Shown here in pieces: positions 1 through 60,000 of a stretch of 60,000 bases of DNA. The stretch comes from Bolinopsis microptera. Its lineage: Eukaryota; Ctenophora; Tentaculata; Lobata; Bolinopsidae. A program made the translations under genes and the position numbers. The stretch is from positions 14,037,167 through 14,097,166 of the forward strand of contig NC_087074.1 of the NCBI RefSeq assembly GCF_026151205.1, given 5' to 3'. The notes beneath the pieces are model-generated. The model saw only the letters and a list, made by a program, of their open reading frames with translations. It searched no databases and was not told the DNA's origin. The first letter of the stretch is position 1. Every line of letters starts with the position of its first letter.

Positions 1-1
1 G

Positions 2-3000
2 TGGTTGAACGAGGATGTCAAGCTCGCGGACAAAATAGGTGAGTTCAGGGTTCAACAAAATAGGTGAGTTCAGGGTTTAACAAAATAGGTGAGTTCAGGG
101 TTTTCAGCTATCTATGTATTTATACTTATAGGTATTACAAATACTGATTCGTTAATTTCCTTTATTACAACGTGCTCCACTAGTATCAATTAGGAGCAAT
201 TATTCAATTGGTACAAAATAAACTAACAAATCAATCCAAATAAAAGTGCCGTCTTTGATATCACCAGGGACAACATTGTCATTAATTAACATTTAACATT
301 ATAAATGGCTTGATACATTTTTTAAATATCAATAAATCTCATCTTAATCGTACATTTCAGACCCAGCAAATTTTGCACGGGCTTTTGGTTCCGGTTACTT
401 GCTTGGTGAGCTGATGAGCAAGTATGGGTTACAGGAAGATTTCAAGTCTTTCTCTCCTGGAAAGTAAGTTTTAACAATGTTGTATCAGAAATTATTCCTG
501 AAATAAAGGCTTCAAAATTTGTTTCAATTCGTGAAATTGATTCTGGAATTTGAAAGGTCGATGCTGCAAGTATTAGTTCCTAATTTGCAATGTTGTCAGA
601 ACTAACATTTAGGATTTGCTTATGCCTTATACGAAGCAATGATCAACCCTTATTTATTTTCAGTAACACAGATGCAAAGTTGAACAATTTCAGCAGACTT
701 GAACCAAGTCTCCGGCTTCTTCAAGTGCCATTCAACTCCAATATTGTAAATATAACTGAAAATAATATTTAGATATAGTTAGTTGCGGCACAATTTGATT
801 AGAATTGGTTGTCAAACTCAAAGTAAAGTTATGTCCAGTGTCTAATACACTGTAATAGAGAGAATATAAGAACAAGTCTTATCCGATACAAATTTACACT
901 ACACTGATTCAGTTTTCTAAACTTATCAAACTCAAAACCAAGCTATCGAGATAATAGAATGTTTGTTGCAGGTATCGGATGTAATGCGCGAGAAGCCTGG
1001 GTCTGTGACGAAGCTTATGTATCAGCTCTTCATCGCCCTAAACCGCAAGGAGCAACAAAACCTGACCAGCCACGCTATGGAAGCCATGAAATCTTCCCAG
1101 AAGATGACACTTGAGACCGCAAATGCTGAATTCTATCAAAATGTTAGTTATGAACTTTAACTGTAAGACGTATAATTAGGATTCGATGGAACAGTTTGCT
1201 GATTGAAGGGCTATCTCTCAACCAATAAATTGGATACATCAGACCCTTTGTTTGCTAACCTTGTCCAATTTGTAGCGGTTACGTCAGCAGTTCCCCCGAC
1301 AAGTACAAGTTGACATGGAGGAGCTCGTTAAAAACTTCGACAAGAAACGGCTGGACAACCTAGAAAAAGCTCTCAAAGCCGAGTTAGTACAGAGTCACAC
1401 GAATTCTATATCGACCACACACAAACTGTACTGACAAACTATACTGGTTATGAGCATCATATCTCGCCTGCTTCTCGATCGCCCTTTGTTTTAATCTTGT
1501 TCATAATCTTGCTTGTTATGTTCTTTGTTTTGAGGTGGTAAAACAGTGCCATTATCGTGACTTTTCTCTAAGTTTGCTCTCCTGAGACTCCTAAATATCC
1601 ATTTTTAAATGCTTACTATGACGGTTGTCTTTGATCTTGTTATGCTTAATGTTTAAGTAGGCTTTGTTTGAACATTTCTCTCTTAGATTAACTATGGTGT
1701 CGTCAAATGAATCAATCTTTGAGACCGTACCAATGCCCTGACTAACTAACTGCAGATTTAGAACTCGCTTAAAAAACGAGAATATAAGTTTGTAGTGATA
1801 TTCGGGGCCGACTTCATCTGACTGTAAGATTAACACGAGTATTTTAGTGTTAGTCACAAGATTAACACTAGTGTTTTAGGAGGGCTGAAGAGGAGCAGAG
1901 CTACAAGGTTATGCAGCATCTGAGACAGCAGAAAATGGAACGAGTAAGTTCAGTTGAAGGTCATATTATGATTTTGGAGTTTGGACAGATGTATTTTGAG
2001 TGATTCAAACGGCATTTTAAATTTGGGATATTTAATGATTATACCGTGTTTAAAGCGATAAAATCATGTTTTACATTCGATCTGATTTATGTCCACTGAT
2101 TTCATTGTAACATTTGGATTGATAAATCAGTAAGGCAATGTATAAAAGTCAGACATTTTATTTTTTTCTCTATATTTAGCGACTAGTGGTAGGACCAGGG
2201 ATACTACTTATCTACTAAACTGTTTCACGAGATTATTTTAAATGTTGACAGTATTATCAGTCTCAAATTATATGTTTTATAGTAGTGTTGAAAGTTAGAA
2301 CGTTTCTGTTGGATAGGGTGATTAAATCTTAGATTAGGAAAAATTATGTTTTATTGATCAGTGGTAATTAATTAAAATCAACTAATATCTCCCTTATTTC
2401 AGTCGCGTCAGATAATGGTGGAGCAAAGAGAACTGATTGAAAAGCTTGGCACTTCTCCAAAACCAAGAACAAAAGTGTTCGATGTTAGTTTATATGCGAT
2501 TGATTCTTAAGTTTGATATTTGTCCATTTGAATAGAAATTGGTTTGGATTTTCTAGTTAAAGCACAGATAAAACAACATTAATTTCATATTAATTTTATA
2601 TTAATTTCATATTAATTTCATATTCAAATCCATATTGCTAAATATGGATTTGTTTACAGCAAAAAGTGAAGGAAACACAAGAGCTGAGACGAGCTCAGAT
2701 TTCAAAGAAAATAGTCAAGGTAAGGACAAGAAATTTCTCATAATTCTGCTTCCAATTCGGTTAACGCTGATATTGCCGTGCCATTATATCGAACCTAAGA
2801 GAAAAATTAATTAGTATACAGTACTATTATCTGTAGAAGGTGGATGACGATTCGTTTGTTTGTTTGTGCCAAATTAACGACATCTTCACTTTACCAGGAC
2901 ACGTACAGAAGTCTGGACGAGTTTGAAGAGAAGCAGAGCAGTGCTTCCGCTCTTAGAACCGGAGCTATGATGAACGATTTTAGGTAAGTCTGAAAAGAGC

Positions 3001-6000
3001 AATTATTCATTAAATATTCAACCTTCGGAAATGATGTTCAATGACTTTGGGTAGGTCTGAACAGAGCAGTACTTTCAAGTTCCTTTCTCAAACTAAAAAC
3101 CTCGACTCGTATCAACCTCCTCTGCACATTACTAAGACCATTACTCCCACTGCTCGAGCTACCTTGTTATTCTAGTGGAGTGAGCCGGCGCCTTTACTTA
3201 TCTGCAGATAGACTAAACAGTTATCAGCACTATCTGATCATGTTTAAATAGTGTGCACGTTACAAAGTGTGACGTAGTAGCTGGGATATAGCAGCTACTG
3301 ATACTGATAAAATCACTGAGAACTACTTGCGTGATCCAGTCTCTGGTATCGTTTATTGCTTCATGAGCTACCGTTTATTGTTCTAAGACTAAAATGTACT
3401 TCTTAAACTGTAATCCTACCAGTAGAGCAGTAGAGCTAGATGTCCGGTCATGTCGTCCATTTGGAGCTTTTGTAAATAGTTTGTTACTTTCGTAAAACTC
3501 ATGGTTCAGTAACCAATTTCCACTTTGGCGCCAAATATTATCGAAACGTCTATCTACGTTTATGTGCAAAATCTGCAAAGGAAACTACCTAAGTATAATA
3601 GTATAATGTTGTGTGATTTACTTATGGAACAATACTAACCCCCGAATATCTAACACATTCCACAACTGCTAGGTTAAATGTCAAGGTCAGTACCGTGGAG
3701 ACACACTGTCTCGGATGTCGTGCACTGGAGACAGCTCCAAGCTATACAGGCCCGTATCTACGTGCTGCAAGAGAACGGTCCTACTGCCTTCACCCTCAAG
3801 GAGCACGACAGCGCGAAGAAGCTGCGTGTTACCCTGGGGGACCCCAGTGCCTGCACCTGTACCACATTCCTGAAGGAGCGTGAGCTGTGTATCCACATCT
3901 TGTGGGTTATATTGAAACTGTTCCGGATACCTCCTGAGAATCCTATTAGTTGGCAGGGTAGTCTTGTGGAGAGGGAGATCCAACAGATGATAAAGAGTAG
4001 AGAGAAGACCAGGAGACACGTTCAGCAGAGCAACAGTGATAAAACCTCAGACAAGCCTGCAGTGCAGAACAATGAGAATTGTGTGGAGCCGCGCCCCGTG
4101 GAAGAGGGAGACTGTTGTCCTATCTGTCAGGATGAGATGACCCCAGCTCAGCACCTCACGTTCTGTAGGTACAGCTGTGGACACAGCATCCACAGCAAGT
4201 GTATGAAGATCTGGGCTGATCACCAGCTATCCCAAGGTACCAAGATCCTTTGTCCGATGTGCCGAGCTGAGTTTGGGACCCTCAAGATGATCATGACGGA
4301 TCACTTGAAGAAGTCAGCCTTCAGACGGGACACCCACCCTGGGACCACGTGTAACAGCTGCAACTCTAACCCAATACAAGGGAAGCACTACATGTGCACC
4401 ATCTGCCAGCAGTACAGTCTCTGTATGCAGTGTTTTGCTGGTTCTAACCACACTCAGCACCCCTTCCAGTTCAAAGAGAAGCCTGCTCACCGGTGGAGAC
4501 CTGCTGTGCGGGACCTCTCTGCTATACCACCAAACCTAGCAGCAGAGCTGGAAAACAGGGAGATAACGGAGAATGATTACGAAACTCTGCTCGAGCTGGA
4601 CTCTACTCAGCCTAATGGATCAGGAGGGCTATCTGCCAAGGAACTTGCTAGTTTGAAATGTATCATGTTGACTAAACACAGCTCCTTGCTGAAGCAGAGA
4701 GAGTTGTACTGTCATATTTGTCTGGCTAGTTACTCTATTTCTCAACACATTGTCGAATTACCCTGTGCTCATAAATTTCATAAGGTAAGCTATATCTGCA
4801 TCTCATGTAAAACCTTCCATTTTTAAAATCATTTTTCAATGAACGCTTTAAAATTATACCATCAAAACATGGACGATATTTGGTCCCTCAGTCTGCAATT
4901 TTATGACTTGATTCTTTAAACAATTTACTGCAACATCAATCTAACACAGTTATTGTAATTTCAGGTTTGCGCAGACAACTGGCTTGCTCATACCCACGAC
5001 TACTGTCCAACTTGTACCGAACCTGTAGTTGTGACAGTACCTGAGAGAAAGAAAACCACTATCATCCGATACAACCGAAAGGACGTTATTCCTGAACAGG
5101 TTAAAGTGGATTTCTCCCTGGCAGGCAGTGCAATGCAGAGCAATGGTATGACTAGTGGGTCTATGGATAGTTTGCATAGTAGTGGATCTAGCAGATCAGC
5201 TTTTAGTGTTGAACAGGACCACACTGTTAGGAACGAAAACGAATTGTTTAACCCTACTACTAATCCTCCTGCTGGTAAAAATGTGCTCAAGGGTCGACGT
5301 GCTAAACCTTCAAAAGCAAGTTCACCCAAGTTTACTGATAAGGAGACTCCAGATCTTACTTTAGGGTCAGGAACCAGTTCCTCTTACCTCAGCTAAAGCC
5401 ACTGGATCTCGTAAGTCTAGACCATCTAAACCTCCCCAAGCTCCGCGAGACAGATCAAAGAGACTGTAGTGGTGGATCTTGGTTTGAGGATTGGAACAGC
5501 AGGAGGATCACCTGTAGACATTATAAAGAGAATATCAAGTGTACATGAGAGACCGGGGACTAAAACTTCTAGCAGAGACATTAGACGGGCCCGGCGTCCC
5601 TCAAGGGAGAGAACTCGGTCCCGGTCGCCTTCTGTAGGACCTGATATTCAGCCTGATCTAGTTGTCGTCAGTGGCACGAGAATTTCTTAGTGTTTTAGCT
5701 GAGGTATAACTGATTGCTGGAGTGTTATCTTGCTCTATGTTATGATTTGTTATCGGGTTGAACACTAAACTTAGGTATTTCAGATTTGAACTTCTTTAAA
5801 TTAATAAAGATCAGAGATACGAAGATTTTATACAATTGCGTACATACATTTTGGACCAGTTTTCAACGAGATCTGTGTAAAAGAAAATGCGGCAAGTACT
5901 GAATTCCACCTGAAAGTTTAAAATGTGCTTCTTACAAATGAGTGCTTGCACTGCATGTTAGCGCTAGTATTTTGTCACCAATTATTAGTTCAATGTTTTG

Positions 6001-6486
6001 CAGTTTGCATCGTTCTGTAACTTAGCATTGTACACATATCTTGAGGTTTGTTGGAAGCTTTTCATATCTATTTTAGTGATCTGGATCAGAGTTGATTTTT
6101 AAAAGTAATGTAAAATGAGAGTACTTTTGTAATTATTTTCATTTCATGAAACGATGTCGTAATATAAATTGATTTTTCATTTTATATCGTCAGAAAATAT
6201 CGGTTAAATCTTTCATGTCATCTCTTTGTCCCAAATAAGAAAAAAATGCGTTTTTACATCAATTTCGAATTGCCTTAAATTTTGGATTACAAAATCATTC
6301 AATATATTCCTGCTAAACTCTAACGTACTCATCCTCTTCAGTTCGTATATTCGTGGAGAGGGAGGACCCAAGGATACCCAGATAACCCTAAAAGACAACA
6401 GAGCCACAGTCATGAGAACGGAACAGAATGCTGAGTACATCTCCAAGATTCGCATGCGGCTGTGTGATGATGCACTAGCCAGAAAG
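2..6486 (+). CDS. SPEF2: SPEF2 (sperm flagellar protein 2), 5' exons 1-10
   Basis: SPEF2 is a large axonemal protein of the central-pair apparatus (CPC1 in Chlamydomonas), needed for sperm flagella and motile cilia. Exons read here: 2-38, 361-463, 664-745, 972-1142, 1276-1382, 1880-1943, 2403-2483, 2660-2719, 2898-2983 and 6342-6486. All have AG/GT borders and matching phases. The first exons encode the N-terminal CH-like (CLAMP) domain, with SGYLLGELMSKYGLQEDF, AKLNNFSRLEPSL and EKPGSVTKLMYQLFIAL closely matching vertebrate SPEF2. Charged coiled-coil sequence follows. The start codon is upstream of the window; by comparison only about eight residues are missing. The exon at 6342 ends in LARK and joins in phase to the exon at 36307. 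The frame shows no stop or frameshift. Family assignment is very secure; individual splice sites are by eye. Confidence 0.93.
31..105 (+). repeat. Triplicated 5' splice donor (25-bp unit x3)
   Basis: A 25-bp unit containing the exon end, the donor GTGAG and the first intron bases occurs three times in tandem, starting at 31, 56 and 81. The first copy is the donor of the SPEF2 exon at 2-38; the other two are intronic copies of the same site. Using the second copy would add 25 nt and the third 50 nt to the exon, both of which shift the frame. Confidence 0.85.
3031..3070 (+). repeat. Degenerate intronic copy of a SPEF2 exon end and donor
   Basis: The sequence around ATGATG...GACTTTGG/GTAGGTCTGAACAGAGCA resembles the true exon end at 2966-3003 (ATGATGAACGATTTTAG/GTAAGTCTGAAAAGAGCA). 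It looks like a short tandem duplication of the exon-intron border about 65 bp downstream. Confidence 0.5.
3678..5396 (+). CDS. ZSWIM2: ZSWIM2-like E3 ubiquitin ligase, nested in a SPEF2 intron
   Basis: Two exons, 3678-4784 and 4965-5396, joined at phase 0, give about 513 residues (human ZSWIM2 is 633). Domain order matches the family: a SWIM zinc finger (CTCTTFLKERELCIH, near residues 60-75), a first RING (CPICQDEM...CGHSIHSKC...CPMCR, about 150-200), a ZZ finger (CNSCNSNPIQGKHYMCTIC, about 230-270), and a second RING split by the intron (CHICLA...HKFHK/VCADNW...CPTC). The tail is Ser/Lys-rich. In mammals ZSWIM2 is a testis-enriched ubiquitin ligase. The start ATG is directly preceded by an in-frame TAA. 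After the TAA at 5394-5396, low-complexity Ser/Arg/Pro-rich sequence stays open in other frames to about 5690, so the true C-terminus may differ through a frameshift or unseen splice. The gene lies wholly within the SPEF2 intron 2984-6341, same strand. Confidence 0.9.
5397..5690 (+). other. Possible out-of-frame C-terminal tail of the ZSWIM2-like gene
   Basis: Beyond the ZSWIM2 stop, a run from about 5433 to the TAG at 5688-5690 reads open in a different frame and includes IKETVVVDLGLRIG and a Ser/Arg-rich stretch (RRARRPSRERTRSRSPS). A second frame encodes Lys/Pro/Ser-rich sequence from about 5385 to 5466. The biased composition resembles a disordered tail, so an indel or a missed splice is possible. 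No further evidence supports it. Confidence 0.3.
5803..5808 (+). promoter_or_regulatory. Candidate poly(A) signal of the ZSWIM2-like gene
   Basis: AATAAA lies about 410 bp after the ZSWIM2 stop codon and upstream of the next SPEF2 exon. It could end the nested transcript, but also lies within the SPEF2 primary transcript. Confidence 0.45.
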
Positions 6487-6884
6487 GTAAGATATTTTAT
6501 GTGATATCCAGACTGTCAGATAAAAAGTTTTCATTCTGACATGACCAGTTCCCTTCAAATTTTTGGTAAATATTTTATTTAAGTAAGTAAAATTCGAGAA
6601 ACTTCAGGATAATGAATAATTAAGGCACAGAAGAAAGACTTCTTCTGAAATTTCAGTCTCACAAATATCATTGCTCCTCCATATTTGAATTTCAAGATGC
6701 TAAAGGAGGCAAGGTTTCACAATCACATAGTTGATTAAGGGCCTTTAAGGCTCTTGTCCCCGGCAGTCAACTAGACAGGCTTTGGTGTCGAAAAAAAGTT
6801 CTCTGTAATTGATTTAAGTTTTTGATGAGTTAGGCTCTCAGATCAGTGGGGCCAAGACTCAGTGGGGCCAAGAGCTCAGTTTCG

Positions 6885-7060
6885 ATGCACCTTACTCGCC
6901 ATGTTCACTGAAAGTTATCAGTTTTGACGTACCTTACTCGACATGTTCACCAAAAATTACTACTTACTAGTTTTGAAGTACCTTTCTTACTACTTTTGCT
7001 AAAAGTTACCAGTTTTGATGTACCTTACTCGACATGTTCACCAAAAATTATTAGTTTTGA
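6885..7060 (+). repeat. About four degenerate tandem repeats of about 45 bp
   Basis: The phrase 'ccttactcgacatgttcac' followed by 'caaaaattac...agttttgatgta' recurs about four times with variation, just upstream of the LINE ORF1 remnant. It may be part of that element's 5' region. No coding potential. Confidence 0.55.
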
Positions 7061-7126
7061 TGAAAAATGGTGAATGATTTAAGTTTAACACATGTTAAAT
7101 TGTTTCTTTATACAAGTACAAGTACA

Positions 7127-7245
7127 CGATGGATGATGGATGATGATGAAATGGATATTCTTCAAAGATTGTCAAATTACTCTTGGATGATGGACGATGG
7201 ATGATGATGAAATGGATATTCTTCAAAGATTGTCAAATTACTCTT
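7127..7245 (+). repeat. Tandem duplication over the start of the LINE ORF1 remnant
   Basis: A unit of about 65 bp (GATGATGATGAAATGGATATT...TCAAATTACTCTT) is present twice in a row. The first copy starts an ATG frame that soon stops; the second copy (ATG at 7197) leads into the long ORF. This looks like replication slippage or a tandem 5' repeat of the element. Confidence 0.7.
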
Positions 7246-8310
7246 CCTACATTACCGATAACCATCAGGTCTATAACTCTTGGGTCACTGAACTCTCGGA
7301 AGCTATGAACTGTGACCATGAAAATGAGTTTTCAGCTGAAACGTTCAAAAAGCCAGTGAAGGCAGTTTTAGTCAAATATTTGTATAATGCGTATCGGACT
7401 ACCAGTGATCATGTAGAAACGTTTCTGGATATCAAGAAAGATATGGAGGAGTTGAAGAGCGATCTTATCCGATCGCAAAGTACTGTTATCAAGCTGCAGG
7501 CTGAACTTCTGGAAAGCAAATCGAAGCAATTGGAATCCGTGCACTCCACCGTCAAGACCACCGTCCAGGACACTGTTCAAGCTGGGATAATCACATTCAG
7601 TCAAGCTGTTTCGAAAGCCGCACCTGTACTCACAGAAGAGAGCTTGAAAAAGGTTGTACAGAATGTTATATCAGAAGAGGATCGAACTAAGAATGTGTTA
7701 ATATTTGGTCTCGAGGAGACTAGTGAAGAGAATCTGAAATCTGAATCATGAAGTTGGCGAGATGTTTCAGCAGATTGAAGAAAAGCCACACTTCGAAGCT
7801 GTCCGGGTTGGGAAGAAGTCAGCTGAAAAGATTAGATCAGTTAAAGTTTCTTTTGAAAATTCAAGTACAGTCCATCAGATATTAGTGAAAGCCAAAGAAC
7901 TGAGACTGATTTCACGTCATAAAACTGTTTTCATTTCTCCGGACCGATCACCTGAGGAACGAACTATCCATCAGCAGTTGGTCTTAGAGATGAAACAGAT
8001 TGCCAAAGAAGACACAGATAAACATTATTATATCAGAAGTGGTAGAATTTGTTGTAAGGACAAGATAGTGGAGTGAACGATTTATAATAATGTTTAATGA
8101 TATACATCCTTAAGTTGTTTTTCTACCGTTGCTATGCTAACTTTTAATGTCAATAAGTAATTTAGTTTTGGATTTTTTATATCATACTCATTAACTGAAT
8201 ATCTTAGTTTGGGGTATATTCATAGGCCAGCCGCTTTGACATCGGCAATCTTTATTATTTGGATTGTTGATATAAGCGGGATAAAAATGCTTTATTTCAT
8301 TTCATTTCAT
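7197..8310 (+). mobile_element. LINE ORF1-like remnant with ATTTC-type 3' tail
   Basis: Two overlapping frames (7197-7751 and 7762-8076) form one protein of about 290 residues broken by a one-base shift near 7740. The N-terminal half is a coiled coil (residues about 70-125). The C-terminal half has the pattern of ORF1 proteins of CR1/L2-type LINEs: KNVLIFGLEE, then VRVGKKSAEKIRSVKVSF, VHQILVKAKELR and ISPDRSPEERT. After the stop, a short 3' region ends at ATTTCATTTCATTTCAT (about 8295-8311), a typical LINE microsatellite tail. No reverse transcriptase lies between ORF1 and the tail, so this is either an internally deleted copy or an ORF1-only non-autonomous derivative. The exact clade is not certain. 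Confidence 0.6.
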
Positions 8311-8311
8311 A

Positions 8312-9397
8312 ACTAGCAAGAACCCGTATAACCCTAAATGGTGTCAAGACTCAGGAAACTAAAATAATTATTACCTATTTAATTCGCGTTTTTGACACCA
8401 CTTGGGGATCCAAATTTTTGCCTCTAAAATTCCTATTACTTGGCCTATTTTTTATTTTTTCATGCTGAATTTTGGAGGCCATTAAAGCATTTGACCCAGT
8501 CAAAAAAGTTTCAGTTGTATATCTTTTACGGTTTTTGCGGAAAGTCGCGTTAAAGTTGATGCCGTGGTGTTAGTAAGATGGCACGGATAAACACATATAT
8601 ATCGTCTCGCTTTATACAGGGTGGGCCAAAAGTCAGTACCCATACGTTGGCCTTTATAGTTCAGTCACTGAGAGCCCAATTTAAATACTTCTTTCTGGTA
8701 TGACTTAGTACCACCACTGGTTCGAGGAATTTGTCAACTCGAAAAATATTCGCGTTCATTTTTTTCAAATGGAGGTTCATTTTCACATTTATTTGATAGT
8801 TTTGATAGTCGGATCAAGCTAAATGTTACTGAATTGTGTTTGGCCATTCGAATTACGTTTGTCCTGAAAGAATTAGAACTGTAGCTTCTCAGATGACCGA
8901 GATATGAAGCATAACGAGTTTATTCATTACGTGTGATCAGGTGATTGGTTTACCTAATCACGTGATAAGATACCCCCGTTAACTACCCCGTTAAACATTA
9001 TGGGAATTGTTAAGGGTGCCCAATTAAGGTGTCGTGTCACGGTGTCACATAATCACCCAGTCAATATTGTTAACGAGATACAGAAAATGCTTGATAACTT
9101 CGTCATTTCTAATCCGTTTTGCCTCATGTTTTCAGATCTTATGCAACATTTGATAATCTACCGTCTCTGAAAAAATTAGGCGTTCAGCATGTTCAGAGAA
9201 AACAATATAGGTGTTTTAATATTGAATGGGCGTGGTCTAAAATATTCGAATTTTCAAATTTTGACGACGGAATCCTCGAACCGGTAAGTACAGTATGCCA
9301 TCTGCAAAGCAACAGCTCTCAAATATAAAACACGGCGGAGCTATTAAGGCCAACGTATGGGTACTGACTTTTGGCCCACCCTGTATATAGTAAGATT
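8312..9397 (+). mobile_element. Short interspersed element copy 1, split by a mariner-like MITE
   Basis: A roughly 310-bp repeat starts near ACTAGCAAGAACCCGT and ends near CGTCTCGCTTTATATATAG. Internal landmarks are 'tttaattcgcgttt', 'tgacaccacttgg', 'tatcttttacggtttttgc' and 'gttgatgccgtggtg'. Three other copies lie at 9443, 54193 and 57168 (inverted). It is cut near its 3' end by the insertion at 8617-9383. No ORF; a MITE or SINE of unknown class. Confidence 0.75.
8617..9383. mobile_element. Mariner-like non-autonomous element with TA target duplication
   Basis: Terminal inverted repeats of about 38 bp begin CAGGGTGGGCCAAAAGTCAG and end with its complement CTGACTTTTGGCCCACCCTG. Both ends are flanked by TA (8615-8616, 9384-9385). 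The CAGGGTGGCC-type end and TA duplication fit Tc1/mariner. The insertion sits inside the 3' end of the repeat at 8312; other copies of that repeat give the uninterrupted sequence. No transposase is recognisable inside. Confidence 0.8.
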
Positions 9398-9442
9398 ATA
9401 TCCTAAAAATCTGAGTTAATAATCAAATATTGTTTTAGAATT

Positions 9443-9757
9443 ACTAGCAGAAACCCGTCTACCCTAAAGTGGTGTCAAGACTCGAGAGAATTAAATAATT
9501 ATTACTTATTTAATTCGCGTTTGTGACACCACTTGGGAGTCCAAATTTTTGGCACTAAAATTCTTATTCCTTGGCCAATTTTTAATTTTTTCATGCTGAT
9601 TTGAAGGCCATTAAAGCATTTGACCCAGTCAAAAAAGTTTCAGTTGTATATCTTTTACGGTTTTTGCGGAAAGTCGCGTTAAAGTTGATGCCGTGGTGTC
9701 AGTAAAATGGCACGGATATATCCATATATATCGTCTCGCTTTATATATAGTAAGATA
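9443..9757 (+). mobile_element. Short interspersed element copy 2
   Basis: Uninterrupted copy of the family described at 8312, running from ACTAGCAGAAACCCGTCT to CGCTTTATATATAGTAAGAT. It supplies the reference for the site split at 8615. Confidence 0.8.
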
Positions 9758-10182
9758 ACACCACGTCAAAACTAAAATTAGAAGGCAAATATATTATACC
9801 ATTTCACAAAATGGTATAAAATGGTGAAAAATGGTGAAATTTTACAATTTGAATAGTAGACTAGATACTCAGTTCACCATAAAAATCAGTCACAATTTTT
9901 CACCATTGGAAACCCCCCGCTTTTCCCATTTATTCACGGACTGCATATTGCAACGAGCTCAGTAAGTGCCATAACCAGTAACTGTAACGCATTGTTAGTG
10001 CCGAGTGCTGCCTCCTATAATAATCAAGGACAAAAGAAAATCGCGATCTTATTTAGGCCCAAAATCGAGGCGCTGCGACAAGCTGAACTAGGCGAAATCG
10101 CGGCGAAAATTTCGAAAATCGCGCCGAATTCGCAGAAATTGTCACGGTTCTTCAAATGAACAAGTTGTTCTTAGGCACGTGG
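9758..10182. other. No gene seen; AT-rich then CG-motif-rich sequence
   Basis: Starts with short repeats of 'aaaatggtgaaa' (about 9800-9840) and contains 'aaatcgcg' motifs near 10040-10130. I see no ORF, splice-supported exon or transposon end. Confidence 0.5.
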
Positions 10183-11022
10183 TTCTGGAACAAGTAGTCC
10201 TATGGCATATTATTATTATGGTTATCGGACAGAATGAGGCTTAAATCATTTAACATCTTTAATTCTATCGAGTAGTGGCAAAATTTTGCAGCTCAGCGGA
10301 TTTTGGGGGCGACTTAGAGGTTGGCGGCATGTTGCCAGTATTATGGCATCCTTTGTATACGTTTTTCACTATCACTATGTTCGTAAAAATATTTCCTTTA
10401 CCCTTATGAGTTCTTGTCCATATTGTGTTCGCAAAGGATTATAAGGTTATAATATAGATTAATTGTCTTAACAATTGTATTGTATTGTATTGATCGCTTT
10501 GATCATTGTTCCAAATCTCACTTAACAGATTAACTGCTAACAAACCTTATATTATTATGCCTAACAAATTTTACATCACATACGTATTATGTTATTTCCT
10601 CATCTTTGCCTTTGTTCATAAGAGGGCCTTTGTGGATCGTCTATTGAATGTTTGCAGTTTTCCAGACATTGATTGGGGTGTCTAGTGGTTAATTTTATGT
10701 CTAGTGGTAAACTTATGTCTAATGGTCTTTAAAGTTTTTATGTCTAAGTTTTTATGTCTAAGTTTTTATGTCTAATTTTTAGGGAAGTTGGGAAGTTTTT
10801 GGCTCACCATGTTACGTCAGCAGACGAGTGGGTTAAGAAATTCTTGTGAAAGTGGATTCCTGGAAACCAATTTTTCCACGGTTCATGTTACCCTGATCAT
10901 TATGATCCTAGCATAATTTTTTGGTTTTCTGAAGTCCGCACCTAGTAGTACTAGTAGTACCTACTACCTACCTCTCGATATACGATTTTGGAAGTTTTTG
11001 TTCAACTACTTTTGTTCATGTT

Positions 11023-11628
11023 CAGGGACGTAGCCAGGATTTTTCTTTGAGGGGGGCTGTCGGCGAGCGAAGCGAGCCGACGCGTCCAATCAAGCTGCGC
11101 AGCGAGCGAAGCGAGCAAGCTGTGGCAGGGGTCTGGGGGCGCCGCCCCCAGCGGGGTCCAGGGGCGGAGCCCCTTGGCGGGGGCTAGGGGGGTGCAGCCC
11201 CCCGGAAATTTTTTGCGAAACAGGGTGTTTTAGACGACATTTGGCATTAAAGAAATTTGTAGGACAGCAATAAACTGGGATTGAAAAGAATCAAGTACTC
11301 ACGTAAATTTGGTAACTTCACAACAGCAATCTGCATTCTCCAATCAGAATTTACGACTTACTCAGGCCTCATCGTCTTAATATTTTTACATTTCCTACGG
11401 TCTAGGGGACACTATTGACTATAATTATAGAAGTCTTCTAGAATGTTTGCTTGGATTTAATGACATATATTTACTAATCCACAGTTCAAATCTTTGACTG
11501 ACTGCAGTCATAAACACAACCCAGTTACCAGGCGACCATGGGGACTAGGGGGCTTATCTTTTTTCTGGGGTTCGATTTTTCCGGGGGGGCTGCCGCCCCC
11601 CTAGCCCCCCCCTGGCTACGTGCCTGTA
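11023..11628. mobile_element. GC-rich hAT-like non-autonomous element
   Basis: Ends are CAGGGACGTAGCCAGG and CCTGGCTACGTGCCTG, inverted repeats typical of a hAT family. Flanks TTCATGTT (11015-11022) and ATCATGTT (11629-11636) are an 8-bp target duplication with one mismatch. Copy B reads straight through at about 30,070-30,085, giving the empty site. The interior is much more GC-rich than its surroundings, with 'gcgagcgaagcgagc' repeats and runs of G or C near both ends. No transposase. Confidence 0.75.
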
Positions 11629-11633
11629 ATCAT

Positions 11634-13080
11634 GTTTCATGCTACCCTGATCATTATGAGCAGAAAATACTTGTTCGGTCCTCTGAAGTCCGTACCTATA
11701 TTCGGAACGCTGTGGATGTGATTGGTTCCATATACTCATAACTTTATAAAGAACGTGATATTTGGCCTTCGGATTGAAAGGAGAATGCGCAAATTTGGTC
11801 CTCAGATAAATTAAAGAAAAATGCACAATTTGTCGAGGAGAATTAACAAAATCGTTGCGGCAAACGTCAAAAATCGCGATTTGTCGCGGAGAATGGGAAA
11901 AAATCGCGATTACGCACGTGCCGCGATTTCCTTTTGACCTTGATCATAATTAGTACCTTAATTAATTAGTAATTACCTACCTTTAACTAAACAACTACTG
12001 ACAGTATTTCAAAGCCTTTTTACTTACACAAACTTCTGCTTCTCTGAAAGATTATTACAGAAATTGACTAATGCAAGGGGTGCACAAAGGGTGAAGTTCT
12101 AAATGATGTTGACTGAAAAGTGCTAAAGTTCTAGGTAAAATAATGATTGTGAATCAGACTGATAAGTTTAGATTACTGATAAGGTGAATTTAGCATGTAA
12201 ATTGTAATGTGTAAGCTTTTGACGATTACTTGTTCAGACAAAACTTGAGTTTAGTTCGCTGTGCTACGTCAGCTTGTTTTTAATTAGATTTAGAGAATTT
12301 AAATAAGATTCGCAGATCAGTCCTTGTAAAAATGTTTGACCCTAACAATAGTAACGGGAATTTCGATATTATCTCTCAAGGGCCTGATCCAGTTCAGAAA
12401 CTAATGATATGGACCAAGCTGCCCCACTTGGCGAACTGTCAGGCTAGTAAAACTCTTAAAGTATTCAAATTACCGCACACCTTACCGACGCAATAGCAAT
12501 ATTTGTGCCGAGTAGTGATTCCAAGCGGGAGCTTAATAAGGAACCTTTCTCAGTATTGAAGTCAGTTCTGCAGAAGTCAGATCCGAAATTCCGTTAAACC
12601 AATCGACGAATCATCAACTATCTTAAATCTTATTTCATTTTTATCGGGATTATTTAAGAGAAATATATATATGTACCTCTAGCTCTACTTATTCTTGGAT
12701 TTGATAAATCATTTATAATCTTATGGTACGGCACCAGTTTGTCGGGCACGTGGTCACCGAGTGACGCAGTCACGAGGTACAGTCAAGGTCAAAAGGAAAT
12801 CGCGGCACGTGCAGAATCACATTCTCAATCGCATTTTCCCATTCTCCTCGACAAATCACGATTTTTGACGTTTGCCGAGACAAACAGATCCTCGCGACAA
12901 ATTGCGATTATTCCAGTTCTCTGAGGACCAAATTTGCGCATTCTCCTTTAAATCCGAGGGCCAAATATCACGTTCTTTATAATTATATGGAACTAATCAC
13001 ATCCACAGCCTTCCAAATGTAGGTACGGACCGAACAAGTATTTTCTGCTCATAATGATCAGGGTAACATGAAACATGAAC
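11634..13080. mobile_element. Element with long inverted ends, interior in orientation 1
   Basis: The left end (CATGCTACCCTGATCATTAT..., about 190 bp) and right end (...ATAATGATCAGGGTAACATG) are inverted repeats containing GAGCAGAAAATACTTGTTCG, GCTGTGGATGTGATT and AAAGAACGTGATATTTGG. The 1.1-kb interior contains paired 'ccgcgatttccttttgacctt' motifs. In copy B the same ends enclose the same interior in the opposite direction. No coding sequence recognised. An unclassified DNA transposon derivative is most likely. Confidence 0.7.
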
Positions 13081-13164
13081 TTGAAGTAGTTTCCAGAAAA
13101 ACTTTGAAAATAATATCGATTTAGAAAATTTTCGGTCCGAGTCATTCTCGATAACTAGGTACAA

Positions 13165-16100
13165 TACTCCAGTAGCAGGGAGGTGTTGAGTGTGCACTTC
13201 GATGTATAGAGTTTTTTGCTATTGAATCGGGTTAAATAGGTCATTGGTAACTCAAATCACCGAGGGGGGAATTTTGTGTCGCTAGTCCCAACCCTGTGGA
13301 GCCACGCCCATATTTCATATCAGGTGCGTATATGGGAAATATGTATCTCAGCTTCTGAAGGTCTTAGAGACTCAAATTTGAGTTTAAAATGACAGCAATG
13401 CACATGTTTATATTAGTACTATGAAGGTCATGAAAGCCCAAAATGCTTATTTTTGGAAAAAATTCAGAAAAACCGATTTTCACTTGAGCGTGAGTAAAAA
13501 AATCTACTCTAGAAATTTAGTGAAAATCGAGTAAGCAGTTCAGTGTCTACAAGATTTCTAAACACAGGGTCCTCTGTTAGGTCATTCTGAATTAGAATTG
13601 ATAAAGTAAGCAAATTCTATAAGTAGTTTCAACCCTGTGGAGCCACGCCCATATTTCATATCAGGTGCGTATATGGGAAATATGTATCTCAGCTTCTGAA
13701 GGTCTTAGAGACTCAAATTTGAGTTTAAAATGACCGCAATGACCATGTTTATATTAGTACTATGAAGGTCATGAAAGCCCAAAATGCTTATTTTTGGAAA
13801 AAATTCAGAAAAACTGATTTTCACAAGCAAAAATCTACTCTAGAAGTTAAGTGAAATCGAGTGTGAAGTTCAGTGTCTAAAACGTTTCTAAACATAGGAT
13901 CCTTTGTAAGATCATTCTGAATCAGAATTGATAAGGTATGCAAATTCTATTAGTAGTTTTAACCCTAGGGTGCAAAACTCCTAAATTACCCCCAGGCGCA
14001 AATATATGACTTTTCTATCTCGGCTTCTGAACGTTGTAGGGGCCTCTCTTTGAGCTCAAACTAACTAAAATGGCCACATTTATATACCGACTATAAAGCA
14101 ACATAGGGTCTATATAGCTTAGTTTATAGAAATTCATTAAAAACTGTTTTGCGCACCGCGTACTAAAATTACTTGGATTTCTACCGCTTTGATAAATTAC
14201 TACAAGAAGATGGGGAGTTAATATTGTTGATTTATATAATATAGATTATTTATTCTTTAGTGTAGATTAACTTTATTTTTATATATTTTACCAAGTGTGA
14301 AGGATCAACCATACGTTATTGATGATCTTGAAATATTTAATGATAAATTGATATAATAATAAATGATTGTAATATTTTGATTGAGGCACATGCCACCCCA
14401 TCGCGGGTTTACTACTACTTTTAACCTTCATGCATCATAAAATAGTAATATGATCAAACATGTACTTAATAATGATATCTCGGGCTAAAAAGATATTTGC
14501 AGCACAGTAAAACGTTCAACATAAACACATTAGGATAACATTTACGGAGCAGCACATACCACCTAACTTTAATTTTGGTATAACTGCGAAAATACTCAGT
14601 TTCAGAAGGCTGCCTTCAGCTCCCTCTATGGGGCTCTCTCCAGTACTGCTCGGCTTTTATGGCTAATCAACTTGAATCCAACCTCATGTAGCAGAATCTA
14701 CTTCTAGCTGCCTTCTGCTAACTCCAGGTCAACTCTACCCAGCTACCACCATACGTTATAATTTTAGATCTTATAACATCTGATATGAGTGCTACCTCCG
14801 CTGCATCCAACAATTTCCAGCTCATTAAGGAAGAGGACATTTTTCTGATGGTTGCTAAATAGGGCAAGAAGTAGTCCACTAACCTAAGCTAAGATTGCTA
14901 GAAATAGCAGAAGTTGGAGGAACCTTGGTGGTAGCTAAAGAGATAGTAGCCGAAGTAGGTGAAAACAGCTGGAATTGGTGGTATAGTAGCTGGATAGAGG
15001 AAGAGGTAGCATTCATATCAGAGGTTGCTAGAAAGATCTAAAATCATAACGCACTGGTGGTAGCTGGGCAGATACTAGAGATGATGCATGAAGGTTAAAC
15101 AAGTTTTTAATGAATTTCTAAGCTGTATAGACCCTAAGTTGCTTTGTGCTTTATAGTCGGTATATAAATGTGGCCATTGTAGTTAGTTTGAGCTCTCAAA
15201 GAGAGGCCCCTACAACGTTCAGAAGCCGAGATAGAAAAGTCATATATTTGCGCCTGGGGGTAATTTAGGAGTTTTGCACCCTAGGGTTAAAACTACTAAT
15301 AGAATTTGCATACCTTATCAATTCTGATTCAGAATGATCTTACAAAGGATCCTATGTTTAGAAACGTTTTAGACACTGAACTTCACACTCGATTTCACTT
15401 AACTTCTAGAGTAGATTTTTTGCTTGTGAAAATCAGTTTTTCTGAATTTTTTCCAAAAATAAGCATTTTGGGCTTTCATGACCTTCATAGTACTAATATA
15501 AACATGGTCATTGCGGTCATTTTAAACTCAAGTTTGAGTCTCTAAGACCTTCAGAAGCTGAGATACATATTTCCCATATACGCACCTGATATGAAATATG
15601 GGCGTGGCTCCACAGGGTTGAAACTACTTATAGAATTTGCTTACTTTATCAATTCTAATTCAGAATGACCTAACAGAGGACCCTGTGTTTAGAAATCTTG
15701 TAGACACTGAACTGCTTACTCGATTTTCACTAAATTTCTAGAGTAGATTTTTTTACTCACGCTCAAGTGAAAATCGGTTTTTCTGAATTTTTTCCAAAAA
15801 TAAGCATTTTGGGCTTTCATGACCTTCATAGTACTAATATAAACATGTGCATTGCTGTCATTTTAAACTCAAATTTGAGTCTCTAAGACCTTCAGAAGCT
15901 GAGATACATATTTCCCATATACGCACCTGATATGAAATATGGGCGTGGCTCCACAGGGTTGAAACTACTTATAGAATTTGCTTACTTTATCAATTCTAAT
16001 TCAGAATGACCTAACAGAGGACCCTGTGTTTATAAATCTTGTAGACACTGAACTGCTTACTAGATTTTCACTAAATTTCTAGAGTAGATTTTTTTACTCA

Positions 16101-16426
16101 CGCTCAAGTGAAAATCGGTTTTTCTGAATTTTTTCCAAAAATAAGCATTTTGGGCTTTCATGACCTTCATAGTACTAATATAAACATGTGTATTGCGGTC
16201 ATTTTAAACTCAAATTTGAGTCTCTAAGACCTTCAGAAGCTGAGATACATATTTCCCATATACGCACCTGATATGAAATATGGGCGTGGCTCCACAGGGT
16301 TGGGACTAGCGACACAAAATTCCCCCCTCGGTGATTTGAGTTACCAATGACCTATTTAACCCGATTCAATAGCAAAAAACTCTATACATCGAAGTGCACA
16401 CTCAACACCTCCCTGCTACTGGAGTA
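13165..16426. mobile_element. 3.26-kb palindromic foldback element with tandem-repeat arms
   Basis: The element begins TACTCCAGTAGCAGGGAGG and ends with its reverse complement, flanked by CAA (13162-13164 and 16427-16429). Copy B (31701-31720, GGTACAAGGAGAG) shows the unoccupied site with one CAA. Each arm carries tandem units of about 340 bp (landmarks 'gtggagccacgcccatattt' and 'atgaaggtcatgaaagccc'): about two on the left and three on the right. A central region at about 14,160-15,090 is itself partly inverted-repeated (TTAACCTTCATGCATCAT at 14,421 and its complement near 15,080). No transposase ORF seen. It lies inside the transcribed SPEF2 intron. Confidence 0.85.
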
Positions 16427-17814
16427 CAAGAAGAGTGCCTCGGCCCTCGATATGTAAGTTACTGTCCTTGTTTCTATATAAACATAACTTTTACAATAAT
16501 TCTTGCGTAATAATTATAATGATTATGTTTCTATATAAACATAACTTTTACAATAATTCTTGCGTAATAATTATAATAATTTTCTATTATCACTAGAAAC
16601 CGCACAGACCTTCTATCTACACACAAACCAACTAGCAATTGTCATTTCTCTAATCCTATGAACCAGTGTATCCCTAATTCATAATTCGTGTAACAACGAG
16701 TAAGTTACAGCTTGAATCAATATAGCTTCCAGTATGCTGTTTGATAGCAATAATATATTCGAGATAATGTTATACTAGTGTAAGCAAGGCCTACGTCCGG
16801 GACTTCACTATCGGAGTTGAAATGCAAAAGTTTAAACCCGCCTATTGTATTCTAAAAACCCATTACATTTATTTTGGTAGTTAAAACGGTGCAAAAGTAT
16901 GAAATCACTCAGTCAAAGCATACTTCAATTCAATTCTGAGTGCTCCTCACGTATCTACTAGTAATACTTGATACAGCATATCTGTCGAGTATGGGAGAGA
17001 GACAGTAGGAGAGATAAGAGGGAGAGACATTTGGGTCACAAAATCATCAATTAAACCACTTATCACCGGCCGATTAAAAAACTTAGGCTCTTGTGCTTCG
17101 TCAGAGTTTTGTGGGCACAATACCGAAATAAACAGCCACGTACCTTTTACCGTTTTCTAACTCAACAATGTACGTGTCGATCGTGGGCATCATGAAGAAG
17201 AGTCTGTTTAGATCTTAACACTATTCCTTGGCTAACACACTAAAGATTATTAATATAGATGCTATTATTTTGCCTGACGATCCTGTCGCTCCCTAATCTT
17301 AAACTATACTAACAATCTAGTTAATCGTTTTTGAAACTGTGTTTGAAAATGATCTCTATTGCCAAATTGCTTTTAGGCCTTCTGTGTGGGAAAATCATCA
17401 AGAATTTTTGGCTGCGGAAAACCGCAAACATATCTTCAATTCCTGTCTGTGCGAAAGTGTGCACAAAGTTGAAAGTATGCACTCTACATTTCTCAGGATA
17501 TGGTTGCCTCTACTCTGCAAGGCACATATAATAATTTGTGATAACTAAGACAGATGGTGCAAGCTGGCCATGCTTTACTTGTGGGTCATTTTGTAACTGG
17601 GTTGTAGTATAGGAGAAAGCCATTTTGTAACATACTATTTTGAAGGTTTTAGTGTGGCCATTAAACATTTTCTGGGGCCTAGCTCCAAATGCTTAAGAAC
17701 TGTCCTGTTTCACTCGCCGACATTGCGAAAGTGGAAAATTCGCGAGCGAAGCAACAAAAAAGCAGAAAATTTGTATCTGCGAGGAAATTTTTAACTTTCT
17801 GGATGTGGGGCAAT

Positions 17815-18242
17815 CGCTACTCGCGACTGCGTAAAAATAGGTGTTTGCCTAATAACTCAACAACCTGACGTCCGAGGATTTTGAAATTGTGCTCGACCCT
17901 AGTTAATATGATGATTCCGAACATTTTAGTGCCCAGGATGAGCACCTAGCTCAATCAGTAGCCGAGATATCTCGTATTTAGTGTGCAAATAACAACTCGC
18001 GAGAGCAAAAAAAGGGTGTGGTCACATAACTCAACAACCTGATTCTAATTAGAAGCGGATTTATTTTTATTTGAAAGTCGCGAAAGCGCCAAAAAAGGGC
18101 GTGGTCAATTGCGCAAAACTGCCCCATATTCAGAAAGTCTACCCAAGCCAAATTTGTTTCTGAGGGGTCCCTTGAGCCGTTCCAGGTCTCAAACCTCGGA
18201 GCGGAAGACTTTTATACGGGAATATTCTCAGATCCATGACTA
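17815..18242 (+). mobile_element. Solo arm of the foldback family that hit the ABC gene (copy A)
   Basis: The sequence ending GGAATATTCTCAGATCCATGACTA matches the right arm of the element at 47288-49350, including 'ggcgtggtcaatt', 'gcaaaactgcccca' and 'taataactcaacaacctgac'. No matching left arm is present, so it is a half element. The same half is at 33175-33672, with about 70 bp that copy A has lost. Confidence 0.7.
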
Positions 18243-18682
18243 TAATTCATAATTCGTGTAACATTATCATGAAGAAGAGTCTGTTTAGATCCCTTTTGTC
18301 AAGTAAAAAGTATATTTACACCAGCGTACTAAACTACGAAATAAAGAGTTAACACGAAGGCGTAAAAAAGTGCAGTATTAGGTAAATAGTGAGATTCCGC
18401 ACCCACCGCTTTTATATGTTGCCTCTGATGAACTTCCGTGATAAATTGCTTTTAATCTTCCATGTGGTCATTACTTTTTTATCCCTACAACTATTTTGAG
18501 TTGCATGATGCTGTTTACCTTAGGTGTTATGGACGTTAAAACGTTTTATTCCAAAATCAACAGTCCATAACAACTTAGCTGTTAAATATTCCGTAATATT
18601 TCTCCTTTCCCCGATTTCTTTTTTTCTCCCTTTGTGATGGTTTTAGTTCACTATTTGATGTACTACTTACTTCAGTTACCAA

Positions 18683-20215
18683 ATGGGATTAGGAAAACTC
18701 ATGATGAGTTACATAAAGAAAATTTTTGCGTCACCATCTAAATCATCTAAACTTAGTGAACAAGAGGCGAAAATAAAGAGGAGTGATGGACATGAAATGA
18801 ACCTTGATGAGCTTTTTCAAGGATCAGGATTAGGCAAAACTCAATTCTTTCTGTGGGGGCTTCAGTTTCTCATCGCCTTGGTGCATCTGTCTATATACTT
18901 CATGACAACTATTCTCATTCCCTATCTACGCTGTGAGTGGGGTTTTAACACCTGGGTTGAAGTGGCTGTTGGATCAGCTTTACCTATGTCAGTTGCAGTG
19001 AGTGGAGTTGTAGCTGGTAATCTTGCTGATAAAGTTGGAAGGAGAATGGTCTTATTGGTAACAACCGTGTTCTTGGCAATTGGCTCCATCATGATTGTTG
19101 TTTCACCAAACGTTTGGGTCCTGCTGGTTGCTCTTATAATACAAGGGATTTGTACTGGTATTGCCTATCCTGTTTGCTTTGTCTATTCTGTAGAAATCAC
19201 TGCTTCCAACAACAAAGAGCTAGCTGTCATGATCGTGTATCTCGGGCAGTTCGGAGGGGTATTCTTGTCCACAGTCTCCTACTTTGCTATCAACAATATA
19301 GGATGGCGGTATGTGGTGGCAGTGATTTCATGTCCGTTTATTGTCATTCTCATAGGCCTGATCATGTGTCCAGAAACCCCACGTTACTTGCTAGTTCATG
19401 GGAAAGGTGAAGAGGCAATACAGTCGTTAAAGAAAATCTATGAGTGGAATGGAGACGTTTTTCCAAAAAACTGTGTATCTATTAAAAAGTCTGATATTGT
19501 CGAAAAAGCTGGAAAGTTGCTGGACATATTTAGTTTCGAATACAGAAAGCCCACCATACTTCTGACAACAACATTGTTCGCAAACTTTTACATATCCTTA
19601 GCATTTGCGGCATACCTTCCTCTCGCTTCAGAGAATACAAAAGAAAGTCAGAACATTTACTCTGCAAATGATACTTCATGCCAAAATATCCTTGACAAGA
19701 AAGCTCTGGCAGGAAATATTGTAGCTTTTTTTGGGGACGTCCTTGGGGTTCTCTTATCAGGATTTCTTGCAAAGAGGGTGGGTCGGAAATTCATCGTCAT
19801 CGGCTTCTCTTTACTAGCTCTGTTATGCACCATAGCAGGCTTTTTCGATTTAAATCAAACCGTGAAGATGATCTTGAACATGCTACTTCGCTTGGTTGGA
19901 ACTGGGTTACGGTATAGAATATATCTTATGACCCTGGAATGTTATCCTACCGTCCTCAGAAGCACAGCTTCAACCTTCATACACTCTCTTGGGGACGCTG
20001 GTGGCACAGTTGGCAGTTTCCTCACGTACTTATTGTATCCAGTAAGTCCGGAATCTGTGGTGAGCTTGTTTGTTGGGGCGGCAGCGGTACAACTGATGGC
20101 ATCGGTATTTTTGAACACTGAAAACAAAGATTTAGCTGATCACACGAAAAGGGCAGATTCAACAGGACATGATTCTCAAAAAGACGAAAATTATGTGCTT
20201 AACCGAGACTTCTAA
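18683..20215 (+). CDS. SVOP/SLC22-like MFS transporter, copy 1 (intact, intronless)
   Basis: A single 510-residue ORF. A charged cytoplasmic N-terminus (residues 1-50) leads to DELFQGSGLGKTQFFLWG, the SV2/SVOP-type entry to TM1. About 12 hydrophobic segments follow. Family landmarks are loop 2-3 GNLADKVGRRMVLL, post-TM6 PETPRYLLVHGKGEEAI, loop 8-9 GFLAKRVGRKFIVIG and ECYPTVLRSTASTF before TM11. SVOP/SLC22-type carriers move organic ions or metabolites across membranes; the substrate here is unknown. The extracellular loop between TM1 and TM2, long in true SLC22 members, is short, which favours SVOP-like. No introns, unlike the genes around it. The gene sits in the large SPEF2 intron, same strand, with the same upstream 200-300 bp as the other copies. 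Confidence 0.88.
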   Translation: MGLGKLMMSYIKKIFASPSKSSKLSEQEAKIKRSDGHEMNLDELFQGSGLGKTQFFLWGLQFLIALVHLSIYFMTTILIPYLRCEWGFNTWVEVAVGSALPMSVAVSGVVAGNLADKVGRRMVLLVTTVFLAIGSIMIVVSPNVWVLLVALIIQGICTGIAYPVCFVYSVEITASNNKELAVMIVYLGQFGGVFLSTVSYFAINNIGWRYVVAVISCPFIVILIGLIMCPETPRYLLVHGKGEEAIQSLKKIYEWNGDVFPKNCVSIKKSDIVEKAGKLLDIFSFEYRKPTILLTTTLFANFYISLAFAAYLPLASENTKESQNIYSANDTSCQNILDKKALAGNIVAFFGDVLGVLLSGFLAKRVGRKFIVIGFSLLALLCTIAGFFDLNQTVKMILNMLLRLVGTGLRYRIYLMTLECYPTVLRSTASTFIHSLGDAGGTVGSFLTYLLYPVSPESVVSLFVGAAAVQLMASVFLNTENKDLADHTKRADSTGHDSQKDENYVLNRDF

Positions 20216-20303
20216 ATCGATAGTACTTCCGTTTCCAATTTCTTAAGGTTTTACTCGTATAGCAAAGAATTTAATGTCCCAATTTGCTTCATGAATAGCT
20301 GTT

Positions 20304-20309
20304 AATAAA
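20304..20309 (+). promoter_or_regulatory. Candidate poly(A) signal of SVOP-like copy 1
   Basis: AATAAA lies about 90 bp after the stop codon. The aligned region of copy 2 (near 35,950) lacks it; copy 2 has a later AATAAA near 36,043. Confidence 0.4.
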
Positions 20310-20395
20310 TGGATAAATTTAGGAAATATTTAGGAAATAATTAGCAAATCTGGCTTATTAACCGAATATCATTAATGTAGATTGTAGCATATATA

Positions 20396-20862
20396 ATATT
20401 ATACCTGGATTATAGTTCATAGAAGATAGTCTGAGCAGTCGTCAAGCGAGTGGAGGAGTGGCCCTGCCACTATTTTCATTTTAATAAAGTTATAACGGGT
20501 AAACCTTTTGTAGCTTTATAGTGAAGCTACTTCGGGCTCACAAATAGAAATTGCCGTCTAAGCAGCGTCTAATTGGTGACTTTGACTATGATAACCGTTT
20601 AAAACTCTATCATCTGAATGGAAAGTTCAAATTATCTTCCATGTAAATTATAAACGCTTGAAATGGAGTAATTTCACTTAAAAATATTACAATAAAAAGA
20701 TATATTTTCATCTCATGACCCACTACCATGTGCAGTTCAAGGTATAGTGTTCACCCTCAGCTACAGTTATAATTGTTTAATAGCTGGTTAAACGGTAGGG
20801 CGGCTATTGATCATGTTGGTAATTAGGGCTCCGGTGGACCTCTATTGGACAATCCACTAAAC
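20396..20862. other. No gene seen
   Basis: AT-rich intronic sequence between the end of copy A and the hAT element. No ORF, repeat boundary or conserved motif recognised. Confidence 0.5.
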
Positions 20863-21214
20863 TAGGGTTGCCATTATCGGTACAACATTTTTTATCGCGA
20901 TAATCGATAAACTTTTCAAAATTATCGCGATTTTATCGGTTATCGGCGATTAATTTGTCAAGTAATATTTGTATACACTCTGCATATTTGAATTATGCTC
21001 CTATGCTAAGAGTAAGATGTAACATTGCAACCTTTGTACTTAATTTTTTGCTAATATTTTATGATCTGTTGTTTTAATTGTATAAATGTGCCAACGGAGA
21101 ACGCACTTTAAAGCACGAAAAAAAATGAACACACTTCACGCACTTTTCCCGAAAAAATGGCGCACGAACCAACTATGGTCTTGAACGGTGCGAGAGTCTT
21201 GGTAATGTCTTTTG

Positions 21215-21397
21215 CTAACTCAGTGTCTCCTGCATCCAGCCTAGCTCCAAGTCATCTAAAATTCCGTGCACTGCATCAGTTATCCGGTTATATCTCTCCA
21301 ACATACTGCACACCGAGCTCCAACGGGTTTTGTAGTCTCGTTGCAGTCTGAGTTCCTTTCCGTGCTTCAATAAACAACAATAACTACGTCTGACCAT
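21215..21397 (-). pseudogene. hAT transposase fragment 1
   Basis: The reverse-strand peptide contains LQRDYKTRWSSVCSMLERYN and ILDDLEL, matching the TRWNS..MLER core of hAT/ZBED transposases upstream of the C-terminal dimerisation region. Only about 60 codons remain. It lies within the first half of the composite element. Confidence 0.65.
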
Positions 21398-23165
21398 ACA
21401 ACCTCCAAGTTACTTACTAGATGCGATAACGCAAAATTTCAATCTTCACTGCCACAAATTCATACGCACATACCATCACACTGCAAATTATGCTAGCAGT
21501 AGCACTGGGTTTTAACTTTACAGACAGAGAAATAGATACAAAAAATGTGTTAAATTTTGGCCATTTTACCATAATAAAAATTGGTTGATTATCGCGGTAA
21601 TTCTCGAAAATTGTCGTGATAATCTATAAAGATTTTTGGGAAATTTTCCTCGATAATATCGGTTAGTATTTAGTAACCCTAATCTTGATAGCTTTGAGCA
21701 ACTTAAGTTCGTGACTTTCAAGTGTCACAATACTATTACTATAATTACTACACTGGTGAATTTTGTAAATTCATTAAGTAAAACCTACAGGAGGATATGA
21801 CAATTAGGGTTAAGTTTGACCCAATTTCCCGTGCTAACCAGGTTCTACCATGTACTGTGCCAGGAGCCGTTGGGACGCTTAATGTAAATATTTCACCCCG
21901 GGTTTGACCAGGTGACATTTAGATCCACTGCTTTAGTATCGGTTGTTATCTATCATACGTTCAATAATCACTGTTCTAACAGTGACCTGTTACTCTGGTC
22001 GGCACCTCTGCCGCATCTGCATGAGATCAAATGAGAAACTGAGAGGGTGCACGTGAACGCTAACAGGGTGCATACTGCATAGGTGCATACTGCATAGTGA
22101 AGCAAATAAATAGTTGCCTGGTTAAATTCCTTCCCCATTTATCGTCTTAGTTGACAATTCCATTTTTAATCAATCTTCAGTCAGGACTTTAAACCAGGGG
22201 GAAGCGATCCATAATTGGCATCCGTACGGCAAATATAGAGTGGTGTGAAGCGTTTATACAATATACATACGTTCATCAAGTTATTCTGTTATACACAATT
22301 TTAAGCTTCTTTGTTAATAATAGCCTCGCGATGCTAAGGAGAATATTTCGACTAATGTTAAGGTTCGCTGAGACATATTGACGGGGCAAATTTTACATTT
22401 TCTTATTGTCCTGCTGGTTTGTTGACCAGCCTCATAGAGCTAGCTCCGTGAGGCTGGTGATCAGTAAACCTACAATTTATTGCATATTTTTTACACACTC
22501 ACCTAACCAGCTGATGGGCATATTGATTATCATGACATACATGTTATTTATAATGAATCTGGTTACTACATCAAAACCCCAATTTACCATGGAATTTGGA
22601 CGTGTCACAGTTCAAAATTGAGTGAGCCACCCTGTCAGGCTGTCAATAGGTGTCTAGGAGCTAGTCGGCTCGTAAATGTAAAACCACCGGATATGACCGG
22701 TGCCAGGGTTTCTAATAATAAATAATGATCATAGTTCCATACCTCAGCTCTGGTAGCTATTCCCACGATAGAAATCCTATCTTGATTCAAGTTCATGATG
22801 AATGGATTTCCAGTAGATTTCATTCGAAGTCGAATCATTTCGAGCTTATCTTGATAGCTTTGAGCTATTGTAAACCAAATTGCTCCTCTTCTCACTAACT
22901 ATCGGACGATTTACGTACTAAAGATCGACAACTAAAGTTCGTGGAATTCAAGTGTCACTATACTACTATACTAATGAACGTTATAAATTCGAGATCCTGG
23001 TGGAACCTACAGGTGGACATGACAAGGATTAAGTTTGACCCATTTTCCCGAGCTTAATTACTGTCAATAAACTAAATAATCACTTCTGCTTGAGCGAGCA
23101 TGCTTTCTCTTTTACACAAAAACTCAGTTACATTCTTGAACGGTGCGAGAGTCTTGGTTATGTCT

Positions 23166-23369
23166 TTACTCTTTAGCTAACTCAGTCTCTCCTGCATCCA
23201 GCTTTAGATTGCCTAGCTCCAAGTCATCTAAAATTCTGTGCACTGCATCAGTTATCCGGTTATATCTCTCCAACATACTGCACACTGAGCTCCAACAGGT
23301 TTTGTAGTCTCGTTGCAGTCTGAGTTCCTTTCCGTGCTTTAACAAACAACAATAAATACGTCTGACCAT
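23166..23369 (-). pseudogene. hAT transposase fragment 2
   Basis: Second copy of the same transposase piece, with the conserved Arg of TRW changed (YKTCWSSVCSMLERYN) and a slightly longer end (NLKLDAGETELAKE). Paralogous to the fragment at 21215-21397, about 2 kb apart in direct orientation. Confidence 0.65.
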
Positions 23370-24000
23370 ATGTTTGTTGATAGTTTATAGAACCCGTCCC
23401 CAATCTCGTATCGGAAAATGACTAAACTCAGGTCGGAGTGTGAATACGGGTGGACCATATAACAACCTCAGCTCCAAGTTACTTATTAGATGCGATAACG
23501 CAACATTTCAATTTTCACTGCCACAAATTCATACACATTACATACTACACAGCACGTCAGCATACCATCAGTATCACACTGCAAATTATGCTAGCACTGG
23601 GTTTCAACTTTAGTTAATACAAACAGAGAAATAGATTCGAAAAATATGCTAAATGTGGCCATTTTACCATAATAAAAATTGGTTGATTATCGCGATAATT
23701 ATCGAAAATTATCGCGATAATCGATAACGGTTTATGGGAAATTATCGCCGATAATTATCGCCCGGTAATATCGGTTGGCAACCCTACACTAAACCATGCA
23801 TATTGCATAAGACCAGGGAAGGATATATAGTCCGAAAAATTGAACAATTTCAGTTCATGTCTGTTCCGAGTTCAAACGTCGAATATTCCGCCTGATTTAG
23901 TAGTCTGAATACAGGTGCTATAGTCGAGATGCTTATGATAAACGGTGATGCGAAAAACGTTTTCGCTGGAAAAAACACAAATGTTCCCCTCAAAGTCGCT

Positions 24001-24100
24001 GACCGACCTCCGACCGGCGCCCAACCGAGCTCCGACCGGCGCCCAACCGACCTCCGACCGGCGCCCGAACGACCTCCGACCGGCGCCCGAACGACCTCCG
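24001..24100 (+). repeat. 22-bp GC-rich minisatellite (about 4.5 units)
   Basis: Unit GACCGGCGCCCAACCGACCT plus CC, repeated about four and a half times with small changes. It is far richer in GC than the surrounding sequence. ORFs across it are by-products of the repeat. Confidence 0.85.
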
Positions 24101-24129
24101 AAAAACTTGACTCTCCCGTTCCAAGGTTA

Positions 24130-25170
24130 ATTGAGGGGCAATGATAAAGCGCTTTTTAATTCCGGCACTCACCCATTTCAAATCCAACCAGGTTGAGTAG
24201 CATTGAAAAAGCTCTTATAAGCGCTTTTTAATTCTGGGCACTCCCCCGTTCCGACCAGGTTAGGGGCATTGAAAAAGCGCTTATTTGCGCTTTCTAATTC
24301 CTGCCAACCAGGCAATGGGTGATAGGAAAAGCGTTAGAAAAGCGATCATAAGCGCCTATAAGCGATTTTAAATCCTGACTCTGCCGGTGGACCCCAGGTT
24401 GCTCAGAAAAGCACGTATAAGCGGGCACTCTCCAGTTCCGACCAGGTTAAGGGGAATTGAGAAATCGCTTATAAGCGCTTTTTAATTCCGGGCACTCCCC
24501 CGTTCCGACCAGGTTAGGGGCAGCATTGAAAAAGCGCTTATAAGCGCTTTTTAATTCCGGGCACTCCCCCCGTTCCGACCAGGTTAGGGGCAGCATCGAA
24601 AAAGCGCTTATGAGCGCTTTTTAATTCCTGCCCACCTGGCCCTGGATGATACGAAAAGCGGTAAAAAGCGGTAAAAAAGCGATGAATGAGCCGTAATAAG
24701 CGATTTTTAAAAAAGCGATTATAATCGATTATGAGCGGTTATAAGATGTAAAATAGCGTTTTTCTGACTGAATAAAAAACCGCTTATACTTGCGCTTTTA
24801 TAGCGCTTTACAAACAGCTAAATTGCAACCCGCTAATAAGCGCTTATATTCGCTTATAAATGGTTCAAAAAAGCGCCTACGAATCGCTTATCTGGCCGAC
24901 CGCTTATCCACCACGTTTTACCGCCAATCCTACTGGAAAATCGCTTTCAAATCGTTTGTGGGGACTTATGATCGCTTATTTAAGCGCTTATAAGCGCTTT
25001 TATATTAAAAAAACCGCTTTTTTGAATTATTACATCAATTATAGTCGATTATAAGCGATTTTTTGTGAGCCGTTTATAATCGTAAAAAAATCGATCATAA
25101 ACGGTTATTTATAAAAAAGCGCCGAAAAAGCGCCCAATAAGCGATTATCAGCGCCCATTTCGTTTATGGA
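24130..25170. repeat. 1-kb array of AAGCGCTTATAAGCGCTT palindromes
   Basis: The motif AAGCGCTTATAAGCGCTTTT and variants recur dozens of times. In the first half they sit in units of roughly 80 bp with 'aattccgggcactcccc', 'cgttccgaccaggttagggg' and 'cattgaaaaagcgc'. In the second half the spacers decay into nearly continuous AAGCG/CGCTT. Each core is self-complementary. No transposon ends found. Short ORFs across it are repeat artefacts. Confidence 0.75.
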
Positions 25171-25409
25171 AACTTATCCTATTCTTTTGCCTGACGAGCC
25201 TGTCGCGATTTTTGGCCTAGATAATCGCAATTTTGTTTTGTCCTTGGGTACAGTCAGTCGATAGATAACGTGGCCAATATTAACCAGCGAGAATGACTGG
25301 ATTTCATGCTTAAGCAAAATTAGATTCACAACCCACAATACTACTACTAATTCAATACTACTACTAATTCACATCCAAATGATTCAGGATCCATTTTTTT
25401 GTGTAATTC
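25171..25409. other. No gene seen
   Basis: Short stretch between the palindrome array and the third copy of the SVOP upstream region. It includes TTTTGCCTGACGAGCCTGTCG, related to sequence at 17,272 and 32,632 in copies A and B. Confidence 0.4.
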
Positions 25410-25710
25410 TAAAGTCAAAAGTATATTTACACCAGCGTACTAAACTACGAAATAAAGAGTTTACACGAAGGCGTAAAAAAGTGCAGTATTAGGTAAATGG
25501 TGCGATTCCGCACCCACCGCTTTTATATGTTGCCTCTGATGAACTTCCATGATTAATTGCTTTTAATCTTCCATGTGGTAATTACTTTTTTATCCCTTCG
25601 CCGATTTCTTTGTTTATCATTTTTTCCTTTTGTTAGTTTTAGAACTTCCCGATAGTAGCGTACTTTAATTAAAATGGTTCACGAGCAGCTACTCTGTTAT
25701 TATCTACCTG

Positions 25711-28700
25711 ACTTACTTAAGGCGGCTTCAGCGTCCGAGTATTGATGCGCTGTCTCCATAAAACTCTATCCGCCATAAGTCCGCCCATTTCTCCAGTGTC
25801 GTTGAGACCCGTGTCAGCTCGTAGGCTATCAACATAGGTCATGGCTGGTCTCCCCCTACTCCGCACCCCATGAGTTGGTTCCCAGAGTAGCAAGCGGTTT
25901 GCGACTAGTTCTGGGTGCCGGTGGATATGGCCTGCTAGTCGCATCCTGCGCTCTTGGATCTTCATGGTTGCTCTCGGTAGGTTGCCATAGACTTCTTTGT
26001 TGGTTTTTCGCTGCTTCCAATCCACATTAAGTGCCATCCTTAGTATTCTAGTGTAGCAGCCATCAATGCGTTTCTTCAATTGCTCTGTCAACGTCCAGGT
26101 TTCAGAACCATAAAGAAGTATTGACTCCACAGTAGCAACAAATAGACGGATCTTTAGTCCTCTTCTAAGGTCAGACTTCCACATCTTCTTTAGCTTGTGG
26201 CAGGCTGCCCAAGCCTTAGCTTTTCTGACCCGCAGGTCCCTCTCTGTTGTTGCTATCCAAGCTCCAAGGTAAACAAAGTCTGTCACCTTTTCCAGCTGGT
26301 TTCCAGAACAGCTATTAAGACTACTCGCCTCCTCTGTCATGTTCAGAGTTATGAACTTAGTTTTAGAGCCGTTCATGGCTAGCCCAACACTCAGTGCTGC
26401 TTTCTCAAGCCTGTCCAGGAGTAGTTTTGCCCCTTCAATGGTATCAGTGATAAGGGCAACATCATCTGCAAACTCGACGTCTGCGATCTTCTCGGCACCA
26501 ATCCTTCTACTCCGTGCAGGCCTGAGGGTAAACCCAGAGTCCGAGTCATCATCGTCTATAGTCACTGTCATGATATAGTCAATCACGATAATGAACAAGT
26601 ACGGGGCAAGAGTGTCTCCTTGCAGTACTCCAGCCAGGATATCAAAAATTTCTGTTATACCATCGGCTGTAACTACTTTAGCCTTTGTGCTCGTATAGAT
26701 ACCCTCAATGAGCCGCACTATGGCTTCTGGTATGCCATATGCTTTTAATATCTTCATGAGCAAACCTCTATGCACACTATCGAACGCCTTTTTGAAATCA
26801 ATGAAAACCATGGTGGCCTTAAGATTTTTGGCTCTAGCACCCTCCATAATTCTTCGTAGAGCAAGGATGTGCGATGTTGTAGAGCGCCCAGGTCTAAAGC
26901 CATTCTGGTTGTCCCGTAAAACTTCCTCAAGACTTGGCTTCATCCTGTTCAGCAACATTTTGTTCAGAGTTTTACTGACTATCGATGTCAGAGATATTCC
27001 TCTGTAGTTGTCGGTCTTAGTGAGGTCCCCTTTCTTTGGCACAGGAACAATATTACTGAGCTTCCATTGATCGGGCATGAGACCTTCACATAATGCATCG
27101 TTGCAGAACTTCAGGATGACGTCATCGATGTCCACCCTCTTCATCACTTCAGGTGAGATACCATCATCACCATAAGCTTTGCCTTCTACTATCTGCTTTT
27201 TGGCAAGACGTAGTTCCTCAATGGTGAACGGGCCATCCTCTATATTCAGTGGAGGGTGTATATTCCTGATCGGAATACTATTGTCAGGGACTGTGGGTGG
27301 CTGTCCAAGTAACCCAGAGAAGTGCTTCCTCAGCTCCAGTTCTCAAGACGTTCTGTTGAGCTGCCCCCTTCCACGAGTCCACAGCTGGGATTTGTCCTCC
27401 CTGAAATATCGTTGACAAGCTTCCAGGATTCCTTGTTCTTACAACGATCAGCAGTATCCTCAACTTTCCTGATCTTTCCTTTCAGGATCTCCTCCTCTAC
27501 CTCTTTGTAGCAGGCCTTTAACAAATCCTTTTTAGTGGCGACTTCCTCTCTCTTCTCCTCACAAGGCTCCTGATGGTATTGGTCCTTGGCCAAGAACAGT
27601 CCCCTCCTTGCACTGTCCACTCTTGGGTCACTTGAGGGGTCAATCTGCTTTTGTCGAGTCTTCTTTGGCAGAAGGCTCTTGTTTGCCGCCTCAATAGCAA
27701 CCATAAGCTTCCCGTAGCTTTCAGTGGCCCCATCATCCTCCTCTACCAGGCCAGAGAATCTATTCCGAACTTCAATTGCATACTTTTTTTGAAGCTCACC
27801 ATCCGACTTCAGGGCACTATGATCATAGTTAACTTTTTTCGGAGGCCTGTGTCCTTTCCTAAAGCTAACTTTGATCTTACACACTACAACTCTGTGATCA
27901 GATCCCAACGACTGAAAAGTGTTGTAAACTTCAGTGTTCTTTAATGAGTTTTTCCACTTCCGCCGTATGAGGATATAGTCAATCTGACCTTTGTTAAGTG
28001 TCCCATCGGATAAGAAGGTCCACCTCTTGTTGACCTTCTTTCTGAAGCGGATATTGGTAATTTCCATATCGCACTCCAGGGCAGTGTCTCTCAGTAGCTC
28101 TCCATTCCGATTGGTACGAGTATGAAAGTACCAACGGGAATCTTCTTCACTCTCCTTTCCAAGCCGGGCGTTCATATCTCCCTCTGTGATCAGCAGGTGG
28201 TGCGCTGGCACATCATTCATAGCCTGTCTAAGGGTGTTATGGAAATCCTCCGCTTCTTCAACTAGTGCTGCCTCGGTAGGACTATAGGCAGTTATAGTTG
28301 TGAGTCTGGGATTTCCGTTGAAAGAGATAGTCAGCACCCTTGAGCCATAGGGTTTAATGAGGCTGATTGCGCTGTATGCTCTTCTAGTCAGCAGAAAGCC
28401 CACTCCACCGGTGGCTGCTCCTGCTCCATTCCTCCATGCTGAAACAGTTACCAAGCTAACCCCCTCCTTGAACTTTTCGATCTTGATCGGCTCCTGGTGG
28501 ACAATCCTATGTTCTTGGATCCCAAGGATCTCCATGCCACTCTCCAGAAACTGAGTCACGAGTTCAAGGCGCTTGTAACCTTCTCTAGCAGTTCGGACAT
28601 TAAATGTCCCTACTAGAGCTACCTCACTACAAGAAACCAATGCATCCCCATCCTTTTTTTGTTGTTTTATGTTATTTTTTGTGCCGGGTGAAGGAGCCGG

Positions 28701-28776
28701 CATATCATCTGTCACCCCTCTCCTAGGGAGTTTTAGGGTGAGAGAGTCATCAATCCGGTCCCCTCCGACATCTATT
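25711..28776 (-). mobile_element. RTE-type LINE retrotransposon, nearly full length
   Basis: An 11-bp target duplication TTATCTACCTG ends at 25710 and at 28786-28787, bracketing the element. It is absent as an insertion from the paralogous site near 34,020. One long EN-RT frame runs on the minus strand, with a very short 3' region ending TTAAGTAAGT next to the target duplication, as is usual for RTE elements. The 5' leader before the ORF is only about 60 bp. Confidence 0.88.
25717..28715 (-). pseudogene. RTE-like endonuclease-reverse transcriptase, one frameshift
   Basis: About 1,000 codons in two frames: 28715-27330 (endonuclease) and about 27335-25717 (reverse transcriptase). The apurinic-type endonuclease shows GTFNVRT, IQEHR, AYSPTEAA, GDMNARLG, GQIDYILI and GSDHRVV. 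The reverse transcriptase shows NYRGISLTSIVSK, FIDFKKAFDSVHR, GVLQGDTLAPYLF and the catalytic FADDVALI. A single missing base near 27,333, after RLENW, creates a TGA at 27330-27332; the next frame resumes at once with HFSGLLGQPP. Proteins of this kind are often labelled 'craniofacial development protein 2-like' in genome annotations. With one lesion it is a recent insertion or an assembly error. Confidence 0.88.
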
Positions 28777-29088
28777 TATCTACCTGGTTAAGCAATAATT
28801 ACATAAATTAGTGAAAGCTGTGGCACGTGTACTTAGTTTTGTGTTCCTGCATAGCCACGATCTTCATGCATGATTTAATTATGATGAGTTCACTTCTTTT
28901 ACAACTATTTTGAGTTGCATGATGCTGTTTACCTTAGGTGTTATGGATGCTAAAAACGTTTTTATTCCAAAATCAACAGTCCATAACAACTTAGCTGTTT
29001 AATATTTCTCCTTTCCCCGATTTCTTTTTGTCTCCCTTTTTGTTGGTTTTAGTTCACTATTTGATGCATTACTTACTTCAGTTACCAA

Positions 29089-29238
29089 ATGGGATTAGGA
29101 AAACTCACGATGAGTTACATAAAGAAAATTTTTGCGTCACCATCTAAATCATCTAAACTTAGTGAACAAGAGGCGAAAATAAAGAGGAGTGATGGACATG
29201 AAATGAACCTTGATGAGCTTTTTCAAGGATCAGGATTT
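29089..29238 (+). pseudogene. SVOP-like transporter, 5' fragment (copy 3)
   Basis: The first 49-50 codons of the transporter (MGLGKLTMSYIKKIFASPSK... to LFQGSG) are kept with one replacement (M to T at residue 7). The sequence then switches abruptly to TCTGGAACAAGTAG, the left boundary also seen at 10183. The break is the seam between two duplication units. It encodes no membrane segment and cannot be functional. Confidence 0.9.
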
Positions 29239-30072
29239 CTGGAACAAGTAGTCCTATGGCATATTATCATTATGGTTATCGGACAGAATGAGGCTTAAAT
29301 CATTTAACATCTTTAATTCTATCGAGTAGTGGCAAAATTTTGCAGCTCAGCGGATTTTGGGGGCGACTTAGAGGTTGGCGGCATGTTGCCAGTATTATGG
29401 CATCCTTTGTATACGTTTTTCACTATCACTATGTTCGTGAAAAAATTTCCTTTACCCTTATGAGTTCTTGTCCATATTGTGTTCGCAAAGGTATATTATA
29501 AGGTTATAAATATAGATTAATTGTCTTAACAATTGTATTGTATTGTATTGTATTGGTCGATTTGATCATTGTTCCAAATCTCACTTAACAGATTAACTGC
29601 TAACAAACCTTATGCCTAACAAATTTTACATCACATACTATATTTTACATCACATACATATACGTATTATGTTATTTCCTCATCTTTGCCTTTGTTCATA
29701 AGAGGGCCTTTGTGGATCGTCTATTGAATGTTTGCAGTTTTCCAGACATTGATTGGGGTGTCTAGTGGTTAATTTTATGTCTAGTGGTAAACTTATGTCT
29801 AATGGTCTTTAAAGTTTTTATGTCTAAGTTTTTATGTCTAATTTTTAGGGAAGTTGGGAATTTTTGGCTCACCATGTTACGTCAGCAGACGAGTGGGTTA
29901 AGAAATTCTTGTGAAAGTGGATTCCTGGAAACCAATTTTTCCACGGTTCATGTTACCCTGATCATTATGATCCTAGCATATATTTTTTGGTTTTCTGAAG
30001 TCCGTACCTAGTAGTACTAGTAGTACCTACCTCTCGATATACGATTTTGGAAGTTTTTGTTCAACTACTTTT

Positions 30073-31626
30073 GTTCATGTTTCATGCTACCCTGAGCATT
30101 ATGAGCAGAAAATACTTGTTCGGTCCTCTGAAGTCCGTACCTATATTCGGAACGCTGTGGATGTGATTGGTTCCATATACTTATAACTTTATAAAGAACG
30201 TGATATTTGGCCTTCGGATTTAAAGGAGAATGCGCTGGATTTAAAGGAGAATGCGCTGGAATAATCGCAATTTGTCGCGAGGATCTGTTTGTCTCAGCTA
30301 ACAAAAAAAAATCGTGATTTGTCGCGGAGAATGGGAAAATGCGATTGAGAGTGCGATTCTGCACGTGCCGCGATTTCCTTTTGACCTTGACTGTACCTCG
30401 TGACTGCGTCACTCGGTGACCACGTACCCGACAAACTGGTGCCGTACCATAAGATTATACATGATTTATCAAATCCAAGAATAAGTAGAGGTACATATTA
30501 TATATATTTCTCTTAAATAATCCCGATAAAAATGAAATAGGATTTTAAAAGATAGTTGATGATTCGTCGATTGATTTAATAACGGAGGTTCGGATCTGAC
30601 TTCAGAACTGACTTCAATACTGAGAAAGGTTCCTTATTAAGCTCCCGCTTGGAATCACTACTCGGCACAAATATTGCTATTGCGTCGGTAAGGTGTGCGG
30701 TAATTAGGCACTCAATCATCGCGAGTTTATTTTAGAACATGGAGTTACGACTTATGAGTTACGACCCGTAAAGCTGTGTTAAGAACTTTTATCTTTAAGT
30801 AACTTTATTATAGGCAGATAACGTTTCCTGTTTTTTGAATACTTTAAGAGTTTTACTAGCCTGACAGTTCGCCAAGTGGGGCAGCTTGGTCCATATCATT
30901 AGTTTCTGAACTGGATCAGGCCCTTGAGAGATAATATCGAAATTCCCGTTACTATTGTTAGGGTCAAGCATTTTTACAAGGACTGATCTGCGAATCTTAT
31001 TTAAATTCTCTAAATCTAATTAAAAACAAGCTGACGTAGCACAGCGAACTAAACTCAAGTTTTGTCTGAACAAGTAATCGTCAAAAGCTTACACATTACA
31101 ATTTACATGCTAAATTCACCTTATCAGTAATCTAAACTTATCAGTCTGATTCACAATCATTATTTTACCTAGAACTTTAGCACTTTTCACTTTTCAGTCA
31201 ACATCATTTAGAACTTCACCCTTTGTGCACCCCTTGCATTAGTCAATTTCTGTAATAATCTTTCAGAGAAGCAGAAGTTTGTGTAAGTTTGTGTAAGTAA
31301 AAAGGCTTTGAAATACAGTCAGTAGTTGTTTAGTTAAAGGTAGGTAATTACTAATTAATTAAGGTACTAATTATGATCAAGGTCAAAAGGAAATCGCGGC
31401 ACGTGCGTAATCGCGATTTTTTCCCATTCTCCGCGACAAATCGCGATTTTTGACGTTTGCCGCAACGATTTTGTTAATTCTCCTCGACAAATTGTGCATT
31501 TTTCTTTAATTTATCACGTTCTTTATAATTATATGGAACTAATCACATCCACAGCCTTCCAAATGTAGGTACGGACCGAACAAGTATTTTCTGCTCATAA
31601 TGATCAGGGTAGCATGAAACATGAAC
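30073..31626. mobile_element. Element with long inverted ends, interior in orientation 2
   Basis: Same ends as 11634-13080, but the internal 1.2 kb runs the other way. For example 'gactgcgtcactcggtgacc' near the left end here is the complement of 12,753-12,775 near the right end there, and 'taattaattaaggtactaattatgatcaag' lies at the opposite end. Recombination between the inverted ends explains this simply. Confidence 0.75.
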
Positions 31627-32216
31627 TTGAAGTAGTTTCCAGAAAAACTTTGAAAATAATATCGATTTATAAAATTTTCGGTCCGAGTCATTCTCGATAG
31701 CTAGGTACAAGGAGAGTGCCTCGGCCCTCGATATGTTAGTTACTGTCCTTGTTTCTATATAAACATAACTTTTACAATAATTCTTGCGTAATAATTATAA
31801 TGATTTTCTATTATCACTCGAAGCCGCACAGACCTTCTATCTACACACAAACCAACTAGCAATTGTCATTTCTCTAATCCTATGAACCAGTGTATCCCTA
31901 ATTCATAATTCGTGTAACAACGAGTAAGTTACAGCTTGAATCAATATAGCTTCCAGTATGCTGTTTGATAGCAGTAATATATTCGAGATAATGTTATCCT
32001 AGTGTAAGCAAGGCATACGTCCGGGAATTCACTATCGGAGTTGAAATGCAAAAGTATAAATCCGCCTATTGTATTCTAAAAACCCATTACATTTATTTCG
32101 GTAGTTAAAACGGTGCAAAAGTATGAAATCACTCAGTCAAAGCATACTTCAATTCAATTCTGAGTGCTCCTCACGTATCTACTAGTAATACTTGATACAG
32201 CATATCTGTCGAGTAT

Positions 32217-32384
<168 letters not shown>

Positions 32385-33174
32385 TTTGGGTCACAAAATC
32401 ATCAATTAAACCACTTATCACCGGCCGATTAAAAAAACTTAGGCTCTTGTGCTTCGTCAGAGTTTTGTGGGCACAATACCGAAAAAAAACAGCCACGTAC
32501 CTCTTACCGTTTTCTAACTCAACAATGTGTCGATCGTAGGCATCATGAAGAAGAGTCTGTTTAGATCTTAACACTATTCCTTGGCTAACACACTAAAGAT
32601 TATTAATATACATATGTAGATGCTATTATTTTGCCTGACGATCCTGTCGCTCCCTAATCTTAAACTATACTAACAATCTAGTTAATCGTTTTTGAAACTG
32701 TGTTTGAAAATGATCTCTATTGCCAAATTGCTTTTAGGCCTTCTGTGTGGGAAAATCAAGAATTTTTGGCTGCGGAAAACCGCAAACATATCTTCAATTC
32801 ATGTCTGTGCGAAAGTTTAAGTTGTATGCACTCTACATTTCTCAGGATATGGTTGCCTCTACTCTGCAAGGCACATATAATAATTTGTGATAACTAAGAC
32901 AGATGGTGCAAGCTGGCCATGTTTTACTCGTGGGTCATTTTGTAACTGGGTTGTAGTATAGGAGAAAGCCATTTTGTAACATACTATTTTGAAGGTTTTA
33001 ATGTGGCCATTAAACATTTTCTGGGGCCTAGCTCCAAATGCTTAAGAACTGTCCTGTTTCACTCGCCGACATTGTGAAAGTGGAAAATTCGCGAGCGAAG
33101 CAAGCGGGCCACAAAAAGCAGAAAATTTGTATCTGCGAGGAAATTTTTAACTTTTTGGATGTGGGGCAATCGCT

Positions 33175-33672
33175 ACTCGCGACTGCGTAAAAATAGGTGT
33201 TTGCCTAATAACTCAACAACCTGACGTCCGAGGATTTTGAAATTGTGCTCGACCCCAGTTAATATGATGATTCCGAACATTTTAGTGCCCAGGATGAGCA
33301 CCTAGCTCAATCAGAAGCCGAGATATCTCGTATTTAGTGTGCAAATAACAACTCGCGAGAGCAAAAAAAAGGTGTGGTCACATAACTCAACAACCTGATG
33401 TCTGGTGAATTATGCTCTACCCCCCTGAATATGATGATTCTGAACAACTTTAAAGCCAAGTTTAGCTCCTAATTTCAATTAGAAGCGGATTTATTTTGAT
33501 TTTAAAGTCGCGAAAGCGCCAAAAAAGGGCGTGGTCAATTGCGCAAAACTGCCCCATATTCAGAAAGTCTACCCAAGCCAAATTTGTTTCTGAGGGGTCC
33601 CTTGAGCCGTTCCAGGTCTCAAACCTCGGGGCGGAAGACTTTTCTACGGGAATATTCTCAGATCCATGACTA
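33175..33672 (+). mobile_element. Solo arm of the foldback family (copy B)
   Basis: Paralogue of 17815-18242, slightly longer. Ends GATCCATGACTA, as does the right end of the complete element in the ABC gene. Confidence 0.7.
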
Positions 33673-34339
33673 TAATTCATAATTCGTGTAACAACATCAT
33701 GAAGAAGAGTCTGTTTAGATCCCTTTTGTCAAGTAAAAAGTATATTTACACCAGCGTACTAAACTACGAAGTAAAGAGTTTACACGAAGGCGTAAAAAAG
33801 TGCAGTATTAGGTAAATAGTGAGATTCCGCACCCACCGCTTTTATATGTTGCCTCTGATGAACTTCCATGATTAATTGCTTTTAATCTTCCATGTGGTAA
33901 TTACCTTTTTATCCCTTCGCCGATTTCTTTGTTTATCATTTTTTCCTTTTGTTAGTTTTAGAACTTCCCGGTAGTAGCGTACTTTAATTAAAATGGTTCA
34001 CGAGCAGCTACTCTGTTATTATCTAAATATCTACCTGGTTAAGCAATAATTACATAAATTAGTGAAAGCTGTGGCACGTGTACTTAGTTTAGTGTTCCTG
34101 CATAGCCACGATCTTCATGCATGATTTAATTATGATGAGTTCACTTCTTTTACAACTATTTTGAGTTGCATGATGCTGTTTACCTTAGGTGTTATGGATG
34201 CTAAAAACGTTTTTATTCCAAAATCAACAGTCCATAACAACTTAGCTGTTTAATATTTCTCCTTTCCCCGATTTCTTTTTGTCTCCCTTTTTGTTGGTTT
34301 TAGTTCACTATTTGATGCATTACTTACTTCAGTTACCAA

Positions 34340-35875
34340 ATGGGATTAGGAAAACTCATGATGAGTTACATAAAGAAAATTTTTGCGTCACCATCTAAAT
34401 CATCTAAACTTAGTGAACAAGAGGCGAAAATAAAGAGGAGTGATGGACATGAAATGAACCTTGATGAGCTTTTTCAAGGATCAGGATTAGGCAAAACTCA
34501 ATTCTTTCTGTGGGGGCTTCAGTTTCTCATCGCCTTGGTGCATCTGTCTATATACTTCATGACAACTATTCTCATTCCCTATCTACGCTGTGAGTGGGGT
34601 TTTAACACCTGGGTTGAAGTGGCTGTTGGATCAGCTTTACCTATGTCAGTTGCAGTGAGTGGAGTTGTAGCTGGTAATCTTGCTGATAAAGTTGGAAGGA
34701 GAATGGTCTTATTGGTAACAACCGTGTTCTTGGCAATTGGCTCCATCATGATTGTTGTTTCACCAAACGTTTGGGTCCTGCTGGTTGCTCTTATAATACA
34801 AGGGATTTGTACTGGTATTGCCTATCCTGTTTGCTTTGTCTAAGCTGTAGAAATCACTGCTTCCAATAACAAAGAGCTAGCCGTCATGATCGTGCATCTC
34901 GGCGGGCAGTTCGGAGGGGTATTCTTGTCCACAGTCTCCTACTTTGCTATCAACAATATAGGATGGCGGTATGTGGTGGCAGTGATTTCATGTCCGTTTA
35001 TTGTCATTCTCATAGGCCTGATCATGTGTCCAGAAACCCCACGTTACTTGCTAGTTCATGGGAAAGGTGAAGAAGCGATACAGTCGTTAAAGAAAATCTA
35101 TGAGTGGAATAGAGACGTTTTTCCAAAAAACTGTGTATCTATTAAAAAGTCTGATATTGTCGAAAAAGCTGGAAAGTTGCTGGACATATTTAGTTTCGAA
35201 TACAGAAAGCCCACCATACTTCTGACAACCACATTGTCCGCAAACTATTACATATTCTTAGCATTTGCGGCATACCTTCCCCTCGCTTCAGAGAATACAA
35301 AAGAAAGTCAGAACATTTACTTTGCAAATGATACTTTATGCCAAAATATCCTTGACAAGAAAGCTCTGGCAGGAAATATTGTAGCTTTTTTTGGGGACGT
35401 CCTTGGGGTTCTCTTATCAGGATTTCTTGCAAAGAGGGTGGGTCGGAAATTCATCGTCATCGGCTTCTCTTTACTAGCTCTGTTATGCACCATAGCAGGC
35501 TTTTTCGATTTAAATCAAACCGTGAAGATGATCTTGAACATGCTACTTCGCTTGGTTGGAACTGGGTTACGGTATAGAATATATCTTATTACCGTGGAAT
35601 GTTATCCCACCGTCCTCAGAAGCACAGCTTCAACCTTCATACACTCTCTTGGGGACGCTGGTGGCACAGTTGGCAGTTTCCTCACGTACTTATTGTATCC
35701 AGTAAGTCCGGTATCTGTGGTGAGCTTGTTTGTTGGGGCGGCAGCGGTACAACTGATGGCATCGGTATTTTTGAACACTGAAAACAAAGATTTAGCTGAT
35801 CACACAAAAAGGGCAGATTCAACAGGACATGATTCTCAAAAAGACGAAAATTATGTGCTTAACCGAGACTTTTAA
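34340..35875 (+). pseudogene. SVOP/SLC22-like MFS transporter, copy 2 (one nonsense codon)
   Basis: About 98% identical to copy 1. The first 167 codons look identical by eye, then TATTCT becomes TAAGCT at 34841, giving a TAA stop in TM4-TM5. After it the frame stays open to the normal C-terminus (ENYVLNRDF), with an in-frame 3-bp insertion (HLGGQFGG against YLGQFGG) and about a dozen replacements (for example WNG to WNR and TLECYP to TVECYP). There are no frameshifts, so the lesion is recent or the codon is read through. A downstream ATG at 34886 would give 329 residues lacking the first four or five TM segments, unlikely to work as a transporter. Confidence 0.85.
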
Positions 35876-36306
35876 ATCGTTATTTTCCAATTTCTAAACG
35901 TTTTATTCGTATTGCAAAGAATTGAGTGTTCAGATTTGCTTCATAAATAGCTAAGTGGGTAGAGTTAGGAAATATTCAGCAAATCTGGCTTGTTAAGAGA
36001 ATATCATTAATATAATATACATAATATAATTTGTTTATAAATAAATCATCATTCAAATTTTTGAAGTGATGCACATTTGTGAACTACTTCTTGAGTTTCA
36101 AATCGAATAGTTTTTAATTCCTTCGAATCACTGTGGCCTGTAAGTCTGACTGATGCAGATGTAGATAGTCGGCTGCTGTTTACAGCAGCCCTCGTCGGAG
36201 GTAAGGGGAAATAACAGTTTAAGATTACTGTCAAGTGAACCACTAAACGTTTTGTTTTCTATGTTTTTAATCAGACAAGACAGCTGACTTACATTGAAAA
36301 TTGCAG

Positions 36307-39300
36307 GAGCGAGAAAAGAGGAGAAGGAGAGTGCTGGTTGAACAGTTGGCAGCGCACGAAGCTATCGAGCAAGCCAAACACGAGGACATGCTCGTCACGT
36401 GTCTGATGAGACAGTCGCAGCTGGAGCGCCGCATTGCGCTGCAGCTCCTCCAAGTCAGACTGGAGAAGGACGTAATTAGGAACAACCGGCTCCAGAGGGA
36501 GCAGCAGTACATGCAGCGCCGGTTGAAGGATTTCGACGAGGCGCTGAACTTAGAGGCGGAGGTGGCGCGCCTGACTAAGCAAGAGTACGAGGAACAGTGT
36601 CAGAAGGAGTTAGCACGTCACGAGGCCATAGCTGCGGAGAACCAAAACGCTAAATACATGAAACACTTCAATATGTGCAGAGATGTGAGTGGTTACTTTT
36701 TAGCGGTTAAAATTGAATTTGGATTTATAAACTGAAACACACTATAAACTGAAACACACTATATTGGATATGTTTAACAAAATTTTTGTTGTGACCAGTT
36801 TATTTACCAAGGATTATCCTGATTTTAATTTACTTCTACTAGTAGGTTTAACAAGGTTTTTATATCATATTATCAGAAACACCATTTTCATACCACCACC
36901 GTAACAAGTATTACTATGTCAGACGTTGATGCAGATAGTAGATATGTCGTGCATTGCTGGACAGTATAGAAATCTCTCCGAACAGCCAATACCAGTGCAG
37001 ATGTGGAGACAGTGGAAGGTAACTTCTGAACAGGAAAAATGTTGTTTTGTACCCCCCCCCCCCCTATGTTTTGTACCCCCATTTTCGTTTTTTCTCGATT
37101 CATTTGAGTTCTGATAATCTGTTTTCGCTTTTTTGAGTGGGTCGATTCTGTTCCGATTTCCAATTCAAAACGAATATTTGAGATAATTATGATTGGAAGC
37201 TATAACAAATCTGCCATTTTAAGGCACTGTTCGTGGCGGGCAAGCCGTTCTACGAGGACAGAGCAGAAACCCCAGCAGATATTGAGGAGGACTCCGAGGC
37301 AGTGACTGTTCTGAACGAGTGTGATATGAACCAGTACAAAACTCTCGTAGGAGAATGGGTTAGTACCGTATTTATGATCATATATCTGGATTTACACCAT
37401 CATTTTCATGATATGTTTGCTTATTTCTCCTTTATATTCCTGATTAATGCGATCTGTATTACTTTCTTTTAAATTCAACTTTATATTAAACTCAATTCTC
37501 CCTTCAGGTTCCCCCGGATGAGCACCCGGAAATAACCCCTCACATGCCCTTACAAAACAACTACATCCTAGGACACATCCTGAAACGTCTGACTGATATT
37601 GTGTATCCACCCTCCAATCCACCTACACCACCTCAGTTCCCAGAGTTCCCTATCAAGGCCTGTGTTGTCGGCAAGACTTTCAGTGGGAAAACGTCCGTGC
37701 TACAGGCTCTTAGTGCAAAGGTTTTAGTCTTAATGATCTAACTGACTTGAGACTTCGAACAGTTAACGCTTTTTGATGTACAATTTTGATAAAATGTTGT
37801 CTTTTATTTGTCGCATTTTTTTAATCATGCATTTAATTTAATCAGAAACGGCTCCAAGTGTTAGACATTGATATTCTTGTGAATGACGCAGTAGCTGCTT
37901 TCAACAACAACGAAACAGTTGAAGTGACAGAAATAGTGGAAGTTGGAGTGGCAGTTCCAGTACCATCCCAGGGAGAGGTGGCAGGAGAAGGTGGCGCACC
38001 ACCAGAGGGAGAGAAGAAGGAGGAGGTGGTGGCGAGTGAAGCAGCACCCCCCGCTGAGCAGGCTCCTCCTGCTGAGACTCCTCAGGAGGTATGTTATAGC
38101 TTGTTATGTTGATAAAATATATGTTAGATATGAATGATAATATAATGAAATGTTTCTAGGGAATGAATACTACTTGTTTTCAGATTGGTGACATTCATAA
38201 CACCTTACACTCTTATATTTAAAACATAGCGGTCACATAAAATGATGCAAATAGTAAATAAAATATAAACCAATCGATTTTATCGAGCTTAAAAGGCATT
38301 ATTAAATTATTAATCCTCTTAATATAAATGTTCAGGACGCAGTACCTGGAACTGTCCCCTCACCAGTCCCCACAATACAATCAGTGACAAAACAAGTTCC
38401 CTCGCCTCGTGCTGTGCTGGGTAAAGCTGTAGAGCAAGCCATGGGCAAGGGAAAGAGCATTCCTGTTCAAATCCTCATCGACATAGTGGTCCACGGAATT
38501 CGGTGGGTGTATTTTTAATCCATAGACTTTTTAATCGAGATAAATTCGGTTCATAATATAAATTCGGTTTATAATATAAATTCGGTTTATAATATAAATT
38601 CCCAATTACCATACATTTTCAATATTGCCGTGTGTTTAAATGAAGTTGATCCTTCTCTAACGTTCTCCCAATTCTCAGCGAGGTTCCCGAAGGTACCGGC
38701 TGGATTCTTGACAACTTCCCCAAAACATTAAAACAAGCGAAAGCTCTGGAAAAAGCCCTGAGCGGTTTCTCCGGTTTTGAGAGCAGAGCCTCGTTCCTGA
38801 GTACCCCGCTGTCAGGTGCTAAAGGTAGTGCAGCAGCCACACCCCGGAATACTCCCTCTCCAGCAAGGGGTGGGAGGAACGGGAAGAAGGGGAAGAAGAA
38901 CCAGCTGGTTGAGGAGCCGGATTGTGATAAACCCACCCCGGTTAGTCTTAGATCCTCGTGTAAACGTTTAAAGTCATCATCTTCAATTCATTTCACAAGT
39001 TGTGTACAGTAAACACTTTCAGCACGTATCATTTCATTATAAAGTGTTAAATAACATTCCTAATCTTTAATATTACCCATTTCAGCTGCCGCCACCCATC
39101 AGTGGTATCGACGTAATAGTACACCTGCAAGTTCCGGATAAAATAGCGATAAAGCGGGCGTGTGGGCGGCGCAAGCACAAGAACGGAGAGGAGTACCATG
39201 AGGTGAACCGCCCCCCTCCTGAAGGAAGCTACACTGGAGTCCCTCCTAGTTATGATGAGTTCAATGTTAAGCACAGGTATGTTGTGATCACGTGTTAGGG

Positions 39301-42300
39301 TTTTACTCTGTGTCATCATTCAAGTCATCAATCATTTTATTTCTTCTATTATTCTTATGATTTATGGTCTAGCGAACTTTGTTTTATACTTTCATTTAAT
39401 TCATATTTTGATCTGAAGATGCACTCGCTGGAGTATTTTTATAATTTTTACATTTCAAACACATTGTTATCCCACAACGCACATCATCCCATCAGAGAGG
39501 CCGTTTCACCAACCCTTCAGGAGTATTTCTCCAAATCACTCGACACTGAGTTCGAAACTATGTACGTTCTTTAAATAACAATTATCATTCCTTGTCAATT
39601 ACTGCCAAATAAATTTAATACTAATTTTTGAACTTGACATACAAATTTCTTGAGAGCAATTTTTCTATCATATTATTACCGACCACTTTCTATGAAACTA
39701 CTGGAACTCACCCTCACGGCTCACCCTCACCCTCACCCAGTGTAACAGACCACTCACCCTCACCAAACACATTCCTAGAAGAGCTGCCTGCTGAGAACTT
39801 TGAGATGCCTGCTCAGTAAGTCCCACATTCCACTCATTTTAACTGCTGTTATTTTTACCACGTATTTTTTATATTGCCATATCTATGTTTCGATGGTAAA
39901 CTTCTGAAAAAAGAGGACTACCAATAAATGAAACCCAATTTATTGTAATAGTCAAGTTTTGGCAGTATTCAAGAAGCCCGACCCAGTCCGTAGCAAACGA
40001 TCTTTTGTTAAACCCAAAAAGCATTATCATAAATTAATTCATCATTCATAGAACATACACATTGATTACTTCCAAGTCTACTTGATTCATGTTTAGTGTT
40101 AAAAAGTAAAAAAAAGTAAAAAGGAAAAAAAAGTAAAAAAAAATTTCGTTGATGTATTAGTATTATCAGCCCTAGCCCAGACACGCATCCTATTGAGGAC
40201 GATGCTTACAAACAGCTCCAGCCACGGTAAAGCTATCGTTCGTGAAACATCTTTCTGTTAAAACTCGTGATTCGAGGTTTAAACCTCAAACCTCATTTCG
40301 CTTCTTTTAACCTTGGCGTGTGCTCTTAAATATAAAGTTGATTACTCGTTGTGTGCTGTTCTGTTTATTCATGTTTTTCTTGTTTTAAATGTATTCTTTC
40401 TTCGGAGATTAATTGCATAATTATGTCGACATGGAATCATCGATTGGATTTTTGTGAAACACTAAAAGTCGAGATCTAGTGTTGTGTACGTGTTTTCGAC
40501 GACTCTGGCCCCTCATTATAATACGCTGATGTTCAGGTTGGTTACATATCAAGAGGAGTGGCCCAAGATGGAGAAGTGGTTTGGAATGTTCAACAATCTC
40601 GTTACAGTTGACGCTCAGCAGCCACTCAGTACGTTCTTAGATGTCTTGTAATTATTTCCATCATTTTTTATGGAACATTTGTTCATCATTTGCTAAGAGA
40701 CTGTCGTGAGATCATCATCATGACTATAAATCCCACCAGGCAACGTGGAAGAGAAAGTAGAAGATCACTTGAACGAGGTCCTGGAGAAGAAACAGAAGCC
40801 TCCAACTCCAGCCCCAGCTCCAGAGGAGATTCCAGCTCCAGAGGAACCAATAGAAACCCCCACCAAGACGGAGGAGACTCCTGGCGAGGAGGGTGCTGAA
40901 CCCGCTACTCCTCCCGAGGGGGTACCAGAAACTATTCCTGAGGAACCTCCAAAACCTCCTTCACCTAAACCTGGTCAGGATTACTTCTGTGCTCATTTGC
41001 ATCATCGAATAAAGACTGCTGTCACTTGTTGAATCGAATAAGTTTTACTTTTCCGTTTTTAAAGATAGTTTTAAATCAATGCCAAGAATTGGGAAAATCT
41101 ACCGCTAAACTGAGCAAATTACAGGGAGTGATGAATGGGCTTATGTTGACGAACCTATTCCTCACGATGCAGCAAACATTCTGTTTCCTCAATGGGAACT
41201 TGTGGAAGACTCGTATCTTAAACTTTGTAAACATACCTTCAAGAAGATCAGAGAAGAAAGAGAAATAATCATCAGATACTTTTATTCTACTAAAAAGAAT
41301 TTCGTCGTGTTTTTACAGGTATGCTGTTGTGCTTACTGTTGACTATAATAATTCTGACTAAATTCAAAACTGATTAAATGTAAAAGTACAGGAAGAATTT
41401 GTAATAAAAATTCCTTTTTTACAGAGACCCGACAACAAGCAGACTTTCGTGACAAGTTGGGTGAAGAATTACAACAGTGTAGCTGAAGATATGCGTGAGG
41501 ATATGGAAATGAAGGCAGAACTTCATCAAACTGTAGAGGTAGTTCTGCATTCCTAAGGAATGAGTTATCTTCCCGTTAAATTCCGCTCTATTAACTTGGA
41601 ATCGTTACTATTTCTGATTGGCACCTAATTAGTAATTAGTGGGTTAGAAGCTCCCTACCGGAACCTTGTTGTATGGCACTAATCACTGTGGCCAGGAGCT
41701 ATAATTCACTGATCTGCGACTACATAATATGTAGTATTATTATATAATATGACGATGCATGAATGCACTGTAATGTGTTTATGAGTGTTAATGACCGAAT
41801 CTTCAACCATTCAGGATCTTCAAGAGAGGTTATGGGACATTTCTGACAAGAAGAAAATCGAAGCGGAGGAGGAGAAACAAAGTATTGTGACGGAACAGTG
41901 GCTTGAAGATCACATCGGCCTGCTTACCAACCACTACATTCAGCTTCTACAGGTCATTCCAGATCTATTACCACTCGACGTTTCCACTTTTCCAGTTTAA
42001 AGTGTCATCCCTCTATTGAATCGATTTATTTAAATTGGTAATCGGTTCGCTCGCGAACATCAAAATTCTTGTTGATAACCATTTGGCAAATTTCAGGCTG
42101 AAGTCGACAGATACCAAGGATCGGTTCGTCTGATCCGGGACTACTATCAAGTGAGTGGGAAGAAGATTCTGGATGAGCCAAGAAAAGAGTTTACAAGAGT
42201 AGCACTCGTAGAATTGCCTCGGACTGACACTCCCCGACCTCCCAGGTGGGAGTTTTATTTAATTTGTTGTAAAATAGGGTCTACTTGTTGCTATGGCGAC

Positions 42301-45300
42301 AACCCAAAAATTTGTAAGTAAAGTTGAGTTTCAGCAGCAAGGGTGAGCGCGCATTTGGTATATATAGTATTGATGCTTTTCATACAAACAAGTTAAAACA
42401 AATTCTTTATGTCGTACGGTCAAACATTTAAGCTACTAGACCTCACATGCTCAATGATCGATAGTCGATACATTCAAATTTCAATACATTGAATAACGCT
42501 TTAAAATTGTTTGGCAGGTCTGCCCAGAAGGCAGATATCCAATTCAAAAAAATCTAACCTTTGTAGTAGTTAAAGTAGGATTAAAGTGATAAATTTGAGT
42601 TCCTAAGAATGTCTTAAATTTCAGTGAGGAGAAAAATGAACGCTCATCTGCTCGGAGTGATCGAAGCAAGTCAGCAGGGAAAGTTCAATCAAGCCCCAGT
42701 GGAGCGACTCCAGGGCTTCCTGCTGTGGATTCTGAAGAAAGTGGGGAGCCTGAGATTCAGAGACGAATACCGCTGGTCGCACGAAAAGCTCTCGAGCGAG
42801 AAAGTACATGTGATATGATTCTTACGTGTAATGTAGAATAGATCATTCTTAAAAAGTTGGGCAGTTAAGAGTTATGAACAATTATTTGTAAATTCCAATA
42901 TTTTGAATAATGAATTGTCCCATTATATTATCTCGCTGATTTTCCAGCTCCACAATCAGGCCGGAAGAGTGGTAGACCTCCAAGAGAAACTCCTGACCAA
43001 GACTTGGAAGAAGCTCAGATAGTGGAGGCTTACATCTCCGCTCTTGCAGTTATCGAGCAACTCAAACAACCGTCTGAGGAAGAGGCTGCTGCGGAAGCTG
43101 GCAAGGTTAGAATATGGCCTCATTCTTACTTTTCATCACCAATTTTTCTGTCCTGTTTTAGGTTTTGATCCCCTTTCTCATTTCTCACGCTGACACCTCA
43201 GTCTTCGCGGCAGGGTAAAGCCAAGGGGAAGAAAGAGAAACCGAAGAAAGGCAAGAAGTCAGTCTCTCCGGCAGTCACACCCACTGCCGGCACACCCGTA
43301 CCTGAACTTACTCCAGAAGAAATAGCTCGACTGAAGATGCTGGAGAGAGCTAATCTGGAGTGCACGTCTGCATTATTGGCCGAAGATAAGGCTCTTAATC
43401 TTAAGCTATCTGTCGTCAAGGTAGATAAAGTTACATTTTATTATCTAAATATATATACTTACGGTAACAATCATTGAAACTGACAGTGCCCAATGGTCTC
43501 TAAATTTTAAGTTTCATGATTTTCATCCTTAGTAATTTTAATAGATGTTTGTATATCAGGGTAATACCATTTTTATAATGAATATAAATTCAGCTGAGGG
43601 CAATAAACGTTATCAAAGACCTAAAAGAACGAGCATCTAAAATGTATGACGTTCAAAACGATTGGATTGGGCAGCGATTCCAGAAAGAAATGGACAGGTA
43701 AAATTCTCGTGATGAAAAAATACAAACTCTTTTATCCTACATGAAATCCATTTTATTCTAAACTACGATAACTCTATTGATTGTTTGCAATAAACAATAT
43801 GAATTGTCAATCACACCAAAAGTCCATCACCGTTATTCCTTAGCATCAAGACGATGTGTTTGATGCTAAGTGACGTGATAGAGAGTGAGAAATCTCTCCT
43901 GCCTCAAGTAATTCTGACTGATGAGAAGTTTGAGGTGGACCTGTCCTACAAGATGTTCGAACCTCTCGTAACCCCACCTCCAGATGAGCCTATTGAGATG
44001 CCAACACCTAATCTATTCACTATCGCTCAGGTTTGTAAAAACATTCGGCTAACTTAATTTTAAGTATTGACGTATTTAATTCAAACGAAATAAATTAGAA
44101 TCGAAATTCTAATAATAATATATTTTTCATATTATCAGGGTTGAGATATATATTTCTTTAAAACTCATGCCATGGTGCGTTGTCCAGTTTCTTCAGAAAT
44201 CTATTTTTCTCAGATACAAGAACTTCACCGGAACTTGAAGGAGGTAGCTCCCTCGGGCTACATCTCCCTTGACATGCTGACGGAGATGTTCGAGCCTCCT
44301 TCTTTTCTCCCCGAGATCTGGCAGAATGTAACTTACCAACAGGTATTTAACTGAAAGCTAGTTAATTAATTAATCAGCTACTAAAGGCTAGTTAATTAAT
44401 TAATCAGCTGCTAAAAGCTAGTTAATTAAATAATCAGCTGCTAAAAGCTAGTTGCTAGTATTAAAATGAAGTGGACCTGGTGTGATGTTGAGTGACAACA
44501 AGGATCACATCTTTAGTAACATTGTATTAATTTAACAAAGTGAGTAAAGACTGATGGCTAATTAAGAATTAGTCTGAAAACATGCACTACTATATGCCAT
44601 GGTGGTATTTTACGGTATACAATCAATAATTATAATCATTTATAGCTCTTTAATCACGGAATCATTTTAGCTGGAAGAGCTGTTTTCGAGACACTTGTGT
44701 GAGACAAAGTATATAAACTGGAGAACGGTTCTGTTGTCCTGTATCCTTCCAATACCTCTACCTTCACAAGCTCAACTCATCAGCACGGCTAAACAGTACA
44801 GAACTATAGATAAAGATAACACTGGGAAGATTGATATGGCGGGATATGCTCAGGTTAGAACACGATCACTTATTTTACTTTATGAACGACCACAATTCTC
44901 AGAGGCTGTATCCCATGTCCATGTTTTATGTTTTATTCACGATTCTTGACTGCGCTTTTCACAAACCACCATTTCGTTTATTCAGGGTGACCTGTGGTTT
45001 GGTAATGAGGATCTCATGACACCCGATGGTACTGCCAAATTTGACAGACTGGGTTACTTAAAGATAACCTTGTTCACTCTGTTGTGTGATGAGAACTACA
45101 AGATTGAATACACTGACTTCCTCTTGCTGTTTGCATCTGATCCTGAACCTGGAAACGGTTAGAAGTTCTAGTTGATCCCCTCTTACCACGTGACTCTAGT
45201 AGTCCACCTGTTACCTGTAATGATCCCTTCTTACCACGTGACTCTACCCACCTGAACAACATTTTTACCAACTCAAGCTAACTTGAGCTCACCAACAATT

Positions 45301-46237
45301 ACTCTGACCCCTTCAGGTGCAATGAAAGCTCTAGCAGTGATGACCGGAGACGAGGTAGAATGGCCGACATACATTGAAACTCCTGACCCCACCAAAGACT
45401 TTGAACAGTCCAGCAGTCACAGCACCACTGGAGCTGTAGAGAACATGCCTGTACGGGGGTCCCCTATCACACTGGAGCAACTTCTCAGGGTCATCTCTTT
45501 CAACAGGATGCCTACTCGAAGTCTCAAACTGGTGCAGGTATTAAGCGATGAGGAGTTTATTTTAAAGATATGATAGATAAAATAAGAAATTTCCAGCATT
45601 TGACTTAGTTATTCTAATAATATCTTTGCTGCGATCTTAGATAAAACCTTTAGCTCCAAGTACAGTACGAGTTAACTTTTGTCAACAATTGGAGTTGGAA
45701 TATTAGCATCTAAATACCTATTATAAATTACTGTTGTGTTAACATGTTAATAGAAAACAGTAAAATACTTATAACATTTTATTATACAATATACATTAGT
45801 AATATTATTAGTTATATTGATAATATATAGAAATATTATTAGTAACATATTAGTGATATTATTAGTAATATATTAGTAATATTATGACTGAATCGTGTCC
45901 AGGACGAAATGACGGCAGTGTTCAAAGAGGTACAAGGAGAGGACGGAACAGCTGACGTCAGTACCATTCTAGTTCACCCTAAGAGTCGGGATATTATCTT
46001 GCACACCCCATCATATCTCCTCGTGGTAAGAAATATTCTCACATTTCATGATTAAACCTTATGTTAAAACCCTTCAAAACAGCAAGATATGAGGTGTTCT
46101 TTGCATTTTACCCTATATTATAAATCCCAACCCTGACGAATAACGTCCTTACTCTTCAGGACTATCGCACATTACTCCTAGAAGCTATCTCTCAAGACAC
46201 CAAGTTTGCCGAAAGAGTTTCACAGCCATTGGTGTAA
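36307..46237 (+). CDS. SPEF2: SPEF2 (sperm flagellar protein 2), exons 11-38 to stop
   Basis: Exons: 36307-36684, 36935-37018, 37224-37358, 37508-37720, 37846-38088, 38336-38502, 38679-38940, 39086-39276, 39496-39561, 39741-39815, 40170-40226, 40537-40628, 40740-40973, 41125-41318, 41425-41538, 41815-41952, 42097-42245, 42625-42803, 42948-43105, 43202-43420, 43594-43697, 43844-44030, 44214-44342, 44671-44853, 44986-45157, 45317-45537, 45903-46025, 46160-46237. Phases agree throughout; with the 5' block the frame is 1,826 codons plus stop (human 1,822). Coiled coil (EREKRRRR...) leads to an adenylate-kinase-like domain: P-loop GKTFSGKTS, core GWILDNFPKT, lid GRRKHKNGEEYH. Pro/Glu-rich linkers and GSDEWAYVDEP follow, then a C-terminal EF-hand-like DKDNTGKIDMAGYAQ. 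Donors at 40974 (GTCAGG) and 41953 (GTCATT) are weak. Exon 19 (39496-39561) and 20 (39741-39815) are the least certain. Confidence 0.93.
44345..44460 (+). repeat. Tandem repeat of about 36 bp (x3) in a SPEF2 intron
   Basis: GCTAGTTAATTAATTAATCAG followed by 'ctgctaaaa' recurs three times. The duplicate SPEF2 fragment at about 56,600-56,680 has fewer units. Confidence 0.8.
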
Positions 46238-46664
46238 GGCAGATGAAGAGCAAATTATACAAATTAAAGCTATAATGTTTTGGTGATTGGATTTGAAAGA
46301 ACTGTTTATGATTTCTGTGATGGTTAAAGGATTCGCATGAATTTATTTTCAAGGTCTTTCGGCCATTGTTTGTAAAAATTTTGTAAGCGAGTTTCATTAT
46401 TCGATCGTGGTATTGTAAATGAACTGTAATATACGTCTAAGTTATTATAATGTAAGATCGTATCATAATGATTCACAGTTTTCTCTTTTTAGATACATTT
46501 TTTATTTAACCAAATTTCTTGTACAAAGAATACCTTTACATTGTCAATAATTTGTTCAAAAACACAAATATGAAATATGGGAAAGTTTCTTATTATATAT
46601 AAAATCTGCAAAATAGTGTGCACTGAAAGTCTGAAATAGTATACCCAATCTTATTTTTTGTACG

Positions 46665-46670
46665 AATAAA
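46665..46670 (+). promoter_or_regulatory. Candidate SPEF2 poly(A) signal
   Basis: AATAAA lies about 430 bp after the SPEF2 stop and before the end of the convergent ABC gene (stop at 46809). A 3' untranslated region of that size is plausible. Confidence 0.4.
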
Positions 46671-47287
46671 AGTAGAAATTAGACTCCCTGAGTGTCTTAT
46701 TCATCAGAATAATTCTTTTAAAAACAAAATCACGGAGAATGGTCAGTAACAAATAAAATATCATAAGTTTAAACATTATGGAACAATCTGAAACCGTCTT
46801 AATAATCATTATTCCTCGGATGGACCAAAGTTATTTTCATCTAATTCACAGTCTACAAATAAAGGCCCGTCCTCTTCAATTAGTGGACATTCCTTGTTGA
46901 CAACATCATTCAATTTCTTGTCCTTAGAGTGGCTAACTTGTCTAACGAATTCCTGAGAAGCTTGTTTCATGAGCTGTTTAGCATCCTCTCCTGACACGAC
47001 ACTCTCCTTCATCTTCTTACAAGTATCCTCGACCAGCTGTTTGGATACCAGGTTAGCATAGTACTTGCCTAGCTCCATCAGCTGTTCATGAGTCCCTCTC
47101 TCCTTAACCTCCCCGTCCTTCAGACAGATAATCTCATCTGCCTGTCTTATAGTGCTGAGTCTGTGAGCTATAACTATAGTTGTCTTGCCCTTCATTAGTT
47201 TGTCCAGTGCCTCCCGAACTTCCTTCTCGTTTTGAGCGTCCAAAGCGGAGGTCGCTTCGTCTAATATCAGGATATCAGGATCTCTCA

Positions 47288-49350
47288 TAGTCAAGGATCT
47301 GACGACATTCCCGTCTATATAACTTCCGCCCCGGGGTTTGAGACTTGGAATACCTCAAGGGACCCATTAGAAACAAATTTGGCTTGGGTAGAAATTTTGG
47401 CTATGGGGCAGTTTTGCGCAATTGACCACGCCTTTTTTTGGCGCTTTTTCAACTTTAGAATCAAAATAACTCCGCTTCTAATTGGAATTAGAAGCTCAGC
47501 TTGGCTTCACAGTTGTTCAGAATCATCACATTTAGGGGGGTTGAGCATAATTTTAAAGTCAACAGACATCGGGTTGTTGAGTTATGTGACCACACCCTTA
47601 TTTACCCTCGCGAGTCGTGATTTTCACACTAAATACGAGATATCTCGGCTTCTGATTGAGCTACGTGCTCATCCTGGGCATTAAAATGTTCAGAATCATC
47701 ACATTGAGTAGGGTAGACCACAATTTCAAAGTCCTCAGATGTCAGGTTGTTGAGTTATTAGGCCCCAACCTGTTTTTACGCTCTCGCGGGTAGCGATTGC
47801 AGCGCTTAAAATCAAAATAACTCAGCTTCCAATTGAAGTTAGGAGCAAAACTCGGGCAGCAAAATGTTCACAATCATCACATTGAGTGGGGTAGAACGTA
47901 GTTTCAAAGTCCTCAGACGTCAGGTTGTTGAATTATTAGGCCCACACCATCATATTTACGCTCTCGCGAGTCGCGAGTCGACACTTACAATCAAAATATT
48001 TCGGCTTCTGATTAGAGTTAGGAACTAAACTTGGGCATAAAAATGTTCAGAATCATCACATTGAGTGGGATAGAACGTAGTTTCAAAGTCCTCAGACGTC
48101 AGGTTGTTGAGTTATTAGGCGGAACCCTATTTTTACGCTCTCGCAAGTAGTGATTCTATGCTTAAAATCAAAATAACTCTGCTCCTGATTAGAGTTAGGA
48201 ATTAAACTTTGGCATAGAAATGTCCAGAATTGTGAACATTTTTATACCCAAGTTTAGTTCCTAACTCTAATCAGAAGCCGAGTTATTTTGATTTTAAGTG
48301 TCGACTCGCGACTTGCGAGAGAGTAAATATTATGGTGTGGGCCTAATAACTCAACAACCTGACGTCTGAGGACTTTGAAACCACGTTCTACCCCACTCAA
48401 TATGATAAATCTGAACATTTCCATGCCCAAGTTTTGTTCCTAACTCTAATCAGGAACCGAGTTATCTTGATTTTAAGTGTCGACTCGCGACTCGCGAGAG
48501 CGTAAAAATAGGGTTCCGCCTAATAACTCAACAACCTGATGTCTGAGGACTTTGAAACTACGTTCTATCCCACTCAATGTGATGATTCTGAACATTTTTA
48601 TGCCCAAGTTTAGTTCCTAACTCTAATCAGAAACCGAGTTATTTTGATTTTAAGTGTCGACTCGCGACTCGCGAGAGCGTAAATATGATGGTGTGGGCCT
48701 AATAACTCAACAACCTGACGTCTGAGGACTTTGAAACTACGTTTTACCCCACTCAATGTGATGATTGTGAACATTTTGCTGCCCGAGTTTTGCTCCTAAC
48801 TTCAATTGGAAGCTTTGTTATTTTGATTTTAAGCGCTGCAATTGCTACCCGCGAGAGCGTAAAAACAGGTTGGGGCCTAATAACTCAACAACCTGACATC
48901 TGAGGACTTTGAAATTGTGGTCTACCCTACTCAATGTGATGATTCCGAACATTTTAATGCCCAGGATGAGCACGTAGCTCAATCAGAAGCCGATATATCT
49001 CGTATTTAGTGTGAAAATCACGACTCGCGAGGGTAAATAAGGGTGTGGTCACATAACTCAACAACCCGATGTCTGTTGACTTTAAAATTATGCTCTACCC
49101 CCCTAAATGTGATGATTCTGAACAACTTTAAAGCCAAGCTGAGCTTCTAATTTCAATTAGAAGCAGAGTTATTTTGATTCTAAAGTTCCAAAAGCGCCAA
49201 AAAAGGGCGTGGTCAATTTCGCAAAACTGCCCCATAGCCAAAATTTCTACCCAAGCCAAATCTGTTTCTAATGGGTCCCTTGAGGTATTCCAAGTCTCAA
49301 ACCCCGGGGCGGAAGTTATATAGACGGGAATGTCGTCAGATCCATGACTA
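47288..49350. mobile_element. 2.06-kb palindromic foldback element inside the ABC exon
   Basis: Ends are TAGTCAAGGATCTGACGACA and its near-perfect complement TGTCGTCAGATCCATGACTA, flanked by TCA (47285-47287, 49351-49353). Almost the whole element is two inverted arms meeting near 48,235. Each arm holds about four tandem units of about 183 bp (landmarks 'agaatcatcacattgagtgg', 'caggttgttgagttattagg' and 'ctctcgcgagtcg'). No transposase ORF. A solo arm of the same family lies upstream of both SVOP-like genes. Confidence 0.88.
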
Positions 49351-51471
49351 TCATGGCTGCTCTGGCTATAGCTACTCTCTGCTTTTGTCCTCCCGAGATT
49401 TGTAAACCTTGTGAACCTGCAAACGTGTCCATTCCGCTCCGGAACTTGTTGATAAAGTCACAATTAGCCAACTCAGCTGCTTTTTTAACCCTTGTCATGG
49501 TGATCTGCTCTGGAGTTGCTGCCCCGTAAGAAATATTCTCCACTAGAGTAGTATTGAGGAGGCTGGGATCCTGGCTGACAATGGCCATCTTTCCGTGGAG
49601 CTCTTTCAAATCAAAGTCCCTGATGTCCTTGCCACCGATGGTAACTCTGCCTTGCTGGGGGTCGTATAGTCTCATGAGTAGCTTGGCTATTGTTGTCTTT
49701 CCACTGCCAGAGTCTCCTACCAGAGCGGTCATCTTCTTGCGCTGTATTTTCAGGTCCAATCCCGAGAAGACAGTCTCCCCTATCCTGGTGGGATATCCAA
49801 AGTGAACATCCTCTAAATGTATGTCTTCCTCTAGAGAACCGACTATATCGCTACCAGAAACCACCTCACAGGGTGTGGCAATAAACTCTACATAGTTATC
49901 TACTGCAGACAAATCTTCTTCGAGGAGTTCTATGTGAAAATTCATCCACATAAATTGATTTTGGAAGCTGTCATAAACAATGTAAAACATCATGAGATCA
50001 CCAGGTCCGAAAATGGATTCTGAGGAGGATAATTCGTAAGCTATCATGAAGGCTAGCAGAAAATATTTAAAGGTATGCTCTGCAAATTCATTCTGAATTC
50101 TATTTAGCACAAGGGACCTCTCACAAGACAACCAGCTTTTTTCTGCTACTTTTTGTTCATTAACGTGAAGTTCCTCTTGAGAAAACTGCTTAACGGTAGA
50201 TACCATTTTTATAGCCTCGCTTTTCAAGTTCTCTGCTCCGGAAAGTAACTTGCTTTTGCATCGCTCCAACGTCATGGCTTGCCTTCTTGCCGGAAAGAGG
50301 TACAGAACATTGAAAAGGGCTGTGAATACAATCACTATTCCCCCAATCGTGGCATTCGCTCTCACTAAATAGAACGCAGATGTAAAAATACCAAGAACAT
50401 GAGCCAGTAAGTAGGGAAAGTTCCAGGTCACTAATCTGCACATGCTTTCAACATTGCTCATACTATTGACTTCAGACTGAGTATGAGAGTCATGGTATCC
50501 CTGGTGCAAGGACAGTGCCTTCTCCAGAGAGGTTGTATTCAAAGTACCCATTATCTCGACATGCCCCTGGACGTGCACTAACACATTTCCGAGGTAGACT
50601 AGTCGCTCCAATATTACCATCAGCACGAACCCTACTAGGATGGCCCTAATATGCTCAAACCTGCTCTCGCACTTCAACATTGTGTAACAGAGGGCATTGC
50701 CGTAGAAGCTTTGGTTGTAATCTGCAGTGTCGTCAGAGATTATGGTGATAAGGTGACCGGTTAGGTTTAATATCTCTAAGTCCATGACTTTGTGGCATAT
50801 GAGCAGAGCAATAACAACAAACATTCTTATTGTGTACTGTCTGGTGAGAAGAGCTTTGGAGATCGCAGAGAGAAGAGCAGATATGGATAACTTAGCGGTG
50901 TGTTCCTTCTTATCAAGATAAACACCCCTCTTCTCAGCTTCAATAATCAGATCTGTTGTGAATTCTTTAGAACCTGTCTTGTCCAGTATCTTGTTCTTCT
51001 TCGTATCAAGAAACAAGGCTCCCCGCCCAGCTTTCTTACCACACTTCTCACTCACCTCCCCCCACCAACACTCTGCTTCTCTCTTATCAGAGAACTCCTT
51101 TACCTCAACCCCGTCTTCCTTCTCCTTTGTTCCCTGATAAAGCACACTGAACCACTCTTTGTTAACAACACTCTCCTCTCCGCAGGGCTGCTGCTTGTAC
51201 CCCACCAGTGCTCCAGACTTTATCTGTATGGAAAGTATTTCCATCCCCGGATCAGCTGTTATAATGGTACGCTTGTGTTTCGGTGTTCTTGAACATACGG
51301 GCTCGAAAGTAAAGATTCTGCCTCGATTTGTCTCCAGTTCTAGTGATGCTGCCGCCCATCTTCTGCTTATCAGGGTCTCGTGTGTAACTCGGACCTGATG
51401 GAGAAATCTTTGTTAAATAGCTGATCGACTTTTAATTTAAGCAATGAATTTATAGATTTTTTAAATGATTA

Positions 51472-51866
51472 GGGGTCGTTCACATATTACGTAATCAGCC
51501 GAGGGGGGAGGGGGGGGGGGTTTCCAAATGCTTACGGTTGATTACCCTCAAGAATAATAACAATTTGACAATATTTTAATTCAAATTCCACTCAATTTCA
51601 CTCTGATAGTGATAAAATTTAGAAATTGATCGAATATCCGCCTATAATAGTAAGTAGTTTAGAAGGTGCTTGGCCGGATATCATAACAATGATTTCGGCT
51701 CATCATGATAGCATGATCAGGGTAGCATGAAACGTAGAGAAAAGTGTTTTCTAGGAAAAAAGTCAAGGGGGGGGGGGGGGGGGGGGTCTTGATTACGGTT
51801 GATTACGGAAGGGGGGAGGGGGTAAAAATTGCTAAAATATTGATTACGTAATATGTGAACGACCCC
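51472..51866. mobile_element. Harbinger-like MITE in an ABC-gene intron
   Basis: Inverted ends GGGGTCGTTCACATATTACG and its complement CGTAATATGTGAACGACCCC, flanked by TTA on both sides (51469-51471, 51867-51869), as expected of PIF/Harbinger relatives. The interior has G runs, one about 20 long near 51,768-51,787. No ORF. Confidence 0.75.
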
Positions 51867-52435
51867 TTAAATGAGAAAACGAGAAAACAAGAGAACAAAA
51901 TATATATTTTTCTGAATTTCATGAACTTTTGATACTTATCATTCCAATTAAACTACACATACCAAGTATTCGTTATCTGAGAAGATGATTGTTTTTCCGT
52001 GTGATTTGCCTCCTCCTAGACCGTAAGACCAAATACTGTCATCATCATACGTTATAATGATACTGTCTATAACCTGTTTATCTGGACATACCAATTTTAT
52101 AATTCCTATGTAATATCACCATGGCAACAATTTAGGGGTTTAGGGCACAGTAATGGGATAGTAGGACGAACATTTTAAAATCCTAGTCTTTCCCTTATCC
52201 AGCATTGCAGCTATTTTTATAGAACAGCATTTGTCTTGGCAGCTTTTCTGCAAAGTGCGTAGCTAGTTGAGACATATTGATATTCAACACTGTATTGTTT
52301 TATTCTAATCTCTCAAATCTTAATCAATTAAATCAATTACAGGTGTTAATGGATATTAGAGAACAAACCTTGTATTTCTATCTTCTTGATCCGATACTCT
52401 GCTTTAGTTTTGGTGATTACTCTGTCAGGGTCCAT

Positions 52436-53284
52436 GGCAAGGACTGCTAAAAGTAACCGAGTGTTATAAAGATGAATAGCAGAACATTTAACATTGTGTC
52501 AGTGAAACATACTGTGACAGTGACTATAACCTTATAACGGGAATGGAAGTTCCGCCATTGAAAAAGTGAGGTAAAATGGTTGATTATTCGTACAACCAAA
52601 GTATAGTATTACTATTAACACAATTTCATTTAGGTAAAACTAAAAGTACTACATCAACAAGACAATACCATTACCGTCGTATAGTTTATTGGCACTATAA
52701 ATTCAGCTGGATTAATTATCCAAGATCGATTTAATTATATTATACATCATATCATATTGTCATTTTTAGATACGTTAGGCAATTTTTCGGTATAAACTTC
52801 TTCCATTTGACTGAAATATCCTCATGCTACTCTAAAATGCAAAAAAAATCTTTGATAAAGAGGTATAATTATGAGCTGGTCGCATCGATGTGATTTCGCT
52901 AAGCGAAATACCGACCAAGTACGTGCACTCAAGCAGATCATTTAGGAATGAGGATCTCATCGCGTGACACTTCAGCACCTACTAAGGGTATCTCATGTTC
53001 AGTCTGGTGTCCAGATGAGATCCCATCGCATAGCGGTTCTTAGTTAGTGATTTCGATAGTGCAGTATAAATGTCACGGAGAATTTAGTTTTGGTATATCA
53101 CATTTAGGAACCGACCGGATATCCGGCTGAATCCGGATCCGGCTTCAATATCCGGTTCCGGCTCCAGTTTCAAAATGTTGCCGGATGTTTCTTTTAAAAA
53201 ATTAATTTCTAAAATCTTGAAATGCATTTTTTTGTCACATTTTAACTCGATTCCTTTAAAATATTAAAAATTGTTTAATTAAGT
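52436..53284. other. Upstream of the ABC gene; no supported exon or promoter
   Basis: AT-rich sequence. A short palindromic patch at about 53,105-53,165 (ccggatatccgg, ccggatccgg, tatccggttcc) may be the end of an unrecognised element. The frame upstream of the first ABC ATG stays open for about 20 codons with hydrophobic content (LLLAVLA) but has no ATG. Confidence 0.4.
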
Positions 53285-53780
53285 TTGAAAAACTGAAAAA
53301 TATTTTCGGCTAATAATGAACAGGGCCGGTAGCATGAAACCTGGAGAAAAGTGGTTTTCAGAAAAACTTTGAAAAAATGTTGACAGAAAATTTTCGATCC
53401 GAGTCTTTCTCGAATCTCGATACGTACCTCCCGTATCGACTATCGAGAGCTTCCACTTCCGAGATCGTGTTGCAAAGGGGAGGCCTGCCTTCCGAGATCG
53501 CATTATCAGGGGGAAGTGTCGAGTTCAAAATTGTTTATCGAGGGGTGGGTGCGAACTTCGAAAAGCTGAAAAATATTTCGGCTAGTATTAGTAATGAACA
53601 GGGAAGCATGAAACGTGGAGAAAAGTGGTTTTCAGACCAATTTTGACTTGGTCAATCTCGATACGTACCTCCCGTATCGAGAGCTTCTGCTTAACCGAGC
53701 TCGTGTTGCAAAGGCGAGGGCTGCCTTCCGAGATCGCATTACCAGGGGAAGCATCGAGTCCAAAATTGTGTATGGGAATT
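53285..53780 (+). repeat. Two tandem copies of a unit of about 270 bp
   Basis: Both copies contain 'gcatgaaac.tggagaaaagtgg', 'tctcgatacgtacctcccgtatcga', 'gagcttc' and 'ctgccttccgagatcgcatta'. The first part resembles sequence beside the inverted-end elements (13,065-13,160 and 31,610-31,705), so this is probably a related transposon remnant. Confidence 0.7.
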
Positions 53781-54192
53781 TTGGGAAAGCACTTCAATTA
53801 TCAAACCAAATGTTTCTAGAAACTTTGGAGTTCCTAGCTTAAAACGCTTTCACCTTATGGTGATAATAGCGAAAAAGAGGGAGTGGCGAGCCATAACTGC
53901 TATAATTTTGCTATATTGTCATTGAAAACTGCTGGTACTTCATAAAGATTTAAGTACTATAGTTTTACACTTAGCTGAAGCTGAAACCCACTATTTATAT
54001 TCCTGCGGAATTTTGGTCTTTTTTGAGTACTATTATACAAGTGTTCCTGGATCAGCACAGAATAACTAACCTTGCTCTTTTGACCTCCTATAGATGTGAA
54101 ATCCGCAAGGCACAGTAATGGCTGGCCTCCCCGTAAAAAGCATAATCTGACGGACAGGAATATCAACAGAAGAAGTAGAAGAATTATGATAT

Positions 54193-54412
54193 ACTAGCAG
54201 GAACCCGTCTAACCCTTGAGTGGTGTCAAGACTCAAGAGACTAAATAAATTATTACCTATTTAATTCGCGTTTTTGACAGCATTCGATCCAGTAAAATAA
54301 GGTTCAGTTTTATATCTTTTACGGTTTTTGCTGAAAATCGTGCTAAAGTTGATGCCGTGGTGCCAGTAAATGGTACGGATATATATCGTCTCGCTTTATA
54401 TATAGTAAGATT
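54193..54412 (+). mobile_element. Short interspersed element copy 3 (internally deleted)
   Basis: Same family as 8312 and 9443, from ACTAGCAGGAACCCGTCT to CGCTTTATATATAGTAAG, missing about 90 bp after 'tttttgacagc'. Confidence 0.8.
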
Positions 54413-55856
54413 AGTTGAACTCTATAATAGTCATCAAATCCTATGATAACTAAAACAAACTGGGATACTTCTAGTGTGTCAGTGTGAACCACAGTTTGGC
54501 ACTTATAGTTACAGTTACGGTTGATAGATGAAATTTCACATTCTTGTCAATATAATTGTGATAGCTTATTTTTTAACAATCTTATAAATGACTCCTGATT
54601 GTTCAATAAACAAGTTCGACAGAGCAAGATATTGAAAATAAAAGCAGACCGGATCAGTGAACCGGAACGAACCAAATGTCCGATCGCCTCCCAGTTGGCT
54701 CCTAGTTTATAAACAATAGAATGACTTACAGGAAAATAAATATTAATTTGAATATGAAATCTTACAAGGCAAATATAACTAAATATGAACGTAAAATTCA
54801 TAAGCGTGGTCGCAAACTATTGTATTCCGGATAAATTGTAAATGCGTCTGAAAATGAGTAAAGCAGCACAACATTTCTCCTGATAAGAAATTTAAAAAAC
54901 TACCTACGTGTAGAAATGTTGTGGCAAATAAAACAGTGTGATGCTGCTTAAAGATCAGTCAGTGTCACTGCTGTTGACCAGTTTGTGACTGTTCAAAATA
55001 TGTAAGCTCACCTCGAAATATGTACTTGGGTTTATATACGCGCAATAATTTCGTCATCTATCCAGTTATTAGAATATAATTTCGTCATCATACGAAAGTT
55101 AAGAACTTTTGAGTTGCGGAGTTATTTGAAAAATTCCGGTCCTAGATAAATTGCGGTGACCTTATATTATAATTGAATTTATTCTGCTCGAGATCAACGA
55201 TCTGAAGAAATGACAAAGATTTCCAATCTTCTCCAATAGTGGTGGTATGTCAACAAACTCCGCCCCCAGTAGCCCTATAGTACTCCGTGCATATTAGTAA
55301 TGATGCGATGAGGGAACGTCGAGACTGAAAACACAAAGACGTGAAACTTATTTAGAGACTACCGGTGCCAAACTTTTAAATTGCTGTTTTCTTGAAAACC
55401 GACAAAACTTAGAAGGAGAGCTAAGTTCGAGCTAGAATATGGAACAATTGCACTGCCACACGTGAAATGTTTATCTGATGAGGGCGGTAGTAAACTGACC
55501 AAAGCATACACCATGTATGATTATAATTAAACCATATCATTAACAATAGGGGGCCGACATCTTATTCTATCCAGCTAACCCAACTATAATCATCAAAAAG
55601 CAGTCGAATAATCAATAGGCAGAACCAATCACGATGAATATGGTATCGCAGTGGCTGATACGAGAACGGTTCACTCGAGAACCGGCCCCTTTCGAACCTG
55701 GCTCACGTCCGTTATGTGAACATATGCCGAGAGCTCGAACACTTCTTAATATTATACTTCATAATACACAACTACTTACTAAACTGTCATGTGAACCCTA
55801 TCCAGGTTCTTGGCTGTCCGGCTGTTAGATGGCTAGAATATGGACCTCTTTTTGTA
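54413..55856. other. No gene seen
   Basis: AT-rich sequence between the repeat at 54193 and the SPEF2 duplicate. Short ORFs have no recognisable homology and no splice context. Regulatory sequence for the ABC gene could lie here, but none is recognised. Confidence 0.45.
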
Positions 55857-57017
55857 TAGAGTCACGTGGTAAGAGGGGATCTACTAGAACTTCTAACCGT
55901 TTCCAGGTTCAGGATCAGATGCAAAACAGCAAGAGGAAGTCAGTGTATTCAATCTTGTAGTTCTCATCACACAACAGAGTGAACAAGGTTATCTTTAAGT
56001 AACCCAGTCTGTCAAATTTGGCAGTACCATCGGGTGTCATGAGATCCTCATTACCAAACCACAGGTCACCCTGAATAAACGAAATGGTGGTTTGTGAAAA
56101 GCGTAGTCAAGAATCGTGAATAAAACATAAAACATGGACATGGGATAAAGCCTCTGAGAATTGTGGTCGTTCATAAAGTAAAATAAGTGATCGTGTTCTA
56201 ACCTGAGCATATCCCGCCATATCAATCTTCCCAGTGTTATCTTTATCTATAGTTCTGTACTGTTTAGCCGTGCGGATGAGTTGAGCTTGTGAAGGTAGAG
56301 GTATTGGAAGGATACAGGACAACAGAACCGTTCTCCATTTTATATACTTTGTCTCATACAAGTGTCTCGAAAACAGCTCTTCCAGCTAAAATGATTCCGT
56401 GATTAAAGAGCTATAAATTATTATTTGTAATTGTATACTGTAAAATACCTCCATAGCATATAGTAGTGCATGTTTTCAGACTAATTCTTGATTAGCCATC
56501 AGTCTTTACTCACTTTGTAAAATTAATACAATGTTACTAAAGATGTGCTCCTTGTTGTCACTCAACATCACACCAGGTCCACTTCATTTTAATACTAGTA
56601 ACTAGCTTTTAGCAGCTGATTATTTAATTAACTAGCCTTTAGTAGCTGATAAATTAATTAACTAGCTTTCAGTTAAATACCTGTTGGTAAGTTACATTCT
56701 GCCAGATCTCGGGGAGAAAAGAAGAAGGCTCGAACATCTCCGTCAGCATGTCAAGGGAGATGTAGCCCGAGGGAGCTACCTCCTTCAAGTTCCGGTGAAG
56801 TTCTTGTATCTGAGAAAAATAGATTTCTGAAGAAACTGGACATCGCATCATGGCATGAGTTTTAAAGAAATATATATCTCAACCCTGATAATATGAAAAA
56901 TTTCGTTCGAATACGTCAATACTTAAAATGAAGTTAGCCGAATGTTTTTACAAACCTGAGCGATAGTGAATAGATTAGGTGTTGGCATCTCAATAGGCGC
57001 ATCTGGAGGTGGGGTCT
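55857..57017 (-). pseudogene. Inverted duplicate of SPEF2 exons (from about 43,972-45,190)
   Basis: On the minus strand this repeats the end of SPEF2 exon 43844-44030, all of exons 44214-44342, 44671-44853 and 44986-45157, and the introns between, at well over 90% identity. Replacements include C to Y, N to K and S to R in the EF-hand exon. One inserted T in the last exon (CTGTTTTGCATC against CTGTTTGCATC) breaks the frame. With no 5' exons or promoter this is a gene fragment. Confidence 0.92.
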
Positions 57018-57167
57018 AAGATGAGAAGTACGAATGAGTCGGACTTTTCAATTTACTCGTATCGTACGTACTTTTCAATTCTACTGAAAATTTCTCCTTC
57101 TAGAAATCGATTGAAAAGTTCTAAATCGATACATATATGTATATGTGTTTATCCGAACCATTTTAAT

Positions 57168-57449
57168 GACACCACGGCATCAACTTTAACGCGACTTTTC
57201 GCAAAAACCGTAAAAGATATACAACTGCAACTTTTTTGACTGGGTCGAATGCTTTAATGGCCTCCAAATCAGCATGAAAAAATAAAAAATTGCCCAAGGA
57301 ATAGAAATTTTAGAGCCAAAATTTTGGACCCCCAAGTGGTGTCAAAAACGCGAATTACAACAACAACAACAACACAATATATACCGTAATAATTATTTTA
57401 GTCTCTTGAGTCTTGACACCATTTTAGGGTTATACGGGTTCCTGCTAGT
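57168..57449 (-). mobile_element. Short interspersed element copy 4, at a duplication breakpoint
   Basis: Inverted relative to copies 1-3: starts with 'gacaccacggcatcaactttaac' and ends GGGTTCCTGCTAGTA. It carries a short ACA-repeat (about 57,358-57,373) not seen in the others. It lies exactly between the inverted and direct SPEF2 fragments. Confidence 0.85.
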
Positions 57450-58139
57450 ATTGTTAATATATAGAAATATTATTAGTAACATATTAGTGATATTATCAGT
57501 AAAATATTAGTAATATTATTACTGAATCGTATCCAGGACGAAATGACGGTAGTGTTCAAAGAGGTACAAGGAGAGGACAGAACAGCTGACGTCAGTACCA
57601 TTCTAGTTCACCCTAAGAGTCGGGATATTATCTTGCACACCCCATCATATCTCCTCGTGGTAAGAAATATTCTCACATTTCATGATTAAACTTTATGTTT
57701 AAACCCTTCAAAACAGCAAGATATGAGGTGTTCTTTGCATTTTACCCTATATTATAAATCCCAACCCTGACGAATAACGTCCTTACTCTTCAGGACTATC
57801 GCACATTACTCCTAGAAGCTATCTCTCAAGACACCAAGTTTGCCGAAAGAGTTTCACAGCCGTTGGTGTAAGGCAAATGAAGAGCAAATTATACAAATTA
57901 AAGCTATAATGTTTTGGTGATTAGATTTGGAAGAACTGTTTATGATTTCTGTGATGGTTAAAGGATTCGCATGAATTTATTTTCAAGGTCTTTCGGCCAT
58001 TGTTTGTAAAAATAATGTAAGCGAGTTTCATTATTCGATCGTGGTATTGTAAATGAACTGTAATATACGTCTACGTTATTATAATGTAAGATTGTATCAT
58101 AATGATTCACAGTTTTCTATTTTTAGATACAGTTTTTAT
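57450..58139 (+). pseudogene. Direct duplicate of the last two SPEF2 exons
   Basis: Matches 45,815-46,505 at about 97% identity by eye, including exons aligned to 45903-46025 and 46160-46237 and the same stop (SQPLV). Replacements include A to V and G to R in the first exon. Splice borders look intact, but upstream exons are missing or inverted, so no full product is possible. Identity ends just before the 15-bp minisatellite. Confidence 0.92.
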
Positions 58140-58146
58140 GGGTGGG

Positions 58147-58317
58147 CGACAATTGACCCCCCGACAATTGACCCCCCGACAATTGACCCCCCGACAATTG
58201 ACCCCCCGACAATTAACCCCCCGACAATTGACCCCCCGACAATTGACCCCCCGACAATTGACCCCCCGACAATTGACCCCCGACAATTGACCCCCCGACA
58301 ATTGACCCCCCGACAAT
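58147..58317 (+). repeat. 15-bp minisatellite (ACAATTGACCCCCCG, about 12 units)
   Basis: Nearly perfect units, one with G to A (AATTAACC) and one short by a base. Because 15 is a multiple of 3, every frame stays open, which produces spurious repeat ORFs on both strands. Confidence 0.95.
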
Positions 58318-58581
58318 GTAATTTAATACAATAATGTTTGAATTTTTGTCTGTACGAAGTAAATAAACTGAATTAAGGAAACAACAAATTTATGTGAACT
58401 TACAAGTAAACAGGGGTAAGATGGATAAGTGTATTCCCATGTAATTGCTACATTATAGATATACAATTATAACCATACAACGGTTACATTCTGATAGTGA
58501 TACTGACACATGCTAAAATACATGTTAAATTCGAATCATATATGCACATGCTAAAATATATATAGAATATAAATGTCAAAT
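58318..58581. other. No gene seen; 3' flank of the transposase gene
   Basis: AT-rich, with repeated 'acatgctaaaatacat' and 'catgctaaaatatata' phrases near 58,507-58,565. It may contain the 3' untranslated region of the minus-strand transposase gene. Confidence 0.4.
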
Positions 58582-60000
58582 TCAAATCATATAGTTATAA
58601 GCGATCCCTCGGAGGGTCTTATCAGCGTCGGTGCTGGAGTAAGCAGATACCAGGGTCACAATCCTAGCATTGCGAGAAGTCTGCTTAGCTGAGACAGGCT
58701 TCTGGTCTCCCCGTGCTATGTGAATCAATGTATTGTCCGTAAGGGCTTGTTGGCGATGTAGCGCCTTCAGGAGTACCCAAATAGTGGGATGCTTACAGCT
58801 GAGTAGGGAGTTGAAGGCGTGATGGAAGGCCTCGAGAGCGTTGGTGGTTCGAGTCGTCCCCGTGAAGTGACGCCCGATGACGTTCCACATGGCAAGAGGG
58901 AAGATAGGTGCAGTCCGCCGTCGGCTGCGCCCCACAGTTACACCAATCCAAGTAGGCTCGAAGTAGCCGAGGAGTGGAAGCTCGTCATCTTCAAAAGTGT
59001 CGGCCAGGACTTCAAAGGCATCGATAACGTCCGTAAGAGGAAGAAAGGCAAGCGCAGCTAGTTTCTTCACTCGGAGCTTGAAGTCTGGATCATTCTGATA
59101 CTTCGTCATCAACCCCAACTCCTTAACATGATAGTCGAGCCGCTGGCAAAGGTGAAAGAAACACCCTTCAACTTCAACACTAGGGAACACATCTACCAGT
59201 GCCAAGTAAGCTCCCTGCTCGAAGTCTACCAAGAAATGAGAGAACTGTAACGTAGATACAGGCTCCAACCAGGCTTTGAGCTGGGTGAAAAGACGTGTAT
59301 ACGTTTCCTTGCGTTTATTCGGCAACAGTGCATAAACACATGGAACAGTATACCCGTTTTTCATCGCATGGATTGTATAGATCTGGTACCACAAAGCAGG
59401 AGCTACTTTGAAAGTCCCATCTCCAGCAAATCGCATGGATTCCCGTAGCAAAGCAAGATTAGAATCAGTAGTAAACATTACAATTCTATCATCCCCAGGA
59501 CCAGAGTCAAAAATCTTAAATGGTTGGTACAGAAATTCCGGGATGCATAGGTCAGTGAGTGTCCTATCATTCGCAGTTGCTAGGTCAGGGTGAGATTGAA
59601 GGGTAGACGCTTTCCGCTTGCGCTGTACAGTTCGCTTCAAGGAACCAGGTTGAGGAAGGGAAAGGTTCACGTCCGGTGTGGCGCCGATCAAGGAGTCGGT
59701 AGTGATGAGGTTTGGGGTAGCGGTAGGTTCCGTGGTAGCCCGTTCCTTCACATCCTGGCAGATCACTCTCGCTTTAATCTTTGAGTTGTCAGGAGGGTGG
59801 GTGTGATCGCGGGCCCATTCCAAGGTAGAGGTAGGAGAGGTGCCAGTGGTAGAAGCCGTCGAGCTGCAGGATATCCCCAAATCGCGGTAGTGCTTGCTGT
59901 TCATCTCACATCTCCAGGTTATAGCGCCGCTCGACTTCTCCTTGTGGTAGTTGTAGAGGTAGCCGCCGTGGGATAACTTAGGCTTCGAACGTTCAGATTT
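58582..60000 (-). CDS. FLYWCH / MULE-type transposase-like protein (5' end outside window)
   Basis: The reverse-strand frame is open from the window edge at 60000 to the TAA at 58582, at least 472 codons. The N-terminal part resembles a FLYWCH zinc finger: KPKLSHGGYLYNY, ITWRC and HTHPP. The usual second cysteine after WRC is not apparent. The central part is a MULE-type transposase core: FAGDGTFKVAP (first Asp), FLVDFEQGAYLAL (second Asp), GCFFHLCQ and TTNALEAFHHAF (Glu). MULE transposases cut and insert Mutator-family DNA; FLYWCH-MULE pairs also occur as host genes. The ORF has no stop or frameshift. No terminal inverted repeat is visible downstream, so transposon and domesticated gene cannot be separated here. 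Confidence 0.8.
   Translation of the reverse strand, partial: KSERSKPKLSHGGYLYNYHKEKSSGAITWRCEMNSKHYRDLGISCSSTASTTGTSPTSTLEWARDHTHPPDNSKIKARVICQDVKERATTEPTATPNLITTDSLIGATPDVNLSLPQPGSLKRTVQRKRKASTLQSHPDLATANDRTLTDLCIPEFLYQPFKIFDSGPGDDRIVMFTTDSNLALLRESMRFAGDGTFKVAPALWYQIYTIHAMKNGYTVPCVYALLPNKRKETYTRLFTQLKAWLEPVSTLQFSHFLVDFEQGAYLALVDVFPSVEVEGCFFHLCQRLDYHVKELGLMTKYQNDPDFKLRVKKLAALAFLPLTDVIDAFEVLADTFEDDELPLLGYFEPTWIGVTVGRSRRRTAPIFPLAMWNVIGRHFTGTTRTTNALEAFHHAFNSLLSCKHPTIWVLLKALHRQQALTDNTLIHIARGDQKPVSAKQTSRNARIVTLVSAYSSTDADKTLRGIAYNYMI

What the first reader, a model, noticed from the sequence alone, without database searches (positions are those of the whole stretch)
46809..52435. Apparent fusion of a jacalin-type lectin with an ABC exporter
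Two small exons plus the start of the large exon encode a jacalin-like beta-prism sequence (IDSIIITYDDD, glycine-rich GLGGG, DNEYL, ELETNRGRIFTF) in frame with an ABCB-type half-transporter. Exon phases agree (1 then 0). I know of no described transporter with this layout; a lectin head on an exporter could tether it to glycans or sense sugar ligands. The lectin call rests on motif pattern by eye.
Basis: partly seen in the sequence, partly recalled or inferred. Interest (0 to 1): 0.8.

Follow-up and report, generated by a model that had tools for sequence, protein, structure and literature searches.

The report
Jacalin-headed ABC exporters, comb jelly family
A genome that is very probably a comb jelly's carries four genes in which a jacalin-type domain is fused to the front of an ATP-driven membrane pump; the fusion is real and maintained by selection, although the copy in this window is interrupted by a jumping element while two other copies are whole.

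Summary
The fusion is real. On the minus strand, two small exons (52435-52369, 52081-51963) and the start of a large exon (from 51394) encode a jacalin domain (Pfam PF01419, 33.9 bits for the 139-aa head, cut-off 22, E 4.9e-8), in frame with an ABCB-type half-exporter. Genome searches found these jacalin exons at four places, each joined to the same ABC gene with the same exons and phases. Among copies T, B and D the jacalin domain is 76-82% identical (dN/dS 0.12-0.15), the membrane domain 48-62%.

- The large exon here is interrupted inside the ATPase domain by a 2,062-bp long-inverted-repeat mobile element. A tandem copy about 1 kb beyond the window is whole, 901 aa.
- No signal-like segment precedes the exporter core, so the head probably faces the cytosol, not outside glycans.
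- The first jacalin strand is missing and the recalled sugar-binding Asp is not evident: lectin activity is unproven.

The assembly matches Bolinopsis microptera (inference). Seven literature searches with jacalin as a term listed no such protein.

The parts
52369..52435 (-). Exon 1: start codon and first jacalin strands (MDPDRVITKTKAEYRIKKIEIQ), ends phase 1
   Evidence: same exon in all four paralogues
51963..52081 (-). Exon 2: jacalin core (KQVIDSIIITYDDDSIWSYGLGGG...NEYL), 119 nt, ends phase 0
   Evidence: acceptor confirmed by three paralogues
51197..51394 (-). Second half of the jacalin domain, first 66 codons of exon 3 (VRVTHETL...SGALVGY)
   Evidence: Pfam match extends into exon 3 in W and T (to residue 92) and to residue 123 in B and D; pN/pS 0.17-0.24 among T, B and D
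50876..51196 (-). Linker of about 107 residues between jacalin and membrane domain; no Pfam match above cut-off (linkers of T and B scanned)
49901..50875 (-). Membrane domain (exporter core; boundaries are my cuts)
   Evidence: MsbA and TAP2 models align through it in T and B; hydropathy of T and B shows five clear helices; ABC_membrane below cut-off
49351..49900 (-). First part of the nucleotide-binding domain: Walker A, Q-loop, signature ISGGQ (motifs by eye), up to ...AIARAAM
47289..49350 (.). 2,062-bp mobile element with 945-nt inverted arms inserted in the coding exon; ATGA at both edges
   Evidence: site is empty in the tandem paralogue
46809..47288 (-). Rest of the nucleotide-binding domain (Walker B, D-loop, H-loop, by eye), C-terminal tail ending [10 protein letters not shown], stop
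51471..51867 (.). 0.4-kb insertion with 27-bp inverted ends inside intron 2, absent from the tandem copy

Best explanation
This is a small paralogue family of ABCB-type half-exporters with an N-terminal jacalin-fold head. Shown here: the layout (jacalin, linker, membrane domain, ATPase, tail ending DENNFGPS) in four genes of one genome, two of them whole; purifying selection on the head; the mobile-element interruption of the window copy. Inferred: the protein works as a dimer, presenting two jacalin heads on the cytosolic side next to the ATPase domains. The head acts as a cytosolic targeting or sensing module that binds a protein, lipid or glycan ligand and places or gates the pump. The window copy probably makes no working pump in this haplotype, while its tandem twin (start codons 11.8 kb apart) could.
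For: Pfam Jacalin above its cut-off in W 33.9 (head), T 29.4 (whole protein), B 32.4 and D 26.7 bits (first 200 and 202 aa). Jacalin exons found at 4 places in the genome, all 4 adjoining the ABC gene. Among T, B and D, exons 1+2 and the jacalin part of exon 3 separately give pN/pS 0.17-0.27, bootstrap upper limits 0.30-0.43, while their introns do not align to one another. T and B are open for 901 and 903 aa, with the ATPase motifs by eye. No signal-like segment in T and B, no conserved upstream exon found. In T the TAP2 model aligns from its residue 158 to its end (711) and MsbA from 52 to 569 of 572. Around two more distant ABC genes of the genome, 5.7-6.2 kb upstream of the matching part held no hit to exon 1 or 2 better than E 1.5.
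Against: No structure could be predicted (tool switched off). No expression data here. ABC_membrane stays below its cut-off (18.4 and 16.4 against 28). Hydropathy gives five clear helices plus one weak peak before the first in T; the expected sixth helix did not pass the threshold, so the side on which the head lies is not settled. Two of four copies carry insertions in coding sequence and D also a stop in its tail. Solved-structure searches with the head were weak (best E 0.015, to a 'hypothetical protein'). The role of the head is inference only. All copies come from one genome.
Confidence: 0.58

Rival explanations
1. The head is a true cytosolic lectin: it binds glycans that appear in the cytosol, for example on ruptured endomembranes or bacteria, and couples that to pumping.
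For: Jacalin-family match in all four paralogues; strong conservation of the head among T, B and D; the glycine-rich loop is kept, GLGGG in W, T and B, GLGGR in D.
Against: The match begins at profile position 16-17 of 136, so the first strand is missing, and no conserved upstream exon was found to supply it. No Asp or Glu is conserved in the last strand (KSGALVGYK, KSGKLIGFE, RSGALVGYE), where jacalin lectins (recalled) carry GXXXD.
Confidence: 0.17
2. The head faces outside or a lumen and tethers the exporter to glycans.
For: Many lectins act outside cells (general knowledge). Only five clear helices were seen by hydropathy, which taken literally would put the head on the other side from the ATPase.
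Against: No signal peptide-like or early hydrophobic stretch in T and B; the TAP2 and MsbA models align through the core into the ATPase, including the stretch where the sixth helix belongs; no conserved upstream exon found.
Confidence: 0.09
3. Two separate genes, lectin and transporter, run together by the model.
For: The jacalin domain is split over three exons and its exon-3 part alone has no Pfam match.
Against: The second half of the jacalin domain sits in the same exon and frame as the transporter in W, T and B (in D, up to an insertion in the linker); all parts are under selection among T, B and D; not found apart.
Confidence: 0.03
4. The family is decaying: the head is a leftover with no function and copies are being lost to mobile elements.
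For: Insertions in the coding exons of 2 of 4 copies, plus a stop in the tail of D.
Against: The head is more conserved than the membrane domain, and pN/pS is about 0.2 between the older copies; two whole copies remain.
Confidence: 0.07
5. The 2-kb element in the window copy is spliced out as an intron and the window gene is functional.
For: Three of 21 GT-AG pairs within 45 nt of the edges keep the frame open.
Against: All three use the same poor donor (CCC|GTCTAT), 25 nt inside the element, so each changes the stretch between signature and Walker B; none gives the tandem copy's sequence.
Confidence: 0.1

Closest known systems
ABCB half-transporters and TAP/MsbA-type exporters (type IV ABC exporters)
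   Same: Membrane domain then ATPase domain; ATPase motifs present in the whole copies (by eye); models of MsbA (313.9 bits) and TAP2 (288.3 bits) align through the core of T; best solved relatives of T are ABCB4/ABCB1 (two stretches summed), then ABCB10, ABCB8 and MsbA, among the best 60 of 310 shown
   Different: N-terminal jacalin domain instead of nothing or TAP's extra helices (the latter recalled); scores far below the cut-offs of the MsbA (602) and TAP2 (874.6) models, so not an orthologue of either
Jacalin-like lectin domain, PF01419 (plant jacalin-related lectins, ZG16, bacterial jacalin-type lectins; examples recalled)
   Same: Pfam match over most of the profile in B (16-129 of 136), glycine-rich loop, EYL strand
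   Different: First strand missing, recalled GXXXD Asp not evident, no secretion signal, fused to a pump
Wzt-type bacterial O-antigen ABC transporters with a carbohydrate-binding domain (recalled, no call)
   Same: A carbohydrate-binding-type domain attached to an ABC transporter on the cytosolic side
   Different: Unrelated fold, C-terminal on a separate ATPase subunit, bacterial; analogy only
Other jacalin gene of this genome (L001, C13)
   Same: Jacalin domain, 28.1 bits in one open frame
   Different: BTB-like upstream part (by eye), no ABC transporter seen in the 3.2 kb fetched; not the source of this head by any test here

Membership tests
Jacalin-like lectin domain PF01419 | Profile match above curated cut-off (22 bits) | tested here: met
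   W 33.9 (head), T 29.4 (whole), B 32.4, D 26.7 bits; 4 of 4 paralogues
Jacalin-like lectin domain PF01419 | Complete domain including the first strand and GG loop at its start | tested here: not met
   Matches start at profile 16-17, near where the protein itself starts; no conserved upstream exon found, though exons under 18 codons or beyond 3 kb could be missed by the translated comparison
Jacalin-like lectin domain PF01419 | Sugar-binding GXXXD in the last strand (motif recalled) | tested here: inconclusive
   No conserved acidic residue in SG[AK]L[VI]G[YF]; exact register rests on Pfam end points only
Jacalin-like lectin domain PF01419 | Beta-prism fold | not testable with these tools
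   Structure prediction switched off
Jacalin-like lectin domain PF01419 | Glycan binding | not testable with these tools
   Needs protein
ABCB-type half-exporter | ATPase domain with Walker A, Q-loop, signature, Walker B, H-loop | tested here: met
   Motifs read by eye in T and B; ABC_tran 109.9 bits in T over profile 2-137 of 137
ABCB-type half-exporter | The same in the window copy as one exon | tested here: not met
   Split by a 2,062-bp element
ABCB-type half-exporter | Exporter membrane domain before one ATPase domain | tested here: met
   MsbA and TAP2 models align through both in T and B; against: ABC_membrane below cut-off, 16.4-18.4 of 28, and five rather than six clear helices by hydropathy
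TAP / MsbA subfamilies | Score above the curated subfamily cut-off | tested here: not met
   288-314 bits against 874.6 and 602

The most novel reading that the evidence does not exclude
An unrecognised class of animal ABC exporter, perhaps confined to ctenophores, in which a cytosol-facing jacalin head senses glycans (on ruptured vesicles or microbes) and switches on the pump, making it a glycan-gated transporter.
Probability: 0.12. Interest if true: 0.85.

Novelty: new variant of a known kind. Interest (0 to 1): 0.55.

Why it matters
Both halves are known families, but my searches listed no described ABC exporter with a jacalin head. If it is confirmed, it adds a domain to the repertoire of ABC exporters and gives a testable case of a possible cytosolic lectin fold controlling a pump in a lineage near the root of animals. 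Two whole copies, an interrupted tandem twin and strong conservation of the head make function testable.

Tried and rejected
Solved-structure searches with the head alone were weak. For W, 10 hits at E <= 10, best 0.015 and 0.02 to chains named 'hypothetical protein', then 0.055 and 0.098 to jacalin-type lectins. For the four-copy profile, 6 hits, best 0.081 to a jacalin-type lectin, one chance hit to a tetracycline destructase at 0.41. For copy B, 7 hits at E <= 1, six of them unrelated leukocidin chains at 0.3 to 0.47 and one jacalin-like lectin at 0.98. A bacterial and archaeal genome scan with two short patterns from the head profile gave 126 pattern matches and 0 confirmed relatives. The linkers of T and B and the tail of T have no Pfam match above cut-off; the weak UL45 hit to the tail (0.0066; 0.015) is below cut-off and rejected.

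Species: Nematostella was my first guess. Two 25-mers from PMC9098223 (passages read) are absent, and a recalled pan-cnidarian miR-2022 20-mer is absent. I dropped it. The assembly (264,652,675 bases; C1 26,206,493 bases; window GC 39.5%) fits the values given for Bolinopsis microptera in PMC11797021 (265 Mb, 13 chromosomes, largest 26.2 Mb, GC 38.5%; passages read). The scaffold number differs (232 here, 346 there). This remains an inference.

Literature: ten searches, seven of them with jacalin as a term: 7 of 7 papers listed; 2 of 2; 13 of 13; 4 of 4; 10 of 1,217; 10 of 741; 1 of 1. The other three served the species question or ABC genes of Nematostella. I saw listings only, plus passages of PMC9098223, PMC11797021 and PMC10232365, and a find with no hits in PMC10548089. 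No ctenophore or other animal genome was available for comparison.

Full report
Observation. The minus strand of the window carries exon 1 (52435-52369), exon 2 (52081-51963) and a large exon from 51394. Their joined product begins with a sequence that Pfam recognises as Jacalin at 33.9 bits, against a cut-off of 22 (139-aa head). My first join used an acceptor 8 nt inside exon 2 and gave 26.4 bits for the head and 22.2 for the 740-aa protein. The correct acceptor was chosen by phase and is shared by the three paralogues. The domain is split: exons 1 and 2 hold its first half, and the first 66 codons of the large exon hold its second half. The start of exon 3 alone gives no Pfam match (77 aa of W; 140 aa of B), so the call rests on the joined model.

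The window copy is interrupted. Between the ABC signature and Walker B the coding exon contains a 2,062-bp element with 945-nt arms that are 96% complementary. It has ATGA at both edges, and the site is empty in the tandem paralogue. A search with the terminal 152 bases gave 40 scored matches, all at 97% identity or more, out of 178 candidates of which 40 were scored, so it belongs to a recently active mobile family. Of 21 GT-AG pairs within 45 nt of its edges, 3 keep the frame open; all use one poor donor 25 nt inside the element and none gives the uninterrupted sequence. The window copy as assembled is therefore probably broken.

Paralogues. The own genome (G000) was searched with the large-exon protein. 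Eight matches appeared at E <= 1e-8. Five of them belong to four genes: the window copy W; T, in tandem on the same chromosome and strand, its near end about 1 kb beyond the window and its start codon 11.8 kb from that of W (95% identical over the large exon); B on C1 (69%); and D on C1 (63 and 77% in two pieces). Two further matches are more distant ABC genes (30 and 37%) and one is a 69-residue fragment with a stop (48%). Exons 1, 2 and 3 lie in the same order in all four. Exon lengths are 67 (61 in B) and 119 nt, phases 1 then 0, and all eight introns are GT-AG. T and B are open for 901 and 903 aa. D has a 2-kb insertion in the linker with a short repeat at both edges, and a stop in its tail. 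Searching the whole genome with the start of B's exon 3 (143 aa) and with T's exon 2 (39 aa) gave four matches each, at these same four genes and none elsewhere at E <= 1. Around the two more distant ABC genes, 5.7-6.2 kb of sequence upstream of the matching part held no hit to exon 1 or 2 better than E 1.5; their own 5' ends are not known.

Selection. Between T, B and D, where synonymous sites are heavily changed, the jacalin domain is 76-82% identical with dN/dS 0.12-0.15. The ATPase domain is 82-88% identical (0.06-0.08) and the membrane domain only 48-62% (0.11-0.26). Exons 1+2 alone give pN/pS 0.19-0.27, and the jacalin part of exon 3 alone 0.17-0.24, with bootstrap upper limits of 0.30-0.43. 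The three pairs share copies and are not independent. Some synonymous distances are near or past saturation: linker and tail could not be computed for T-B, nor the tail for B-D. T and W are too close to inform (dS 0.00-0.10). Introns of T, B and D show no alignment to one another at E <= 0.01; those of T and W do.

Topology and head. In T and B no strongly hydrophobic segment precedes about residue 228 (T) or 240 (B). Five clear helices follow, spaced as in an exporter core; T has one further weak peak at 228-246, and the sixth helix expected near residues 530-550 did not pass the threshold. Against a missing helix, the TAP2 and MsbA models align through the core into the ATPase. The N terminus therefore most likely lies in the cytosol, but this is inference. 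The Pfam match starts at profile position 16-17 and ends at 101 to 129 of 136. No conserved exon was found upstream of T, B and D: only short weak matches by DNA (4.5-4.9 kb) or in translated frames of 18 codons or more (last 3 kb). The last strand reads KSGALVGYK, KSGKLIGFE or RSGALVGYE, without a conserved Asp at the place where jacalin lectins, as I recall, carry GXXXD. I therefore call it a jacalin-fold head, not a proven lectin. The fold itself could not be predicted, and solved-structure searches with the head were weak.

Interpretation. The best reading is a dimeric ABCB-type exporter with two cytosolic jacalin heads that target or gate it. Architecture and selection are shown; dimerisation, ATPase activity, cytosolic placement and the role of the head are inferred from family knowledge. 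The substrate cannot be named.

Source. Assembly size and largest chromosome match Bolinopsis microptera as tabulated in PMC11797021; this is an inference. Pfam Jacalin was found in 0 of 14 control genomes and at one other gene of this genome. That search works exon by exon and did not see the split domain of the window gene, so such counts are lower bounds.

Novelty. Seven searches of open PubMed Central text had jacalin among their terms; no title or abstract start listed there names a jacalin-ABC exporter. Searches showed 10 of 1,217 and 10 of 741 papers. The only paper holding both jacalin and ctenophore was on choanoflagellate flagella (not read). Databases of eukaryotic proteins were not available, so similar architectures may be annotated elsewhere.

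Noticed in passing
window 47287-49351, 33166-33673, 17810-18243: Long-inverted-repeat mobile element family, recently active: 40 scored matches to its terminal 152 bases at 97% identity or more genome-wide, several in opposite pairs about 1.5-10 kb apart.
   Followed up: partly
window 18659-20212 and 34316-35872, plus strand: Two closely similar copies (by eye) of a major-facilitator-like transporter reading frame; the second is split by a stop at 34841-34843.
   Followed up: no
L001 (C13:2911245-2914409): Another jacalin gene, with a BTB-like upstream part by eye; the only match to Pfam Jacalin in the genome search.
   Followed up: partly
window 46812-52435 against L010: Divergence of W and T is patchy: dS 0.10 in the membrane domain, 0.00-0.02 elsewhere, as gene conversion could leave.
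   Followed up: no
window 46812-46841 and paralogues: The last residues DENNFGPS.E are kept in all four copies, even after the stop of D, although the tail is only 50% identical between T and B; perhaps a sorting or docking peptide.
   Followed up: no
L012 about 8000 to L013 2012: Copy D has a 2-kb insertion in its large exon with a short repeat (AGACAGGATCTGAG) at both edges, plus a stop in the tail.
   Followed up: partly
window 51471-51867: 0.4-kb insertion with 27-bp inverted ends in intron 2 of the window copy, absent from T.
   Followed up: no
window about 52436-52450 and paralogues: All four copies have an AG 8-12 bases before the start codon (by eye), so exon 1 may begin there after a 5' noncoding intron.
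   Followed up: no
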